From positions 3,972,546 to 4,036,545 of the forward strand of contig NZ_CP032157.1 of assembly GCF_003555545.1 (NCBI RefSeq): 64,000 bases of DNA, in the 5' to 3' direction. Positions 1 through 64,000 of this stretch are shown here, piece after piece. The position numbers and the translations under genes are program-made. The first letter of the stretch is position 1. Each line of letters begins with the position of its first letter. Source of the DNA: Paraflavitalea soli (GTDB lineage: Bacteria; Bacteroidota; Bacteroidia; Chitinophagales; Chitinophagaceae). Under the pieces are notes generated by a model that was given only the letters and a program-made list of their open reading frames with translations, was not told where the DNA came from and searched no databases.

Positions 1-1292
1 ACATCGGCCTGTGTTTTAGGCTCTACCGCGATCGCGATCACCGGCTCGGGGATAAACATGTTTTCCAAAGTGATCGGGTGGTTCTCATCGCAGAGTGTAT
101 CACCGGTCTTGATCTCTTTGAAACCAACAGCTGCACCGATATCACCAGCTTCGATGAAGTCGATGGGGTTTTGCTTGTTAGCAAACATTTTCATGATACG
201 GCTGATACGCTCTTTCTTACCGCTTCTTACGTTCAATACATAAGAACCAGCATCAAGGTGACCGCTATAGCACCGGAAGAACGCGAGACGACCTACGAAA
301 GGATCGGTCATGATCTTAAAGGCCAATGCAGCGAAAGGAGCTTTAGGATCAGGCTTACGTGTGATCTGCTCACCGCTATCAGGATCAGTACCTACAGTAT
401 CTTCAATATCAACAGGAGAAGGCAGGTAACGACAAACGGCATCCAGGGCAGTTTGTACACCTTTGTTCTTGAATGAAGAACCACACATCATCGGAACGAT
501 GCTCAGATCGATCGTAGCTTTGCGGATGGCTTCATGCACTTCTTCCTCAGAAATGGTATTGGGATCGTCGAAGAATTTCTCCAACAATTTGTCGTCGTAT
601 TCAGCAACAGCCTCGATCAGGTTTTGCCTCCACTCTTCAGCTTCAGCTTGCATATCAGCAGGAACAGGAATTTCGTCGAAGGTCATACCTTCAGTTTCCA
701 TATGCCAGATGATACCTTTCATCTTGATGAGGTCAACCACACCCTTGAAGTCATCTTCTGCACCGATAGGCAATTGCAAAGGCACGGCTTTAGCGCCGAG
801 CATTTCTTTTACCTGCTTAACTACCATCAGGAAGTCAGCACCGGAACGGTCCATTTTGTTAACGAAACCGATACGGGGAACTTTATAACGGTTAGCCTGG
901 CGCCATACAGTTTCAGACTGAGGCTCTACGCCGTCAACTGCTGAGAACAGGGCGATCAGACCATCCAGTACACGCATAGAACGCTCTACTTCTACAGTAA
1001 AGTCCACGTGGCCCGGAGTATCAATGATGTTGAAATAATAGCTTTTAGTGTTAGCATCGGCCTTACCTTTTACGGTAGGGAAATTCCATTGGCAGCTAAC
1101 CGCAGCAGAGGTAATGGTGATACCTCTTTCTTTTTCCTGCTCCATCCAGTCGGTAGTAGCTGCACCATCGTGCACCTCTCCTATTTTATGGATCATACCG
1201 GTATAGCGCAGGATACGCTCCGTGGTTGTGGTTTTACCGGCATCAATGTGTGCCGCAATACCAAAGTTTCTCTGTAATCGTAAGTCTGCCAT
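1..1292 (-). CDS. fusA: Elongation factor G, 3' end missing
   Basis: EF-G is the GTPase that drives ribosomal translocation and, with RRF, ribosome recycling. Translating the minus strand from the ATG at 1292 gives [20 protein letters not shown], so the G1 P-loop AHIDAGKT is right at the N-terminus. It is followed by the switch region with RGITITSAA, the G3 motif DTPGHVDF and the G4 motif NKMD. About 430 codons are visible (G domain, domain II and the start of domain III); the rest lies beyond the left edge. The reading frame is open throughout. In most Bacteroidota fusA follows rpsG directly, but here about 7.1 kb with two other genes separates them. It has its own promoter-like element at 1351-1358, about 50 nt upstream. 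Identification is secure. Confidence 0.97.
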
Positions 1293-1350
1293 GACTTTGT
1301 TGTTGTTTTCTTTTTAATGTAGTGCAGGGAACTCCCTGAAAATAAGTGCG

Positions 1351-1358
1351 CAAAGGTA
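1351..1358 (-). promoter_or_regulatory. Candidate fusA promoter, -7 element
   Basis: The minus strand reads TACCTTTG here, a full match to the Bacteroidota -7 consensus TAnnTTTG. Transcription would start about 50 nt before the fusA ATG. No TTG lies at the ideal 19-23 nt upstream; the nearest TTTG is about 28 nt away. It fits the need for fusA to have its own promoter now that it is separated from rpsG. Confidence 0.55.
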
Positions 1359-1477
1359 AGCAAATTCTCCATGAAAATGCAGATTGCAAAAGATCAAAAG
1401 ATTAAATGTGGAAAACCAGCCGGCAGCGGCATTCAAGACAATAATTGGTTACATTTAAGTACCATTAGCCTACGTCC

Positions 1478-4105
1478 ATGAGATACAGTATCCTGCTAAC
1501 CATCTGCTGCTGTTACTGCCTGACTATCAATGCCCAAGAGTCAGACAGTGCTTTGCTGCACCAAAAACTCGCACCCGCATTAGCAAGGTCAAAAGCCGGT
1601 TTGGCCGATGACAGGCCTGGTACATGGTGGGTTGTCGTCTCTGATAAAGAACAGTTTAAAGCCTTCCTGGCGAAGGAGCGGCTGCCGGTCATTATCACCG
1701 GTGAATATGCGCCCACCCGCTTGCTGATCGTACAAACTTCCCATAAAACACTGGTAAATAAATTATTAAAGACCCCCTGGGTTATTTTTGCCGACCAACC
1801 CCGTCTTCCGAGAGAAGAACAGGTGGTGAGCAGCCACGACAATACCACCAGCCAGATAAATACGGTCCATGGCCTCTACCCTGCCCTCAATGGCAATGGA
1901 CTTACCGTATCTGTCAAGGAAAATAAGCCCGATACCACCGATATTGATCTTAAAGGCAGGTACCTGTCCACTCCCCTCAGCTCACCTACCATTTCGCAGC
2001 ACGCCGGCATTATGAGCACACTCATCGGCGGCGGCGGCAATAGTGATTATTCCGGCAAAGGAGCGGCCTGGGGTGTCACCCTAAGCTCTTCCGACTTTGC
2101 CAGCCTGCTGCCGGATGCCAACACCGCCTATCAGCAATATCAGATCACGGTTCAGAATCATTCTTATGGTACGGGGGTAGAGAATTATTATGGAGCGGAT
2201 GCCGCCGCTTATGACGCCAGCAGTATTGCCAATACTCATTTGCTGCACGTTTTTTCGGCCGGCAATGCAGGCAACCAAACCAGCACACAGGGCGCTTACG
2301 CCGGCATAGCGGGTTATGCCAATCTCACCGGCAGTTTTAAGATGGGCAAGAATATGATCACCACTGGGGCCATCAATAGCTTTTACCAGGTAGAGGCGCT
2401 GAGTTCAAAAGGTCCTGCTTATGATGGGCGGGTAAAACCGGAGTTGGTAGCATTTGGGGAAGACGGTAGTTCAGGCGCCGCTGCGATCACTTCAGGCATA
2501 GCCGTGCTGGTACAACAGGCTTTTAAAAATACTACCGGCCAACTACCGGCTGCTTCACTGGTAAAGGCCATCCTGCTTACCACGGCAGATGATATAGGCA
2601 CACCAGGCATTGATTTCCAAACAGGCTATGGTAAGGTCAATGCACTCAAAGCAGTGGAGGCGGTACAACAAAGTACCTATGCTTCCGGTTATATTGCCCA
2701 GGGGCAAACATATACCACCGCACTTACCATTCCTGCAGATATACAGCAGGTCAAACTTACGCTTTGCTGGTATGATGTGCCAGCCACGCCCAACGCCAAC
2801 AAAGCACTGATCAACGATGTAGACCTGGAGTTGATCAATACAAGTACGGGGCAACACTGGCAACCATGGGTATTAAGCCATGCTGCACATATAGATTCGT
2901 TGGTAAAAGAGCCTGTTAGAAAAAGGGATAGCCTGAATAACAATGAACAAATCACGCTCAATAATCCTGCACCCGGCAATTATATTATCCAGGTAAAAGG
3001 TTATTCTATCCCTTCAGGGCCACAGGCATTTTCACTGGCCTGGCACCTGGATACTGCCGGCCGCTTTCGCTGGTATTATCCCATTAAAGCAGACCAGGTA
3101 CGTGCAGGTGATAACAACATTATCCGGTGGGCTTCCTCTTTCTCAAGCAATGATCCGGCCCGTCTCGAATATTCTACAGATGGCGGACATCAATGGAAGC
3201 TGATTACCAACAATGCAGACCTGACCAGGGGGTATTACCAATGGACGGCGCCAGATACCTGTACCACGGCCCTGCTGAAAATAACCACAGACAATCATTC
3301 CTTTTTATCTGATACTTTCAATCTTTCCGCAAGAATTAAAGCCAATACAGGATTCAACTGCCAGGATTCCTTCCTCCTTACCTGGAACAGACCGACCGGC
3401 GTAAGCCAGTTTGTAGTTTATGCACTGAAAGGCAATTACCTCAGCCCATTGCTTACGACTACAGATACGAACGTTATTTTGAGCAAAGCAGCTCATCCCG
3501 CCTTGTATTATACCGTATCACCAGTACTGGCCAACGACTATAATGGTATGAAAGCTTATTCCTTCAATTATACTGCACAGGGAATAGGGTGTTACATCAA
3601 AAGTTTCCTGGCGGACCTGGTAGACAATACCGTCAAATTAATGATTGAGTTGGGAACCCGCTATGCGGTACAAAAAATAACAGTGGAGAAATTGGGTATT
3701 TCAGGTTATAATCGCCTGCAATCAATAGAACCGGTAAATTCTTTACAATACCAGTTAACTGATAATACATTGCACTGGGGGGTAAATACTTATCGCCTGA
3801 AAATACAGCGCACGGACGACTCCTTTATTTATAGCCAGCCGGAAACAGTGTATAATTTACAAGATGCAGGTTATATCGTTTACCCAAACCCTGTACCCGC
3901 AGGCGCTATGCTGCATATCCTTACTGCCATTCCAGGCAACAACTCCATTATACTGTTCAATGCAACAGGTCAGCAGGTACTACAAAAGAAGCTAACAGAA
4001 ATGCATGAGCAATTGTCCTTGTTAGCACTTCAAAGGGGCATTTACTTCTACCTAATCCGGAAAGACGGGCAGAAAGAGCAGACGGGCAGCATTGTTATTT
4101 ATTAA
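1478..4105 (+). CDS. Secreted subtilisin-like (S8) protease with T9SS sorting domain
   Basis: An 875-residue protein with a signal peptide (about 1-19, cleavage before Gln20), a subtilase domain (about 135-400), beta-sandwich modules (about 405-530 and beyond) and a C-terminal type A T9SS sorting domain beginning near YPNPVPAG. It is expected to be exported by Sec and then secreted or anchored by the type IX system. Recognisable active-site elements are His175 (QHAGIMSTLIGGGG), oxyanion Asn263 (FSAGN) and Ser332 (DGSSGAAA, equivalent to GTSMAAP). The canonical DTG aspartate position reads VSVKEN, so it is Glu148 unless Asp152 or Asp155 takes over. It faces the adhesin at 4176-8078 convergently, with a shared terminator between them. 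Substrate unknown. A TACATTTA box about 20 nt upstream is a weak promoter candidate. Confidence 0.87.
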   Translation: MRYSILLTICCCYCLTINAQESDSALLHQKLAPALARSKAGLADDRPGTWWVVVSDKEQFKAFLAKERLPVIITGEYAPTRLLIVQTSHKTLVNKLLKTPWVIFADQPRLPREEQVVSSHDNTTSQINTVHGLYPALNGNGLTVSVKENKPDTTDIDLKGRYLSTPLSSPTISQHAGIMSTLIGGGGNSDYSGKGAAWGVTLSSSDFASLLPDANTAYQQYQITVQNHSYGTGVENYYGADAAAYDASSIANTHLLHVFSAGNAGNQTSTQGAYAGIAGYANLTGSFKMGKNMITTGAINSFYQVEALSSKGPAYDGRVKPELVAFGEDGSSGAAAITSGIAVLVQQAFKNTTGQLPAASLVKAILLTTADDIGTPGIDFQTGYGKVNALKAVEAVQQSTYASGYIAQGQTYTTALTIPADIQQVKLTLCWYDVPATPNANKALINDVDLELINTSTGQHWQPWVLSHAAHIDSLVKEPVRKRDSLNNNEQITLNNPAPGNYIIQVKGYSIPSGPQAFSLAWHLDTAGRFRWYYPIKADQVRAGDNNIIRWASSFSSNDPARLEYSTDGGHQWKLITNNADLTRGYYQWTAPDTCTTALLKITTDNHSFLSDTFNLSARIKANTGFNCQDSFLLTWNRPTGVSQFVVYALKGNYLSPLLTTTDTNVILSKAAHPALYYTVSPVLANDYNGMKAYSFNYTAQGIGCYIKSFLADLVDNTVKLMIELGTRYAVQKITVEKLGISGYNRLQSIEPVNSLQYQLTDNTLHWGVNTYRLKIQRTDDSFIYSQPETVYNLQDAGYIVYPNPVPAGAMLHILTAIPGNNSIILFNATGQQVLQKKLTEMHEQLSLLALQRGIYFYLIRKDGQKEQTGSIVIY

Positions 4106-4125
4106 GTATTGGGGGGCAGGCAAAC

Positions 4126-4150
4126 AAAAAACCCCGCTTGCGCGGGGCTT
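4126..4150. terminator. Bidirectional terminator between the convergent T9SS genes
   Basis: The stem CCCCGC / GCGGGG with loop TTGC (4132-4147) has an A-run on its left and a T-rich stretch on its right. It can therefore stop transcription from the protease gene (plus) and from the adhesin gene (minus). Confidence 0.8.
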
Positions 4151-4175
4151 AATGTTCTTAAACCTCAAAAAAGAG

Positions 4176-7100
4176 TTATTCAAATATTACTTTGTAAACA
4201 AATGATTCCTGGCTGCTGAGTGCAGTAATACGCAGCATATAGATACCACTCTTCACACGGGCATCACGGTGGTATTGTACAGTAGTTTGTTGTACTTTTT
4301 GCACCAACTGCTCGTGCACTATTTGACCGGTGGCACTGACCAGAGACAGCTTATAGCTTTCGGGCTGCCTGGCGGACAAGGAGATGTTCAACACTTTTTG
4401 TACCGGGTTGGGGTACAGTGAAACAGCCCGTACGGTAGCCATCTTGACGTGGATGATGTTGCTGTAAGTAACTTTATTATCCTTGCCTACGATTCGCAAA
4501 CGGTAGTAATTGGTCCCCGTCAACGGTGTCTCATCCGTAAAAGCATACATGACAGACCCGCCGGACTGCCGGGAATTCAGGTTACCGATAGCTGCGTAGC
4601 TACCATTAATGATCGCACTGCGTTCTACGATGTATTCTTTGGTATCTACATCCTGCTGGGCTGCCCAGTTCAGTTGTACGGCGCCATTTATGTCCTTGCC
4701 CGATAACTTAACCTGTCCGGGAAGGGTACCACTACACATCCCTGTCACGTGGAAATAGGAAAGTTTGGTTAAACATCCACCATTCACTGACATATGACAT
4801 ACATACACACCGGTATCGGACGGCAGCAGGTAAGGTATTTTATACGAGGTGGTATTGCTTACCAGCACGCTGTCTACAGCAGAGGTCTTCTTGAACCACT
4901 TATAAGTAGCATTGGCAGTAGAATCCACGTGTAATGAGATATCGCTGTAATAACAATCCGAACTGGCATAGATGATGGTATTGGCCAGTGGCAGGATGTT
5001 TACGTCATTTAAGGTTGCATTACCACAGGCATCCAATGCCCGCAAACGTACCAATGAGTACTGTACGCCATTGGTGATGGTAAATACGGGGCTGGCCTGG
5101 CCTGTTGTATTGATACTGGGAGAAGCAGGAATACTGCCGATGATCTCGTAGGCGAAAGGTCCGGTTCCACCAGTTACCACCGCTCCCACACTGAAATTAT
5201 TGTTATCGCACTGATAAGCGGCAGATTGTTGCAGGCCTGGGAAACTATACGGAACCACATCGATGGTATCATATATTTTTCCGGTACAATTGGGAACGCT
5301 GTACTGTACAATATAAGTAGCAGGCTCCAGGTCTACGAACTTGAAGGTAGAACCTACGTTGGAAGTAAAGGTAATATTTACAGTATTTGTGTTCTTTTTG
5401 ATGATCACTGGTGTCACCACACCCATGTTGGAATTAACATCAATATCAATATCGGTAGCACCATTTTCCCAAACACCGGAAGGACATTTCGACTTCACAA
5501 ACTTGGTCTTGTTCACAATGCTGGGGCGTGGCGTTACTTTGGCGGTATCTCTTACATTACAATTGTCGATCCCTATGACGGTATATTGTTGTCCACCTGT
5601 GAGCGGCTGCAATGCATTAATCATAACCGGACTGGTAGCTGAAGTAACAGAAGTTACCAATATACCTACCGGGTTCAATACCTCAATCTTGTACGGTGCA
5701 TTGCCGGTGTTAAAGGTTACTTTAACGTCGGTGGTTCCAAAAGTACAGGACTCCATAGCCGTTACAGCAATACTAATAGGCACCGGATCGGCATTGAAAC
5801 GGCGAACTATGACAGTATCGTAACAGGTATCTTTGATCTTTATATCATAATATCCGTAAGGCAGGTTGTTGAAGGTACCATTGGTACTGTTGGCCACAAA
5901 GTTGCCCAGGGTATCGTAGATATTGAACTGGGGGTTCTTCAGATTGGTCTGGCCATTCACTTTAGCAGTGAAGGTAGCACAGGCCTTATTGCTGATGGCA
6001 ATACTACCTACGGAAGGCACATCCCTTTTGACAGTAAAGCATCTCTCCATAAGGGTATCATAACAGGTATTCCTTACCCTGATGCAATGATAACCATAAG
6101 GTACATTGTTGAAGGTGCCAGTAGTATTACTATCGATCGCTACATTGGCAGCATTGTATAAATAGTATTTTGGGTTGGTGAGATTGGAACCTGTTACTTT
6201 AGCAGTAACGACATCACAACCTTTATTGCTGATATTTACAACGGACGAAAGCGAAGGTCTGGGCCTTACAGGCTCAAAGCATCTTTTGATCACAGTATCA
6301 TAACAGGCTGCACTATTTTTAACGGTAACGCAATAATAACCATAAGGCAGGTTATTAAATATACCATCTGTATTACAGGCAATCTGTACATTGTTGGCAT
6401 TGTACAAACAATAATTGGGATTCGTGATATTGGTTTGTCCGGTAATTTTAGCGTTGAAACTGTTACAATTCTGTGTAATGTCAACATTGGTCGCTACAGA
6501 CGGTATTTGCCTGGGGATGATAAAACACCGCTCGATGGTCGTATCATAACAGGCATCGTTCTTAATACGTATGCAATAGCGGGTATTGTACAGCAGGTTC
6601 CCAAAATTGCCACTGGTATTACAGGCAAGCTGTACATTACTGCTGTTGTATAAACAGTATTGTGGATTGGAAAGATTAGCCTGGCCAGTTACGCTACCTG
6701 TAAAATTATTACAATCAAGATTGCTGGTAGAGATATTAAGCGCCACTTCAGGCTTGGGCGCTCTTTCAGTAAAGCACTTTGTGATGGTGGTATCATAACA
6801 TCCATCTTTTATTTTGATGCAATAAGTTCCATAAGGAATATTATTGAATGTACCATCTGGGGAACCTGCGATCTCCACATTGTTGCTATTGAACAAGGTA
6901 TATATAGGATTGGTCAGGTTGGCTTGTCCGGTTATGGAAGCCGTGAAGTTATTACATCCCCTATTCGAAATGGTTACGTTACTGGCCACTGCCGGCCTGG
7001 GTCTTGCTGGCGAAAAGCAGCGCTCAATGGTGGTATCGTAACAATTATCTTTTATACGCATACAATAGTTACCATAAGCCAGACCTGTAAAAGTGCCGGT

Positions 7101-8078
7101 ATTGTTGGAGGCTACTTTTACATTGCTGCTATTGTATAAATCATACACCGGATTGATCAGGTTGCTTTGGCCGGTAGCTTTTGCATCGAATTTATTACAC
7201 AGGAAATTAGAAGTTGTAATGGTAGCAGCCACCGTAGGTTTGTTCGGATCCACCCAGTTAGTGACGGTTGTGGTACCGCAGGGATCTTTAACAACCACTT
7301 TCACAGAACGTTTATTACCGATATAAAAGCGGAAGTTGCTGTTGGTAGACCATACGGTATCGCCGGTACCTCTCACCACTCCATATTTGAAACCATTAAA
7401 TATGGTTGTATTGCCTTTGCTGTCTTTAAGTTTTACAGTTACCTGGGCGCTATCACAACCAACCCGGCCTACGGTAACACCATCTACCCACCATTGATAG
7501 TTGAGGATGGTAACACGCCGTGTTTGCTGACCACCGCAGGAGTCTTTTAATTCTATAGCATATTCTCCTGCTACCAGGCCAGTAAAGTTACCGGTGGAAT
7601 TGGTGGTACCTACTTTGCTTGGTGAAGGAGCTACGATGGTATAAATAAAAGGTGATCTTCCATTTTGCAAGCCGGTTACACTAACCGTTCCATCTGTGCC
7701 ATTCATACAGGTAACATCAGTCTTATTCAATGTAAAACGGGGATCGCTATAGGATCCCGGAACAATGACATTGTATTTCTCGGTAACACAACCGGTATTG
7801 ATATCTTTTACACTTACTACATAGGTGCCGGCAGAAAGACCGGTAATGTTGGTAGATGAAGTGTAGGCTGTGGTAACAGGCCCTGTTACTTTGATATTGT
7901 AACTACCTGTACCGCCGGTGATATTCACCTTAATACTTCCGGTAGCGATACATCTCGATTCTTTGGTGGTAAATGTGAAGTTAAGAGTAGAACAATCCTG
8001 GGCCCACCCAATCAGGGGGAGCAGGTAAAGCAGGGACATAAGGATCCCCTTTCGCATCAGTATCAACAGGCTCTTCAT
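4176..8078 (-). CDS. Giant T9SS-secreted repeat adhesin-like protein
   Basis: A 1300-residue cell-surface protein. It has a signal peptide (about 1-26, ending GWAQ), SprB-like modules (about 45-270, pattern TGGTGSY...GLSAGTYVVSVKD), six tandem repeats of about 80 residues (about 281-766), more beta-sandwich modules, an Ig-like segment (YKWFKK...DTGVYVCHMSV), a fibronectin III-like segment (VQLNWAAQQDVDTKEYIVERS) and a C-terminal type A T9SS domain (SLYPNPVQKVLNIS). The six repeats share a cysteine-rich core, Y-C-[IM]-[RK]-[IV]-K...CYDT-I-x-[RK]-CF. SprB-type proteins are adhesins of gliding Bacteroidota; a role in adhesion or gliding here is an inference. It lies convergent to the S8 protease gene and both sit between rpsG and fusA. 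Confidence 0.82.
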   Translation of the reverse strand: MKSLLILMRKGILMSLLYLLPLIGWAQDCSTLNFTFTTKESRCIATGSIKVNITGGTGSYNIKVTGPVTTAYTSSTNITGLSAGTYVVSVKDINTGCVTEKYNVIVPGSYSDPRFTLNKTDVTCMNGTDGTVSVTGLQNGRSPFIYTIVAPSPSKVGTTNSTGNFTGLVAGEYAIELKDSCGGQQTRRVTILNYQWWVDGVTVGRVGCDSAQVTVKLKDSKGNTTIFNGFKYGVVRGTGDTVWSTNSNFRFYIGNKRSVKVVVKDPCGTTTVTNWVDPNKPTVAATITTSNFLCNKFDAKATGQSNLINPVYDLYNSSNVKVASNNTGTFTGLAYGNYCMRIKDNCYDTTIERCFSPARPRPAVASNVTISNRGCNNFTASITGQANLTNPIYTLFNSNNVEIAGSPDGTFNNIPYGTYCIKIKDGCYDTTITKCFTERAPKPEVALNISTSNLDCNNFTGSVTGQANLSNPQYCLYNSSNVQLACNTSGNFGNLLYNTRYCIRIKNDACYDTTIERCFIIPRQIPSVATNVDITQNCNSFNAKITGQTNITNPNYCLYNANNVQIACNTDGIFNNLPYGYYCVTVKNSAACYDTVIKRCFEPVRPRPSLSSVVNISNKGCDVVTAKVTGSNLTNPKYYLYNAANVAIDSNTTGTFNNVPYGYHCIRVRNTCYDTLMERCFTVKRDVPSVGSIAISNKACATFTAKVNGQTNLKNPQFNIYDTLGNFVANSTNGTFNNLPYGYYDIKIKDTCYDTVIVRRFNADPVPISIAVTAMESCTFGTTDVKVTFNTGNAPYKIEVLNPVGILVTSVTSATSPVMINALQPLTGGQQYTVIGIDNCNVRDTAKVTPRPSIVNKTKFVKSKCPSGVWENGATDIDIDVNSNMGVVTPVIIKKNTNTVNITFTSNVGSTFKFVDLEPATYIVQYSVPNCTGKIYDTIDVVPYSFPGLQQSAAYQCDNNNFSVGAVVTGGTGPFAYEIIGSIPASPSINTTGQASPVFTITNGVQYSLVRLRALDACGNATLNDVNILPLANTIIYASSDCYYSDISLHVDSTANATYKWFKKTSAVDSVLVSNTTSYKIPYLLPSDTGVYVCHMSVNGGCLTKLSYFHVTGMCSGTLPGQVKLSGKDINGAVQLNWAAQQDVDTKEYIVERSAIINGSYAAIGNLNSRQSGGSVMYAFTDETPLTGTNYYRLRIVGKDNKVTYSNIIHVKMATVRAVSLYPNPVQKVLNISLSARQPESYKLSLVSATGQIVHEQLVQKVQQTTVQYHRDARVKSGIYMLRITALSSQESFVYKVIFE
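5781..7238 (-). repeat. Six tandem in-frame repeats of about 243 bp
   Basis: This segment of the adhesin gene encodes six diverged copies of an approximately 80-residue unit. Each has a GQxNLxNPxYxLYNxxNV core, a G-[TI]-F-NN-[LI]-PYG turn and the CYDT...RCF ending. By eye the copies differ at many positions, so this is an old array. Copies 3 and 4 carry six cysteines, copies 1, 2 and 5 four, and copy 6 only two. Confidence 0.9.
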
Positions 8079-8371
8079 GGGGTACGATTTCGGATTATTT
8101 TTCTACAGGATATAGGTTCTCTATTACAGGGGATAAAGTAAATAGGTTTTGGCCATTAATGCAAGCCTGTCTGGATAACTCATAATAAAAATAGCCCCTA
8201 TTTAAGGGACCCAGAAGATACATGGCAGTATTTATCCATGCACAGATCAGTTGATTTACAGATGCTTCAGGGCAGATTGTTATAATAACTTATGTGGATA
8301 TTAAATTTCCCGGGAGGGGCTGATAAATGTGCATAATTCCTATGTCTGGTAGTATTTTTTACACCCTATCC
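8079..8371. other. Intergenic region upstream of the adhesin gene
   Basis: About 290 AT-rich bases between the adhesin start and the rpsG terminator. It must hold the adhesin promoter, but no TAnnTTTG box at a convincing distance was seen, and no gene. Confidence 0.5.
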
Positions 8372-8420
8372 AATATATTAAAAGGCCATCCCGCTAAGCG
8401 GGATGGCCTTTTAATATATT
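8372..8420 (-). terminator. Strong terminator after rpsG (23-bp perfect inverted repeat)
   Basis: The arms 8372-8394 and 8398-8420 are exact reverse complements, with a 3-nt loop (TAA). The GC-rich tip (GGCCATCCCGC) and AT-rich base are symmetrical, so it can act in both directions. It starts 16 nt past the rpsG stop and would end the rpsL-rpsG transcript before it reaches the inserted genes and fusA. Confidence 0.9.
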
Positions 8421-8436
8421 GCTCTGCAGAGAGAGA

Positions 8437-8904
8437 TTATACTTTGAAGTGAGCAAAAGCCTTGTTGGCTTCAGCCATACGGTGGGTATCTTCCTTCTTT
8501 TTGAAAGCACCACCTTCGCCTTTGGCAGCGGCAACTACTTCGTTGGCCAGCTTTTCTGCCATGCTACGACCATTCCTGTCGCGGCTGTAGCGAATGAGCC
8601 ATTTAATGCTCAGTGATATTTTCCTGTCTGCACGTACTTCAGCAGGAATCTGGAAAGTAGCACCACCGATACGACGGCTGCGTACTTCAACAGCCGGTGT
8701 AACGTTGGATAAAGCTTTTTTCCATACTTCGTAACCATTTTCACCGGTTTGCTTGGATATACGATCCATTGCATCATAGAAAATGGTGAATGCCGTATTC
8801 TTTTTACCCTGCCACATCAGGTTATTCACAAAACGTGTTACCAGGGCATCACTGTATTTTGCATCTGGCGCCGGGGCAATTTTTTTGGCTTTAGTCTTCC
8901 TCAT
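8437..8904 (-). CDS. rpsG: 30S ribosomal protein S7
   Basis: S7 binds the 3' major domain of 16S rRNA and starts assembly of the 30S head. The 155-residue product beginning MRKTKAKKIAP has the normal length. An in-frame ATG 33 nt upstream (MAGPTYKQAIT) would add 11 atypical residues, so the internal ATG at 8904 was chosen. Conserved S7 features are visible: VNNLMWQGKKNTA, the GGATFQIPAEVR segment and the C-terminal HRMAEANKAFAHF. It follows rpsL by 109 nt on the same strand and ends just before a strong terminator, so fusA is not in the same transcript, unlike in the usual str operon. Confidence 0.96.
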   Translation of the reverse strand: MRKTKAKKIAPAPDAKYSDALVTRFVNNLMWQGKKNTAFTIFYDAMDRISKQTGENGYEVWKKALSNVTPAVEVRSRRIGGATFQIPAEVRADRKISLSIKWLIRYSRDRNGRSMAEKLANEVVAAAKGEGGAFKKKEDTHRMAEANKAFAHFKV

Positions 8905-9013
8905 TGTTATCGCTTGTTTATAAGTTGGACCAGCCATTGCCGATCCAGTTTTATCTTACTTTAGTTGTTATCCGCGGAATGCGGTGAGATTACGTAATCC
9001 GTAAATACTAAGA

Positions 9014-9394
9014 CTATTTCTTAGCTTTTTCACGTTTAGTACCGTATTTAGAACGGCTCTTTTTACGATCCTTCACACCAGCTGTATCCAGGCTTCCGCG
9101 AACGATATGGTAACGTACACCTGGTAAATCCTTCACACGACCGCCACGAACCAACACAATGGAGTGTTCCTGCAGGTTATGACCTTCACCGGGTATATAG
9201 GCAATCACCTCTACTTTATTTGTTAAACGTACCTTGGCTACTTTACGTAAAGCCGAGTTAGGCTTTTTGGGAGTAGTTGTATATACACGGGTGCATACAC
9301 CGCGACGGAACGGACAGCTATCCAAAGCCCTTGACTTGCTCTTGGACTTGATAATCTCTCTTCCTTTTCTAACCAATTGTTGAATTGTAGGCAT
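9014..9394 (-). CDS. rpsL: 30S ribosomal protein S12
   Basis: S12 is the decoding-centre protein that controls accuracy. Length is 126 residues, typical for the family. Conserved motifs include [31 protein letters not shown] and [14 protein letters not shown]. The residues where streptomycin-resistance changes usually arise, Lys43 and Lys88, are wild type. First gene of the rpsL-rpsG unit, with a promoter immediately upstream at 9420-9451 that leaves a leader of only about 20 nt. Confidence 0.97.
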
Positions 9395-9419
9395 TCTGAA
9401 CCTTTTATTTTTGGGACGG

Positions 9420-9451
9420 CAAAGGTAGAACCCAGCCGGTTAAATACCAAA
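9420..9451 (-). promoter_or_regulatory. rpsL-rpsG promoter
   Basis: On the minus strand, TTTG (9448-9451), a 20-nt spacer, then TACCTTTG (9420-9427). This matches the Bacteroidota primary sigma consensus at both elements and in spacing. Confidence 0.8.
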
Positions 9452-9606
9452 TCTTAATCACAGATTTTATAGAAATCTCTCTGTCGGTGTGGAAAAGTTC
9501 TGAATATATCCACTCGAAGAGTTTAATATTTTGCCTCAGCTATTAGCCTGTTATCACGCAAGTTGCTGGGCATCAACGCTAAAAGCTAATTCAAAATATC
9601 TAACAG

Positions 9607-10671
9607 CTAGATCTTATACATCCAGCCATATTTATCAGCAGCCCTACCCTCCCGGATGTCATTCAGGCGGCGTTTCATCTCCGGAGCAGCCTTCCATTCG
9701 TCTACATTAAAGGTCATTACAAAATCTTTGTACTTCAACTCCTTGATGGGTGATATAGTAGCGGCTGTACCGGTTCCAAATACTTCCTGTAGTTGGCCGG
9801 CTTTATAAGCTTCGATCATTTCTTCAATATTGACGGGCCGTTCTTCCACAGTAAGCCCCATGTCTCTCAGGATGGTAATGGCGCTATCCCTTGTCACCCC
9901 CGCCAGGATGGTTCCGGCACTGAGATCAGGAGTAATGGCCTTGCTGCCCAGGATAAAGAATACGTTCATGGTACCGATCTCCTGTACATATTTGTGCTCG
10001 GCAGCATCGGTCCACAACACCTGGTCGTAGCCCTTACTTTTGGCTTCGGCAGTCACCATCATGCTGGCGCCATAGTTACCAGCCACTTTTGCATATCCTA
10101 CGCCTCCGGGGGCCGCACGGGTATATTTCTCTTCCACATAGATCCGCATCGGAGCGCCATAATAGGGGCCTGTGGGACTGAGGATGATCATAAACTTATA
10201 TGTATCAGAAGCTTTTACACCAATTACCTCATCAGTAGAGAACATAAACGGACGGATGTACAGAGAATGGTCCTCTTTGGCCGGGATCCAGTTCTTATCG
10301 AGATTGATCAGCTGGCGCATGCCTTCCATGAACAGTTCTTCTGGCACTTCAGGCATTTGCATACGTGCTGCAGAGATATTAAAGCGCTTGTAATTGTCCA
10401 GCGGGCGAAAAATACAGGCTTCCCCATCTTTATTGCGGTAGGCTTTTATGCCCTCAAAAATAGCCTGACCGTAGTGCAGGGAAGCAAGGGCGGGACTCAA
10501 TACCAGTGGCTGGTAAGGCTTGATCTCCACATTCTTCCATTCTCCGTTTTCGTAATCGGCTTCCAGCATATGGTCGGTAAAATACTTGCCAAAAGGAATG
10601 TTTTCCAGGGGAATATCATTCAATTTGCTCCGATCAATTTTTGTCACAGGTATGCTATATGCATCAATCAT
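9607..10671 (-). CDS. ilvE: Branched-chain amino acid aminotransferase
   Basis: Catalyses the last step of Leu, Ile and Val synthesis (or the first of their breakdown), moving the amino group between glutamate and branched 2-oxo acids with PLP. The 354-residue product is of the large, eukaryote-like BCAT type. Motifs are FEGIKAYR near the N-terminus, the PLP-lysine region GYAKVAGNYGAS, EIGTMNVFFIL and FGTGTAATISPI. The frame is open 63 nt further upstream, but the promoter at 10692-10722 lies inside that extension, so the start MIDAYSIPVTK at 10671 was chosen. It stands alone, divergent from the gene at 10782. Confidence 0.95.
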   Translation of the reverse strand: MIDAYSIPVTKIDRSKLNDIPLENIPFGKYFTDHMLEADYENGEWKNVEIKPYQPLVLSPALASLHYGQAIFEGIKAYRNKDGEACIFRPLDNYKRFNISAARMQMPEVPEELFMEGMRQLINLDKNWIPAKEDHSLYIRPFMFSTDEVIGVKASDTYKFMIILSPTGPYYGAPMRIYVEEKYTRAAPGGVGYAKVAGNYGASMMVTAEAKSKGYDQVLWTDAAEHKYVQEIGTMNVFFILGSKAITPDLSAGTILAGVTRDSAITILRDMGLTVEERPVNIEEMIEAYKAGQLQEVFGTGTAATISPIKELKYKDFVMTFNVDEWKAAPEMKRRLNDIREGRAADKYGWMYKI

Positions 10672-10691
10672 AATCCAGTATTTTTGAGCCA

Positions 10692-10722
10692 CAAAGAAAC
10701 AATTAAAGTTTTTGCCTGCAAA
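10692..10722 (-). promoter_or_regulatory. ilvE promoter
   Basis: Minus-strand TTTG (10719-10722), 19-nt spacer, TTTCTTTG (10692-10699), a 7/8 match to TAnnTTTG. The transcription start would be about 15 nt before the ATG at 10671. Confidence 0.65.
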
Positions 10723-10739
10723 AAATCCAGGCATATTTT

Positions 10740-10755
10740 ACTAACAATTGTTAGT
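10740..10755. promoter_or_regulatory. 16-bp perfect palindrome, candidate operator
   Basis: ACTAACAATTGTTAGT is perfectly self-complementary. It lies between ilvE and the divergent gene at 10782, 18 nt upstream of the ilvE -33 element. The form resembles TetR-type operators. No regulator gene is next to it, so the binding protein is unknown. Confidence 0.4.
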
Positions 10756-10781
10756 GTCAAGATAATAACAGCCGGAAGCTA

Positions 10782-11489
10782 ATGGCGTCCGGAACAACAA
10801 ATTATAATATGTCGGCATATAATATAGAATTACCGGGGGTAGTGATTGCGGGGCTTTTTAAGAAAGCTATTGTGCAAGGGGAAGGCAAGGCTGTAGAAGG
10901 AGGAATTGTGCGGACCGGACGGGACCCGAACCCGCGACCTGTAACCGACGAACCGGACCTACCAGCTTCACCGCCACCTATAGCAGCTGCAGCCGCTAAG
11001 ACCGCAGCGGAACCAGCAAAACCCGCTGTACCTGCACCGGCCAGCCCCACACCTGTAGCAGCACCGCCAGCCCCAGCGGCCCCCGCCTCTGCTTATAAGG
11101 TCCTGGGCAATAACCGCCAGCATGTGGCGGTTATCGTCCGGTTTCCCAGGGAAGCCTTTCTGCCGGAAAACCACCTGCAGATGCTGACGAAAATGATCGG
11201 AGCCTGCAAATTGAACCTGGGCGATGTGGCCATTGTAAACGATGCCACCCAGCGGGTAAACATCAATGTGCTGAAAGATCAACTATCGCCTAAACGGATT
11301 TTATTGTTTGGCGTAACACCGGAGGAAACAGGCCTTCCCCTTAATTTCCCTGCTTTCAAAGACCAGGAATATGCGGGTTCAACCTATCTGTATACGCCCT
11401 CCCTCGATGAATTGAACCAGGAAACAGAGGAAGGAAAGATGCTGAAACGTAAGTTGTGGGAAAGCCTGAAGAAGATATTCGGGGTGTAG
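10782..11489 (+). CDS. Hypothetical protein, possible DNA polymerase III psi-like domain
   Basis: A 235-residue protein in three parts: a short N-terminal segment (YNIELPGVVIAGLFKKAIV), a Pro/Ala-rich linker (about 60-105) and a compact C-terminal domain (about 110-235). The tail LYTPSLDELNQE...KRKLWESLKKIF resembles the end of HolD (psi) of gamma-proteobacteria, where a short SPALTDL motif is followed by a helix ending LWQQI. The N-terminal peptide before a flexible linker looks like a partner-binding tail. This is pattern recognition, not a database match, and the confidence applies to the gene being real. An alternative start is the ATG at 10809 (MSAYNIELPG). It is followed by rdgB 45 nt downstream on the same strand. 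Confidence 0.75.
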   Translation: MASGTTNYNMSAYNIELPGVVIAGLFKKAIVQGEGKAVEGGIVRTGRDPNPRPVTDEPDLPASPPPIAAAAAKTAAEPAKPAVPAPASPTPVAAPPAPAAPASAYKVLGNNRQHVAVIVRFPREAFLPENHLQMLTKMIGACKLNLGDVAIVNDATQRVNINVLKDQLSPKRILLFGVTPEETGLPLNFPAFKDQEYAGSTYLYTPSLDELNQETEEGKMLKRKLWESLKKIFGV

Positions 11490-11534
11490 GCTATTGCTTA
11501 AATAATACGAAACACAAAATCCGGTACGTTCTAT

Positions 11535-12125
11535 ATGATCAAACTGATTTTCGCTACAAATAATGCACACAAGGTGCAGGAAATACAGGCAGCTATTGGT
11601 GACCAGATCCGTGTGATCAGCCTTCAGGAAGCAGGTATTGATATCGATATCCCGGAGCCACACGATACGCTGGAGGCCAATGCTACGGAGAAATCACGCA
11701 CTATCCGGGAGTTAACGGGAGTAAATTGCTTCAGTGAGGACACAGGATTGGAAGTAGATGCCCTGCATGGGGAGCCTGGCGTTAAAAGCGCCCGTTACGC
11801 CGGGGAAGACAAAGCTTTTGATAAGAATATAGAGAAACTGCTTACCAAACTGGGGGATAATCCTAACCGTAGTGCCAGGTTCCGTACAGTGATATCACTG
11901 TTGTGGGAAGGCCGGGAAATATTGTTTGAGGGCATTTGCGATGGTACCATTACCGGAGATAAAAGAGGTAAGGAAGGTTTTGGCTATGATCCTGTTTTTG
12001 TTCCGGAAGGAAGTACCCGTACTTTTGCTGAGATGAGCCTGACGGAGAAAGGACAGTTCAGTCACCGTAAAAAAGCGGCAGATAAGCTGGTTTCCTTTTT
12101 GCAGGGAGTGGTACAAGCCAGCTGA
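11535..12125 (+). CDS. rdgB: Non-canonical purine NTP pyrophosphatase (RdgB/HAM1)
   Basis: Hydrolyses dITP, ITP and XTP to monophosphates, which keeps deaminated purines out of DNA and RNA. The 196-residue length is normal. Family motifs are present: FATNNAHKVQEI at the N-terminus (substrate lysine), SEDTGLEVDALHGEPG (catalytic/metal region), GFGYDPVFVP and FSHRKKA near the C-terminus. It lies between the psi-like gene and the ECF sigma gene, all on the plus strand. Confidence 0.95.
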   Translation: MIKLIFATNNAHKVQEIQAAIGDQIRVISLQEAGIDIDIPEPHDTLEANATEKSRTIRELTGVNCFSEDTGLEVDALHGEPGVKSARYAGEDKAFDKNIEKLLTKLGDNPNRSARFRTVISLLWEGREILFEGICDGTITGDKRGKEGFGYDPVFVPEGSTRTFAEMSLTEKGQFSHRKKAADKLVSFLQGVVQAS

Positions 12126-12168
12126 AAAAAGTGCCCACCCGACCATTTCATATTACTTAATAAAAAAT

Positions 12169-12747
12169 TTGGATCAAAAAAGCAACTATACCATTTCTGA
12201 ATCCGACTTGATAAAAGGCAGTATTGCGGGAGACAGGCGAATGCAGGAAGAACTGTACCGCAGGTTTGCACCCAAAATGTATGCTGTGTGCCTGCGTTAT
12301 GCCAACAATACAGATGACGCCCAGGACCTGTTGCAGGAGGGATTTATCAAGGTATATAAAAACCTGCATCGCTTCCGGGCAGAGGGTTCATTTGAAGGAT
12401 GGGTAAGAAGGGTATTTGTAAACACTTCTATAGAGCACTTCCGCAAGAAATCGGCCCAGCTATCCAGCGTCAGCGAAAAGGAAGAGAACACCATTGAAGA
12501 TGCGGATATCACAGCGCTTGACAGCCTGGCCGAAAAAGATATCATCAATATTGTGCAGGAGCTTTCACCCGGTTACCGGACTGTATTCAACCTGTATGTA
12601 GTGGAAGGATATTCCCACAAAGAGATCGGTGAGTTGTTGGGAATCAGTGAAGGTACCAGTAAGTCACAATTGGCCAGGGCCAAGTCCATTTTGCAAAAGA
12701 AAGTAACCCAGTATTTAAGCGATACCAAAAAGTCCTTTACCCGCTAA
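12169..12747 (+). CDS. ECF-type sigma-70 family RNA polymerase sigma factor
   Basis: A 192-residue extracytoplasmic-function sigma factor. Sigma region 2 (about 10-90) has DLIKGSIAGDRRMQEELYRR, CLRYANNTDDAQDLLQEGF and EGSFEGWVRRVFVN; region 4 (about 125-185) is the helix-turn-helix GYSHKEIGELLGISEGTSKS. The start is TTG at 12169, because no ATG upstream keeps the frame and the next ATG would remove part of region 2. It is followed one base after its stop by the putative anti-sigma gene, a typical sigma/anti-sigma pair. The signal sensed is unknown. Confidence 0.93.
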   Translation: MDQKSNYTISESDLIKGSIAGDRRMQEELYRRFAPKMYAVCLRYANNTDDAQDLLQEGFIKVYKNLHRFRAEGSFEGWVRRVFVNTSIEHFRKKSAQLSSVSEKEENTIEDADITALDSLAEKDIINIVQELSPGYRTVFNLYVVEGYSHKEIGELLGISEGTSKSQLARAKSILQKKVTQYLSDTKKSFTR

Positions 12748-12748
12748 T

Positions 12749-13672
12749 ATGTCAGCCAACGTACAACATATCCTCCTCAACCTTGAAGCGGCACCTCCTG
12801 CCGGTGTATGGGATACTATCAGTGCGCGGCTGGATGCAGAGTTCAATACACAGGAAATAAAGATCGCTGAAAAATTATATGATTGGGAGGCGCCTCCCCC
12901 ACCGGGCACCTGGGAAAATATAGCCCTTGCTATTCGGGTAAATGAATCTAGAGAAACGCAGGAGACGCCGGCCAAAGTGATCCGCCTGCCCTTTCGCAGA
13001 CTGGCTGTAGCGGCTGCCGTGTTGGGTATTGTGGGGTTTGCCACCTGGAATTTTCTAAACCGGGCTTCGGGAGATCCTATTGCCGATAACAGGCTTCCAA
13101 CAGTTCCTTCGAATACGATAACTGATAATGTTGAACCGGGAGTACAACCTTCCCTTCCGGTTGTTGACGCCTCTATTGGAGGCCACCGGCGCACCGCTAT
13201 CAATATTGCCCGCCGGGTAAATGCCACTGCGCTCATGCGGAACGATTATATCAGTAACGCATTAGCAGAAGAAAACACAACGGATATTCCTTATGCAGAA
13301 GTTGATGGCATGCGCGCCCAGGTGACCACCTCACGCAAGGGTATTAAAGCGCCGCTTATCAAGGATGCCAACGGGAATATTATTATGGACAATAGCCTTA
13401 TTATTTCACGTGATAATAACTATATCATTATAACTTGCCCCAATGGTGAGCAAACACGGCTTTCCACCAAGTTCCTTCCATTGCTGCTGGACCTGAATGC
13501 TACGATGGACCCCGCTGAATATTTTGATACGATGATGCGGGAAAGCAGTATCTGGAAAAACCGCTTCAGTCAATGGCGGTACAAGTTAATGCAGCAGGCT
13601 TCTTTCGCTCCTACGGCTACCAATTTCCTGGACATTATGGCTTTGAAAGAGCTCATAGAGGAAAAACAGTAA
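12749..13672 (+). CDS. Membrane protein, putative anti-sigma factor of the upstream ECF sigma
   Basis: A 307-residue single-pass protein. The cytoplasmic part (1-85) carries two copies of a short motif, AAPPAGVWDTISARL and APPPPGTWENIALAI (Pro-Pro-x-Gly-x-Trp-[DE]-x-Ile). One membrane helix follows (about 86-106) and then a periplasmic region of about 200 residues with no recognised domain. Position directly after the sigma gene, topology and the small N-terminal domain all suggest a membrane anti-sigma factor. No zinc-binding HxxxCxxC motif is present, so it is not a ZAS-type protein. Function is inferred from context. Confidence 0.75.
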   Translation: MSANVQHILLNLEAAPPAGVWDTISARLDAEFNTQEIKIAEKLYDWEAPPPPGTWENIALAIRVNESRETQETPAKVIRLPFRRLAVAAAVLGIVGFATWNFLNRASGDPIADNRLPTVPSNTITDNVEPGVQPSLPVVDASIGGHRRTAINIARRVNATALMRNDYISNALAEENTTDIPYAEVDGMRAQVTTSRKGIKAPLIKDANGNIIMDNSLIISRDNNYIIITCPNGEQTRLSTKFLPLLLDLNATMDPAEYFDTMMRESSIWKNRFSQWRYKLMQQASFAPTATNFLDIMALKELIEEKQ

Positions 13673-13673
13673 A

Positions 13674-13710
13674 GGCAACGAGGCAGCAAGGCATAAAGGC
13701 AACGAGAAAA
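13674..13710 (+). repeat. Degenerate GGCAACGAGGCA word repeat
   Basis: Short irregular tandem of an AAGGCAACGAGG-like word directly after the stop codon. Similar stretches follow glutamine synthetase (about 34851-34880) and lie in the cmk/clpC gap (about 43407-43450). Confidence 0.6.
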
Positions 13711-13727
13711 ACAACAATCAATTCCTC

Positions 13728-14153
13728 ATGGCACGTATTAAAGTTGATCTCCCGGATCAGTTCTCTTTTTCAACTATTATCCCTGTTCGTATTACCGACC
13801 TCAATTATGGAGGCCATGTAGGCAATGATACGGTACTTTCGCTTATCCATGAAGCCAGGGTGCAGTTCCTGCAGCATTATGGTTATGGTGAGTTGAACAT
13901 AGAAGGTGTAGGGCTTATTATGAGTGATGCGGCGATTGAATTCAAGCAGGAACTCTTTTATGCGGACCAGGTGAAAGTAGCTGTTACGGCTAATGATTTT
14001 TCCAAAGTATCCTTTGATCTATATTATAAGCTGGAAAAAGAAACAGCGGGCAAAACGATATTGGTAGCTACTGCTAAAACCGGGATGGTCTGTTTTGATT
14101 ATGCAAAGAAAAAAGTGGCTGCTGTTCCGGAGGGATTAAAATTTAGAATATAG
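13728..14153 (+). CDS. Acyl-CoA thioesterase, hotdog fold (4HBT family)
   Basis: A 141-residue single-hotdog protein expected to hydrolyse acyl-CoA thioesters. The family signature near the N-terminus reads RITDLNYGGHVGNDTVLSLIHEAR, corresponding to the D-x-(N/D)-x-x-G-H-V-x-N motif of 4-hydroxybenzoyl-CoA thioesterase-like proteins, with Asp as the likely catalytic residue. No extra domains. Substrate chain cannot be read from the sequence. It converges on aroE with an 8-nt gap. Confidence 0.88.
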   Translation: MARIKVDLPDQFSFSTIIPVRITDLNYGGHVGNDTVLSLIHEARVQFLQHYGYGELNIEGVGLIMSDAAIEFKQELFYADQVKVAVTANDFSKVSFDLYYKLEKETAGKTILVATAKTGMVCFDYAKKKVAAVPEGLKFRI

Positions 14154-14161
14154 CTCCTGCT

Positions 14162-14896
14162 TCAGCTATTCCATATTCTCCAGCTTTCTTCTGCCTGTAT
14201 GACGAGCATGTCGGCCCCGTTTTTTATCACAGCACCCTGTGCTTCTCCTTTTTGAAGAAACAGTGTTTTGGCCGGGTTGTATACCAGGTCAAAAAGATAA
14301 TGCCGGGGGGTAAGTGATGCATAAGGCAAGGGGGGGCAGTCATGCTCATTGGGATACATGCCCACGGGAGTGGTATTGATGATGAGGGTGTGGTGCTCCA
14401 GGATAGTGGGGGTTAGTTGCTCATAGCTGATCTGGCGGCCAGAAACGGGGTTGCGGGATACTTCCAGAAATATGATGCCCAGTTTTTCCAACACAAAATG
14501 AATGGCCTTGGCGGCTCCGCCAGTGCCCAATACAAGGGCTTTCTGGTGATGGGACTCCAACAAAGGACGCAGGGAATTTTCAAACCCTGTTACATCGGTA
14601 TTGTAGCCATGGAGTTCTCCATTGACAAACTTGATGCAATTACAGGCGCCGATCTTTTTCACTACGTCGCTTTGGTGATGGAGGTAAGCCATCACTTTTT
14701 CCTTGTAAGGAATGGTGACATTGAGGCCTGCCAGGTGCGGATATTGCTCCAGCACAGCCCTCAATGCATCTATATTCTCCAGGGGAAAGTTCTCATATAC
14801 ACAATCGGTGATATGCTCTTCCCGGAATTTATCTGTGAAGAACTTTTGGGAAAAGGAATGGCTCAACGGGTAACCGATCAGCCCAAAATGTCTCAT
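14162..14896 (-). CDS. aroE: Shikimate dehydrogenase
   Basis: Reduces 3-dehydroshikimate to shikimate with NADPH in aromatic amino acid synthesis. The 244-residue protein begins RHFGLIGYPLSHSFSQ, the substrate-binding motif with the two serines. The catalytic lysine lies in LNVTIPYKEKV, the Asp partner in GYNTDVTGF and the Rossmann glycine motif is LGTGGAAKA. Slightly shorter than E. coli AroE, as is common in Bacteroidota. Its ATG overlaps the TAA of the upstream phosphosulfolactate synthase gene by one base (TAATG), so the two are probably translationally coupled. Confidence 0.95.
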   Translation of the reverse strand: MRHFGLIGYPLSHSFSQKFFTDKFREEHITDCVYENFPLENIDALRAVLEQYPHLAGLNVTIPYKEKVMAYLHHQSDVVKKIGACNCIKFVNGELHGYNTDVTGFENSLRPLLESHHQKALVLGTGGAAKAIHFVLEKLGIIFLEVSRNPVSGRQISYEQLTPTILEHHTLIINTTPVGMYPNEHDCPPLPYASLTPRHYLFDLVYNPAKTLFLQKGEAQGAVIKNGADMLVIQAEESWRIWNS

Positions 14897-15666
14897 TATG
14901 CTTCTTCTTTATTGAGGAATAGACTAAAGGTATCGCCCCGCAGCCCAATACGCATGGCTTCCAGGGAGATCATTTCCGTAGGGGCTATATTACCCAGGTT
15001 TACATTGCAGCCCAGTAATTCTATAAAATAGAGCTGCTGTGCTTTTTGTGGGGCTTCCCAGAGGATCTTTTCCCCTGGTATCTGCGTAAGGATCTCCTGT
15101 ACAAGCCCCTCGCGTACTTCACCGCTGCCACGGTAAATGCCCACATTGCCCGCCTCCCGGGCTTCGGCAATCACATAGGTAGCGCCGGCATTGAGCTCAG
15201 CCCGCATTAATTCTATCCATTTGTAGGGAGGAATAATGTGCGCAGCGTCCTTGCTTCCCACCTCACTGAGGATGGTGGCGTGCTTGGTAAGTTTTTCAAT
15301 ATACCCGCACTTTTCTGCATGGGGAATGGTAATGGAACCATCACTTACTTCGATATATTCAATGCCATAATCTTTACATACGGCGATGTAATCATTCAAC
15401 TGGTTCCGCACCAGGAAAGCTTCAAATAAAGTACCGCCAAAATAGATGGGTACATTATAGGATTGATACACTTTTATTTTCTCGCGCAGGTTGGGAGTAA
15501 CGAAGGAGGTACCAAATCCCAGCTTTACGATATCTACATGTGGCCCTGATACACTCATGAAATTATGTACTTCAGGAATACTGAGGCCCTTATCCATTAC
15601 CATTGTAATCCCATTGGTACGGGGCTTAAGGTTTCTATCAGGAATTTGTGTGAGGTTGAAATTCAT
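14896..15666 (-). CDS. Phosphosulfolactate synthase (ComA family)
   Basis: ComA-family enzymes add sulfite to phosphoenolpyruvate, giving (R)-phosphosulfolactate, a TIM-barrel reaction first known from coenzyme M synthesis. The 256-residue protein matches the family along its length: NGITMVMDKGLS, VDIVKLGFGTSFV, IYFGGTLFEAF, EYIEVSDGSITI and NLGNIAPTEMISLEAMRIGLRGDT. Bacteroidota do not make coenzyme M, so here it could supply sulfolactate or cysteate precursors, for example for sulfonolipids; that is inference. First gene of a two-gene unit with aroE, with a promoter candidate at 15704-15737. Confidence 0.9.
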   Translation of the reverse strand: MNFNLTQIPDRNLKPRTNGITMVMDKGLSIPEVHNFMSVSGPHVDIVKLGFGTSFVTPNLREKIKVYQSYNVPIYFGGTLFEAFLVRNQLNDYIAVCKDYGIEYIEVSDGSITIPHAEKCGYIEKLTKHATILSEVGSKDAAHIIPPYKWIELMRAELNAGATYVIAEAREAGNVGIYRGSGEVREGLVQEILTQIPGEKILWEAPQKAQQLYFIELLGCNVNLGNIAPTEMISLEAMRIGLRGDTFSLFLNKEEA

Positions 15667-15703
15667 TCGCTGGATTTTACTATTACAATTTCTAAAGCCG
15701 CCG

Positions 15704-15737
15704 CAAAAATAGGGAAGAAAAAAGAGAAATGATGCAA
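15704..15737 (-). promoter_or_regulatory. Promoter of the phosphosulfolactate synthase-aroE unit
   Basis: Minus-strand TTG (15735-15737), 23-nt spacer, TATTTTTG (15704-15711), a full TAnnTTTG match. It sits about 40 nt before the ATG at 15666. Confidence 0.6.
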
Positions 15738-15867
15738 GAGGTCATATACAGAATATTAGATAAAAGGCGTATGGGTTATAGTATTTGACCAACACAGGCG
15801 GTTTTTAACATCCTGTATTGATTAAAAATTCTTTACCCTTCAGAAAACTGCATCGGCTTGCCTGATC

Positions 15868-17289
15868 CTATTGAGGTTTGTTCTTCTTGTAGCGGGCTAC
15901 CACATCCACTACCATCTGGTGTTGCAGGATAGCCGGATTCAGCTGTACCAGCTTTTTAACCATTTTGGGAGCAATATTCATTGCATTTTCCAACTGGAGA
16001 AGGGCTTCCTTGATCTTACCTAACGCAAAGTATACGCCGGCGAGATAAAAGAGAAACAATGGTTTCCCCTCGGTCATCTTAATGGCAGCCTTGACCTGTT
16101 CCAGGGCTTCTTCATAGAACTCGCCATTATAGAGGCAACGAATAAGCGCTTCCCAGCTGGATATATTACGGGGCCGCTGGCGTACTACATTGGAAAAATA
16201 TTGAATGGCTTCTTTGTATTCGCCCATCTGCATTTTACACTCGCCCATCGCCATATTGTATTCAGGCTGCATGCGGTGTATCTGCAAGGCTGTATCGAGG
16301 TGTTTGATGGCTGTAGACCACTGGGCCTCGTTGATGTATGTGCAGGCCACCTTATAGTGGAGCTTGCTGTCTTCCACATTGAGGTGGGATGCCTTACGGT
16401 AGTAAAACCTGGCCTGAGCGAAGTTCTTCATCCGGTCGTAGCAATGGCCAATAGCTTCAAAGATCACATCTTCAGGCCTTGAGAGTTCAAGCACTTTTTC
16501 CAGTACTTCAATGGCATCTTTGTACTTGCGCATCCTGATATAGGCATCGCCCATATTACGGTAGGCGTAATCGAACTTTTCATCGATCACAATAGCATAC
16601 TTATAGGCATCAATAGCTTTCTCGTAGAGTTTCAGGCCCTGAAAGGCAGCAGCCAGGTTGAACCAGGCAAGTTCACTGTAGGGATATTCTTCGATGATCT
16701 GCTGGTGCAGGCGGATACTTTCTTCGTTGCGCCCGGTAAAGTCGGTCCAGAAGCAGATCTTATAGAGTGCTTCCTCATTATTGGGCTCCTGCTCAAGGAT
16801 GAGTTTGAGGCAATCAAATATTTTATCAAACTCTTCGTAGTCATCGTATACATCGGCCAGTTCAAAAAGCAATTCGATACGCTCCTGCCCTTCAAAGAGC
16901 TGGAGGGCATTTTCGAGTAAGGCTACGGCCTTTTCCTGCTGATCGAGGGCCAGGTAGGCATCAGTCTTTAAAATGTATAGGTTGATATCGTTGCTATCGA
17001 GCAGCTCGGCATGCTGCAATATCCGTAGGGCTTCCTGGTAATGGCGGGTAGCGATCAGGAGATCGGCCTTTTTGATGAGTAACATGGCCGAATAGGGATA
17101 TTGTTCAATACCCAATTCAGCGGCTTCCAATGCCTGCTGCAGGTCTTCCCGGTCATCAAAGTAGTCTATGATGCGCTCAAAGGCCTCTTCGTCCAGGAAG
17201 GAGTGACTGCGGCCAGATTTGAGGTTCTGAAACTGCTTCACTAACTCCTTGAGCTCCTCGTTGTCATTGCGTGATGGATTGTCTCTCAT
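15868..17289 (-). CDS. Tetratricopeptide repeat protein
   Basis: A 473-residue, soluble all-helical protein with no signal peptide, built of about a dozen TPR units with the usual W/LG/Y/A/F/A/P spacing, for example AWFNLAAAFQGLKLYEKAIDAYKYAIVID and AYRNMGDAYIRMRKYKDAIEVLEKVLEL. TPRs mediate protein-protein contacts. The start MRDNPSRNDNEELKEL at 17289 is preferred over an in-frame ATG 51 nt upstream whose residues look non-coding. Transcribed alone. The partner cannot be guessed. Confidence 0.88.
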   Translation of the reverse strand: MRDNPSRNDNEELKELVKQFQNLKSGRSHSFLDEEAFERIIDYFDDREDLQQALEAAELGIEQYPYSAMLLIKKADLLIATRHYQEALRILQHAELLDSNDINLYILKTDAYLALDQQEKAVALLENALQLFEGQERIELLFELADVYDDYEEFDKIFDCLKLILEQEPNNEEALYKICFWTDFTGRNEESIRLHQQIIEEYPYSELAWFNLAAAFQGLKLYEKAIDAYKYAIVIDEKFDYAYRNMGDAYIRMRKYKDAIEVLEKVLELSRPEDVIFEAIGHCYDRMKNFAQARFYYRKASHLNVEDSKLHYKVACTYINEAQWSTAIKHLDTALQIHRMQPEYNMAMGECKMQMGEYKEAIQYFSNVVRQRPRNISSWEALIRCLYNGEFYEEALEQVKAAIKMTEGKPLFLFYLAGVYFALGKIKEALLQLENAMNIAPKMVKKLVQLNPAILQHQMVVDVVARYKKNKPQ

Positions 17290-17532
17290 GTAATTAAGTA
17301 AAGGTTTATGTAAAATAGCTTTTTCATGGATGCATACCAATTTTTTCTTATTGACAGGTGTGCATAAGTACTATTCAAAGGAACTGATTTTGAATAATTT
17401 AAAAGGGCCGTGCAACATTTGTTAAAATTGGAGTGTCGTTTTTATGGAATCTGTAACATTTGGGCATCCTTAATCGTTAAAGAGATACTAAACTTTGTGA
17501 CAATCGGTTAAAGATTTCTAAAATTTTTTCAA

Positions 17533-17540
17533 TATTTTTG
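17533..17540 (+). promoter_or_regulatory. Candidate -7 element upstream of the gene at 17582
   Basis: TATTTTTG, a full TAnnTTTG match about 42 nt before the ATG. No TTG lies at the expected distance upstream. The position argues that the in-frame ATG at 17549 is not the true start. Confidence 0.5.
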
Positions 17541-17581
17541 CGTTAGTTATGAAGGCAAACTCTACTCTTAAATTAGACCAC

Positions 17582-17926
17582 ATGTTAAAAAAGACCCTCA
17601 TCAGTTGTGCGATGATCGGGGCGGTTGCACTTGCTGCTGTAGCCAGCAGCGGTGGTGGTAAAAAGAAGTCTGAGGCGCCGCTAAAGCCCATCTACACACC
17701 TATCAGAACGACTAATGGCTTTACATTAAAAGCCGGTCCTTCCTACACAGGAAGCCATATTCTCAGCAGCGAACGTAGCAGGAATTTCATCACCTACAGT
17801 ACGGTAGTCACTTACCAAAAAGGCAATACTGTTTATATATTGCCTCAGCAGGTGAAGAGTGCTATCAAACCTACGTTTAAGACCAATCTCAACCTTTTAG
17901 ATCTTAAAATAAAGCTTCATAAGTAG
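17582..17926 (+). CDS. Small exported protein of unknown function
   Basis: About 114 residues from MLKKTLISCAMIGAVALAAV, a clear signal peptide, followed by a lysine-rich stretch (GGGKKKSEAPLKP) and a short beta-rich domain (NGFTLKAGPSYTGSHILSSE...TVYILPQQVK). The start at 17582 is preferred over 17549 because it begins the signal peptide directly and leaves room for the leader. No known family recognised. Monocistronic by context, convergent with the gene at 17958. Confidence 0.72.
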   Translation: MLKKTLISCAMIGAVALAAVASSGGGKKKSEAPLKPIYTPIRTTNGFTLKAGPSYTGSHILSSERSRNFITYSTVVTYQKGNTVYILPQQVKSAIKPTFKTNLNLLDLKIKLHK

Positions 17927-17957
17927 GCTTTAGCATTAAAAGATCATTAAATTCAGG

Positions 17958-18611
17958 TTAATTCATCTTCTTGCTTTCGTCGTAAGTCAGCTCACGATAG
18001 CCACTTTTGGGTATGTCAAACCTGGAAGCAGGCACCGGATTGAGGTTGATCTTGGACACGGTGTATTTAATGGTGAGTTTTCCCTGTACCAGTTCATATT
18101 CGAGGGGTAACCCGTTGAGGTTTTTGAACTGGGAGTCATAGTCTTTATTCTCCGGGATTATTTCTGAAGTATAGTATACGGTAAAGGTGGTACCATCGGC
18201 CAGTTTTGCTTCGGCTTTGGTACAGTTGTATCCTGCAATAACTTTTGTCTCCTTCGTATCAGTAAATGTCATTCCATTGTACCGTTTATTCTTTTCAGTC
18301 CAATTATCGGACGACATCCTGATCAGTATTTTCTGGCCGCTTACTTCCCGCAAAATGACGGCTGTCCCAGCTTTGGAATCATGAATGGTTGTGGAAGAAA
18401 ACAGGGCGCTAACCATTTCTGTGCGGCTCATGGAGCCTTTCAGGTATACGGTGGTCGTGGCGCCATCCAGGGCATCAGCCATTTTGGGCTCTTTGCTGCC
18501 GGATGAAATAGAAGCATCATATACGAGGGTCAGCTCAGAAACTTTCTTCTGCCCTACAGCAGTCAGCAGGAGGAGCAGGTTGAATGTGCAGAGAGCTATG
18601 TATTTTTTCAT
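17958..18611 (-). CDS. Secreted GLPGLI/DUF4412-like envelope protein
   Basis: A 217-residue protein with a signal peptide (about 1-20, ending AVGQ) and a beta-rich domain. The pattern SELTLVYDASI, MTFTDTKETKVIAGYNCTKAEA, FTVYYTSEIIP and LNGLPLEYEL resembles the GLPGLI and DUF4412 families of Bacteroidota periplasmic or outer-membrane-associated proteins. Function of these families is unknown. Assignment rests on motif layout only. Confidence 0.7.
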   Translation of the reverse strand: MKKYIALCTFNLLLLLTAVGQKKVSELTLVYDASISSGSKEPKMADALDGATTTVYLKGSMSRTEMVSALFSSTTIHDSKAGTAVILREVSGQKILIRMSSDNWTEKNKRYNGMTFTDTKETKVIAGYNCTKAEAKLADGTTFTVYYTSEIIPENKDYDSQFKNLNGLPLEYELVQGKLTIKYTVSKINLNPVPASRFDIPKSGYRELTYDESKKMN

Positions 18612-18740
18612 GTTAAGCCGGGTTGATGCGTTGACCTAAAGACGCGATAAGTAATGTGAACCGTTGCCTAAAATACCAACAACCAATCAATTTAAGATAC
18701 TATTGGCTTGATTTTTAACGAAATACTTTGCAGGAAAGTA

Positions 18741-18774
18741 TGAAAGTTGAAAAGTTGATGGGTTAACAGGTTGG
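18741..18774 (+). repeat. Degenerate GTTGAAAAGTTGA word repeat
   Basis: Irregular repeat of GTTGAAAAGTTGATGGGTTAAC-like words. A second, inverted copy lies at 18857-18884 and runs into the yidC stop region; the two flank the yidC terminator. Confidence 0.5.
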
Positions 18775-18799
18775 AAACACAGTAAATCCATCCATAAAA

Positions 18800-18825
18800 A
18801 ACCGGCTGGAAAGTACCAGCCGGTT
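18800..18825 (-). terminator. Terminator downstream of yidC
   Basis: Perfect 10-bp stem AACCGGCTGG / CCAGCCGGTT with a 6-nt loop, followed on the minus strand by a T-run. It lies about 58 nt past the yidC stop. Confidence 0.85.
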
Positions 18826-18882
18826 ATATATGTTGAACAATATTTCTATCCTTATAAACCAGTTAACTTTTCAACCTGTCAA

Positions 18883-20706
18883 CTACTTCTTCCCGCCCTG
18901 CTGTTTTGCCTTGGCTTCGGCCATTTTCTTCTGTGTTTCCTGCATCTGCTCCAATCGCTCTGCCCACTTTGATTTTGCCTTGGGCTTTTTACGGGCCACT
19001 TCAATCTTTGCTACCAGTTTATCATGGTTGATGATATAGTTCTGTATCACAAACTGCAGGATCAGGGTAATAATGTTAGAGACCGTGTAATACCATGTTA
19101 AGGCCGCCGGCAGTTTATTGAACACAAACAACAGGATGAAAGGGAAAATATAAGGCATGTATTTCAATGCCGGGTTGCCCTGATCGGGTGTCGATGACAT
19201 GTTGTAGAAAGAGATCAGGAAGCTGGTAAGACAGGCTGTAAGGGTAAACAAACTGATGTGGTTACCCAATCCCCATACTTCAAATGGGAACTTGAACAGA
19301 ATATCATAAGAAGCCAGGTTATGCGCCCACAGGAATTCTTCACCCCGCAATGAAATGTTGGAGTTGAAGAAGCTATAGAGGGCAAAGAAGATAGGGATCT
19401 GTAACAAGCTGGGTAAACAACCGGCAAACTGATTAACTCCGGCCTCACGCATAAACTTCATTTGCTCCATAGCAAACTGCTGCTGATCAGGGTATTTTTC
19501 TTTCAGTTTAGCTAAATCAGGTTTTAATATTTTCATCTTGGCACTGGTGAGGTAGCCAGGATACATTAAGGGAGAAGTACCTAACCTGATAAACAGGGTC
19601 AGTAACAGGATTACGATACCCATGCTGCCCACGAAGCTGTGGAAAAAGTTAAATACGGGCATAACAATGTACTTGTTGATGGGCCGTACAAAAGCATACA
19701 TATCCCTTCCCAGGTTGATGATCTTATCCATCTCGGGAACAGGCTGCGTCTTCAGTATGCGGTAATCGTTGGGGCCATAGTACAATTGCAATGGAACAAG
19801 GGCGTCGGCACCCAAGGGCAATTTTGCCTGGAGCGTAGTGGTTACATCGGCAATTCTATTGGTAGAATCAGCATGTCTTGACCACCTTACTTCGCCGGTA
19901 GTAAAGCCATTCTTCGCTGCCAGGGTAGTATTGAAGAATTGTTGTGATACGGCTATCCATTGTACCTGTTTGTCAAACTTCCTTTCAGACTTTGACATGA
20001 TGTAATCAAAATCATTATCAGCGTAATAACAGATGTTGGATTGAAGACGCTCATACTTCACATCGCTTTCATGTTGAACGGGCTGGTTTTGCCAGGTAAT
20101 GTTGAAAGCACCTTGCGTTAAGAGTTTATCTGCTCCGCCCATTTGTACATTCCAGTCGATGAGGTAATCGTTGGGCTTCAGTGTGAATTTGTGTATGAGT
20201 GTACCGTTGGGAAGGGGACGTTGAAAAGTGACTGTTTGGCTATTATCAGCATTCTTCACTATGTCTCCACCTAAGAAGTTCAGATCAGTCACCTGCATGG
20301 CCTGGTTGGGCGCAGCATTGATAGCGTATGATATTTTGTCGAAGGAAGTACCGTTCAATACAACCAGGTTGCTATCAACTGATTTATATTTCTTCAGTTC
20401 CACTTTACCGGGCTGACCACCCTTGGTAGTAAAAGTGACCTTAATAACTTCATTTTCGACGGTTACCAGTTTTTCCACTCCCTGCTCATTATTCAGGGTA
20501 GTATCATTACCCAGCACAGCTTTAATGGTAGCATCTTTTTGGGCTATAGCTGCCAGGGAATCCGCTGCCCTTTTAACCCTGGCAACAGAGTCTTCGTAAT
20601 GCTGCCGCTGCCCCTGTAACTCATGCGAGTTTTTGGTGGATATAAACAGGTAAACGAATAATAATCCCGCCAGTAATACAAAGCCAATGATCGTATTGCG
20701 ATCCAT
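18883..20706 (-). CDS. yidC: Membrane protein insertase YidC
   Basis: YidC inserts and folds inner-membrane proteins, alone or with SecYEG. The 607-residue product starts MDRNTIIGFVLLAGLLFVYL, the usual Bacteroidota N-terminus with the first membrane helix. A large periplasmic beta-domain follows (about 60-340), then the conserved insertase core (GSMGIVILLLTLFIRL, with the hydrophilic-groove Arg; MYPGYLTSAKMKILKPDL; AGCLPSLLQIPIFFALYSFF) and a basic C-terminal tail. The frame is open 150 nt upstream, but the promoter at 20736-20743 lies within it, so 20706 was chosen (20712 is a second in-frame ATG). It lies 200 nt downstream of pyrG, behind the pyrG terminator. Confidence 0.95.
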   Translation of the reverse strand: MDRNTIIGFVLLAGLLFVYLFISTKNSHELQGQRQHYEDSVARVKRAADSLAAIAQKDATIKAVLGNDTTLNNEQGVEKLVTVENEVIKVTFTTKGGQPGKVELKKYKSVDSNLVVLNGTSFDKISYAINAAPNQAMQVTDLNFLGGDIVKNADNSQTVTFQRPLPNGTLIHKFTLKPNDYLIDWNVQMGGADKLLTQGAFNITWQNQPVQHESDVKYERLQSNICYYADNDFDYIMSKSERKFDKQVQWIAVSQQFFNTTLAAKNGFTTGEVRWSRHADSTNRIADVTTTLQAKLPLGADALVPLQLYYGPNDYRILKTQPVPEMDKIINLGRDMYAFVRPINKYIVMPVFNFFHSFVGSMGIVILLLTLFIRLGTSPLMYPGYLTSAKMKILKPDLAKLKEKYPDQQQFAMEQMKFMREAGVNQFAGCLPSLLQIPIFFALYSFFNSNISLRGEEFLWAHNLASYDILFKFPFEVWGLGNHISLFTLTACLTSFLISFYNMSSTPDQGNPALKYMPYIFPFILLFVFNKLPAALTWYYTVSNIITLILQFVIQNYIINHDKLVAKIEVARKKPKAKSKWAERLEQMQETQKKMAEAKAKQQGGKK

Positions 20707-20735
20707 GTTCATTAGTACAAAATTTAGAGGAGGTG

Positions 20736-20743
20736 CAAAGATA
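20736..20743 (-). promoter_or_regulatory. yidC promoter, -7 element
   Basis: Minus-strand TATCTTTG, a full TAnnTTTG match, about 30 nt before the yidC ATG. No -33 TTG at the ideal distance. Confidence 0.6.
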
Positions 20744-20843
20744 GGGGGTTTCTGGTTGCTGGATATTGGTTTCTGATGCTGGTTTTGGCTTGCCAAAAAG
20801 GTTAACAGACTGGTAATAGGTCGGAAAAAGGCACAAAATATTA

Positions 20844-20886
20844 CGGCCCGTTGCATAATAGTAAGTAGCTATTATTCAACGGGCCG
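20844..20886 (-). terminator. Long two-step hairpin after pyrG
   Basis: Outer stem CGGCCCGTTG / CAACGGGCCG (10 bp), one mismatch, inner stem ATAATAG / CTATTAT (7 bp), 7-nt loop. On the minus strand it is followed by TAATATTTT. It begins about 20 nt after the pyrG stop and isolates pyrG from yidC. Confidence 0.88.
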
Positions 20887-20906
20887 CGTGAAAGCTGCGG
20901 TTTTTG

Positions 20907-22556
20907 TTATATCATTTCACTTTGCAGCAAAGGATTTTTGACGGCGCTTTTCTGGTCGGCGTATTCCTTGGCGGCTTTAATAAAGTGTACAAATAAAGGA
21001 TGGGGATTCTCTACGGTGCTTTTTAATTCAGGATGGTATTGCACACCAATAAAGAATGGATGGCGGGGCAGCTCTACGATCTCTACCAGGCCGCTTTCGG
21101 GATTCTTGCCACTGGCTATCATGCCGGCTTCTTCAAATCGCGTAAGATATTGATTATTAAACTCCCAGCGATGCCTGTGGCGTTCCGTAATAACCTCCCG
21201 GCCATAGATCCGGCGGGCAAGACTGCCTTCGAGGGTATGGCAGGTATAGGAACCGAGACGCATGGTACCACCTTTGGCGGTAACCTTCTTCTGCTCTTCC
21301 ATCAGGTCAATAACAGGATCGGGGGTATTGAGGTCCATTTCCGTAGAATGGGCCTTAGGCAATCCCAGGATATCACGTGCATATTCAATAACCGACATCT
21401 GCATGCCCAGACAAATACCAAAAAATGGCAGGTTGTTTTCGCGAGCATATTTGACAGCGACGATCTTTCCTTCCACACCGCGGTGTCCAAAGCCAGGGGC
21501 CACCAGCAAGCCATCCAGGTTGGCCAGTTTTTCGGCTACATTATCATCGGTAATGAATTCACTGTGTACATTGACTACCTGCACCTTGCATTCGTTAATG
21601 GCGCCTGCATGCACAAAGGCTTCGAGGATGGATTTATAGGCATCCTGCAGTTCAATATATTTTCCAATCAGGCCAATGGTAACCTGGCTCTTGGGGTATT
21701 TCAGCTTATCGAGGAACTCTTTCCAGCGATGGAGGTCTGGCTCATTTTGCAGGGTGATGTTGAGCTTTTTCATGCAAATGAGGTCCAGCTTTTCGCGCAT
21801 CATGGCCAGGGGCACTTCATAAATGGTAGGCGCATCGGCTGCTTCTATTACAGCCTCCTGTTTCACATTACAGAAGAGGGCAATTTTGCGGCGCAGATCG
21901 GGCGACAGGGGTCTTTCGGTTCTGCAAACGATGATATCGGGGTGCACACCTTCCTGGCTCAGCATTTTCACACTGTGCTGGGTAGGCTTGGTTTTCAATT
22001 CTTTAGCAGCCTTCAAATAAGGAATGAGGGTGAGGTGTACTACCACAGTATCTTCCTCGGGCAACTCCCATTGCAACTGACGCAGGGCCTCAATGAAAGG
22101 CAGGCTTTCAATGTCACCTACGGTACCACCTAACTCAGTGATAATAACGTCGTATTCATTGTTTTTGCCCAGTGCGAGCATTCTGCGCTTGATCTCGTCG
22201 GTGATGTGCGGGATTACCTGCACGGTCTTTCCGAGGAAGGCGCCTTCGCGTTCTTTGTTAATAACTGTCTGATAGATACGGCCTGTAGTTACATTGTTGG
22301 CCTGTGTGGTAAAGATGTTCAGGAAACGCTCATAGTGTCCTAAATCCAGGTCTGTCTCTGCTCCATCTTCCGTTACATAGCACTCACCGTGCTCGTAGGG
22401 GTTAAGTGTACCCGGATCAACGTTGATGTAGGGGTCAAACTTCTGAATAGTTACCCTTAATCCTCTTGCCTGCAATAGCTTAGCTAATGATGCGGCAATA
22501 ATCCCTTTTCCTAATGAAGAAGTTACGCCTCCTGTAACAAATATGTACTTGGCCAT
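20907..22556 (-). CDS. pyrG: CTP synthase
   Basis: Makes CTP from UTP, glutamine and ATP. The 549-residue protein has the N-terminal synthetase domain starting [17 protein letters not shown] (P-loop-like), with [21 protein letters not shown] and [19 protein letters not shown]-terminal class I glutamine amidotransferase domain has the nucleophile Cys in [10 protein letters not shown] and the His/Glu pair in [10 protein letters not shown]. Length is typical. A -7 element at 22787-22794 implies a long leader of about 220 nt. It ends at a strong hairpin terminator. Confidence 0.97.
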
Positions 22557-22786
22557 AATATATGGTTAAATCAGTTTACAATGTTAAGCGTTGAACATGG
22601 CTATAGGATCAGGTATAAAACAATAAGCCATACACACATCGTTGGTGGTCCCTGCCAAATGGATGGAACAGGGTTACTTCGATGTCTGCATTATCTGGCG
22701 TACTACTTTTTGCTTGATTATTGTACCAGTCCGGTTATGACCAGCGGAAAACCACGTTAGGGGAATACTATTTCCTGAAGGTCATG

Positions 22787-22794
22787 CAAAGATA
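22787..22794 (-). promoter_or_regulatory. Candidate pyrG promoter (-7 element) with long leader
   Basis: Minus-strand TATCTTTG followed by CA, the most typical form of the Bacteroidota -7 element. The transcript would have about 220 nt (22557-22780) before the pyrG ATG. No clear hairpin or known riboswitch was recognised in that leader. Confidence 0.55.
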
Positions 22795-22878
22795 CAGCAA
22801 TTTTCTGGCTGATAAAAATCACAAAATAGTAATGTGGAAAAACTGGGAAATGTTACAAAATTGTAAGGGGCCGAGGTG

Positions 22879-23067
22879 CTATTTTAGTCGAATAAGGGTA
22901 AAATTATTATTCCATTGCCAGGTAGTCTGGGCGGGCTGCTTTTTTTCAGCAGTAACAGTAGTTTGGGGTGGTAATGCCTGGGGCCGGGTACTTTTTGCGG
23001 TATGCAAAAAACCTATTGCCACAACTTCCACCAGTAAGACGAATAAAGTAAACCTCTCACTTTTCAT
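22879..23067 (-). CDS. Possible small membrane protein
   Basis: A 62-codon frame beginning MKSERFTLFVLLVEVVAIGF: charged start, one hydrophobic helix (about 7-22), then a Pro/Thr-rich tail and NNNFTLIRLK. This order is credible for a small single-pass protein. The opposite strand is also open (22721-23170), but its product is a Cys/Trp/Lys-rich jumble and is judged a shadow. No family recognised. Same strand as pyrG, but it ends upstream of the candidate pyrG promoter. Confidence 0.42.
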   Translation of the reverse strand: MKSERFTLFVLLVEVVAIGFLHTAKSTRPQALPPQTTVTAEKKQPAQTTWQWNNNFTLIRLK

Positions 23068-23436
23068 AGTAAAATTGGATCTGGGAATTAAAGTAATTCT
23101 TAAACGAAGGAAGGCATTTTTTATTTCATATGCAAGTCTGGAGGCGGTTTTTATTGACATATTCGTATGAATACGCGGTTGGCAGCGATATTTTTACGAA
23201 TAACAAATGGCTATTATGGGACGCATTTGCATGATACCGCAGATATCTATGGCCTGTATTATATTTAAGTATCTGAGGCCGGGCAAAAGAGGGTTTTCAG
23301 TAAGTTTTCTGTACTTTAGTTGCAGATAGCCCCAGCTACCCCTGTTGATTGATCCCCTTATATAATATTGTTCAAAATCATAGCCTGTGAATGAGCCCAC
23401 CACTCATTTCATTAATTAACTGCTTAATTTTTCCGC

Positions 23437-24513
23437 ATGAACAGGCGTGTATTTTTTCTTATTGGGTGCTTGATGGCTTATGCAAGCAGCTTCTCCCAAA
23501 CCAAAGTATCAACAGCGCTCTCGCCTTCCAATAAAAGCAGGTATAAGGTTATTTATCCGGTGGCTGTTAAGAATGACCACCCTTCATTACTTCCTTTTTC
23601 GGGGATCGAGATCAGGGATATCCGTCCGGATACAACGAAACTGGGTTTCTATCGCTCTACGAAAGACAGGCATTCTTACAAATACCGGTTTGCCACGAAT
23701 ACAGCCGATGAGCTTACGGCCTTTCTGACGGATCATTTTCAGCAAAGCTTTACGCCTGGGTCCAATAATCGCCTGGTGATCTATATCAAGAAATTATGGT
23801 TGTCGGAATTCGATTCTGCAGAATTGAGTTTGCACAATACGCATGTGCGGAATGCCTGGCTCTACCTGAAAACGGAAATATATCTCCAATCACAGGATGC
23901 CTATTATCCCATTTACCGGTTTGATTCGGTGACTTATGCCCGGAAAAATAATGGCTACACCTCTGGCGGGTTTATCAGCACTACCCTATTGAATGCGCTG
24001 CAGGTACTTGACCGGACGGATTTTGCGAAAGTAATACAGAAAAGGAAGCTGGATCAGGCATCTGTCGATGCGTTCAATAACCTTGCAGTGGCCACCACTG
24101 CTTTCCCCAAGCCTGCAAAGGGAGTATATGTTTCTTTTGATGAATTCAAGAACGGACGTCCCTCCTGTACAGATTATGAAGTGCGGTTTGAATCCCTTGC
24201 CGATATTATCTATGTGAAAGCACCTGACGGGGTGGTTTATCCTAAAAGGAATGTATGGGGATTCAGTGATGGGGAAACTGTCTTTATCAGAATGGGCTCT
24301 AACTTCTTTCCCTTGTACAACCAGGAAAAGACCTGGGAATTCTATGGCACGGCTGCCATGGAGTTCAGGGCTCCCCGCATGCCCATTTTACCGGGAGCCG
24401 GATTGCCCATGATGATTGCTTCAGCAGGCGTTACAGAATTTACACAGTATGAAAAGCGACTGGTAAACTTACGAGCCTTCCAGGTTGATATGGAGAACGG
24501 GAAGTTTTATTAA
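23437..24513 (+). CDS. Secreted hypothetical protein
   Basis: A 358-residue protein with a signal peptide (about 1-20, ending SSFSQ). The mature part has mixed alpha/beta character, with FSGIEIRDIRPDTTKLGFY, NRLVIYIKKLWLSEFDS and a C-terminal domain VYVSFDEFKNGRPSCTDYEVR...DGVVYPKRNVWGFSDGETVFIRMG. No membrane helix apart from the signal, no sorting domain, no catalytic motif seen. Its stop codon overlaps the proC stop on the other strand (24510-24513). Confidence 0.8.
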   Translation: MNRRVFFLIGCLMAYASSFSQTKVSTALSPSNKSRYKVIYPVAVKNDHPSLLPFSGIEIRDIRPDTTKLGFYRSTKDRHSYKYRFATNTADELTAFLTDHFQQSFTPGSNNRLVIYIKKLWLSEFDSAELSLHNTHVRNAWLYLKTEIYLQSQDAYYPIYRFDSVTYARKNNGYTSGGFISTTLLNALQVLDRTDFAKVIQKRKLDQASVDAFNNLAVATTAFPKPAKGVYVSFDEFKNGRPSCTDYEVRFESLADIIYVKAPDGVVYPKRNVWGFSDGETVFIRMGSNFFPLYNQEKTWEFYGTAAMEFRAPRMPILPGAGLPMMIASAGVTEFTQYEKRLVNLRAFQVDMENGKFY

Positions 24514-25307
24514 TCCTTCGCTATTTTATCGTAGCTCGCTACGATACCTTTAATAAGTGATGAGCTGAATCCCTGGTGCTCCATTTCATTGAGACCGGCG
24601 ATGGTACATCCCTTGGGAGTGGTCACCTTATCAATTTCCTGTTCGGGGTGGGTACCTTTCTTCAGCAATAATTCTGCTGCCCCTTTTACAGTTTGTGCTG
24701 CAATAAGTGTGGCAGTAGCTGCATCAAAACCAATCTCAATACCGCCTTGTATATTGGCCCTGATGTAACGCATGGCATAAGCCGTACCACAGGCGCCTAA
24801 TACGGTAGCTGCATCCATGAGTTTTTCGTCAATCCACACTACCCTGCCGAGCTGGTTGAAAAGATCTTCTGTGTAGCTTACCTGTTCTTTGTTGACTTCA
24901 TGGGCTGCCAGGCAGGTCATGCTTTCCTGGATGGCAATGGCGGTATTGGGCATAGCCCTGATAACGGGAACTTTTTTACCTGCCGCTTTCAACAGCTGCT
25001 CAATAGTAATGCCGGTTACCACAGAGATCAATACGTGCTTTGCCGGATCGAGAGCCTCTTTGAGTTTGCCCAGCACATCATTGACCTGGAAGGGTTTTAC
25101 AGCCAGGATAACGAGGTTGGCAAACCGTACGGCTTCTACATTGTCATCACCCACCAATACCCCTTTCTGCTCGAGTGCGTGCAAGGTTTTGACATTGCGT
25201 TTGGTAATGAGGATATGCTCAGGTTTTGAAAAACCACTATTGATCAATCCTTCTGCAATGGCGGTGCCAAGGTTTCCGCCTCCTATGATGGCAATCTTAT
25301 TGTTCAT
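24510..25307 (-). CDS. proC: Pyrroline-5-carboxylate reductase
   Basis: Last step of proline synthesis, reducing pyrroline-5-carboxylate with NAD(P)H. The 265-residue protein starts MNNKIAIIGGGNLGTAIAEG, a Rossmann nucleotide-binding motif. It continues with VILAVKPFQV, PVIRAMPNTAIAIQESMTC and the C-terminal signature region VKGAAELLLKKGTHPEQEIDKVTTPKGCTIAGLNEME. The start at 25307 is preferred over 25328 because the Rossmann strand begins at once. It lies 17 nt after hldD on the same strand, so they probably share a transcript. Confidence 0.95.
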   Translation of the reverse strand: MNNKIAIIGGGNLGTAIAEGLINSGFSKPEHILITKRNVKTLHALEQKGVLVGDDNVEAVRFANLVILAVKPFQVNDVLGKLKEALDPAKHVLISVVTGITIEQLLKAAGKKVPVIRAMPNTAIAIQESMTCLAAHEVNKEQVSYTEDLFNQLGRVVWIDEKLMDAATVLGACGTAYAMRYIRANIQGGIEIGFDAATATLIAAQTVKGAAELLLKKGTHPEQEIDKVTTPKGCTIAGLNEMEHQGFSSSLIKGIVASYDKIAKD

Positions 25308-25324
25308 GGGAAAAGAGTTTGGAA

Positions 25325-26326
25325 TCAATAGTACTTACCAACAGCCAGGTAGTTGCGCACATAATCATCTACCCCGGCTTCCAGGGAATAAAAAGGTTTG
25401 GAATAACCAGCCTGGACGAGCTTGTGCATATTGGCTTCGGTAAAATACTGGTATTTATCACGAATGTCTTCGGGCATGTCGATGTACTGGATATTGGGCG
25501 CCTTGTCGAGGCCGGCGTAGGTCGACTTTACAAGGTCGTCAAAGCTGCGGGCCTTACCAGTACCTAAGTTATACAGGCCATTGGTCACCTTTGTTTGATG
25601 GCGGACAATGTATTGCTCCATGAGCCAGTAGCAAACATTGAGTACATCTTTCACATACACAAAATCACGTAATTGCTGACCATCTTTGAAGTCAGGTCGG
25701 TGTGATTTGAACAGTTTTACCAGGCCATCTTTTCGGATCTGGTTGAAGGAATGCCATATCACACTGGCCATACGACCCTTGTGGTATTCATTGGGACCGT
25801 ATACATTGAAGAATTTCAGGCCTGCCCAGAAAGGAGGTTGTGCTGACTGCTGCAAAGCCCATTTATCAAATTCATTCTTCGACACACCATAGGGGTTCAG
25901 AGGCTTGAGCTGATACGGCACTTCGTGATCATCATTATAGCCCAATTCGCCAGCACCATAGGTAGCAGCAGATGATGCATATACCAAGGGCACCTGGCGT
26001 TGTACGCAATAATTCCACACTTTTTGAGAATACTCCACATTGAGTTTCTGGTGTACTGCATAATCAAACTCGGTGGTATCGGTACGGGCACCTATATGGA
26101 AAATGAAATCAACGGGTGCTGACTGTTGATCTAACCATTCAAAGAAAAGATCACGCTCCACTTTCTCTTTATACGTCTTGCCTTCGAGGTTGGGCACTTT
26201 GTCTATACGGCTGAATTCATCTACCAGGATCAGGTTGTTGAATCCATGCTCATTTAAAAAACCTGCCAGGCAACTACCTATAAATCCTGCTGCTCCGGTT
26301 ACTACTATGGTTGATGCTTTGTTCAT
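25325..26326 (-). CDS. hldD: ADP-L-glycero-D-manno-heptose 6-epimerase
   Basis: Epimerises ADP-D-glycero-D-manno-heptose to the L form used in lipopolysaccharide core. The 333-residue short-chain dehydrogenase/reductase has the NADP motif VTGAAGFIGS, the HldD-type VDEFSRIDKVPNLEG, HIGARTDTTE, the catalytic YGVSK (Tyr-x-x-x-Lys, with SSAATYG before it) and FFNVYGPNEYHKGRMASV. The length and the DKVPNL/RTDTTE motifs separate it from GalE-type epimerases. proC follows 17 nt later. Confidence 0.92.
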   Translation of the reverse strand: MNKASTIVVTGAAGFIGSCLAGFLNEHGFNNLILVDEFSRIDKVPNLEGKTYKEKVERDLFFEWLDQQSAPVDFIFHIGARTDTTEFDYAVHQKLNVEYSQKVWNYCVQRQVPLVYASSAATYGAGELGYNDDHEVPYQLKPLNPYGVSKNEFDKWALQQSAQPPFWAGLKFFNVYGPNEYHKGRMASVIWHSFNQIRKDGLVKLFKSHRPDFKDGQQLRDFVYVKDVLNVCYWLMEQYIVRHQTKVTNGLYNLGTGKARSFDDLVKSTYAGLDKAPNIQYIDMPEDIRDKYQYFTEANMHKLVQAGYSKPFYSLEAGVDDYVRNYLAVGKYY

Positions 26327-26350
26327 TTGTTCACTTTTATCAATATAATG

Positions 26351-26400
26351 CTACAAAGCGGTAGCCCCTATGGGGCTAAATACACGCTTGACCTGCATTG
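26351..26400. repeat. Copy of the CTACAAAGC/AAATACAC element
   Basis: A unit starting CTACAAAGCGGTAGCCCC with a 7-bp hairpin (TAGCCCC-TAT-GGGGCTA) and then AAATACAC. The same layout occurs as three units at 51551-51685. It lies between purL and hldD. Confidence 0.65.
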
Positions 26401-26447
26401 CGATAAAGCAATAGACGCCAGAAGGCACTACTGCTGATGATTCATTA

Positions 26448-28682
26448 TTATAATGCACTCAGGGCCTGTTCGGAAGCTGTGCCTGCCAGCAGGTTTTCGA
26501 TGGCAGTATCATACTTCTCTTTCCAGGATATGATATTACCCCAGTTCATACCATCTATTTCGATTGAACCATTGGTAACAAAACCAAGCTCTTCAAAAGG
26601 ATGATCGCCCAGGAGTTTACGGAACGCTGCTACCTTAGCAGGCTTCACGCTCACCACTACCCTGCTCTGCGCCTCACCAAACCAATAACCATCTTTACGG
26701 ATATCGCTATCGGAAGCTACTACATCCACACCGAGGTTTCCATGGAAACCTGATTCGAGTAAGGTGATAAACAATCCGCCTTCGCTTACATCATGAGCAG
26801 ATTCGATAGCGCCAGCTTTGATGAGCTCGGCTATTTTTTGCTGCAGGGCAAACTCTTCATCGAGATTGAAATAAGGAGCAGGGCTGTACTCTACGCCTTT
26901 TATTTTGTGCAGGTATTCGGATGAATTGATATCGCCGCGGGCCTTACCCACCAGGAATACGACATCGCCTTCCGCTTTAAAATACATGGTCATTTTATCG
27001 TTGACACTGTCCAACAGCCCTACCATTCCAATGGTTGGTGTAGGGTATACGGCACCATCGGGATTTTGGTTGTAGAAGCTAACGTTGCCACCTGTAACAG
27101 GGGTATCGAATTTGGTACAGGCCTCGCCCATACCTTTAATGGCATGTACAAACTGATAATAGATCTCAGGATCATAAGGGTTACCAAAGTTGAGGCAATT
27201 GGTAACGCCCAGGGGCTGACCTCCACTGCAAACAATATTCCGTGCAGCTTCGGCCACGGCTATCATGGCTCCTTTATAAGGATCTGCAAATACATAGCGG
27301 CTGTTGCAGTCGGTCGTTAAAGCGAGCCCTTTGCCGGTAGGCTTACCAATCACAACAGCTGCATCGCTGGGTTGATTGGTGGAAGCATTGCCTGCTCCTA
27401 CCATACTATCGTATTGTACATATACCCAGCGCTTGGAAGCAATATTGGGAATTGTAACGAGTTCTTCTGCTATAGCTTTGAGATCATCTGGTACGCTAAT
27501 GGCAGCTGGATCGAACGCCTTGATCTTTTCCATGTATGCGGGTTCTTTGTACTCGCGTGTATACTGGGGAGCGCCGCCGCCCAAAACCAGCTCTTCAGCA
27601 GGCAATTCGGCTTCAAGCACACCATGCATGTAGAATTTCAGGAGGCCATCGCCGGTTACTTCACCGATGTTGGAGCAAGGGAGATCCCACTTTTCAAATA
27701 CTTTTTTAACAGCCTCTTCTTTCCCTTTTTCTACAACCATGAGCATACGTTCCTGGCTTTCGCTGAGCAACAGTTCCCATGTTTTCATATTGGCCTGGCG
27801 GGTAGGGACTTTATCGAGGTCGATGCGCATGCCTACACCACCTTTGGCGCTCATTTCGGCAGTAGAGCAAATGATACCGGCAGCGCCCATATCCTGCATA
27901 CCTACCACGGCACCGGTTTGAATAACTTCAAGGCAGGCTTCGAGGAGCTTCTTTTCCTGGAAAGGATCACCCACCTGAACGGCCGGGAGCTCCTGTGTAC
28001 TTTCGGCAGTAATATCAGCTGATGCAAAAGAAGCACCGCCAATACCATCTTTACCGGTTGCTGACCCTACAAAGAATACCGGATTGCCAATACCTTCTGC
28101 TGTGGCGGAAACGGTCTCGCCATTTTTTACAATCCCTACGCTCATCGCGTTTACCAGGGGATTGGTATGGTAACGGCCTTCAAAGTATATCTCTCCACCC
28201 ACAGTAGGTACGCCAAAGCAGTTACCATAATGGCCAATGCCGTGTACTACGCCTGAAAGAAGGTGTTGGGTTTTGGCATCTTTCAGGTTGCCAAAACGGA
28301 GAGAATTGAGGGAAGCCACAGGACGGGCGCCCATAGTGAAAATATCGCGGTGAATACCCCCTACCCCGGTAGCGGCGCCCTGAAAGGGCTCGATGGCGGA
28401 GGGGTGATTGTGTGATTCTATTTTAAATACTACGCCAAAACCGTCGCCAATGTCCATCAGACCGGCATTCTCTTCCCCGGCTTTAACCAGCATTTTTTTG
28501 CCTTCGCGAGGCAAGGTTTTTAACCATTTAATAGAGTTCTTATAACTACAATGTTCGCTCCACATGCCACTGAAAGCACAGAGTTCATTGAAGTTAGGAG
28601 TGCGGCCAAGTTTTTGTTTAATAAGCTCAAATTCGTCGGAAGTGAGGCGTAATTGCTGCGCTGTTTTAACTGTTATTTCCAT
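26448..28682 (-). CDS. purL: Phosphoribosylformylglycinamidine synthase subunit PurL
   Basis: Fourth step of de novo purine synthesis: FGAR to FGAM, using ammonia from PurQ. The 744-residue length is that of the small (Bacillus-type) PurL that works with PurQ and PurS, not the 1300-residue fused form. N-terminal FNELCAFSGMWSEHCSYKNS contains the conserved catalytic His. ATP-binding motifs are FKIESHNHPSAIEPFQGAATGVGG and MQDMGAAGIICSTAEMSAKGGVG; the C-terminal half repeats the AIRS-like fold (HDVSEGGLFITLLESG). A TACTTTTG box ends only about 8 nt before the ATG, so the mRNA may be almost leaderless. Confidence 0.96.
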   Translation of the reverse strand: MEITVKTAQQLRLTSDEFELIKQKLGRTPNFNELCAFSGMWSEHCSYKNSIKWLKTLPREGKKMLVKAGEENAGLMDIGDGFGVVFKIESHNHPSAIEPFQGAATGVGGIHRDIFTMGARPVASLNSLRFGNLKDAKTQHLLSGVVHGIGHYGNCFGVPTVGGEIYFEGRYHTNPLVNAMSVGIVKNGETVSATAEGIGNPVFFVGSATGKDGIGGASFASADITAESTQELPAVQVGDPFQEKKLLEACLEVIQTGAVVGMQDMGAAGIICSTAEMSAKGGVGMRIDLDKVPTRQANMKTWELLLSESQERMLMVVEKGKEEAVKKVFEKWDLPCSNIGEVTGDGLLKFYMHGVLEAELPAEELVLGGGAPQYTREYKEPAYMEKIKAFDPAAISVPDDLKAIAEELVTIPNIASKRWVYVQYDSMVGAGNASTNQPSDAAVVIGKPTGKGLALTTDCNSRYVFADPYKGAMIAVAEAARNIVCSGGQPLGVTNCLNFGNPYDPEIYYQFVHAIKGMGEACTKFDTPVTGGNVSFYNQNPDGAVYPTPTIGMVGLLDSVNDKMTMYFKAEGDVVFLVGKARGDINSSEYLHKIKGVEYSPAPYFNLDEEFALQQKIAELIKAGAIESAHDVSEGGLFITLLESGFHGNLGVDVVASDSDIRKDGYWFGEAQSRVVVSVKPAKVAAFRKLLGDHPFEELGFVTNGSIEIDGMNWGNIISWKEKYDTAIENLLAGTASEQALSAL

Positions 28683-28689
28683 GGTGCCG

Positions 28690-28697
28690 CAAAAGTA
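28690..28697 (-). promoter_or_regulatory. purL promoter, -7 element next to the start codon
   Basis: Minus-strand TACTTTTG, a full TAnnTTTG match, 8-15 nt before the A of the purL ATG at 28682. Transcription would begin 0-4 nt before translation. Confidence 0.5.
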
Positions 28698-28887
28698 CTA
28701 TTGATTTCGGATTCCGGATTTAGGATTTGGTATTCTTTTGGTAAAAGGTTGATAAAAAGTAAGTTCCGGCGTTCTAAAAATGACTACAAAAGGCTGATTG
28801 ACAGATTGGCTACTTTATTCCCCATGATATTTTAAGGAGCCGGGATGGCAGGAAAGGGGTACATTTATTGTTGTTTTACTATCCACT

Positions 28888-29808
28888 ATGACTATTGCGT
28901 TTGTACATCGTAATAAGGCTTTTCTTCCTGAAATTGAGGCATATACACGCTTCTTTACGAATTTGGGAGTTGAATGTATTGCCATCACCAAAGAGGAAAC
29001 GGACAGGCTTCGGCCGGAAGTAGAGTGGCGGATGATGGGTTTTGATGGTTCGAAGCCCAGAGCCGGGGTGGCTAAGATCCATGAATATGCTTCGGCATCG
29101 CTTCCGCCAGGCCGGTATTTCAAGAACCTGCGTAAATCGCTGTTTAATGCGCAGCCTGACTTCCGGTTGTTTTTGAATGAATATGTACGGAAGACCTTCA
29201 ACTTCCGGGACAAAGTGCCTTTTGGCTACCGTGACATGGGCATCCCACCTGAGTGGTTGTTCTCTCCTACCCGCCCGGTGATGAAAGCCTATGACTTTGT
29301 ATATGCGGGCAGCCTGGACAAATCCCGCAACCCGGAACGATTATTAGACCATTTCAGTATGGGGAGCATGAAAGGCAGAAGTCTTTTGCTGATCAGCCAT
29401 CATTATGAAGGATTGCAGACGCAATATGCGGCGCATGAGAATATTGTATTCAAAGGCCCCTTTGAGCACCGGGAGATCAGGCATTATTTAAACAAAGCCC
29501 GGTTTGGAATCAATTACATTGCAGATAAGGAACCCTTCAATCAACAAACTTCCACTAAGTTCCTGGAATATCTGGCCTGCGGTCTGCCGGTGGTATCTAC
29601 AGATTATCAATGGGTGCGGGACTTTCAGCATCAATATGGAGGTGATTATTTCTTTCTGTCACCCGACCTGTCCTCCATGGACTGGGAAAGCATTTGCGGG
29701 TTCAATTATTCAAGTCCTGATATGCGGCTTTGGACCTGGGAGCGGAAAATACGCGCTTCGGGAGTGCTGGAGTTCCTGAAAATGGAGAAAACTATAGGGG
29801 CGCTATAG
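28888..29808 (+). CDS. Glycosyltransferase-like protein (GT-B fold)
   Basis: A 306-residue cytoplasmic protein. The C-terminal half has GT4-like features: YDFVYAGSLDKSRNPERLLDHF, ENIVFKGPFEHREIRHYLNKARFGINYI and TSTKFLEYLACGLPVVSTDY, where the Glu of the EYLACGLPVV segment corresponds to the sugar-nucleotide-binding Glu. The N-terminal half is short, smaller than in standard 360-400-residue GT4 enzymes. It probably transfers a sugar in surface polysaccharide synthesis, but donor and acceptor are unknown. Convergent with the GT4 gene at 30002. Confidence 0.82.
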   Translation: MTIAFVHRNKAFLPEIEAYTRFFTNLGVECIAITKEETDRLRPEVEWRMMGFDGSKPRAGVAKIHEYASASLPPGRYFKNLRKSLFNAQPDFRLFLNEYVRKTFNFRDKVPFGYRDMGIPPEWLFSPTRPVMKAYDFVYAGSLDKSRNPERLLDHFSMGSMKGRSLLLISHHYEGLQTQYAAHENIVFKGPFEHREIRHYLNKARFGINYIADKEPFNQQTSTKFLEYLACGLPVVSTDYQWVRDFQHQYGGDYFFLSPDLSSMDWESICGFNYSSPDMRLWTWERKIRASGVLEFLKMEKTIGAL

Positions 29809-30001
29809 GGAACCTACAGAGAACGTACAGAGAATGTCACCCATACCTTATCCATACATTACCCGGATATTACCCGTATTCCATCTATATACCTGCCCTA
29901 TATCTCCCCTATCTCCGGCATAGCTCCGGAAGGGTTCTGGCATATCGCACTCCTATAACACTCAGGTAATAGACCTATCACACTTAGCTCAAAGGCAAGT
30001 C
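29809..30001. other. Intergenic low-complexity stretch
   Basis: Rich in CCATAC/ATTACCC/TATCTCC-like words between two convergent glycosyltransferase genes. No stable hairpin or gene was recognised. Confidence 0.4.
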
Positions 30002-31147
30002 TTAATCCGGCAGGTCTTGCTGAAGCGTATCCGTGTATTCATCGATAATGACATCGATGCTGAATTTCCGGATAACAAGGGAGCGCCCATTTTTCCCCAT
30101 CCGGGCCCGTTCTTCGGGTGAGAGGTTGATCATTTTCTCCATTTTATCGGCCAGGTCAAAAGGATCGTGCCGGTTACAGATATAGCCGGTAGAATTATTC
30201 AGCACCACTTCTTTGCATCCCCGGTTCATGGAGGTAATAACAGGTAATTCCATAGCGGCAGCCTCCATCAGGCAACGGGGAATCCCTTCATTGTAGAAAG
30301 AGGGGAATACAAAACAATCGGCCCTTACCAGAAAGGGACGCACATCTTTGGCAAAACCGCCATAATGGATCAGCCCTTCTTTTTCCCAGCGGGCAAGTTC
30401 TTCGTGACTGATGGAATCGGGGTGATGGTTCTCAAAAAAGCCTATGAGCTCAAAACGTACATCGTAGTTTTTCTTCTTCAGGATACGGGCGGCATCAGCA
30501 TACAGACCAATACCCTTGCTTCTCAACAACCGGGTACTCATGAGAAAGGTAAATGTTTTACTGCTGCTGCGGGGGGTGCTGAAGGGAGCAAAGTAACTTG
30601 TATTGATGCCTTCGCCTGGCAACACTTTCACTTTTTCAATGTTCACTATTTTTTCATCAATAAACACACGAGCATCCTCGTTATTGAGGAACCATACCTC
30701 ACGTGCTTTGCGCAGCGACTTTTTATACAGCAAACGCATGAGTTGGTAGAGCCAGTTAGTTTTGGCAAAGGCATACCCCAGCCCGGTAATAACAGCTACA
30801 GAAGGGATATCGTTGGCAGCAGCGGCCAGTGAACCATAAATATTGGGTTTGGCTACGTAATGAAAAATGAAATCGGGCTTGTGGCGCCGGTACAGTTGCT
30901 TCAATTGCCTGTAAAAAGAAAGGTCGTGAAAGGGATTTTTTGTTTTGTTGTCGAAGTTCAGTGGCACAAAACGGCAGCCATTCTCACGAAGCAGGGAAGA
31001 ATAGTCATCATCGGGCGCCATCACGATCACTTCATACCCCTGTGTAAGGAGATTATTAATAACATCCAGCCGGAAATTATAGACCGACCAGGCACTGTTG
31101 GATACGAAGGCGATGCAACTTTTATGTGACACTGCGATTCGGGACAT
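30002..31147 (-). CDS. Glycosyltransferase family 4 protein
   Basis: A 381-residue GT-B enzyme of the GT4 family. N-terminal domain: CIAFVSNSAWSVYNFRLDVINNLLTQGYEVIVMAP, then VAVITGLGYAFAKTNWLYQL. C-terminal donor-binding domain: FLMSTRLLRSKGIGLYADAARIL and the signature FPSFYNEGIPRCLMEAAAMELPVI (E-x7-E). The frame is open 45 nt upstream, but divergent promoters lie there, so MSRIAVSHKS at 31147 was chosen. Divergent from the membrane protein at 31211. Likely part of capsule or O-antigen synthesis. Confidence 0.9.
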   Translation of the reverse strand: MSRIAVSHKSCIAFVSNSAWSVYNFRLDVINNLLTQGYEVIVMAPDDDYSSLLRENGCRFVPLNFDNKTKNPFHDLSFYRQLKQLYRRHKPDFIFHYVAKPNIYGSLAAAANDIPSVAVITGLGYAFAKTNWLYQLMRLLYKKSLRKAREVWFLNNEDARVFIDEKIVNIEKVKVLPGEGINTSYFAPFSTPRSSSKTFTFLMSTRLLRSKGIGLYADAARILKKKNYDVRFELIGFFENHHPDSISHEELARWEKEGLIHYGGFAKDVRPFLVRADCFVFPSFYNEGIPRCLMEAAAMELPVITSMNRGCKEVVLNNSTGYICNRHDPFDLADKMEKMINLSPEERARMGKNGRSLVIRKFSIDVIIDEYTDTLQQDLPD

Positions 31148-31162
31148 TGGCAAATATTGTAT

Positions 31163-31178
31163 CAAATGTATAGATTTG
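31163..31178. promoter_or_regulatory. Abutting divergent -7 elements
   Basis: Minus-strand TACATTTG (31163-31170) and plus-strand TAGATTTG (31171-31178) touch end to end and lie within an inverted repeat ATCAAAT-6 nt-ATTTGAT (31161-31180). The plus promoter also has TTG at 31147-31149 with a 21-nt spacer. They would serve the genes at 31147 (minus) and 31211 (plus). Confidence 0.55.
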
Positions 31179-31210
31179 ATTGCAAATGCCATAAACAGGA
31201 TATCTTGCCC

Positions 31211-32461
31211 ATGATCTTTACGTTACTATTTTTCTTACTGTTTACTTTCCTGATTGTCCGGCTCACCCGGCATTCAGCTTCGGGTTTTACCAAAGCAGAA
31301 GTGCTGCTCAGCTTTGGTTTTAAGGTATTAATGGCCTGTGCCTATGGTTATGTTTTCCTGCATTATTATGGAGGTGATGATACCTGGCAGCTCAATGTGG
31401 CCGGGCAGCATGAGCACGCGCTATTGATGAAGGATCCCGGTGAATTCTTTTGGGAGATCACACCCGCAACGGCCTGGCGCAATGCGAATGGCAACGGCTG
31501 GCTGGCATTCCGCCTGTACCTGGCGGACCTGGAATATAGCCTGATCGCTAAGTCCCTGGGCATTTTCAATATCCTGAGCCGGGGAAATTATTATACGAAT
31601 GCGGTCTTTTTCAGCTTCTTTACTTTCTGGGGGCATTACTGGCTATTTACCTTGCTGACAGGGTTGTTTCCGCAAAAAAGAAAGGTATTGCTGCTGCTAA
31701 TCTTCTTCTTTCCACCGGTGGTGTTCTGGTTAAGCGGTATCCGGGCTGATGGGTTGCTACTAATGTTCCTGTCGTTATTATTGTTACAAACCTGGAAGTG
31801 GCTGTACCTGGCTCAAAAGAAGTCGCTGGTCTACATATGCCTTGGCCTGGCTGGTATACTTATATTGAGGGATGTGATGGTATTGCTACTACTGCCGGGG
31901 CTGGCCGGCTGGTATGTGGCTGTAAGGTATCGGCGAAGTCCACCGGTCGTATTGGGGATCGTGTATGGCATATCTATTCTGCTTTTTTTTACCAGTGCTT
32001 ATGTGCCTGGCGTTCCTAACCTACCCTCGGTAGTGATTGAGCGCCAGCAGGAATTCCTGGCGCTGAAGGGCAATACGCGGTTTGCGCTCACCCCGCTGGA
32101 GCCTGGCCCAGGCAGTTTTATTAAAGTACTGCCGCAAGCGGTGAGTAATACCTTCCTGCGCCCATTTTTGTGGGAAGCCCGGGGGATGCTGCAGGTGATG
32201 GCAGCGGTGGAGCTGCTGTTGTTCTGGGGATTGGCGGTCCTGGTGCTGGTGCGGGGTAAAAAAGGCAATTCTTCTGAGCAATCCCGTTCCCTGATATGGG
32301 TCATGTTGTGCTTCAGCTTATCGCTCTATCTTTTTATAGGTTATGTCACCCCTTTTCCAGGGGCTATTGTGCGGTATAAGATCATTCCGGAACTGCTTTT
32401 ATTGGCCTTACTGGTTATCCGGATCCCTTTTAATTTATCATGGTCGGGCAGGCGTCGTTAA
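31211..32461 (+). CDS. Polytopic membrane protein, possible GT-C-type glycosyltransferase
   Basis: A 416-residue inner-membrane protein with roughly ten hydrophobic segments, starting MIFTLLFFLLFTFLIV. After the second helix comes an acidic extracytoplasmic loop with GGDDTWQ; an Asp pair in the first loop is typical of GT-C lipid-linked sugar transferases. The long loop IERQQEFLALKGNTRFALTPLEPGPG is also outside. No exact family recognised. The start at 31211 is preferred over 31157 because the promoter lies in the extension and the first helix begins at once. Divergent from a GT4 gene, suggesting polysaccharide synthesis. Confidence 0.72.
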   Translation: MIFTLLFFLLFTFLIVRLTRHSASGFTKAEVLLSFGFKVLMACAYGYVFLHYYGGDDTWQLNVAGQHEHALLMKDPGEFFWEITPATAWRNANGNGWLAFRLYLADLEYSLIAKSLGIFNILSRGNYYTNAVFFSFFTFWGHYWLFTLLTGLFPQKRKVLLLLIFFFPPVVFWLSGIRADGLLLMFLSLLLLQTWKWLYLAQKKSLVYICLGLAGILILRDVMVLLLLPGLAGWYVAVRYRRSPPVVLGIVYGISILLFFTSAYVPGVPNLPSVVIERQQEFLALKGNTRFALTPLEPGPGSFIKVLPQAVSNTFLRPFLWEARGMLQVMAAVELLLFWGLAVLVLVRGKKGNSSEQSRSLIWVMLCFSLSLYLFIGYVTPFPGAIVRYKIIPELLLLALLVIRIPFNLSWSGRRR

Positions 32462-32656
32462 GGGGTTGTTAATGAGTTAAATTAGTAAAAAGAAAAATAT
32501 TTAATTTAAGCAGGATTTTAGGGAAATTTTTAGTGGTTCATTCAATAGAAGTATAGCTTTTCCCACATTTTATTTAAAAAAACGCACATTGAACCCAAAA
32601 AGTTTTTTATCCACTCCATTTATTGTTTATTTGCACAACACGCAAAAAATTAAGAA

Positions 32657-34849
32657 ATGGAATCATTACGCTTTAAAGCTATCAATGACCTGACACATTC
32701 CAACGGTACAGCCGTTGAGGGGTCTGCCAAAATTACCGGCATCTTCGGGGAGAATGTATTTACTCTTAAAACAGCCCGTGAATTTTTAAGTGATGAGGCT
32801 TATAAGAGTCTGCTGACGTCTATCAAGGGTGGTAAGAAAATTGACAGGGCTATGGCCAACCAGATCTCTGCCGGTTTACGCCAATGGGCTGAAAGCAAAG
32901 GAGTTACTCACTATACACACTGGTTCCAACCTTTAACAGGTACGACTGCTGAAAAACATGACTCTTTCTTCACTTTGAAAGGCGATGGCAGTGCCCTCGA
33001 AACCTTTGATGGTGATGCGCTTATACAACAGGAACCTGATGCATCTTCTTTCCCTAACGGTGGTATCCGTGCTACTTTCGAAGCACGTGGTTACACTGCC
33101 TGGGATCCTTCTTCCCCTCCCTTTATCATGGAGATCGGCGAAGGTAAAACGCTGTGTATCCCTACGATCTTCGTTTCTTATACGGGTGAAACACTGGATT
33201 ATAAAGCACCGTTGCTGAAGTCTCTGGAAGCCCTGAATAAATCGGCTGTTGAGGTGTGCAACTATTTCGATAAGAATATTAACAAAGTAACTGCTACTTT
33301 GGGTTGGGAGCAAGAATATTTCATAGTTGACGAAGCTATGTTCAACGCCCGCCCTGACCTAGTGATGAGCGGCCGTACTGTATTTGGTCATGCGCCTGCG
33401 AAAGGCCAACAGCTGGAAGACCACTATTTCGGGTCTATTCCTGAAAGGGTGTATGCTTTCATGCGTGATTATGAAACTGAATCTTACAAACTAGGTATTC
33501 CTTTACGTACGCGTCATAATGAAGTAGCACCTGCACAGTTTGAGTGCGCTCCTATCTTTGAAGAGGTGAGTGTAGCTGTTGACCACAACACGCTGCTGAT
33601 GGACATCATGGACCGTGTGGCCCGCCGTCATAAACTGCGCGCCCTGTTTCATGAAAAGCCATTTGCCGGCATCAATGGTAGCGGTAAGCACAATAACTGG
33701 AGCATGGCTACGGATACAGGTGTAAACCTGCTGGCTCCCGGTAAAACACCGAAGACGAACCTGATGTTCCTGACCTTCTTTGTTAATACCATCAAGGCAG
33801 TACATGATTATTCTGAAATTTTAAGAGCATCTATCGCTTCTGCTGGTAATGATCACCGCCTGGGCGCTAATGAAGCTCCTCCTGCTATTATCTCTGTATT
33901 CATTGGTCAATACCTGAGCAAGGTGCTGGCTGATGTGAAAGAAAGAGTTGGTGGTAAGTTTGACGAGCAGGATGAAGCTATCCTGAAGCTGGATCTGCAC
34001 CGCAGCATTCCTGAACTGCTGCTCGACAATACTGACCGTAACCGTACTTCTCCTTTTGCCTTTACCGGTAATAAGTTTGAGTTCCGTGCGGTAGGTTCCG
34101 GTGCGAATTGCGCGAACGCGATGACCACACTGAACAGCATCATGGCAGCTACCCTGAAGCAATTCAAGAAAGATGTAGATACGCTGATCGACAAAGGCGA
34201 GAAGAAAGAGATCGCCATCATGCACGTGATCCGTGAGTATATCGTAGCCAGCGAGAAGGTGTTGTTTGAAGGTGACGGTTATAGCGATGAGTGGCATCAT
34301 GAAGCTGAAAGACGCGGTTTGCCCAATGTACGTACCACGCCGCTGGCGCTGGATGCAATGGTTACTGACAGCTCCAAGCACCTGTTTGAGCAACTGAACG
34401 TATTGAACCACGTTGAGCTGGAAGCACGTCATGAGATCGAGCTGGAGAAGTACATCAAGCGCGTACAGATCGAAGCCCGTATCATGGGTGAGCTTTGCAC
34501 CAGCCATGTATTGCCTGCTGCTATCAAGTATCAGAATACATTGATCGAGAATATCAAGGGTCTGAAAGAGATCGGTCTGAAAGAAGAGGCTTATGCCAAC
34601 CAAAAGCAGATCGTTGCGAAGATCTCTGAGCATATCAGCAAAGTAAGTGACCTGGTAGAAAAAATGATCCAGGCGCGAAAGACAGCCAATGCCATGACTG
34701 ATTCCCGTACCAAGGCCATCGCTTACCAAAGCCAAGTAAAAGATGCGTTCTTTGATGATATCCGTTACAGCGTTGATAAGCTGGAACTGCTGGTAGCTGA
34801 TGACTACTGGGCACTGCCTAAATACCGCGAAATGTTATTCCTGAGGTAA
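32657..34849 (+). CDS. glnN: Glutamine synthetase type III
   Basis: ATP-dependent synthesis of glutamine from glutamate and ammonia. The 730-residue length and sequence are those of GSIII, the large form typical of Bacteroidota. Landmarks are an N-terminal GSIII-specific domain, THWFQPLTGTTAEKHDSF, LGWEQEYFIVDE (metal ligand Glu), RTRHNEVAPAQFECAP, KPFAGINGSGKHNNWS (ATP-binding) and RLGANEAPPAI. The C-terminal extension (about 600-730) is helical. A leader of about 190 nt precedes it, with no recognised riboswitch. A terminator lies about 105 nt downstream. Confidence 0.96.
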   Translation: MESLRFKAINDLTHSNGTAVEGSAKITGIFGENVFTLKTAREFLSDEAYKSLLTSIKGGKKIDRAMANQISAGLRQWAESKGVTHYTHWFQPLTGTTAEKHDSFFTLKGDGSALETFDGDALIQQEPDASSFPNGGIRATFEARGYTAWDPSSPPFIMEIGEGKTLCIPTIFVSYTGETLDYKAPLLKSLEALNKSAVEVCNYFDKNINKVTATLGWEQEYFIVDEAMFNARPDLVMSGRTVFGHAPAKGQQLEDHYFGSIPERVYAFMRDYETESYKLGIPLRTRHNEVAPAQFECAPIFEEVSVAVDHNTLLMDIMDRVARRHKLRALFHEKPFAGINGSGKHNNWSMATDTGVNLLAPGKTPKTNLMFLTFFVNTIKAVHDYSEILRASIASAGNDHRLGANEAPPAIISVFIGQYLSKVLADVKERVGGKFDEQDEAILKLDLHRSIPELLLDNTDRNRTSPFAFTGNKFEFRAVGSGANCANAMTTLNSIMAATLKQFKKDVDTLIDKGEKKEIAIMHVIREYIVASEKVLFEGDGYSDEWHHEAERRGLPNVRTTPLALDAMVTDSSKHLFEQLNVLNHVELEARHEIELEKYIKRVQIEARIMGELCTSHVLPAAIKYQNTLIENIKGLKEIGLKEEAYANQKQIVAKISEHISKVSDLVEKMIQARKTANAMTDSRTKAIAYQSQVKDAFFDDIRYSVDKLELLVADDYWALPKYREMLFLR

Positions 34850-34954
34850 AAGGTAGCAAGACATCGAGGCAAAAGGCAACAGGTCTTTGTTTCGATGGAC
34901 CATCCGCTTTTTTATCGATTATAATATTAAAGAAGGTACACTGACATGACAAGC

Positions 34955-34992
34955 AAAAGAGCCCCTTCCCGGTTACGGGAGGGGTTCTTTAT
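34955..34992 (+). terminator. Terminator after glutamine synthetase
   Basis: Stem GCCCCTTCCCG / CGGGAGGGGTT with a GTTA loop and one bulged T, followed by CTTTATTTT. Confidence 0.82.
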
Positions 34993-35498
34993 TTTAGTGC
35001 AGGCCGGTAGCTTAAAGTATAGGCCTACCGTTAGTAAGGGCAAGTCTAATTATGTTGGGGTATATAATCTTTGGTGTATAGAATACATGATATAAAGTGG
35101 GAAAAGAAATACACTACCTAAATGATTGAATAGACAACTGATGAATTTTATTGCGGATGCCTATGAATAAAAGATCAACAAGAGTAGCACTTTTGCAGGT
35201 TATGGCTGGGGACTGTGTACTGAGTAAATTATTTGTGCAGGGGATTCTACAGTTTATATGCAGATTGGGGAGCCCTTACTGGTTGCAGGTTTGAGGTAGT
35301 TTTTTTTCTATGCCGGAACAGGCCAAAACATGCCCGGATCAGTTCAAAATACTAAAATAAATGTGCATTTCTGCTATGGTATGCACAATAAGTTCACAAA
35401 CGATCTTTTTTTACATATTATAAATCCTTTAGGCATGATTGTTCGTATCTATACCCATAGGATAAGGTTTAATGGTTAACGCATATGAATGGGAGCAC
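34993..35498. other. AT-rich intergenic stretch without a clear gene
   Basis: About 500 bases of AT-rich sequence with many stops in all frames. The only notable item is a 14-codon frame starting ATG at about 35436 (MIVRIYTHRIRFNG) just upstream of the terminator at 35499. It could be the body of an RNA ending there or simply eroded sequence. Confidence 0.35.
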
Positions 35499-35530
35499 CC
35501 CCGCCTTTTATTGGGCGGGGATTTTTTTTT
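35499..35530 (+). terminator. Orphan intrinsic terminator
   Basis: Stem CCCCGCC / GGCGGGG, loop of about 8 nt, then A and nine Ts: a textbook plus-strand terminator. No protein gene ends here; the nearest upstream gene stops at 34849 and already has its own terminator. Confidence 0.75.
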
Positions 35531-35943
35531 ACCCCATCCGAACCACTTGGTCAACCGAAAACAGTTCTTATCAAAGAATGTAGACGGCTTTTTTAGGATC
35601 AAAGTAATAACGTGCAACCAAGCTTATCATTTCTTTTATCGGGGCACCACAAGCCCTGCGATCTATTTCTCCAAGAATATTATATATTTAATTAAACTCA
35701 TACCTACCTTAGTGAGCAGCAAGAAACCGGTCCTGCCTGTTTGGTAGTAATGTTGTGATCTTAGCAGCCTCTATTTGTTTTAAAACTGCTGTAACCCGAT
35801 GCACTGGTGTGTATCTAACAATTTAATTATATCTGCAACAAGCAATCATAGATTTAGAACTTTATGCAACTTTCTTTAATCTAAGTGATTATACAGGAAA
35901 TCCTTTACCGGAATTTCTCGTATATCCCTATAGGGCTATTTAA
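35531..35943. other. Intergenic region upstream of the 164-residue gene
   Basis: About 410 AT-rich bases. An open frame across 35472-35747 has unconvincing composition and overlaps the terminator. No strong promoter box was seen. Confidence 0.4.
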
Positions 35944-36438
35944 ATGCTCACCAGCATGGAAGCGTATGTAACACACCTTTTGTCAGACATTCTGGAAGCC
36001 GAACGGCCGGATCAGCCAACACTCAACTATGTTTACCCTGAATTTGTGGAAGACTTCCCTGAAGAATATGATCGGTGGCCGGAGAATGACCCCTTGTATA
36101 CTTTTGGGTATTACTGTGGTCTTAAGCAGGAGGTCTTTCCACCAGCCCATATGTTGAGCAGCTTGCAAATGGAAAGGTTGTGTTATGCCTTTAGCAAAAT
36201 GATGTTTACCTGGAATCTGGACACCGATATTCCGGATGATGTGCCGCTGAGCAAGAAGTATCAGCTACTGGTCAGTACATTGGATATGAAGACTGAGGTC
36301 AACAATACCATTCTTACCACCTTTGAACTGTGCAGTTATGACCCTCCCTCCTGCCCTTTGGGTGAATATTGCACCTGCAAAGAATTTATCCAGGATGATG
36401 CGCTGGAAAATATTGATGATTATCTACATGGAGAATAA
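35944..36438 (+). CDS. Hypothetical protein with C-terminal cysteine cluster
   Basis: A 164-residue acidic cytoplasmic protein (alternative start at 35956, MEAYVTHLLSDI). It is largely helical, with EFVEDFPEEYDRWPENDPLYTFGYYCGLKQEVFPPAHML and MERLCYAFSKMMFTWNL. Near the C-terminus are four cysteines in ELCSYDPPSCPLGEYCTCKEF (C-x6-C-x5-C-x-C), a spacing that could bind a metal. No family recognised. It stands alone, with its own terminator at 36445. Confidence 0.75.
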   Translation: MLTSMEAYVTHLLSDILEAERPDQPTLNYVYPEFVEDFPEEYDRWPENDPLYTFGYYCGLKQEVFPPAHMLSSLQMERLCYAFSKMMFTWNLDTDIPDDVPLSKKYQLLVSTLDMKTEVNNTILTTFELCSYDPPSCPLGEYCTCKEFIQDDALENIDDYLHGE

Positions 36439-36444
36439 ATAAAA

Positions 36445-36473
36445 ACCGGAAGCTGATGTATCAGACTTCCGGT
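36445..36473 (+). terminator. Terminator after the 164-residue gene
   Basis: Stem ACCGGAAG / CTTCCGGT extended by CTGA / TCAG with a bulged A and a TGTA loop, followed by CTTT. It starts 6 nt after the stop codon. Confidence 0.78.
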
Positions 36474-36530
36474 CTTTGGATATCGGTTTCACTTATTGGT
36501 ATAGTCCATAGGAATATTTTATACCTCCTG

Positions 36531-36824
36531 CTAAGAGGTGGATCGTGCCAAGTGATCATCAATGGCCTGCCCCACTATATGGCTTAACTCACTTTCCTTC
36601 TGCGTATCCATGTGCACCCATACATTCTCACCGTGTAGTTCCCGCTTCTGAATCCTTATTTCCGGGAATGCATCGTAGGGACCTTCCGGGTGATTCTTAA
36701 AGCGTATGTTGCTGATGATATAGTAAGGGGTTGAATGATGGGGTGTGACATTTCCAGTAAGCTCAATGGAAATGTTTTTTTCCTTAAAAGGATACTTAAA
36801 ATTAATGCTGAATGATTGTTTCAT
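36531..36824 (-). CDS. Small hypothetical protein (97 residues)
   Basis: Begins MKQSFSINFKYPFKEKNISIEL and is beta-rich, with YYIISNIRFKN, FPEIRIQKRELHGENVWVHMD and a helical end. No signal peptide or membrane helix. No family recognised. A sigma-54-type promoter match lies 45-60 nt upstream (36869-36884). Together with the TerB-like gene at 37106 it may belong to an RpoN regulon. Confidence 0.65.
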   Translation of the reverse strand: MKQSFSINFKYPFKEKNISIELTGNVTPHHSTPYYIISNIRFKNHPEGPYDAFPEIRIQKRELHGENVWVHMDTQKESELSHIVGQAIDDHLARSTS

Positions 36825-36868
36825 AGCCTGGCTGTTTAGTTAACAATGCTGTTCTACAACCATAGTTA

Positions 36869-36884
36869 TTCAATGCCTGTGCCA
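36869..36884 (-). promoter_or_regulatory. Candidate sigma-54 (RpoN) promoter
   Basis: Minus-strand TGGCACAGGCATTGAA matches TGGCAC-N5-TTGC at nine of ten positions (TTGA for TTGC), with exact -24/-12 spacing. The transcript would start about 35 nt before the gene at 36824. Confidence 0.5.
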
Positions 36885-37105
36885 CTTGTGTAGGAATTGG
36901 CATTAAATAATTATTTAAACTTTGACAATCAGCGTCTTCGATAACAGCCTTTTGGGATGGCTTTAACAATTAGGGGAACTGTGTATTGGATTGTACTATG
37001 AAATATACCTATGTGTAGATTAATGTTATATATATCTGCGCAGTTTCTACAAGTATTGCCTTCTATGAAACTTGATGTGTATCATAAAACTGTCCGGGCT
37101 TCGTA

Positions 37106-37531
37106 TCAGAAGATCTTCTCGGTCTCCACTACTTTTCTCTGGATCATTATTTTCTTAGCTACAGATTGTTCATTGTCATCTATACCAAGGACATCACCAA
37201 TCTGTTTCAACAACAATTCTTCTTCACTTGTCAATATATTATCGCTGAGTAATAATTCAGCACACCAGGAGTAAAGGGCCAATTCATTTACTGGATTGAT
37301 CTGTTCTATTAAAAACTGTAGGTATTGTTGTTCATGTGTAATGGTCGGGCGGTAATCCTTGTAACTAATCATTTCATCTTTAAAATTCAGTTCTTTGTTG
37401 AGTCCAGCTGTCACGAGTTTATCGGCTACAATATCCAATTCTTTATCAGCCAGTTCACCGTCTTTAAGAATGCAATGAAAAAATAAATGGCACAAAGCCT
37501 GATCCTGTGTTTTAATCTCTGTAGTGTACAT
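37106..37531 (-). CDS. TerB-like helical protein
   Basis: A 141-residue soluble, acidic, helical protein. Two stretches have the TerB/DjlA N-domain layout: CILKDGELADKELDIVADKLVTAGL and CAELLLSDNILTSEEELLLKQIGDVLGI, each an acidic D-G/N-x-[LI]-x-x-x-E-x motif as in metal-linked TerB folds. The family is associated with envelope or chemical stress, but exact function is not known. A sigma-54-type promoter match lies at 37554-37569. No other ter genes are present in the window. Confidence 0.72.
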   Translation of the reverse strand: MYTTEIKTQDQALCHLFFHCILKDGELADKELDIVADKLVTAGLNKELNFKDEMISYKDYRPTITHEQQYLQFLIEQINPVNELALYSWCAELLLSDNILTSEEELLLKQIGDVLGIDDNEQSVAKKIMIQRKVVETEKIF

Positions 37532-37553
37532 AAGTCTTGTTTAAGGGCTATGC

Positions 37554-37569
37554 TTCAACTTTGGTGCCA
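37554..37569 (-). promoter_or_regulatory. Candidate sigma-54 (RpoN) promoter
   Basis: Minus-strand TGGCACCAAAGTTGAA matches TGGCAC-N5-TTGC at nine of ten positions, the same variant (TTGAA) as the site at 36869-36884. It would start transcription 10-15 nt before the TerB-like gene. Confidence 0.5.
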
Positions 37570-37874
37570 TGGGCTGGAGATAATTGGCGAAGCCCGGAGC
37601 ATAGGGCGCCAGGTGGCGGCAAATGCTACGGGCTTCTTTACGCAGGTTTCAGAGCTAAGCCTGTTTTCACAGGAAAAGGTTTAATACAATGCTTTATTAT
37701 AATCCCATTAGTGTTTATTACGTAAAATCATCCTTACAAAAACACGCACAGATCCGCATCGTTATACCTTTCAGTACTCTACCGACCTCACTGTTTGTTT
37801 CAATAACAGTGGATTTCATTAACGGCATCGGGCATTATATTATTATATCAATGCTGCAATGATTTGTCTTTTTA

Positions 37875-37895
37875 CTGGTATCCGGTATATACCAG
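37875..37895. repeat. Short inverted repeat
   Basis: CTGGTAT and ATACCAG separated by 7 nt, in the gap between the TerB-like gene and the T9SS gene. It could be an operator or a chance palindrome. Apart from the sigma-54 match and a terminator, nothing else is seen in 37570-38047. Confidence 0.3.
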
Positions 37896-37987
37896 GTGAT
37901 AGCTTCGGGCTATATTCCGGGAATGTGTATCTTTTTACCCGTCGGCAGACCAATAAAAGTGGTGCTCATGGCTACCCAAAAAGAAAA

Positions 37988-38005
37988 TCCCGTCTTTCGA
38001 CGGGA
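37988..38005 (-). terminator. Terminator after the T9SS protein gene at 38048
   Basis: Perfect 7-bp stem TCCCGTC / GACGGGA with a TTTC loop, followed on the minus strand by TTTTCTTTTT. Confidence 0.75.
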
Positions 38006-38047
38006 CCTCTTTCACCATTCATTCAATGAAAATTAAACCACCTTGTA

Positions 38048-39670
38048 TTACCTAAGCACTTTTTGCATCCATTTTATTTCGCCGGCAGCAACTTCCACTA
38101 CAAACAACCCTTTATTCAATTGACCGAGGCCGGTAAGGGAGAATTTATTGCTGCCAGCCTGGCCGGTATACATCTGAGTTTTTACAGTGCGGCCGTTCAT
38201 ATCCATCAGCTTCACAGTTATAGGGGAAGTTTTGGGCAGGATCAATGTTACATCCAGCGTTTCCACAAAAGGGTTGGGGTATACGCTGGCTGTGATCTGC
38301 TGTCCGGCAGTTGTTTTTACCGTTATCATATTGGTGTATTCGGTGCGACCGTTGAGGTCCACCATCAGTAACCGGAAATAGAGTGTATTAGCTGTTATTT
38401 TGGTAAAGCGGAACTGGTAGTTGACACGTTCTACGCTATTCCCTTTGGCAGCTACTTCACCTGCCTTTGTAAAGGAAAGTCCATCGGTGCTATACTCTAC
38501 ATCGAATTTTTTACCGTTGATCTCTGTGAGGGTATACCAGGTAAGGTTTACGGCATTGTCATAATAATTTCCTTTGAGGGAGGAGACCACCATGGGGAGC
38601 AGGGTGGCGCAGGAAACATCGGGGTTACCGGCTCCGCCGGCATACCCGGTAGTATCGTCTGCAGTCATGGCAGCATTGTATTGTGTATTGGTGACACCTG
38701 TAGCCATGTTCTGATTAAGGGATAATTTTTCAGAGGCGCTTTTACCGGTAAGGGTGCCGTTATTGGCAAAGCCGCCAGCTACATGCAATTTACCATTACC
38801 ACTGACAGCCGCATTGTTGGTGAAAGCACCGCTTACACGCAGTTGGGCATTGGTACGGGTCATTTTAATACCGCTGCCGGTACCCAGTTGTAAAGAGCCA
38901 CCGAACCAGAAAAGGCCCTCATTACGCACGTACATGGTACCATTGATCGCATTCTTAAACACCATGGTGTACAGGTTAATGATAGAATCGGCGCCTGAGT
39001 TCATATTATTGTTGGTACCCAGGAAAACAGCCTGCCATTGATTTTTAAGGTAGCCTTTGGGTGCAAAATCGCCTTTTACAGTCAATCTTCCGCGATTGTC
39101 AATTTTACTGCCTACATCGGTAATGAGGTTCTGAATAGTAAGGATACCGCTGTTGTTGAGGGTAGCACCATTTTGCAGGGTGACATTCTGGTTGAAATTC
39201 ATGCTGCCGCATGAAGTGTTGGTAATTGTGATGGCATTTCCAATAGTGGGACTGCTGGACCAGGTTGCTGTACCAAAGTTACTGAGGGAAAAACCATTGC
39301 TTAAGGTCAGGCCACCGGTACCAAAGATGGCGGTACCGCTCTTATCAACGGTGATGGCAGAAGCCAGATTATTGGCATTACCTGGCTTGAAGGTGCCACC
39401 TGCCTTAACTTCTATAATTGATCCACTGTTACCATCAAAATCACCGGTGAAATTACCACCGCTCACTATTACCATTTTAGCGCCATTGTTGAGTTTGATG
39501 TTGCCGGAGACGTTGGTTGAAATACAAACTACATTGCCATTGGCATAAACACCAGGAGCGTTGGACACACTACCTGCGGGGCATTGTGCGGCTACGGGCT
39601 GGAAGGTGATGATCGTAAGAATAAAGATCAGCAAACTGCTGATAAAGGGTTTAGGGTACAGATGCTTCAT
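38048..39670 (-). CDS. T9SS-secreted protein with beta-helix-like repeats
   Basis: A 540-residue secreted protein with a signal peptide (MKHLYPKPFISSLLIFIL...VAAQ). A long Gly/Asn/Thr-rich parallel beta-helix-like region follows (about 30-330; GGNFTGDFDGNSGSIIEVKAGGTF and similar rungs). Then come a beta-sandwich domain (LKGNYYDNAVNLTWYTLTEINGKKFDVEYSTDG) and a type A T9SS sorting domain (SVYPNPFVETLDVTL...GLFVVEV). The start at 39670 puts the signal peptide first; the open frame extends 36 nt further. Beta-helices often bind or cleave polysaccharide, but no catalytic residues were identified. Confidence 0.83.
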   Translation of the reverse strand: MKHLYPKPFISSLLIFILTIITFQPVAAQCPAGSVSNAPGVYANGNVVCISTNVSGNIKLNNGAKMVIVSGGNFTGDFDGNSGSIIEVKAGGTFKPGNANNLASAITVDKSGTAIFGTGGLTLSNGFSLSNFGTATWSSSPTIGNAITITNTSCGSMNFNQNVTLQNGATLNNSGILTIQNLITDVGSKIDNRGRLTVKGDFAPKGYLKNQWQAVFLGTNNNMNSGADSIINLYTMVFKNAINGTMYVRNEGLFWFGGSLQLGTGSGIKMTRTNAQLRVSGAFTNNAAVSGNGKLHVAGGFANNGTLTGKSASEKLSLNQNMATGVTNTQYNAAMTADDTTGYAGGAGNPDVSCATLLPMVVSSLKGNYYDNAVNLTWYTLTEINGKKFDVEYSTDGLSFTKAGEVAAKGNSVERVNYQFRFTKITANTLYFRLLMVDLNGRTEYTNMITVKTTAGQQITASVYPNPFVETLDVTLILPKTSPITVKLMDMNGRTVKTQMYTGQAGSNKFSLTGLGQLNKGLFVVEVAAGEIKWMQKVLR

Positions 39671-39907
39671 ATTCGTTGGTCGGGTTGTTGGCATGTAGAT
39701 GACCAACAGTGCGCCAAACCAATGAACAGGCTACAATACTGTTATGAAAACAGGTTAACAATAAGGTATAATCCGATAGCTTTCACCCACTTATGAATAG
39801 AAGAATTTGCTACAAAAGTTTTTCCAATGACTTATATAAGGCACAAAAAAGAGCGATAAACTTTCCCACGGACGGAAAAGAGCTCCAAATAGGGACAGAT
39901 GAGAGAA

Positions 39908-40798
39908 TTATTTAATGATGGCAGCCGCCTGTGGGGCCTTGGGAAGTACTCCATCCTTTACCATAATGTCGACAATCTCAGCACCGCCTTTCAGGTTGGC
40001 GTGCAGGTAGTCGGTAAAGGAGGAATTGTCTTTAATGGTATTGCTGTAATCATGCACAGGATAGCCTGTAGCAGCCTCTATTTTTTGTTTGAAGACGTCA
40101 AGCCCTTTAACGGTGTAGGTAGGGAAAATAGGCGCTATTACAAACTGTACGTTGATATTCCTGGCGCGGCAATAATCGGCCAACGCTTTCAGGTCCTGTA
40201 CATGTTTATCGGGCGTTTTAAACTCCACGCTGCGGTGCGGCGCCTGATCGATGAGGTCCTGGGTAATGGTGTGGTCGAAATACCAGTCATTATCCAGTTT
40301 ATTGCGATAGTACATGGCCCGTTGGAATACTTCATTGTTGAAGCGGTAAATATGGGAAAACTGGGCATAGTTCCAGGTTTCCTTGTTCTTATTTTTCAGG
40401 ACTGAATCGATCCTTTTGGAATAAGGCATATAGGTAGTAAAGCCTGGCAGGAGTTTATCGTCGGACATTTCGACGATGGTGGTTTCTACGAGAACGGTCT
40501 TTACATTGGGGTACCTGTCGAGGTAGTCTTCTGTGAGTACGGTGGCTATTTCACAGGGCATGCTATAATAGCAAAGGCTGAAGGTAGTGAGGCCAGTAGC
40601 CTTTTCTACGCTGGGCTGGTAAAAATTGAGGCCACGGGAATTACCTACTATCAGGATATCGGCCTGGCTTCCGCCGCGGTACATACGGGAATAGCGGAAC
40701 TGGCTTTGGGTGATCTGTTGCTGGAATATCCAACCAAGGAGGCGGTCGCCAACAAACAAGATGGCTAAAAATGCCAGGATCCAAATTGCTTTCTTCAT
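39908..40798 (-). CDS. SGNH/GDSL-like exported protein, partner of the MBOAT O-acyltransferase
   Basis: A 296-residue protein with an N-terminal membrane anchor (about 4-24) and an extracytoplasmic domain. ILIVGNSRGLNFY carries the block I Ser (Ser54 in GNS), and SFTDYLHANLKGG near the C-terminus is the D-x-x-H block, so a SGNH-type Ser/Asp/His triad is likely. Proteins of this type (AlgJ, AlgX, DltD and similar) move acetyl or acyl groups from an MBOAT channel to a periplasmic polymer. It lies 15 nt downstream of the MBOAT gene on the same strand. The acceptor polymer is unknown. Confidence 0.78.
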   Translation of the reverse strand: MKKAIWILAFLAILFVGDRLLGWIFQQQITQSQFRYSRMYRGGSQADILIVGNSRGLNFYQPSVEKATGLTTFSLCYYSMPCEIATVLTEDYLDRYPNVKTVLVETTIVEMSDDKLLPGFTTYMPYSKRIDSVLKNKNKETWNYAQFSHIYRFNNEVFQRAMYYRNKLDNDWYFDHTITQDLIDQAPHRSVEFKTPDKHVQDLKALADYCRARNINVQFVIAPIFPTYTVKGLDVFKQKIEAATGYPVHDYSNTIKDNSSFTDYLHANLKGGAEIVDIMVKDGVLPKAPQAAAIIK

Positions 40799-40813
40799 GG
40801 TTCGCTATTCAGG

Positions 40814-42256
40814 TTAAAACTGGAAATATATAAATGAGTTGGCAGAGAAGGTTCCGAACAGGGCGATCAGCCATAGAACGGACACAAAGAGTGCTATGCG
40901 CAATGCGGGACGGCGCAACTGTGTTACATTCCATGACATACGCTGGTTGGTGATCTCTACAGACAACATGATAAACAATAATAAGAAGCCTTTCAATACC
41001 TGGTATTTACTTAGCACACTGTACCAGGTGAAGTCTTCGAAAGACAAGATGCGACCAATAATGGTGTTGGCAACGGTGAAACTGGAATGGCCCATGCTGC
41101 CTGACCGGAAGTAGATCCAGGCCAGGACGGTCAATATATACACGACTAGGATACAAATGGCAGAGTTGATGAAAGCGGGCATGCGCACCAGCTGAACGAA
41201 TTTGCGCCAGATGGGGGTGGTGAACCGCTGGAGAATAAGGTATATACCATGCAGGAAACCCCAGAATATGAAGGCGAGGTTGGCGCCATGCCACAGCCCT
41301 CCCAGCAGCATGGTGATCATGTTGTTTTTGTAGGTGTTGAGTTTACCCTTCCTGTTGCCTCCAAGAGGGATGTAAAGGTAATCACGCAACCAGCTGGACA
41401 GGGAGATATGCCAACGTGTCCAGAATTCGCTGAAGCTTTGTGAGAAATAAGGTGTTTTGAAATTCTCCACAAAGCGATAACCCATGATGCGGGCCAGGCC
41501 TATGGCGATATCGGAATAGCCGGAGAAATCACAATAGATCTGAAAGGAATAAAATACGACTCCTACCAACAGGTGGGAGGAGGAGAATTTGGAAGGATCG
41601 GCCCAACACTGGTCTACAAAGGGAGCCAGGGAATCGGCAATGGCTACTTTTTTGAAAAAGCCCCAAAGTATACGGCCCATGCCGGAGTTGAAATTGTCCC
41701 AATCAAATTTCTTATCGGTATTCATCTGTGGCAACAGGTCGCGGGCCCTCACGATGGGACCGGCCACCAATTGCGGGAAGAGGGCAATAAAGGCTGCAAA
41801 CTTGAGCATGTTGCGCTCCACGGGTATTTCGCGGCGGTAAATATCAATGGTGTAGGACAAGCTCTGGAAGGTATAGAAAGAGATACCTATGGGCAGCATG
41901 ATCTGCAGGGTGCTGACGGAGGGCTGGAACCCAAAGGCATGCATCATGCTGACAAAGGAATCGATAAAGAAGTTGAAATATTTGAAGAACCCCAGGAAAC
42001 CGAGGTTCATGATCATGCTAAAGATGAGGTAGGTACGGCGTTTGCGTTTTTCCTCGGTGGCTCCGATGAGTTTACCGAAGTTGTAATCCATGAAGGTGGA
42101 GATCATGATGAGGGTGAGAAAGCGCCAATCCCACCAGCCATAAAACACATAGCTGGCCAATAAGATCCACCACAGGCGTACTTTTCCTTTAGTAAGAAAG
42201 TAAACCGGGAAAAAGATGCCACTGAATATTAAGAATGTAATGCTGTTGAATACCAT
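40814..42256 (-). CDS. MBOAT family O-acyltransferase (AlgI/DltB-like)
   Basis: A 480-residue polytopic inner-membrane protein of the membrane-bound O-acyltransferase family. It has about ten membrane segments and begins MVFNSITFLIFSGIFFPVYFL, typical of the AlgI group. Diagnostic motifs are LPIGISFYTFQSLSYTIDIYR, FPQLVAGPIVR, FSGYSDIAIGLARIMGY, EFWTRWHISLSSWLRDYLYIPLGG and MLLGGLWHGANLAFIFWGFLHG. His323 and His336 are the expected catalytic pair. It passes acyl groups across the membrane for transfer by the adjacent SGNH-like protein. Most probable role: O-acetylation of a surface polysaccharide. Confidence 0.92.
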   Translation of the reverse strand: MVFNSITFLIFSGIFFPVYFLTKGKVRLWWILLASYVFYGWWDWRFLTLIMISTFMDYNFGKLIGATEEKRKRRTYLIFSMIMNLGFLGFFKYFNFFIDSFVSMMHAFGFQPSVSTLQIMLPIGISFYTFQSLSYTIDIYRREIPVERNMLKFAAFIALFPQLVAGPIVRARDLLPQMNTDKKFDWDNFNSGMGRILWGFFKKVAIADSLAPFVDQCWADPSKFSSSHLLVGVVFYSFQIYCDFSGYSDIAIGLARIMGYRFVENFKTPYFSQSFSEFWTRWHISLSSWLRDYLYIPLGGNRKGKLNTYKNNMITMLLGGLWHGANLAFIFWGFLHGIYLILQRFTTPIWRKFVQLVRMPAFINSAICILVVYILTVLAWIYFRSGSMGHSSFTVANTIIGRILSFEDFTWYSVLSKYQVLKGFLLLFIMLSVEITNQRMSWNVTQLRRPALRIALFVSVLWLIALFGTFSANSFIYFQF

Positions 42257-42474
42257 CCTGGCTTAGCTTAAGGGTATAATAGTGAAAACCGGGGCAAAGT
42301 AAAGCAAATCAGTCCATAACCGGAAGGGCCAGGATATGAGCAAGCTTATTGCCCCCTGAAAATTACCCAGTTAAACGTCAAAATAAGAAAATTTATTATA
42401 ATTAGGGCAACAAGGGGTACAGGCATTGAGGGCAGGGAGGATTATGCAGAGGGGGGATTCCCCGTTTTGGGGAA

Positions 42475-43161
42475 TCAGGCCATTTTCAGGCGTTCGTGCA
42501 CCCATTTAAGGGCAATGTCCAACTGCTCGCGCATGGTGAGCCTGGAATTATCAAGCAGGAGGGCATCTTCTGCCTGCCGGAGGGGGCTTACCTCGCGGTG
42601 TGAATCGATGTAATCCCGCATTTCGAGGTTAGCCTTTACTTCTTCAATGGTAATGTTGGGGTTTTTCTCGTAGAGTTCTCTGAAGCGGCGCTCCACCCGG
42701 ATGGCATTATCAGCGGTCATGAATATCTTTAATTCTGCATCGGGGAATACGACGGTACCGATATCGCGTCCATCCATGACGATACCTTTTTTCTGGCCCA
42801 TGTCCTGCTGCTGTCTGACGGCAAACTGACGCACTTCCTTGATAGCAGCTACTTCACTTACTTTTTCGGCCACTACCAGGTCACGGATCACATACTCCAC
42901 ATTTTCTCCATTGAGGTAAATTTCGCTTTGTCCATTCTTGTGGTTAGAAAGGAATTCGAGGTTTATTTTCGTCAAGGCATCCTCTACGGCCTTGTGCTTT
43001 GTCCAATCGAGGTGATTGCGCAGGAAATAAAGGGTAATAGCGCGGTACATGGCGCCACTGTCAATATATACATAGCCCAGTTCGCGTGCCAATTGTTTTG
43101 CAAGGGTACTTTTGCCGCATGACGACCAGCCGTCGATGGTAATGATGATCTTTTTTTCCAT
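42475..43161 (-). CDS. cmk: Cytidylate kinase
   Basis: Phosphorylates CMP and dCMP. The 228-residue protein starts MEKKIIITIDGWSSCGKSTL, with the P-loop GWSSCGKST. It continues with YIDSGAMYRAI, GIVMDGRDIGTVVFPDAELKIFM and RDYIDSHREVSPL, all Cmk signatures. The start at 43161 is preferred over 43206, because a TAGTTTTG promoter box at 43173-43180 lies in the extension. That box leaves a leader of only a few nucleotides. Confidence 0.95.
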   Translation of the reverse strand: MEKKIIITIDGWSSCGKSTLAKQLARELGYVYIDSGAMYRAITLYFLRNHLDWTKHKAVEDALTKINLEFLSNHKNGQSEIYLNGENVEYVIRDLVVAEKVSEVAAIKEVRQFAVRQQQDMGQKKGIVMDGRDIGTVVFPDAELKIFMTADNAIRVERRFRELYEKNPNITIEEVKANLEMRDYIDSHREVSPLRQAEDALLLDNSRLTMREQLDIALKWVHERLKMA

Positions 43162-43172
43162 GGTGAACTGTG

Positions 43173-43180
43173 CAAAACTA
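43173..43180 (-). promoter_or_regulatory. cmk promoter, -7 element close to the start codon
   Basis: Minus-strand TAGTTTTG, a full TAnnTTTG match, ending 11 nt before the cmk ATG. This implies a very short leader. Confidence 0.45.
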
Positions 43181-43404
43181 AGAAAAAAGTTAATGCCGCT
43201 CCACACAGGTAGAACGGCATTAATAATGTAGTGGGGACGATTCCGGACCTACTACGCGTAAGTCACCTTGTTATCATAAGCATTGGATTTTCCATTGTCT
43301 GTAAGGGGGAATTGGCATTGCGAAAATACCCTGACCAGTTACAGCATATAAAACAGAGGGACTTATTGTATTAACGGGTTTTCATATCCATTAGTGTATG
43401 ATCG

Positions 43405-43555
43405 AGATCAAGAAAAAGGCAACCAGGCAAAAAGGCATCAATGCAATGAAGTCTTTAGATCAGGGTGAGCCGCCCTTAAAGGGTGAGCCGCCCTTTAGGC
43501 GCCTTCGACAGGCTCAGGCTGACATCCGTTAAGGCTTCGACAAGCTATGACAAGG
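43405..43555. repeat. Cluster of degenerate extragenic repeats
   Basis: Contains AAGGCAACCAGGCAAAAAGGCATC-like words, a GGGTGAGCCGCCCTT direct repeat (two copies about 20 nt apart) and two CTTCGACA-based words, one reading CTTCGACAGGCTCAGGCTGA. The rest of the gap 43207-43404 shows no gene. Confidence 0.6.
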
Positions 43556-43562
43556 TAAGAAA

Positions 43563-43587
43563 AAACCCCTCCGCGTGGGAGGGGTTT
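43563..43587 (-). terminator. Terminator after clpC
   Basis: Stem AAACCCCTCC / GGAGGGGTTT with a 5-nt loop, followed on the minus strand by a T-run. It starts about 23 nt after the clpC stop. Confidence 0.85.
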
Positions 43588-43609
43588 GAGTATTTAGACT
43601 GTGACGTAC

Positions 43610-46138
43610 TTAGGACGCTTCAGACTTTTCTTTAGTAGGTTCCTTGAGGGAGAACTGTATCTTGGTTTTCTCCTTATCAAGGTCAGCGATCATGATATCA
43701 CCTTGCTTGATGTGCAGGTTGAGTATCTCTTCTGCGAGGGGATCTTCCAGGTATTTCTGAATCGCCCTATGCAGGGGACGTGCACCAAACTGCTGATCAT
43801 ATCCTTTTTCAGCGATGAAGTTTTTGGCTTCTTCGGTGAGTTCAAGGCTGAATCCAAGGCTCAACAGTCTCTTCATGACACCCTTCATCAGGATATCGAT
43901 GATGAGGAAGATATGCTCCTTGGTGAGGCTATTGAAGATCACTACATCATCGATACGGTTGAGGAACTCGGGAGAGAAGGTCCGTTTGAGGGCCTTTTCT
44001 ATGACTGCTTTGTTGTTCTCTTCTGAATTCTGTGTACGTGATGCGGTGGCAAACCCTACTCCATCACCAAAGTCTTTCAACTGGCGTACGCCAATGTTGG
44101 AGGTCATGATGATGAGTGTATTCTTGAAGTCTACTTTTCTGCCCAGGCCATCGGTCAATTGTCCATCGTCGAGTACCTGTAACAGGATATTGTAGATATC
44201 GGGGTGTGCTTTTTCAATTTCATCGAGCAGGATCACAGAATATGGTTTACGACGAACACGCTCGGTAAGCTGACCGCCTTCTTCATATCCAACATATCCG
44301 GGAGGAGCACCAATCAACCGGCTTACGGTGAATTTCTCCATGTATTCACTCATATCGATGCGGATGAGTGCATCTTCTGAATCGAACATGTACCGTGCCA
44401 GGGCTCTGGCCAACTCGGTTTTACCAACGCCGGTAGGACCCAGGAAGATAAAGGTACCGATGGGCTTCTTAGGATCTTTCAACCCTACCCTGTTGCGCTG
44501 GATAGCTTTCACTACTTTGGTGATGGCATCATTTTGTCCTACGACCACATTGCTCATGTCGATGGTCATGTTCCGTAACTTCTCTGTTTCGGCCTGCACC
44601 ATTCTCTTGACAGGTATACCGGTCATCATACTGACGACTTCGGCAATTGCCTCTTCATCTATGGGATAGCGTTTGTGCTTGCTTTCTTCTTCCCAGCTTG
44701 CTTTGGCTTTTTCCAGCTCTTCCTGTAACCGTTTTTCGGTATCACGGAGGGAGGCAGCTTCTTCAAACTTCTGGCTCTTGACTACCTTGTTCTTCTCTAC
44801 TTTCACATCCTCGATCTTTTTTTCGAGATCCAGGATCTCCTTGGGCACATTAATGTTCTTCAGGTGCACGCGGGCTCCTACTTCATCCATTACGTCGATA
44901 GCCTTGTCGGGCAACAGACGGTCGGTGATGTAACGATCGCTGAGCTTCACGCAGGCATCAATGGCTTCGTCATTGTAAGTAACATTGTGGTAGTCTTCGT
45001 ATTTGGACTTAATGTTGTTCAATATCTGGATGGTCTCATCCACACTTGGTGGTTCTACCATCACTTTCTGGAACCGACGGTCGAGGGCACCATCTTTCTC
45101 GATATACATGCGGTATTCATCGAGTGTGGAAGCGCCAATGCATTGGAGCTCTCCTCTTGCGAGAGCTGGTTTAAAGATGTTGGAAGCATCGAGTGAACCA
45201 CTGGCTCCACCGGCACCTACGATAGTATGTATCTCATCGATGAACAGGATGACATCACGGTTCTTTTCCAGCTCATTCATGATGGCCTTCATACGTTCTT
45301 CAAACTGTCCACGGTATTTGGTTCCTGCCACCAGTGCAGCGAGGTCGAGGGAGATGACACGTTTGTCAAACAATACCCGGGATACTTTGCGTTGAACGAT
45401 GCGCAATGCCAGGCCTTCTACAATGGCTGTTTTACCAACACCTGGCTCACCAATGAGGATGGGGTTATTCTTTTTACGACGGGAGAGTATTTGTGATACC
45501 CGCTCGATCTCTTCTTCCCTTCCTACGATAGGATCCAGTGCTCCGCTTTCGGCCAACCGGGTGATATCACGACCAAAGTTGTCCAATACGGGTGTTTTAC
45601 TTTTAGCATTTCCTGCTGCGCGTGATTTCTGTTGGGAGTATTTCTTTTCTTCATCGAAGTCGTCTTCGTTCTCATCTGCATACTCGCTACGAACATCATT
45701 GCTTTTCACTACGCCTAACTCGTTTCTAAATAAATCGTAATCCACGTCGAACTGATTTAAAATTTGAGTAGCTATGTTTTCCTTGTTCTTAAGAATGGAG
45801 AGCATGAGGTGCTCGGTTTCGACGGTAGGGCTTTTGAGGGCTTTCGCCTCCAGTACCGTAACACGAATTACCTTCTCTGCCTGTTTGGTCAGGGGTAAGC
45901 TGTTTATGTTGGCGATGTTCTTACCGGTCTTGTCCTTGACAGCCAATTCTACTTCTTTCCGCAGTTCATACAGATCAACATTGAAACTCTTCAATATCCG
46001 AACTGCCGTATTTTCACCCTCACGAATCAACCCAAGCAACAAATGTTCAGTACCGATAAAATCATTCCCCAGCCGTAAAGCCTCCTCCCTGCTAAACGAA
46101 ATAATCTCCTTTACCTGGGCTGAAAAATTGTTATCCAT
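43610..46138 (-). CDS. clpC: ATP-dependent Clp protease ATP-binding subunit ClpC
   Basis: An 842-residue AAA+ unfoldase that feeds ClpP. It has an N-terminal double Clp-N domain ([27 protein letters not shown]; second copy [15 protein letters not shown]) and the first AAA+ module with Walker [10 protein letters not shown] and [17 protein letters not shown]-like coiled segment ([20 protein letters not shown]) marks ClpC rather than ClpB. The second AAA+ module has [14 protein letters not shown], and the C-terminal domain has [22 protein letters not shown]. Length is typical. Divergent from the STAS gene at 46233. Confidence 0.96.
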
Positions 46139-46150
46139 TTTTATAATTTG

Positions 46151-46181
46151 TTGTGTTATACAATAATAACAAATATTTTTG
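46151..46181 (+). promoter_or_regulatory. Promoter of the STAS-domain gene
   Basis: TTG (46151-46153), 20-nt spacer, TATTTTTG (46174-46181): both elements and spacing match the Bacteroidota consensus. Leader of about 45 nt. Confidence 0.65.
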
Positions 46182-46232
46182 ACTTATGTTCCCGCCTTAT
46201 TATTAACGGCTGTTAACAAACATTAAGTGTGT

Positions 46233-46607
46233 ATGCAGGTCAAAATTGATACCAAGCAAAAATTCCATGCCATAACGCTCATTGAGCCGGTCTTAACTGC
46301 TAATATGACAGCAGAATTGGATGAATGTTTACTTCCCTTCCTCCAAAATGACGTTAAAAACGTGATACTAATTGTTAAAGACATTAACGAGCTGGACGAT
46401 GCTGCGGGAGAATACCTATTAAAGATACAACAAACCTTTTATGAGCAAGGTGCATCGTTTGTAATCTGCGAGTTGCAGCCTTCGGTGGAAGATGCGCTGG
46501 ACCGGGCGGGCATTCTGGAAATGATGAATGTGACGCCCACGGAAAGTGAGGCCTGGGATATTGTGCAACTGGAAGAGATCGAGCGGGAGTTGATGGGAGG
46601 AGAGTAA
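46233..46607 (+). CDS. STAS-domain protein (anti-sigma-factor antagonist-like)
   Basis: A 124-residue single STAS domain starting MQVKIDTKQKFHAITLIEPV, with LIVKDINELDDAAGEYLLKIQQTFYEQGASFVICEL and VEDALDRAGILEMMNV. In SpoIIAA-type proteins a conserved Ser/Thr after the Asp of a DSSG-like motif is phosphorylated; here the motif reads ELDDAAGEY, so the phospho-site is replaced by Asp-Ala and the protein may not be a classical phospho-switch. The ATG at 46233 is preferred over a GTG at 46227. No anti-sigma kinase is nearby. Confidence 0.8.
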   Translation: MQVKIDTKQKFHAITLIEPVLTANMTAELDECLLPFLQNDVKNVILIVKDINELDDAAGEYLLKIQQTFYEQGASFVICELQPSVEDALDRAGILEMMNVTPTESEAWDIVQLEEIERELMGGE

Positions 46608-46789
46608 TGCCATTCCGGGTCCCGTGTTTGTGGTTTCGAATTGGTTGCTGCGGTTGTAAATAGCTGCATAGGGATTTCCTGACCTCCGGTTTCCAGGATA
46701 AACCATAAACTTTTCCAGGTATTTGCAGCTAAATAAATCTTTTTGTACTCTTAACCAGTACATTACATAAAGTTGACGTTAACCCTTAC

Positions 46790-47470
46790 ATGAAAAAATA
46801 CGCAGTTATTGTAGCCGGCGGATCAGGGATGCGCATGGGCACGGTGGTGCCCAAACAGTTTTTACCCCTGCAGGGGAAACCAGTATTGTGGTATACGCTT
46901 ACGGCATTCCTGGATTCTTTTCCCGACCTGGACATTATTTTGGTATTGCCGGAGGCGCATATCCAGACGGGGCAGGAAATCCTACGCTCCACCTATGCCC
47001 CGGATCGCATCTGGATGGCAGTAGGAGGTGAAACCCGCTTTCACTCGGTACGGAATGGCCTGTCGCATATTCACCAGCATTCGATCGTTTTTGTACACGA
47101 TGGGGTACGTTGCCTGCTGACTCCCCAACTGATCAGGCGCTGTTTCAGCATGGCACAGGAACGGGGCAATGCAATCCCGGCCATCACTGCGGTAGATTCT
47201 ATCCGCATTGAGCACTTTGATCACAATGAATTCATCGACCGGAGCAAGGTGCGGATCATCCAGACACCGCAAACTTTTTACAGTGATATCATTAAAGCGG
47301 CTTTTGAACAGGAATATGAGGAATCGTTTACGGATGAGGCGAGTGTGGTAGAAAGGCTGGGAGTAAAGATCCACCTGATCGAAGGAGAATCGACCAATAT
47401 CAAGATCACGCACCCCATTGATGTACTGATTGCCGAGAAGATACTGGAAGAACGGGAGATGGGGATCTGA
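46790..47470 (+). CDS. ispD: 2-C-methyl-D-erythritol 4-phosphate cytidylyltransferase
   Basis: Third step of the MEP isoprenoid pathway. The 226-residue protein starts MKKYAVIVAGGSGMRMGTVV, with the nucleotidyltransferase loop AGGSGMRMG and PKQFLPLQGKPVLWYT. FVHDGVRCLLTP carries the metal-binding Asp and basic residue; AVDSIRIE, QTPQTFYSDIIKAAF and TDEASVVERLG complete the IspD signature. Length typical. It stands alone. Confidence 0.93.
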   Translation: MKKYAVIVAGGSGMRMGTVVPKQFLPLQGKPVLWYTLTAFLDSFPDLDIILVLPEAHIQTGQEILRSTYAPDRIWMAVGGETRFHSVRNGLSHIHQHSIVFVHDGVRCLLTPQLIRRCFSMAQERGNAIPAITAVDSIRIEHFDHNEFIDRSKVRIIQTPQTFYSDIIKAAFEQEYEESFTDEASVVERLGVKIHLIEGESTNIKITHPIDVLIAEKILEEREMGI

Positions 47471-47471
47471 A

Positions 47472-47528
47472 AAGAATACAGCATTTAGAATACAGAAGCC
47501 TGAACTCAACATTTAGAAGACAGGAGTG
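47472..47528. repeat. Degenerate AATACAGA word repeat
   Basis: AGAATACAGCATTTAGAATACAGAA-type words between ispD and the FemAB-like gene. Related stretches lie at 60789-60827 and 62397-62436. Confidence 0.55.
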
Positions 47529-47541
47529 TGGCAGGGTAAAT

Positions 47542-48483
47542 TCAGGAGTTGATCTTAGGATAACCTTTGCTTTTCCACTGCAGCCACCAGGGCAGCCGCT
47601 GGAACTGAAGGGCCGGATAGGCTTCATTTACGGCTCCGAAACTGCTGTAAAAAAATGCCAGGCTGGCAATATCTGATCCTTCAAAATCCAATATAAGCTC
47701 CTGCCCGGCATGGGCCTCAATGAACCGGTCAATGAGGTAATGGGAAGCGCCTAGGGTCTTTCCATTGGGATGATTGCCCACCAAAATGTAATAGGCCCTG
47801 GCTTTTGAATAAAACCACACACAGGATGCGACCAGTTCATCGTTAGGGGTATACACGCCACAGGCTTCCGCTGCCTGATTGGACAGCAGGTAATGAAACA
47901 GGTCTTTAAAATGAGCATAATCCTCCTCTCCAATATTGGTTGCCTGCTGCTGAATTTGCCAATGTGCCAACCTGATCACCTCTTCTACCTGAATACCTAC
48001 TGCATAACGACAGTTTAATTGTTGGGCTTTTTTAATATTGCGACGTACATTATTCCGGTAATGGCTGTAAATATCCGCATAGGTGCTTTGAAGGTCCAGC
48101 ACATAATTATTGCGAATGGATTGCAACTGGGAAGTGGGCAGAAAATTAGCGGGATTCAATAACAGGTCGACCAATTTAAAACGTGGCGGGATGGCCTGAA
48201 TAAACAGGCCGGTCAATGCCGGGGTAACAGCTGTTCCAAAAATGCCCAGGGAAGCGGTAATCGGCGGATGAGCGAGGTAGCTGGTACCCCATTTCTTTTT
48301 CCATGGCAAGGGCATTACGGCTTCATAATCATTCAGCACCAGGGCATCCCAATCGACAGCCATCCTATCGAGGTAAAAAGAATAACCATAGATCAATCCA
48401 TTGGGAGCGGCAGCCAGGCAGTTGTCCCATTTCACAGTATCAATCTGTGCACGCTGCAGGTATTGAATGGAATGATTTGACAT
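47542..48483 (-). CDS. FemAB/GNAT-like acyltransferase
   Basis: A 313-residue cytoplasmic protein with the two-lobed GNAT layout of FemAB-type or GNAT_6 proteins. Segments include IYSHYRNNVRRNIKKAQQLNCRY, a typical basic helix before the second lobe, then ACGVYTPNDELVASCVWFYSKARAYYILVGNHPNGKTLGASHYLIDRFIEAH and ILDFEGSDIASLAFFYSSFGA. Such proteins transfer aminoacyl or acyl groups in peptidoglycan or lipid pathways. Substrate cannot be read. It starts about 60 nt after the M1 peptidase stop, with a hairpin between. Confidence 0.75.
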   Translation of the reverse strand: MSNHSIQYLQRAQIDTVKWDNCLAAAPNGLIYGYSFYLDRMAVDWDALVLNDYEAVMPLPWKKKWGTSYLAHPPITASLGIFGTAVTPALTGLFIQAIPPRFKLVDLLLNPANFLPTSQLQSIRNNYVLDLQSTYADIYSHYRNNVRRNIKKAQQLNCRYAVGIQVEEVIRLAHWQIQQQATNIGEEDYAHFKDLFHYLLSNQAAEACGVYTPNDELVASCVWFYSKARAYYILVGNHPNGKTLGASHYLIDRFIEAHAGQELILDFEGSDIASLAFFYSSFGAVNEAYPALQFQRLPWWLQWKSKGYPKINS

Positions 48484-48494
48484 GTTGCTGATCT

Positions 48495-48543
48495 AAACCC
48501 GGTGAGCTGTCCCGACTGAAGTACGGGACGACCCACCGAGTTT
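48495..48543 (-). terminator. Nested hairpin between the M1 peptidase and FemAB-like genes
   Basis: Outer arms 48495-48504 and 48534-48543 pair at nine of ten positions; the inner stem GTCCCG / CGGGAC (48509-48514, 48524-48529) has a 9-nt loop. It begins at the M1 stop codon, so it may end that transcript, though no long T-run follows. Confidence 0.55.
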
Positions 48544-51480
48544 TAATGGCCAATGATCTTCCTCAGGTTGAAACGTTGTATATCAAAGCTGAAGGAGAGG
48601 CGTTTGCCAAATGTATTTACTTCGGGCGTGGTTTTGAGGTTGTCCCTGAATTCCTTGCTGTAGAACAGGGGCGCATAGACATTGAGCAGGTCTTTGAACA
48701 GGGTCAATTGTAAACCTGCCACGTACAGGAACCTGCTGGTCTCGGCATCCTTTTTCCAGGCTTCAGCATAAGTACCCAAATCCAGGAATATCCTTATGGG
48801 CAACTTTACAGGGAACAGCTTTTGAGGAAGTGTTGTATTGAAATTTGCGGAGGCCACCCAATTATCGGAACGGCCCTGTAATCCTGCAAAAAGGTCGGTA
48901 CGTAATTTCAACCCGCCATCACGCATCATGATCTGCTGACTGGCGGCTCCATCAAATTCAGACCTACCAATAAAATAATTGCTGTAGGTGTAATCTTCAT
49001 CGCCCCGTACAGCAGTGAGTTTTGGTTGATACAAAAAGGTACGTCCAAGCTTCTCGCTGGTCTTTCCTCCGATGTAGCCAAATTTGGCAGCAAATAGCCT
49101 TACCTGCATCCCTCCTCCTTTGGCATAATTGAAAAAGTAGTAGCCGGTAGCATTGGCCCGGTAGAAACCATCACCCTGTTGTAACTGGATCTGTACATCG
49201 TAGGGGTACAACTTTCTATAGTCGGTAATGTTGAACGTAAGCTGGTTGAGGTAACGGTTGCGTGTGACACCCGGTGCCGGATAAGTCATAGAATCATCGC
49301 TATCTGTTACATATTTGAATCCCTTTTCTCCTATCAGATAAGTTTTCCATTCTATCCATTTTTCAACGGTAGAGAGCAATGACTTGTTTTTGAAAGTGAA
49401 ACGCAGGGATGGAACTACTTTGTGAAAGCCGCCAAAGACCTTGGTGGCATTGCTGTCTGTTCCTTCCAGGGTGGAAAACCGGGCACCGGTCAGTCCCAAT
49501 TCGATGGATTGAAAATGCTTATTGGGATGCCAGGTATAACTGATGTTTCCAATGCCATTGATTTGTTTGCTGCCGGTTGCATATACGGGTACCGCTATGA
49601 ATTGAAAATTATGGGAAGGCATGCTGATGTTGTGCAGCACCAGGCCAAGCATGAACTTATCGTACATGTTGTATCCGATGGCCGGTAAAAAGTTCACATA
49701 ATTTACCTTCTCATAATCCTTCATAGAAAAGAGGAAGGCAGGCCTGATCTTTTTAGGGCCGGTATATCCGCCGGGCAACACACCGGTGGTATCGAGCAGC
49801 CGGAACGAGGCGCTGAGGTCTTTACCGGTCTGCTGCTGCATGAGCCGTTGAAAGTCTTCGGGTGCCGGATGTTTGAATTTCCATTGCTGGTAATACTGTT
49901 GCATGGCGGCATCAAAGGCGGGCTGGCCAATGGTTTGTTCCAGTTGCTTCATCCAGCTGGCGGCTTTGGCATAAGCGATCACGGCGTAATTATCTTCGGT
50001 AAAAGCGGCCGAAGGGGTATTGATGGGTTGGTCTTTTTTTTCTTTGGCAAGGGCTGCGAGGATCAATGCTGTCTGGTCTTCGGGTATCTTGGATTCAAAC
50101 CAGCCTCTCGCCGGTTTATTGGGATACTTCCATTCTTTGTAGCGATTGCCATAATAAGAGTTAATGCCTTCATCCATCCAGGGATGGTCGCGTTCATTAT
50201 TGGCCAGGATACCATAGAACCAGTTGTGGCCCACTTCATGTTCGATCACAAAATCCAGTGTTTGGGTATCCTTCACGGGACCTATATTGGTAATAGTGGG
50301 ATATTCCATGCCGCCATCGAAACCTGTATTGGTTTCTACTACGCTCACTACATTGTAAGGATATTCGCCAATAAGCCGGGATCGGAAATGAATGGCGTCT
50401 TTTGTCATGGGGAGGCTGCTCTTCCACATTTTATCGTTGGGTGCATAGAAGGTCCAGGCGTCGATCACTCTTCCGGAGGGCAGTTGTATGGTATCGTAAT
50501 TAACGACAAATTGTTTATCGGCAAACCAGGCAAAGTCGTGGATGTTGGTTTGTTTGAATTGTAAGGTCTTAACGATTCCGGATGTAGGATGTAGGATTTC
50601 GGATTCTTTAGGCTCGGCTACGTACTCCTTTTCTTTTGCCGGGGGGTATTGTTTACGGGCTTTTTTATGGTCTTTTTACCTTTCAGAGGCACTTTATTGG
50701 AAGTAGGTTTTGCAGCAGGTTTCTTCGGAGGGGGTTTCAGGAATTTTGGTTTTTGGATCACGGGGGGGCATGCTGTTCTCTATAAGCGGCATTCATTTTC
50801 CGCATCCATTGCTTTTCTTCTTCACTCTGCAGTTCACCGGTGGCAGCCACTACATAATCCTGGGGCACGGTAATGCGTACATCATAAGTACCGAACTCAC
50901 TGTAAAATTCACCCTGGTCGAGGTAAGGCATAGGATGCCAGCCCTTGCTGTCATACACGGCGGGTTTGGGGTACCATTGGGTGGCCTGGTATGACTGGCC
51001 GGTGTGCCCTCCGCGGGAAAAATTCTTTGGCAGCTTTACATGGAAGGGGGTGGTAATCTCTGTTTGTGCGCCGGGCAGCAATGGCGTGGGGAGGTATACT
51101 TTTACAATATCAATGTATTGGGGATGATCTTCAGTAGGCAGTGTGGCATTGTTGATCCGGAAATCAAGGCGATTGATGTACCCGTGCTGTTCACGGCTGG
51201 AAAAATAAAAGTCGGTACGTCCCTGCAGGAGCAACTGGTCACTAAAAGCTGTCCGGTCATTTTTATAGGCATTGGGCCAAAGATGGAACCAGATGAAGGT
51301 GAGGGTATCGGGAGAATGGTTGGTGTACCGGAGTTTGAGGAAACCCTGCAGGCTGTTTTGCTGGTCGTCGAGGCTCACATCAATGGTATAATGCAGTTCC
51401 TGCTGCCAATAGGCAGATTGACACCAGGCAGCAGTGCTGGTTGAAGCCATAAGCAGAAGCAGCAGCAGTTTTTTCATCAT
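48543..51480 (-). pseudogene. M1 family metallopeptidase with barrel-like C-terminal part, two frameshifts
   Basis: The N-terminal frame (51480 to 50758, 240 residues) has a signal peptide and the M1 domain start (WQQELHYTIDVSLDDQQ). The C-terminal frame (from about 50641 down to 48543) continues with HDFAWFADK, the zinc site HEVGHNWFYGILANNERDHPWMDEG (HExxH-18-E) and a beta-rich, outer-membrane-like region. Between them the open frame is a third one, encoding a Lys/Pro-rich linker (VIQKPKFLKPPPKKPAAKP). One extra C in the C7 run at 50762-50768 and one in the C6 run at 50641-50646 would restore a single protein of about 979 residues. It may therefore be an assembly error, a phase-variable gene or a pseudogene. 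The paralogue at 51687 is intact across the same region. Confidence 0.85.
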
Positions 51481-51540
51481 ACATCTATGATTAAATCCGT
51501 AATGTTCTCTACGGTTACGGATGCAAGGGGGCGCCTACGG

Positions 51541-51685
51541 CGCACCATTTGTTACAAAGCGGTTGCCCCGATGGGGCAAAATACACCTTTGATACACGAT
51601 CCTACAAAGCGATAACCCCTAAAGGGGCAAATACACCTTTGATACGCCATCCTACAAAGCTTTAGCCACTAAAAGGCATAGCGTT
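51541..51685. repeat. Three tandem units of the CTACAAAGC/AAATACAC element
   Basis: Units begin at about 51551, 51602 and 51652. Each starts TACAAAGC, followed by a small GC hairpin (TTGCCCC-GAT-GGGGCAA in the first) and, in the first two, AAATACACCTTTGATAC. The third is degenerate and abuts the stop codon of the intact M1 gene. A fourth copy lies at 26351-26400. Confidence 0.7.
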
Positions 51686-51686
51686 T

Positions 51687-53264
51687 TTAAAAATTCCCTT
51701 CCCTATTCAACAGTTCAAAGTTCTGATCAAGGTTCTCCTGGCTGGACTTTTCCAGGGCTGCTTTGAGGTCTTCGGGGTAGGGATGTCTGAACTTCCAGGT
51801 AGCATAGTATGCCTGCATGGCCTTATCAAATACTTCCCGTCCCAAAGCCATTTCCAACAAATATAGCCAGGTAGCTGCTTTCACATATACAACGATACCG
51901 TAATCATTTTTATTGGCAAAACCTGTTGAGGCTGTATTTACGGGTTCTTTGGCAGGCAGGCTGTTGAGGGCATTGTACACACGGCTCAGCAGCTCGGGAG
52001 CAGGCAAAGCCTTTATTTCCTTGGGCATGGATCTCCCAAAAATACTGTTGGCCCTGTACTTTTCGGCTTCATACCGGAACTGGTAGAAACTGTTGATGCC
52101 TTCATCCATCCAGGGATAATCGCGCTCATTGCTGCCCAGGATGCCATAAAACCAATTGTGCCCCACTTCATGGGTAATCACGGCATCCAGTTCCTCTGCA
52201 CCGGCTTCAGGACTGGTAATGAGGGTGATCATAGGGTATTCCATGCCGCCGGAAGAAAGGTTTTTGGGTCCTTCTACTGCCTGCACCACGGGCCAGGGAT
52301 ACTCTCCTATCCATCCGGAATAACGGCTTACGGCATCTTCAATAAAAGAAATGCTGTTGCTCCATTCTTTGTTGCCATTGGGCTGGTACCAGGCAAATAC
52401 ATCAACGATCTTACCGGAGGGTAATTGCAAAGTATCGTATTGAATAACGGCATCCTTATCGGCAAACCAGGCAAAGTCGTGGATATTCTCGCCAACGTAT
52501 TGCAATGTTTTGGGCGCATCGGGTTGAGCGGCTTTGTATTTTGCCACAGCAGCTTTGGCCTGGTAGTTTTGAGCGCCGATGGTTTTGTATTGGTCCAGTT
52601 CTTCGGTGTTTTGCAAAGTACCGGTAGCACCTACCACATAGGCAGCGGGTACGGTGATGTTGACCTTAAAGGATCCAAACTCACTGTAAAACTCTCCCTG
52701 ATCCAGATAGGGAAAGGCGTGCCATCCCTTTTTGTCGTATACGGCGGGTTTTGGATACCACTGGCAAATCATGTATTGATCACCATCGTAGCCGGAACGG
52801 GAAAAGTAAAAGGGCAATTTTACATGGAAAGGAGTAGTAATGGTAGTGGTTTGGCCAGGTAATAATGGGGAAGGTAGCAGGAGTTTGACCACATCTGCAT
52901 CATTGGCACTGTCCTGCCCGGTGGTTACGGCTTTACCATCTACTGTAAATGCGAGGCCGTCAATATATCCTTCGTTCTTCTTATTCCTTAATTTTTTTCT
53001 GCCTTCCTTATCCTGGGACAACTGTTTGGCCAGGGCTGTATTATCGTCTTTATAAGCATTGGGCCAGAGGTGGAACCATATATAGGTGAGGGTATCGGGG
53101 GAATGATTGATGTATTTCACAGAAAGGTTGCCCTGAAGGGTGTGTAGTTTATCGTTGAGTGAAACATCAATGGAATAATGTACTTCCTGCTGCCAGTAGT
53201 CCTGGGCAAGGATGGTGTTACATACCAGGATAAGCGTTAAAAGGGGGCCAACTTTTCTATTCAT
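51687..53264 (-). CDS. M1 family metallopeptidase
   Basis: A 525-residue secreted zinc aminopeptidase-like protein with a signal peptide (about 1-20, ending ILAQ). The M1 N-domain (WQQEVHYSIDVSLNDKLHTLQG) precedes the catalytic domain with GGMEYPMITLI (GxMEN-like loop) and HEVGHNWFYGILGSNERDYPWMDEG (HExxH-18-E). It is a close paralogue of the frameshifted gene downstream but stops after the catalytic/helical domain (LDQNFELLNREGNF), whereas the paralogue continues with a 300-residue beta-rich part. The repeat cluster begins directly at its stop codon, so the missing part may have been lost there. Confidence 0.9.
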   Translation of the reverse strand: MNRKVGPLLTLILVCNTILAQDYWQQEVHYSIDVSLNDKLHTLQGNLSVKYINHSPDTLTYIWFHLWPNAYKDDNTALAKQLSQDKEGRKKLRNKKNEGYIDGLAFTVDGKAVTTGQDSANDADVVKLLLPSPLLPGQTTTITTPFHVKLPFYFSRSGYDGDQYMICQWYPKPAVYDKKGWHAFPYLDQGEFYSEFGSFKVNITVPAAYVVGATGTLQNTEELDQYKTIGAQNYQAKAAVAKYKAAQPDAPKTLQYVGENIHDFAWFADKDAVIQYDTLQLPSGKIVDVFAWYQPNGNKEWSNSISFIEDAVSRYSGWIGEYPWPVVQAVEGPKNLSSGGMEYPMITLITSPEAGAEELDAVITHEVGHNWFYGILGSNERDYPWMDEGINSFYQFRYEAEKYRANSIFGRSMPKEIKALPAPELLSRVYNALNSLPAKEPVNTASTGFANKNDYGIVVYVKAATWLYLLEMALGREVFDKAMQAYYATWKFRHPYPEDLKAALEKSSQENLDQNFELLNREGNF

Positions 53265-53280
53265 AATTGTTTAAATATAA

Positions 53281-53310
53281 GCTGCGAGCTTTGAGCTGCG
53301 AGCTACGAGC
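53281..53310. repeat. Degenerate GAGCTGCGAGC word repeat
   Basis: Tandem of GCTGCGAGCT/TTGAGCTGCG/AGCTACGAGC in the gap between the M1 gene and the sugar transferase. Same family as 55825-55854 and 56935-57045. Confidence 0.65.
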
Positions 53311-53332
53311 AAAAAACAGTACTATTCAATAA

Positions 53333-54751
53333 TTATCTTCCTTGTCCCATGAAAATAATCCTCAGTGTATGAGCCATGATCTTCAGATCGAGTGCGAGGG
53401 AGATATTTTCGATGTACATGAGGTCATATTTCATACGTTCGATCATCTGCTCTACATTTTCGGCATAACCAAACTTGACCATACCCCAGGAGGTAAGACC
53501 GGGTTTCACTTTAAGCAGGTATTTGAAGTAAGGGGTTTGCTGGTGGATACGGCTGATATAGTATGCCCGCTCGGGACGGGGGCCTACAAGGCTCATCTCT
53601 CCTTTCAAAATATTCCAGAACTGGGGCAGTTCATCCAGGCGCCAGGTGCGCATGGTCTTGCCCCATTTCGTGATACGCTCATCGTGGGATGAAGACAATT
53701 GGGGTCCATTCTGCTCAGCCGGGTGATACATGGACCGGAATTTAATGATAGAGAATTTACGTCCACGGTAACCCACTCTTTCCTGCCTGTAAAAAACGGG
53801 GCCTGGTGAAGAAGCTTTAACACGGATAGCTGCATACAGGAGTAAGGGGGATAAGAGGATCAATCCGAAGGAGGCAATGACCACATCTATAACGCGTTTG
53901 ATATTCTGTTGCCAATCGGGCATGAGGTTGGTCTTCAGATCAGAGAGCACGGCGCCAAACACATTACTGGTCTTCACTGACCCGGAAAGGATATCGAGAA
54001 TATCGGGTGCTATTTTGATGTCGACATCTTCTTCGCTGAGGACGGATACAATTTTTTCTACCTGTTGCTTTTCGGATTTTTCAAGGGCGATCACCACCAG
54101 TTGAACGCGGTGCTCGCGGATCACTTTTTCAATGTCTGCAATGTATCCGTATTGTGGTAAATAAGCGCTGATGCCATTGGTTTCGGGCGCCACTGCCACA
54201 AATCCGGTATAATGAAAGCCTGCCAGTCGAAGGCCAGCCCTGGTATCGTTGTATATCTTACTGGCCACGGAATGTCCTCCCACCAGGAGGGTATTGAATT
54301 GTACAGTACCATTCGTCAATTGTTTCCTTACGCGACCCAGGAGCAGGCTGCGCCCTATCCAGGTAAAAAAGAGTTGGGCCCATATATAAGTGAACAAGGC
54401 CTTGTAAAAGTAGGTGTACTTATGCTGTGGGTCGTTGATGACGATACTGAAGAAGATAATGGTACAACCAATGATACAGGTGATGATGGTATTGGTAAAC
54501 TCATTGAGCCGGGATTTTTTATACATGGAGTAGTAAGACCCGGCCAGGGTAAATAAGACAAGCCAGGCCAACGGTATGAACAACAACCCCCACCAGAATG
54601 GCTGGCTAAAGACTAATCCATGTTCATGGGTGTAAATGGTCTCATGCAAAAAATAACGGCGTGCAAAATGCAAAACGATCCAGGCCAGTACGGCAGCAAT
54701 ATAGTCGCTGAGGAGATACCAGGCACTATGGATACGTTTATTAGCTGACAT
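53333..54751 (-). CDS. Exopolysaccharide polyprenyl glycosylphosphotransferase (WcaJ/WbaP-like)
   Basis: A 472-residue membrane enzyme that starts a surface polysaccharide by placing a sugar phosphate on undecaprenyl phosphate. The N-terminal half has four or five membrane helices and a CoA-binding-like domain (about 130-260). The C-terminal catalytic domain has VIDVVIASFGLILLSPLLLYAAIRVKASSPGPVFYRQERVGYRGRKF, IIKFRSM, DELPQFWNILKGEMSLVGPRPE and KPGLTSWGMV. Full length for the family. It follows the Gfo/Idh/MocA gene by 7 nt, so the two are one unit, consistent with nucleotide-sugar modification and polymer priming. Confidence 0.92.
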   Translation of the reverse strand: MSANKRIHSAWYLLSDYIAAVLAWIVLHFARRYFLHETIYTHEHGLVFSQPFWWGLLFIPLAWLVLFTLAGSYYSMYKKSRLNEFTNTIITCIIGCTIIFFSIVINDPQHKYTYFYKALFTYIWAQLFFTWIGRSLLLGRVRKQLTNGTVQFNTLLVGGHSVASKIYNDTRAGLRLAGFHYTGFVAVAPETNGISAYLPQYGYIADIEKVIREHRVQLVVIALEKSEKQQVEKIVSVLSEEDVDIKIAPDILDILSGSVKTSNVFGAVLSDLKTNLMPDWQQNIKRVIDVVIASFGLILLSPLLLYAAIRVKASSPGPVFYRQERVGYRGRKFSIIKFRSMYHPAEQNGPQLSSSHDERITKWGKTMRTWRLDELPQFWNILKGEMSLVGPRPERAYYISRIHQQTPYFKYLLKVKPGLTSWGMVKFGYAENVEQMIERMKYDLMYIENISLALDLKIMAHTLRIIFMGQGR

Positions 54752-54758
54752 GTAAGGG

Positions 54759-55733
54759 TTACGCGGAAATACTATTATTTTTAATTTTATGCAAAATCTG
54801 GTGTGCTACATCCATGGCCCTGTAACCATCTACTTCAGATACCCTGGTGGGGGTATTATTAAGGATCGCATCGCGAAATGATTCCAGTTCTTTTTTGATC
54901 GCATTGACTTCCGGAACCTGGGGATTCAAAACCGCTATGGTCTTTTTGCCATGGGGGGTATCCAGGTCAAAGGAAAAGGCATCTACATCCTGGGGAGTCT
55001 TCAGTTTAATAACTTCGGACTTTTTATTGAGAAAGTCTACGCCAATATAAGCATCTTTCTGAAATAACCTCATTTTTCGCATTTTCTTCATAGAAATGCG
55101 GCTGGAGGTTAGGTTGGCAACGCAGCCATTGTTGAATTCTATCCTCACATTGGCAATATCGGGGGTATCTGTCATGACGGCCACGCCACTGGCGGAGATC
55201 AACTTTACTTCACTTTTTACAATGCTGAGTATAATGTCGATGTCGTGGATCATGAGGTCAAGTATCACGCTCACTTCGGTACCGCGTGGGTTGAATTGAG
55301 CCAGGCGATGGACCTCTATGAACATAGGGTGTAACTGCATGTGCTGAATACCGAGGTAAGCAGGGTTGAACCGTTCCACATGACCTACCTGAAGTTTGAC
55401 GTTTGATTCCCGCACCAGCTTTACGATCTCGCGGGCTTCCTCCATGGTATTGGCCAGGGGTTTTTCTACAAATACATGCTTACCCTTACGGATAGCCAGC
55501 TTACAAAGATTGAAATGGTAAGTAGTGGGTGCTACGATATCCACCATATCTACGGCTTCTATCAGGCGTTCAGGATCGAGAAACCTTGCCAGCTGGTATT
55601 TCTCCGTGACTTCCTGTGCGGCCACATCGTCGGGATCATAAAACCCTACGAGTTCTATGTCTTTAATTTCTTTCCAGTTGTTGAGATGGAATTTTCCGAG
55701 ATGACCAACGCCGAATACGCCAACCTTTAGCAT
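54759..55733 (-). CDS. Gfo/Idh/MocA family oxidoreductase
   Basis: A 324-residue NAD(P)-dependent sugar oxidoreductase. The Rossmann motif at the N-terminus is VGVFGVGHLGKFHL, the family signature HVFVEKPLANTMEEA carries the catalytic Lys of EKP, and QVGHVERFNP follows. The C-terminal beta-sheet domain (about 125-290) is complete. Substrate is probably a nucleotide sugar, judged from the polyprenyl glycosylphosphotransferase gene 7 nt downstream. Confidence 0.9.
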   Translation of the reverse strand: MLKVGVFGVGHLGKFHLNNWKEIKDIELVGFYDPDDVAAQEVTEKYQLARFLDPERLIEAVDMVDIVAPTTYHFNLCKLAIRKGKHVFVEKPLANTMEEAREIVKLVRESNVKLQVGHVERFNPAYLGIQHMQLHPMFIEVHRLAQFNPRGTEVSVILDLMIHDIDIILSIVKSEVKLISASGVAVMTDTPDIANVRIEFNNGCVANLTSSRISMKKMRKMRLFQKDAYIGVDFLNKKSEVIKLKTPQDVDAFSFDLDTPHGKKTIAVLNPQVPEVNAIKKELESFRDAILNNTPTRVSEVDGYRAMDVAHQILHKIKNNSISA

Positions 55734-55824
55734 AGGTATTGTGAGTTACAATGAGTTAAAGGTCAAAGATAAACTGTGTAATTGGTTTGTTTGTAGGTTT
55801 TTATAAACAATGTGGAGAAAGAAA

Positions 55825-55854
55825 GCTGCGAGCCACGAGCTTCGAGCTGCGAGC
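55825..55854. repeat. Degenerate GAGCTGCGAGC word repeat
   Basis: GCTGCGAGCCACGAGCTTCG-type words in the gap before the oxidoreductase gene. Confidence 0.6.
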
Positions 55855-55915
55855 ACTGAAATACAAAGCTACGGGAGCTGGAAACCAGCTAAGGGCTGCT
55901 CCGGTGTAACAAAAA

Positions 55916-56692
55916 TTATTTACGTAATAAAGGAGACTTTGCCCGGTAGGTGGAAGTAGGGTGATAGATAAAGAGGCAGGTGCCATCTTTGATCTGGTCG
56001 ATCATGGGCTGACAAACATCAACGGGTACAGCAGGACATCCTTTGCTTCGGCCAATGTATCCCTGGCTGGAGATCCATTGCTCGCTTACATAATCGGCTC
56101 CATGTATTACAATGGCGCGGCGGTAGGCAAAGTCATTGATCCCTTTTTCCATTCCCTGGAGCTTTAAAGAATATCCATTGCTACCCTGGTAAGCTTCGCC
56201 GGTTACATAAAATCCCAGGCTGCTTTTATTGGAAGAAGGTTTATTGGAAAAGAGTTTAGCCATGGTCTTTCCTGATTTCATGCCGTGGGCGACCCAGGTA
56301 TTATACAGCAACTCGTAATTGTCCATGTCTATAACATATAAGCGCTTGCTGGTACTGGGTTGGCTAAAGTCGATAATAGAGATCAGGTTTCCTTTCAGCC
56401 TGCCTGCATTGGACAATTTTTCCATTCCCTTGACGGCCATGCGGAATACCATTTTGGATAAACCCAGGTCTTCGAGGTGGAGACTATCGTATATCTCCAT
56501 GCTGTGCAGAAAAGAAAAAGCTGCAGATTTACTGGTATTTTTTATGTGGGGGGCAGTAGTACCACGAACCTTAAAAGCAACGGGATATACTGAAGTTGGT
56601 GCGGGTATAAAAGCGCATTGCAACAGAATTGCTAAACCTAAAAGGGGTGCACTTATCAACTGGAGGGTTCTTGCCTTGTTCGGTTTTTTCAT
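55916..56692 (-). CDS. Murein L,D-transpeptidase catalytic domain family protein (YkuD_2)
   Basis: A 258-residue exported protein with a hydrophobic N-terminal segment (about 10-30, SAPLLGLAILLQCAF). The domain has FSQPSTSKRLYVIDM, TWVAHGMKSGKTMA and SSLGFYVTGEAY. The catalytic segment is AIVIHGADYVSEQW...GRSKGCPAVP, with the His and nucleophilic Cys in the YkuD-like order. The family is thought to act on peptidoglycan, but few members have been tested. It stands alone between two repeat clusters. Confidence 0.85.
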   Translation of the reverse strand: MKKPNKARTLQLISAPLLGLAILLQCAFIPAPTSVYPVAFKVRGTTAPHIKNTSKSAAFSFLHSMEIYDSLHLEDLGLSKMVFRMAVKGMEKLSNAGRLKGNLISIIDFSQPSTSKRLYVIDMDNYELLYNTWVAHGMKSGKTMAKLFSNKPSSNKSSLGFYVTGEAYQGSNGYSLKLQGMEKGINDFAYRRAIVIHGADYVSEQWISSQGYIGRSKGCPAVPVDVCQPMIDQIKDGTCLFIYHPTSTYRAKSPLLRK

Positions 56693-56934
56693 AAATTCAA
56701 CCTTTATGAAGGGATGAATGATTGATCAATGATTTCATTACCAACGCAATACTTGAAATAAAATTGTCTTTTTTATCGACAATCCGGATATTTTTGGACG
56801 ATCACGAAAATAGCGGTTTTTACTATTCTGCCAACTATTTCTACGCCGGAAGAACACATTTTAACTATTTGAATGTAAAATGGGGCTAATAAGGAGGATA
56901 AGACTTCGGTAGGTGCCTGACTTTCAATGGAAAA

Positions 56935-57045
56935 GCTGCGAGCGGTGAGCTGCGAGCTGCGAGCAAATACAGTTGAAATGGCCCCGGTTTTAGCTACAAA
57001 CAGGCGGCTCGCAGCTCGCAGCTCGTAGCTCAAGGCTCATGGCTG
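56935..57045. repeat. Inverted pair of GAGCTGCGAGC word repeats
   Basis: A direct copy at 56935-56964 and an inverted copy at 57005-57045 are separated by 40 nt, so the region can form a long imperfect hairpin just after the LytTR regulator stop. The rest of the 357-nt gap (56693-57049) shows no gene. Confidence 0.65.
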
Positions 57046-57049
57046 TATT

Positions 57050-57757
57050 TTACAGTTTCTCGCCAATTATATTATACAGCAGGTTTTTATAGTGTTCGCT
57101 GCAGGGAAGTTCTGTATCGCCCAGAAAAACGGTTTTACGGGATACGGTATCTACTTTCCGGAGGGACACGATATAGGACCGGTGGATGCGTATGAAATCT
57201 TCGTTGGGCAGCCTGCTCTCAAAATACTTGAGGCTTTGGAGGGTGACCACGGGCTTTTTACTGTCTGTAAGGTGGATGCGGGTATAATCTTTTAATCCTT
57301 CGAGGTATACGATGTCATTGTAGAACAATTTCTGGATCTTATGGGCTGTTTTGATAAACAGGAAGTCATCCTTGCGCTGGGGTGATTTGTTTTTGCGGTA
57401 GCCGATGTATTCCCAGGCTTTGTTGACAGCGGAGACAAAACGGTCGAAGGGAACAGGTTTCAGCAGGTAATCGATGGCATCGAGCTCATATCCTTCCACA
57501 GCAAACTCGTGGTAAGCGGTTACAAATATGACGGCTGGTTTCCTGGGCAGGATCTTCAGGAACTGGATACCAGACAGGTCAGGCATCTTGATGTCGAGGA
57601 ATACGAGGTCGATCTCTTCTTTCTCAAAATGCGGCAGGGCAGCCATGGGCCCTTCACACCGGGCCACCAGTTTAAGGTAGGGGATCTTGCGGATAAAATC
57701 TTCCATAAGGTCCAAAGCCCAAGGTTCATCGTCGATGATGATGCAGTTGAGGTTCAT
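57050..57757 (-). CDS. LytTR-family response regulator
   Basis: A 235-residue two-component regulator. The receiver domain (1-120) has the acidic pair in IIIDDEPW, phospho-acceptor Asp55 in LVFLDIKMPD, Thr/Lys switch residues in VTAYHEFAVEGYELDAIDYLLKP. The LytTR DNA-binding domain (about 135-235) has FIKTAHKIQKLFYNDIVYLEGLKDYTRIHL and FIRIHRSYIVSLRKVD. It lies about 43 nt downstream of its sensor kinase gene and is the last gene of the kelch-DUF4907-LytS-LytTR unit. Confidence 0.94.
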   Translation of the reverse strand: MNLNCIIIDDEPWALDLMEDFIRKIPYLKLVARCEGPMAALPHFEKEEIDLVFLDIKMPDLSGIQFLKILPRKPAVIFVTAYHEFAVEGYELDAIDYLLKPVPFDRFVSAVNKAWEYIGYRKNKSPQRKDDFLFIKTAHKIQKLFYNDIVYLEGLKDYTRIHLTDSKKPVVTLQSLKYFESRLPNEDFIRIHRSYIVSLRKVDTVSRKTVFLGDTELPCSEHYKNLLYNIIGEKL

Positions 57758-57800
57758 CGTTTAGATTTTTGTTTTATACAGATCGGGTGTTTACAGCGGC

Positions 57801-59255
57801 TCAAATATGTGCAATCTGGTCAGGTTCGGTTTCATGGTCCAGGTTGATCTTGAGGTTTACGACATAAATACTGTTATTGTCATTGATATCAAGCAGGTAC
57901 CTGCCGGGATATAATACATCCAACCGCCGCCGGGCATTGACAAGGCCTACTCCCCCACCCGCTGCTTCACCGGTTGGCAGTGGTCGCCGGATGATGGTAT
58001 TGCCAACGGTAAGTCTAAGGTCGGTGCCTATAACGCCTATTTTGATGTCAATGGCGGAAGGACTTGAATAACTGATGCCATGCTTGAATGCATTTTCAAT
58101 GAAGGTGATCAACAATAATGGTGCAATGAGCAGGTCATTGGTGACACCTGCTACCTCGTACTGAATGGTTATATTTTTGGAGATGCGCAATTTCTGCAGG
58201 TCAATATAATTGCGGATGTACTCCAGGTCTTTTGTTAAGGGTATTTTTTCGGTAGTACTGTCATATAATACATAACGCATGATCTGAGAGAACTTGAGAA
58301 TGGAATATTCTGTTTGTTCTGACTTGAGGTGGGCCTGTGAATAAATACTATTAAGGGTATTGAACAGGAAATGGGGGTTGATCTGCAACTTCAGGAAATT
58401 CAATTCTGCATTGAGTCTTTCATTCTCCAGTGCCTTTTTCTGTTTTTCGCTGATGATAAGGGAATTGGCCAGTTTGATGAAACCACTGATGAGCAAGATG
58501 ATGACGCCCGATGAGAGGGTATTCATGAGTACCATCGAAAAGCCCATCCAAAAAATACTTCTATCGTTAAAGGGGCCTGGGCCTGTTCTGAAAAAGGGCA
58601 TGGCAGGTTCGGCCCGTACAACAGCTGTAGCCATGGTATCATTGGGATGGCGGGTATTGAAATATCTTTTCCAGAGGCGCATGCGGCGGCGCAAGGAATC
58701 GTTATCCAGCTCATTGGTGGCTGTTACAAATCCCACCTGTGTGGCGACAGCACCGGAGTGTATCATGGTCCCTCCTTCCATCCGCAATTCCACGGGAGGC
58801 ATACCTGGTATGCCAGAGGCGGTAGTTACCATGGAGTCTTTGATAGCCATCACACCGGCTCCCGTTCTACCGGCCAGTATATAATGGCGGGCGTTTGCAC
58901 GCAGGTGCTCCCGGAAAAAATATTCTGTAGTAATATTTAAGGCGCACAATACCAGCAAAGAAGCGGTAATGGATAAAAAATAGTTAGCAATCTTCCTGCG
59001 CTGGAAAAACCTGGGCAGCAGGTAATAATAGTTTACATAGAATAAGATGACAAGGAAAGTCTTTGTTACCAGCTCACGATAAAAGAATGTAATGTCCAAT
59101 ATCCTGATACGGTAAATAAGCAAGGGCATAGCCAGAAAAAGTCCCCACAAAAAAAGATGTGACACGATTACCAGCACACGATGACGTGCAGTTTTCACGG
59201 GTTTAAATCCCAGTATATAGGCTATGCTATCACGGGCTTTCTCTTTAGTCATCAT
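57801..59255 (-). CDS. LytS-type sensor histidine kinase
   Basis: A 484-residue membrane kinase. Membrane helices are at about 26-50, 63-81, 90-108 and 236-260; the segment 109-235 would be outside the membrane and could sense a ligand. The His_kinase domain has the phospho-acceptor His295 in LQINPHFLFNTLNS, then IPLTKDLEYIRNYIDLQKLRI and the ATP-binding N-box LITFIENAFKHG and GVGLVNARRRLDVLY. The start ATG at 59255 lies one base after the DUF4907 stop (TAATATG), so the genes are tightly coupled; the upstream in-frame ATG at 59318 would overlap DUF4907 and was rejected. Confidence 0.92.
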   Translation of the reverse strand: MMTKEKARDSIAYILGFKPVKTARHRVLVIVSHLFLWGLFLAMPLLIYRIRILDITFFYRELVTKTFLVILFYVNYYYLLPRFFQRRKIANYFLSITASLLVLCALNITTEYFFREHLRANARHYILAGRTGAGVMAIKDSMVTTASGIPGMPPVELRMEGGTMIHSGAVATQVGFVTATNELDNDSLRRRMRLWKRYFNTRHPNDTMATAVVRAEPAMPFFRTGPGPFNDRSIFWMGFSMVLMNTLSSGVIILLISGFIKLANSLIISEKQKKALENERLNAELNFLKLQINPHFLFNTLNSIYSQAHLKSEQTEYSILKFSQIMRYVLYDSTTEKIPLTKDLEYIRNYIDLQKLRISKNITIQYEVAGVTNDLLIAPLLLITFIENAFKHGISYSSPSAIDIKIGVIGTDLRLTVGNTIIRRPLPTGEAAGGGVGLVNARRRLDVLYPGRYLLDINDNNSIYVVNLKINLDHETEPDQIAHI

Positions 59256-59256
59256 A

Positions 59257-59598
59257 TTATTGAGCAGGCAAGGTACCGGTATGCTGCATTTGATGGGAAT
59301 TAAATACGGGTGTTTCACCCAATTTTATCTTTCCTATAACAATTCGGGCATCGGCTTCAGCGGCTTGCTTACTATCATAGGCTATCCTGCCTTTCACAGC
59401 AGGATTGATGGACTGGTGTATCAGTATTTTTTTACCCAGCAGGATATCATATCCCCAACCCTGTCCATTGGAGAAACACTGATAAGAGAGTTGGTTTTGT
59501 GCCTGGTGGTGTTTATACCAGTACCATTTGGTGCAAGTAATAGCTACCGCTATAACAACGGCAGCTATTATGATGCGGCGCGCCTTATTGGTTGTCAT
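59257..59598 (-). CDS. DUF4907 domain protein
   Basis: A 113-residue protein with one N-terminal membrane helix or signal anchor (about 7-24, RRIIIAAVVIAVAITC). The DUF4907 core follows: GWGYDILLGKKILIHQSINPAVKGRIAYDSKQAAEADARIVIGKIKLGETP. Function of the family is unknown. The start at 59598 overlaps the end of the kelch gene by 14 nt, and its stop is one base before the sensor kinase ATG. It is thus sandwiched in one operon and may take part in the same signalling or envelope function. Confidence 0.82.
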   Translation of the reverse strand: MTTNKARRIIIAAVVIAVAITCTKWYWYKHHQAQNQLSYQCFSNGQGWGYDILLGKKILIHQSINPAVKGRIAYDSKQAAEADARIVIGKIKLGETPVFNSHQMQHTGTLPAQ

Positions 59599-60610
59599 CG
59601 TCGTTTTGTTCATCGGCGGGATGAAACTCAAACATGTTGTAGTAATATTCGGAACCATTGCGACCGGTAAGTACGAACCCCCTGTTTTTCAATGTCATAC
59701 CCAATGCACCTTCTCTCACCTTACCTTCAAAATCAGTTTTACGGGTCCATTGGTCAGCGGTGGCATCGTATTCCCAAACGGTAGATGCGTAACCACCGGT
59801 GGTACCGGTAGCGAGGTAGCCTTTATTGTTCATTACAAAGCTGACGGCATTGTAACGGGCAATGCCTGAATAATCATCATCATAGGTTTCATCTGACACG
59901 TTGGTGATCTTCCTTTTTTCGGTCCAGTCTTTGGTACCGGGATCATATACGAGCAGGTCATTCAAAGCGGTACCATTGTTATTACCACTGCACACATAAG
60001 CCTTGTTGTCTATTACAAATGCGGTAGCAGCGGATCTTCTGCGGTTCATACTTTTTACCTGCTCCCAGGTGTCGGTACCGGGTGAATAGGCATACATATC
60101 CTGCAGATCGCTGCCATCATACCCCGAACCTACATACCCTTTATCGCCGAGGGTAAAAGCTACGGCATTGTAGCGTGCTGACCCGGGGAAGGGTTTAACA
60201 GGGGCCCAGGTATTGGCTACGGGATCGAATGCATACATATCGTTAAATTCATCGTACCCATCTGTACCTGTACCTACATAGCCTTTGTTGCCCACCGCGA
60301 AGGCAATGGCGGAGTTCCTGGCAACACCGGGGAATTCTTTCATGCGGGTCCAATAATCGCGATCTAAATCGTATTCCCACAGGTCATTATAACGTTTTGT
60401 GGCAGATACGCCGGTGCCTATATAAGCCTTATCACCAATGGTAAACAATATTGCTTCACTCCTGGCATCGCTTTCAAAGTCTTTGCTTATAGACCAGTTG
60501 CCAATCAGGTCATCGTCGTTATTTGTACTCTTGGTACAGCCGGGCACCAGCAAAACAGGGGTAGATACAATTAATAAAGCAGCAGCGTAAACAGCAATTT
60601 GTTTCATCAT
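59585..60610 (-). CDS. Kelch-repeat lipoprotein
   Basis: A 341-residue lipoprotein. The start at 60610 (MMKQIAVYAAALL...) gives a type II signal peptide with lipobox VPGC. Six kelch blades follow, each with the double-Gly/Tyr...Trp pattern such as GDKGYVGSGYDGSDLQDMYAYSPGTDTWEQV, forming a six-bladed propeller. It would sit at the outer membrane or in the periplasm. First gene of the unit kelch-DUF4907-LytS-LytTR. The ligand is not known. A longer in-frame start at 60658 adds residues without signal-like character. Confidence 0.88.
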   Translation of the reverse strand: MMKQIAVYAAALLIVSTPVLLVPGCTKSTNNDDDLIGNWSISKDFESDARSEAILFTIGDKAYIGTGVSATKRYNDLWEYDLDRDYWTRMKEFPGVARNSAIAFAVGNKGYVGTGTDGYDEFNDMYAFDPVANTWAPVKPFPGSARYNAVAFTLGDKGYVGSGYDGSDLQDMYAYSPGTDTWEQVKSMNRRRSAATAFVIDNKAYVCSGNNNGTALNDLLVYDPGTKDWTEKRKITNVSDETYDDDYSGIARYNAVSFVMNNKGYLATGTTGGYASTVWEYDATADQWTRKTDFEGKVREGALGMTLKNRGFVLTGRNGSEYYYNMFEFHPADEQNDDDNQ

Positions 60611-60658
60611 TTTTAGTTTTTTATTATGAAGGGCCGGTTGAATGGTCTCCCCGCACAC

Positions 60659-61051
60659 CTGGCCGGTATCATAACTTTATTTTCGATAAAAGTATTTACA
60701 GCATCTCCAAACATCTTGGTAAAATAGATAGGCCGGTAGGCTGGATCGACGAACTTCTCATTATAATCGGCGGAGGGGGGTGGAGAAAGAATACAGAATA
60801 CAGAATACAGAATTCAGAATACAGAATGGGTGCGTACGAATGCCCGGGGACCTGAACTGTTGGTAAGAGCCAGTAATAGCGGAGGCCTTCGTAACAATAC
60901 ATTAATGACCAATGGCTCATCGCTTACCGCTTATCTGCTTCACAGACCTAAATAAGCTGTTCGTCGATTATTCGATCAAAACCATATATTATAACAAACT
61001 CACCCAGGCTTACCCTAATATATTGCGCTGATCATAATTCCAGATTAGTGT
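60659..61051. other. Intergenic region with AATACAGA repeat
   Basis: Divergent gap between the kelch gene and the DUF4270 gene. It holds an ACAGAATACAGAATTCAGAA-type repeat (60789-60827). No convincing TAnnTTTG promoter or gene was seen. Confidence 0.45.
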
Positions 61052-62389
61052 ATGAATATTCCGAAACCTGCCTCTGTTGTGCTCCCAGGCCTTTGTCTAC
61101 TGCTGAGTTTGTTAACAGCTTGTTATAAAGATGAAATAAAGTTTGGAGACATGGGCACTGATGGTTATACCCGGATCATTACGATCGATACGATAACACC
61201 GGTGATATCAACATACGTACTGGACTCGTTTCCTACCTCCAATAATAAGATCATGTTGGTGGGGCGCTGGGAAGATCCGGTAATGGGTGTTACCAGGGCA
61301 AGCAGCTTTTTCCAGATGGGGCTGCCTGCTGATGTACCCAATATGACGTTTCCCAATGATGCGGTGTATGATTCGCTGGCGATGACGCTCAGGCCCAATA
61401 AGCAATATTATGGGGATACATCACAGGCGCAGACCTTTTCGGTCTATGAACTGGCCTATCAACCGGATTATACGTATTCGAATTACCTGTACAATACTTC
61501 ATCGACTGCAAAAATTGCAGGTGTGCTGGGAAGTGTTACGCAACGGATAAGGCCCAGCAGGAATGATTCTCTCCAGATCAGGCTACCACAAAGCAAAGGA
61601 GACGAGCTTTTCAGAAAGATCAAACTGCAGGCAGGGGAAATAAAAACGGATGATAATTTCCGGAATTACCTGCGGGGTTTTTGCCTCCAGGTAAATGACA
61701 ACGACAAGGGAGCAATCTTTGGCTTTACTGCGGATAGCAGTGTAATGATGAAACTCTACTACCACACTACGATCCCTGTTTACCAGGAACATGTGATTGA
61801 ATTTGCGCTTACACGGACTGAATATCAATATAACCAGGTATTGAGCGACCGTAGGAATACACCGCTGGAACGCAAATTCGCCGGGCAGCAAGAGTTCTTC
61901 CCTTCCACACAATATCCCTATGCTTTTACGCAGGCAGGTACGGGGGTGATGATGAAAATGAAATTCCCTACGCTGCGTAATATACTGGGCATTGGCAGTG
62001 TAGTGAAGCTGTTGAACGCGAAGGTGATCATTAAACCTGTAGAACAGACATTTGATAGTTATGGTTACCGCCTGCCGGATACGCTTTTCCTGGCACAGAC
62101 AGATGCTACAAATACGATCGGCAGCGCGTTGCCGGATGCCGGGGGATCGGCCACGATGTACAGTGCTCCTTCAATTGATTATATATACCGGCTTAATACG
62201 AATTACACTTTTGATGTTTCATCGTATATCAATTACCTGTTGAATACGGCTGGCAGTTCGGAAGGTGGCGTATTTGTACTGGAGGAAGGTCCGGGATCGG
62301 CCAAAAAACTAAACCGGGGACTCATGGGCATCCGTACGCATCCGAAATATAAAACGCAATTGGTGTTGACGGTAATGACGGTGGAGTGA
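61052..62389 (+). CDS. DUF4270 family lipoprotein
   Basis: A 445-residue exported protein with a signal peptide and lipobox (LLTAC, Cys about 24). The pattern TYVLDSFPTSNNKIMLVGRWEDPVMGVTRASSFFQMG, where a DS-T pair precedes LVGxxxDP-x-G, is the DUF4270 signature. The middle and C-terminal parts are beta-rich. The family is found in Bacteroidota envelopes, often beside outer-membrane proteins; function unknown. The gene at 62499 follows in the same direction and may share the transcript. Confidence 0.87.
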   Translation: MNIPKPASVVLPGLCLLLSLLTACYKDEIKFGDMGTDGYTRIITIDTITPVISTYVLDSFPTSNNKIMLVGRWEDPVMGVTRASSFFQMGLPADVPNMTFPNDAVYDSLAMTLRPNKQYYGDTSQAQTFSVYELAYQPDYTYSNYLYNTSSTAKIAGVLGSVTQRIRPSRNDSLQIRLPQSKGDELFRKIKLQAGEIKTDDNFRNYLRGFCLQVNDNDKGAIFGFTADSSVMMKLYYHTTIPVYQEHVIEFALTRTEYQYNQVLSDRRNTPLERKFAGQQEFFPSTQYPYAFTQAGTGVMMKMKFPTLRNILGIGSVVKLLNAKVIIKPVEQTFDSYGYRLPDTLFLAQTDATNTIGSALPDAGGSATMYSAPSIDYIYRLNTNYTFDVSSYINYLLNTAGSSEGGVFVLEEGPGSAKKLNRGLMGIRTHPKYKTQLVLTVMTVE

Positions 62390-62396
62390 GGAAGAA

Positions 62397-62436
62397 GAAT
62401 ACAGAATACAGAATATAGAATACAGGAGACAGAAGG
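62397..62436. repeat. Degenerate AATACAGA word repeat
   Basis: AATACAGAATACAGAATATA-type words starting 8 nt after the DUF4270 stop. Confidence 0.6.
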
Positions 62437-62498
62437 CAGCATGTAAAATCCGGATAGGTTGCCGCGGCCCGATCAACGATCCACGTAAAAAGATACTT

Positions 62499-63743
62499 AT
62501 GCGTAGACATCTTACTATTTTATTATTGATCATTGGAATTCATACGAGTGCACAGGATTATAACGCGCCCTACTCTATTTATGGTGTGGGTGACCTGGAA
62601 CAACGTTTTTACGATCGCAGCATCGGGATGGCTAATAGCTCGATCTCGCTGGTGAGCAGTCCGCATTACCAGTTCCTGAAGAACCCTGCCTCGCTGAGCG
62701 GGCTGGAAAGAAGTAATATTTATGTAAATATGGCGATGACGGGTAAAACGGTTACTTATGCCGGTACACCCATTGACGAGGCCAACAGCAAAACGAAGGA
62801 TTTTTCTATCAAGAGTTTCTCGGTAGCCACGAAGCTCAATAATTTCTGGGCCAGCAGTGTTGGCTTTATGCCGGTAAGCTATACGGGCTACCGGTATGGG
62901 GCCACGAAAAGCATTGAGGGATCGGATGATACGTACAGCGGCGATTATGAAGGGGATGGCGGATTGTACAATGTGTATTGGAATAACGCCTTTGCCATTG
63001 GCAAGCATTTTTCGGTAGGTATACGGAGCTCTTTTATTTTTGGCTCGCTTAACCATACGGAAACATTGACGGGAGAGGTGCTCAGTTCTTCGATCGTTAC
63101 CAAGACGAGGGATTATTATAACAATTTCCGTTTTGAATTGGGTTCTATCTATTCTACTAATATTACCAAGAATTGGAAAGTGGCATTAGGCGGTAAACTC
63201 ACCACGAAAACAAGGCTCAACTCGGACCGTACGGTGTCGATCACTGAAGGTACTACGGTTATCAAAGACAATGAGTCGGTAAAGAGTTCAGATTTCTATT
63301 TACCGGTGGCTTATGACGCCGGCATTTCCTTTACACATAAGGACCGGCTGACGATGGCGGTGGATTACAATTACCAAAGCTGGACGGACCTGAAGCAGAA
63401 GGGGCAGGGTTATTCGCTGATCGATAGCCGGCGGTTGTCGGCGGGCGTTCAGTTTTCGAACCAGGTGGAGCGCTGGGGCCGCCGGTATGAGAAGAATTAT
63501 GTACAGGCAGGTTTCTTCACCACCAATTCCTACCTGCGTATCAGGAATACGCCTATCAATGAGATCGGCGGCAGTATTGGGTATGGTGGCTACCTGAGTG
63601 GGAGCCTGTTCTATGGCTTGTCTGTAGAGGCGGGCCGGCGGGGAACGATCACCAATGGGCTGATCAAAGAGAATTATGTACAGGCTACGCTGACGCTTTC
63701 GCTACGAGAATTTTTGTTTAGTAAAGGGCATAAGTACGATTAG
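62499..63743 (+). CDS. Outer-membrane beta-barrel protein
   Basis: A 414-residue exported protein with a signal peptide (MRRHLTILLLIIGIHTSAQ). It continues NAPYSIYGVGDLEQRFYDRSIGMANSSISL, the start of a FadL/PorV-like barrel family common next to DUF4270 genes. Alternating beta-strands run to the aromatic/basic C-terminal end (YVQATLTLSLREFLFSKGHKYD). No enzyme motif. It probably forms an outer-membrane pore or a T9SS-associated barrel; that assignment is by layout only. Confidence 0.8.
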   Translation: MRRHLTILLLIIGIHTSAQDYNAPYSIYGVGDLEQRFYDRSIGMANSSISLVSSPHYQFLKNPASLSGLERSNIYVNMAMTGKTVTYAGTPIDEANSKTKDFSIKSFSVATKLNNFWASSVGFMPVSYTGYRYGATKSIEGSDDTYSGDYEGDGGLYNVYWNNAFAIGKHFSVGIRSSFIFGSLNHTETLTGEVLSSSIVTKTRDYYNNFRFELGSIYSTNITKNWKVALGGKLTTKTRLNSDRTVSITEGTTVIKDNESVKSSDFYLPVAYDAGISFTHKDRLTMAVDYNYQSWTDLKQKGQGYSLIDSRRLSAGVQFSNQVERWGRRYEKNYVQAGFFTTNSYLRIRNTPINEIGGSIGYGGYLSGSLFYGLSVEAGRRGTITNGLIKENYVQATLTLSLREFLFSKGHKYD

Positions 63744-63745
63744 GC

Positions 63746-63770
63746 AGACCGGGCAGGTGCCCGGTCTTTA
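63746..63770 (+). terminator. Terminator after the outer-membrane protein gene
   Basis: Perfect 9-bp stem AGACCGGGC / GCCCGGTCT with an AGGT loop, then TTATTATAT. It begins 3 nt after the stop codon. Confidence 0.85.
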
Positions 63771-63939
63771 TTATATCTGGAAAAAGCGTGATACCTCAAT
63801 CGCTATGGGTGTCAATTGATTAAAGCCATTTTGTGTTAATGGTTCAACAACCATCCCAGTCTTGCTACAATATGTGCAGAGATTTCTTAAAATAGTAATC
63901 CACGAATTTTGGAATATCCCGCCTGAACTTCTTATTTTC

Positions 63940-64000
63940 ATGCCGAAATCGATAGAGACCTCCCGGGCGCAGGAATCTCCTGCCCAGGTGGAGGGGTGCT
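63940..64000 (+). CDS. Possible 5' end of a gene running off the window
   Basis: An open frame from ATG at 63940 (MPKSIETSRAQESPAQ) stays open to the right edge. Only 20 codons are visible, so it may not be real. The gap 63771-63939 holds nothing recognised. Confidence 0.25.
   Translation, partial: MPKSIETSRAQESPAQVEGC

Follow-up and report, generated by a model that had tools for sequence, protein, structure and literature searches.

A tandem pair of M1-family genes in Paraflavitalea soli, one with a predicted Omp85-like outer-membrane barrel that the other probably lost

Two adjacent genes of Paraflavitalea soli (GTDB: Bacteria; Bacteroidota; Bacteroidia; Chitinophagales; Chitinophagaceae) are likely to be an ancient tandem pair of putatively secreted M1 metallopeptidases, descended from an M1 peptidase that carried an Omp85-like barrel; one copy would have lost this barrel once, while in the copy that kept it proteolysis would be optional. 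Both lie in a window of 64,000 nt (assembly GCF_003555545.1, contig NZ_CP032157.1, positions 3,972,546 to 4,036,545 of the forward strand), by which we mean the whole stretch of DNA analysed, and their features are collected in Table 1. As a sequence-only reading of this DNA had proposed, the two are genuine paralogues with a common protease part: the tail-less ('solo') protein is 56% identical to its tailed neighbour across solo residues 8-232 and 45% across residues 232-523, and Peptidase_M1 (PF01433) exceeds the curated Pfam cut-off of 27.7 bits in the solo protein as well as in the C-terminal fragment of the tailed copy. The same reading had the solo gene end after the protease part, which is borne out, since it stops right behind the Peptidase_M1 domain and the repeat cluster comes next. 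The tailed neighbour consists of the peptidase part common to both plus a long additional C-terminus, which measures about 414 aa instead of the 300 residues first estimated.

Table 1. Features of the M1 gene pair, in window coordinates
Feature	Position	Strand	Remarks
Tail-less ('solo') M1 peptidase	51687..53264	-	525 aa; HEXXH-18-E present; PF01433 58.4 bits
Intergenic stretch with dispersed palindromic repeat modules	51481..51686		modules 51530-51543; 51553-51602; 51603-51652
N-terminal fragment of tailed M1 peptidase	50758..51480	-	240 aa; stop just behind C7 run
Hypervariable Pro/Lys-rich linker of tailed copy	50469..50768	-	two frame changes
C-terminal fragment of tailed copy	48543..50468	-	641 aa; catalytic M1 part and barrel tail; PF01433 64.2 bits
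Tail: predicted Omp85-like outer-membrane beta-barrel	48543..49787	-	414 aa; structure model and Foldseek

With the M1 metallopeptidases (aminopeptidase N / LTA4H family) the window proteins share PF01433, the M1 zinc motif HEXXH-18-E, which is found in both copies, and GGMEY, a variant of GXMEN; the PDB entries that they match, whether by sequence or by fold, are M1 enzymes. None of the M1 structures listed, however, names an outer-membrane barrel in its title, whereas the tailed copy has a predicted one at its C-terminus. From structure prediction, this tail is probably an Omp85-like outer-membrane barrel, although its membership of Omp85 is without confirmation from sequence profiles. The model of the window tail is a barrel with a pLDDT of 87.2, and the full-length model of a relative (L112) reaches 85.9. 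Among 660 Foldseek matches to the tail model, the 50 listed all come from entries of Omp85 type by title (BamA/BAM, TamA, CdiB or SAM), the best with an E-value of 6.8e-8, and TM-scores among the matches listed are low (0.37-0.47; rmsd 8-15 Å). By our choice of segments, which omits a short first strand (13-18) and includes a last strand of four residues, the model has 16 barrel strands and one long loop, of 71 aa, that links strand 11 to strand 12 and, in the predicted model, occupies the place of Omp85 loop L6. The motif VRGF/Y, named for loop 6 of Omp85 in PMC12611786, was not found as such in the tails, where G occurs in 77/77, R in 32/77 and K in 24/77, and where the next residue is in most cases one of Y, N, D and S, with Y in 30/77.

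Searches by sequence returned little for the tail. Pfam gave no family match for 30 tails, only two stray hits below threshold, and at E-values up to 1 the PF01103 sequence profile hit 0/30; searching the PDB by sequence yielded no credible match. Five profile-profile comparisons between tail and Omp85 were weak in every set-up, with probabilities of 0.3-3.7% against 0.1-0.6% for decoys: the mixed Omp85 set, run without L318, gave 0.9%, a subset of 23 lipoprotein-type rows gave 1.7% and 3.7% (P 0.029 and 0.012, against 0.52 and 0.23 for reversed decoys), and a second subset, of six rows, did not surpass the decoys. An Omp85 barrel is usually, though not universally, preceded by one or more POTRA domains. 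The full-length L112 model leaves no room for one between enzyme and barrel, as the M1 helices end at 568 and the strands begin at 582. Besides the tailed copy, no second tail was found in the P. soli genome at E-values up to 0.1.

Tail-less orthologues of about 525 aa turned out to be the rule, which the sequence-only reading had itself named as the finding that would refute it: they are present in 4/4 same-genus relatives, and the tail is likewise present in 4/4. Among 40 fetched regions, picked for their good matches, both genes are complete in 14, with the solo first and on the same strand, and in three more (L075, L086, L088) the pair is present with one gene cut or broken. In the phylogeny of both copies, 35 solo rows form one group adjoining the tailed group (SH-aLRT 98 for each and 99 for the two combined), and 28 tailed rows, comprising 20 'far' and 8 other-family rows, branch outside both. 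These are quick trees without bootstrap; the first was built from tailed ORFs of >850 aa and solo ORFs of >450 aa with exact duplicates dropped, and of the 84 tailed rows in it, 43 were carried over into the outgroup tree and into the tree with the 28 outside rows. Of 66 listed ORFs, alignment A2 holds 61, and A4 holds 76 of 79 plus the window, from a listing that omits L124 and shorter matches. Since the 28 tailed rows fall outside the solo and tailed groups, the tail is probably ancestral, and a single loss early in the family probably gave rise to the solo group; rows outside that group were selected for having a tail, so that tail-less relatives there could be missed. Loss, rather than the gain that had been offered beside it, is therefore probably the right direction. 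Taken alone, the pair of sister groups would allow either, but it is very unlikely that the downstream copy acquired its tail once the duplication had happened, given the outside tailed rows, the 20 of them that stay outside the pair when this genome's distant M1 paralogues serve as the outgroup, and the presence of the tail in 66/395 sampled genomes of the phylum.

Where and how the tail was lost is another matter, and here the sequence-only reading, which had suggested a deletion at the repeats, erred in place and mechanism. With 31 matches across this genome (control 0), the repeat module belongs to a dispersed intergenic family, and the gap between the two genes is 206 nt here versus 9, 13, 17 and 32 nt in four relatives; on these sequence comparisons, the repeats entered the intergenic stretch as a later insertion. 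A decayed tail, which might have lingered in the gap, was sought there by tblastn and nothing beyond chance was found (best E 0.38; positive control of solo versus tailed region, 1e-76). The repeats do start close behind the solo stop codon, as would suit a tail lost in this genome through deletion at the cluster; still, we consider that course extremely improbable, in view of the equally long solo genes in all four same-genus relatives, the single group of 35 solo rows, the short gaps of the relatives, the dispersed nature of the repeats and the missing remnant. Separately, a structured RNA in the intergenic stretch was dropped as a candidate, as 15/200 shuffles were equally good (z -1.6).

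An unexpected observation was the loss of the zinc site in tailed homologues. The site is kept in 35/35 solo, 20/20 'far' and 78/84 tailed rows of the window family, thus missing from 6/84, and is present in 8/8 rows of families f2, f6 and f9. In families f4 and f5 it is found in 0/43 tailed homologues, which the M1 profile built here nevertheless detects at E-values no higher than 8e-17, against 0.087 for the best reversed decoy. This check covered all but six (G219, G230, G238, G261, G445, G497) of the 57 other-family genomes with a match. Because 6/84 tailed rows and all 43 of f4 and f5 are without the site, the name 'peptidase', as judged from these motifs, is not true of the tailed family as a whole, many members of which differ in this from M1 metallopeptidases. 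At two of the six window-family loci concerned (L132 and L137), the tailed copy is without a zinc site and the solo gene directly upstream keeps it. With the site lost repeatedly and the barrel kept, it looks like the barrel with its M1-fold module, and not proteolysis, is the preserved function of the tailed form.

The tailed paralogue, then, has the long extra C-terminus that had been read, but it is not one intact ORF: its pieces lie in three frames, with the N-terminal ORF in one, the linker in a second and the C-terminal ORF in a third. The first frame change sits at the C7 run 50762-50768, and the second, by our reading, falls somewhere in about 50618-50675, which includes the C6 run 50641-50646. 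As such, the copy is frame-broken here, through either a very recent event or an assembly error. We give an even chance to assembly errors at the C runs, with the gene intact in the cell: the window has just 11 G/C runs of 6 or longer, two of which coincide with the breaks or lie close to them, the conserved sequence of relatives resumes past each break, and dN of the C-terminal part, used because dS was saturated for many pairs, shows no rise, although in the ORF map the six other such runs that lie within ORFs of 150 aa or more do not interrupt them. Somewhat short of an even chance is that the breaks are real, making the tailed copy a very young pseudogene and the solo protein the only active enzyme of the pair here. 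Two breaks in one gene beside an intact sister would fit this, as would the 641-aa ORF, which starts within the peptidase part, with no ATG, GTG or TTG earlier in its frame and therefore no N-terminal signal; the unraised dN speaks against it, and so does the linker, which stays open in frame in 4/4 same-genus relatives (in G003 as read from a contig-cut piece, L076).

Like the tailed protein, the patatin-Omp85 protein PlpD has its enzyme domain N-terminal to an Omp85-type barrel, but that domain is a patatin there and an M1 peptidase here, and the tailed model has no room for POTRA. In the window proteins Pfam finds Peptidase_M1 only, and no patatin-like domain. According to PMC11116518, PlpD was proposed as type Vd on the grounds that its enzyme lies ahead of a C-terminal barrel, which would favour a barrel that carries the M1 domain out to the cell surface in the manner of type V autotransporters; the PlpD enzyme domain is itself reported there to be periplasmic, however, and we regard surface export as unlikely. 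The Omp85 'Metallo' subfamily (Heinz and Lithgow 2014, PMC4104836) also has a metal-dependent enzyme domain before its barrel, which is PF00149 and not M1 (PF01433); no word starting with 'peptidase' occurs in that paper's text. BamM of the Bacteroidota BAM complex, an outer-membrane factor named for its metal ions, was ruled out, since PMC12611786 describes it as a lipoprotein of the cell surface that has a peptidyl-prolyl isomerase fold, and the window proteins are M1. Among open-licence papers, as listed by our search, no M1-barrel or M1-Omp85 protein was found.

We favour as ancestor an M1 peptidase that carried an Omp85-like barrel of some 16 strands at its C-terminus. The barrel would span the outer membrane, and the M1 part would presumably face the periplasm. 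After a duplication early in the family, one copy would have lost the barrel once and become a soluble enzyme with its zinc site kept, often encoded directly upstream of the tailed copy. The tailed protein may handle peptides or client proteins at the mouth of the barrel, while the solo copy may supply soluble peptidase activity, putatively that of an aminopeptidase.

Omp85 proteins serve to assemble outer membranes and to carry proteins across them. More tentatively, the tailed proteins could be a Bacteroidota family of Omp85-like proteins in which an M1-fold periplasmic module replaces POTRA. The essential work of the barrel would then be the handling of outer-membrane or exported proteins, and peptidase activity would be dispensable: every examined member of two families would have lost it, and in some genomes the adjoining barrel-less twin would have taken it over. 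If true, a barrel that is widespread in Bacteroidota, has an M1-fold module and finds no Pfam match for its tail would add a group to the Omp85 proteins, and the separate losses of the zinc site, two of them with an intact twin alongside, would offer a natural test of the role of the barrel without proteolysis.

Two M1 peptidase genes lie side by side in the window, a tail-less upstream copy (solo) and a downstream copy with a C-terminal tail predicted to be a barrel (tailed), and the sequence-only reading held that the former may have lost its tail through a deletion at the repeats where it ends, or that the latter gained one. We found tail-less orthologues to be the rule among the four same-genus relatives (G001-G004; solo orthologue in 4/4, tail in 4/4). 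A tail match (E <=0.001) was obtained in 127 of the 195 sampled genomes of the family, and in 66 of 395 genomes of a phylum sample, mostly as open frames of ~900-1060 aa. The 40 regions fetched were taken from good matches and are therefore a biased sample; in 14 of them both genes are complete, on the same strand and with solo first, and 10 have a solo and no tailed gene within the fetched stretch (L092, L094-L097, L099, L101-L104), although in L104 a second copy begins at the contig end. The pair is also present, with one gene cut or broken, in L075, L086 and L088, and is visible in 17 of the best 80 of 257 stretches, several others of which end at contig edges. In L131, L185 and L186 the label 'solo' denotes pieces of split or cut tailed genes.

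Features of the peptidase pair and its surroundings (window positions unless a fetched stretch is named)
Feature	Position	Strand	Remarks
Solo M1 peptidase	51687-53264	(-)	complete, 525 aa, upstream gene
Dispersed composite repeat	51530-51652		also in L217-L223
Tailed gene, first piece	50758-51480	(-)	240-aa ORF
Tailed gene, linker	50469-50768	(-)	Pro/Lys-rich, second frame
Tailed gene, last piece	48543-50468	(-)	641-aa ORF, third frame
Predicted barrel tail	48543-49787	(-)	414 aa
AGAATACAGAATTCAG-like minirepeats	47474-47526		between genes; also in L219, L222
Apparently split tailed gene, L185	4587-7233		
Apparently split tailed gene, L186	4313-7227		
Apparently split tailed gene, L088	912-5390		solo appears split there too

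The 206-nt gap between the two genes contains two 50-nt units, 80% alike, and a palindrome. The module CTACAAAGCGGTAGCCCCTAAAGGGGC (<=3 mismatches) has 31 matches in the window genome, where they are partly arrayed, 16 in G003, 4 in G001 and none in G002 or G004; its reversed control has none in all five genomes. The palindrome GGGGGCGCCTACGGCGCACC has eight matches in the window genome, one in G002 and none in the remaining three relatives (controls 0), and in seven of the eight it is followed, by eye, by the same module. The dispersed composite repeat consists of a GGTGCRCCTACRGCGCAC-like palindrome with, in most cases, CTACAAAGCGGTAGCCCCTAAAGGGGC behind it. Since the corresponding gaps in the four relatives measure only 9, 13, 17 and 32 nt, and the matches are dispersed in the genome, we regard the element as a later intergenic insertion, which argues against a deletion at the repeats. 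Furthermore, the search for a decayed tail between the two genes found no remnant, and its positive control worked.

Whether the tail was lost or gained was approached with three quick trees, midpoint-rooted for drawing, without bootstrap and with outside rows picked for having the tail. In the first, of 123 rows, the 35 solo and the 84 tailed rows each fall to one side of a branch (SH-aLRT 87). The second adds 20 distant tailed rows of the family, leaves out half of the tailed rows and uses distant M1 paralogues of the window genome as outgroup (solo 97, tailed 86, distant tailed 65, solo plus tailed 95); the third replaces these paralogues by eight tailed rows from other families (solo 98, tailed 98, distant tailed 98, other families 73, solo plus tailed 99). 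The simplest reading of these topologies is that the tail was lost once, early in the family. Of the two directions originally proposed, loss is probably the right one, but not at the repeats.

The window lies within a single contig of 8,443,189 bases, and its tailed gene is itself in three pieces. The first frame change lies at a C7 run, and the second within a ~58-nt stretch containing a C6 run, which we infer to be the site itself. In the 64 kb of the window there are 11 G/C runs of >=6, the longest being 7; by the ORF map, of the nine away from the breaks six lie inside ORFs >=150 aa that remain open and three between ORFs of this size. The gene is complete, at 975-984 aa, in three of the same-genus relatives (L072, L073, L074); that of G003 is interrupted by contig ends, its 870-aa piece (L076) keeping frame through the linker. 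The C-terminal part diverges no faster than in relatives (dN to G004 0.113, the minimum of 10 pairs), and the N-terminal part is mixed (six pairs; G001 0.100 lowest, G002 0.203 highest). The breaks are therefore either very young or an assembly error. Other tailed genes appear split as well, in L185 roughly at the linker that is broken in the window, and in L088 the solo gene appears split too. By their titles, L185 and L186 belong to metagenome assemblies; L088 comes from an assembly in 600 contigs.

The linker differs widely between relatives in length and letters. By eye, AGAATACAGAATTCAG-like minirepeats seem to be translated within the linkers of G001 and G003 (L074, L076), and that of L079 (G153) has a 150-residue stretch with tandem units like KGNRQSARGNEQLA, differing from the other linkers shown.

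So what is the tail? Among 30 rows we found no Pfam family, only two stray sub-threshold matches, and a PDB sequence search returned nothing credible (the best match, at E 0.023, was to a T-box transcription factor). A full-length model of a relative (L112; pLDDT 85.9) gave, as a whole chain, 50 listed Foldseek matches, all M1-type peptidases. The window tail modelled alone (pLDDT 87.2, pTM 0.84) gave 660 matches at E <=10 and 114 at E <=0.001 (best 6.8e-8), and the 50 listed are titled BamA/BAM, TamA, CdiB or SAM, with TM by query of 0.37-0.47. DSSP assigns 17 strands, or 16 when the short first one is omitted, in which a single long loop of 71 residues joins strands 11 and 12 and no other gap exceeds 21; this loop scores 0.69 in conservation vs 0.62 for the whole, and five strands score above it. 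The model thus points to a tail built like an Omp85 barrel. We do not file it as an Omp85 member, because PF01103 matched none of 30 tails, the strict VRGF/Y motif was not found in the tail rows, the model has no POTRA before the barrel, and profile-profile scores against Omp85 were weak, one alignment (P 0.029) being collinear over the loop-6 to strand-13 region. The ten Omp85/TpsB groups of Heinz and Lithgow 2014 (PMC4104836) include patatin, WD40 and PF00149 'Metallo', and in the sections of that paper covered here an M1 group was not found among them. Searches of the open-licence part of the literature listed no paper on an M1-barrel protein.

The zinc site, HEXXH-18-E, is kept in 35/35 solo, 20/20 distant tailed and 78/84 tailed rows, the window's tailed row being its two fragments joined. 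The six exceptions have changed ligands; L130, L132 and L137 cluster in the 123-row tree, and L108, L128 and L182 stand apart. Next to L132 and L137, the adjoining solo is intact while the tailed copy lacks the site. In other families, checked in 51 of 57 genomes with a tail match, the motif is kept in f2 (4/4), f6 (1/1) and f9 (3/3), and in none of the rows of f4 (0/7) and f5 (0/36), which may be Weeksellaceae and Flavobacteriaceae. Four f4/f5 rows were compared with the Pfam M1 model, and none reached that model's cut-off (E 0.014 and 0.036 for two, no match for the other two); an M1 profile built from the family rows detects all 43 (E <=8e-17; best reversed decoy 0.087).

Beside the observed architecture, conservation, tree groups and zinc-site losses, we propose an arrangement modelled on PlpD, whose N-terminal enzyme domain is described as periplasmic (PMC11116518). 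The M1 part of the tailed protein would by analogy lie on the periplasmic side, at the mouth of the barrel, and the solo copy, from signal peptides judged by eye, may be a soluble secreted enzyme. Since the zinc site has repeatedly been lost while the barrel is kept, our results suggest that the function of the barrel persists without proteolysis.
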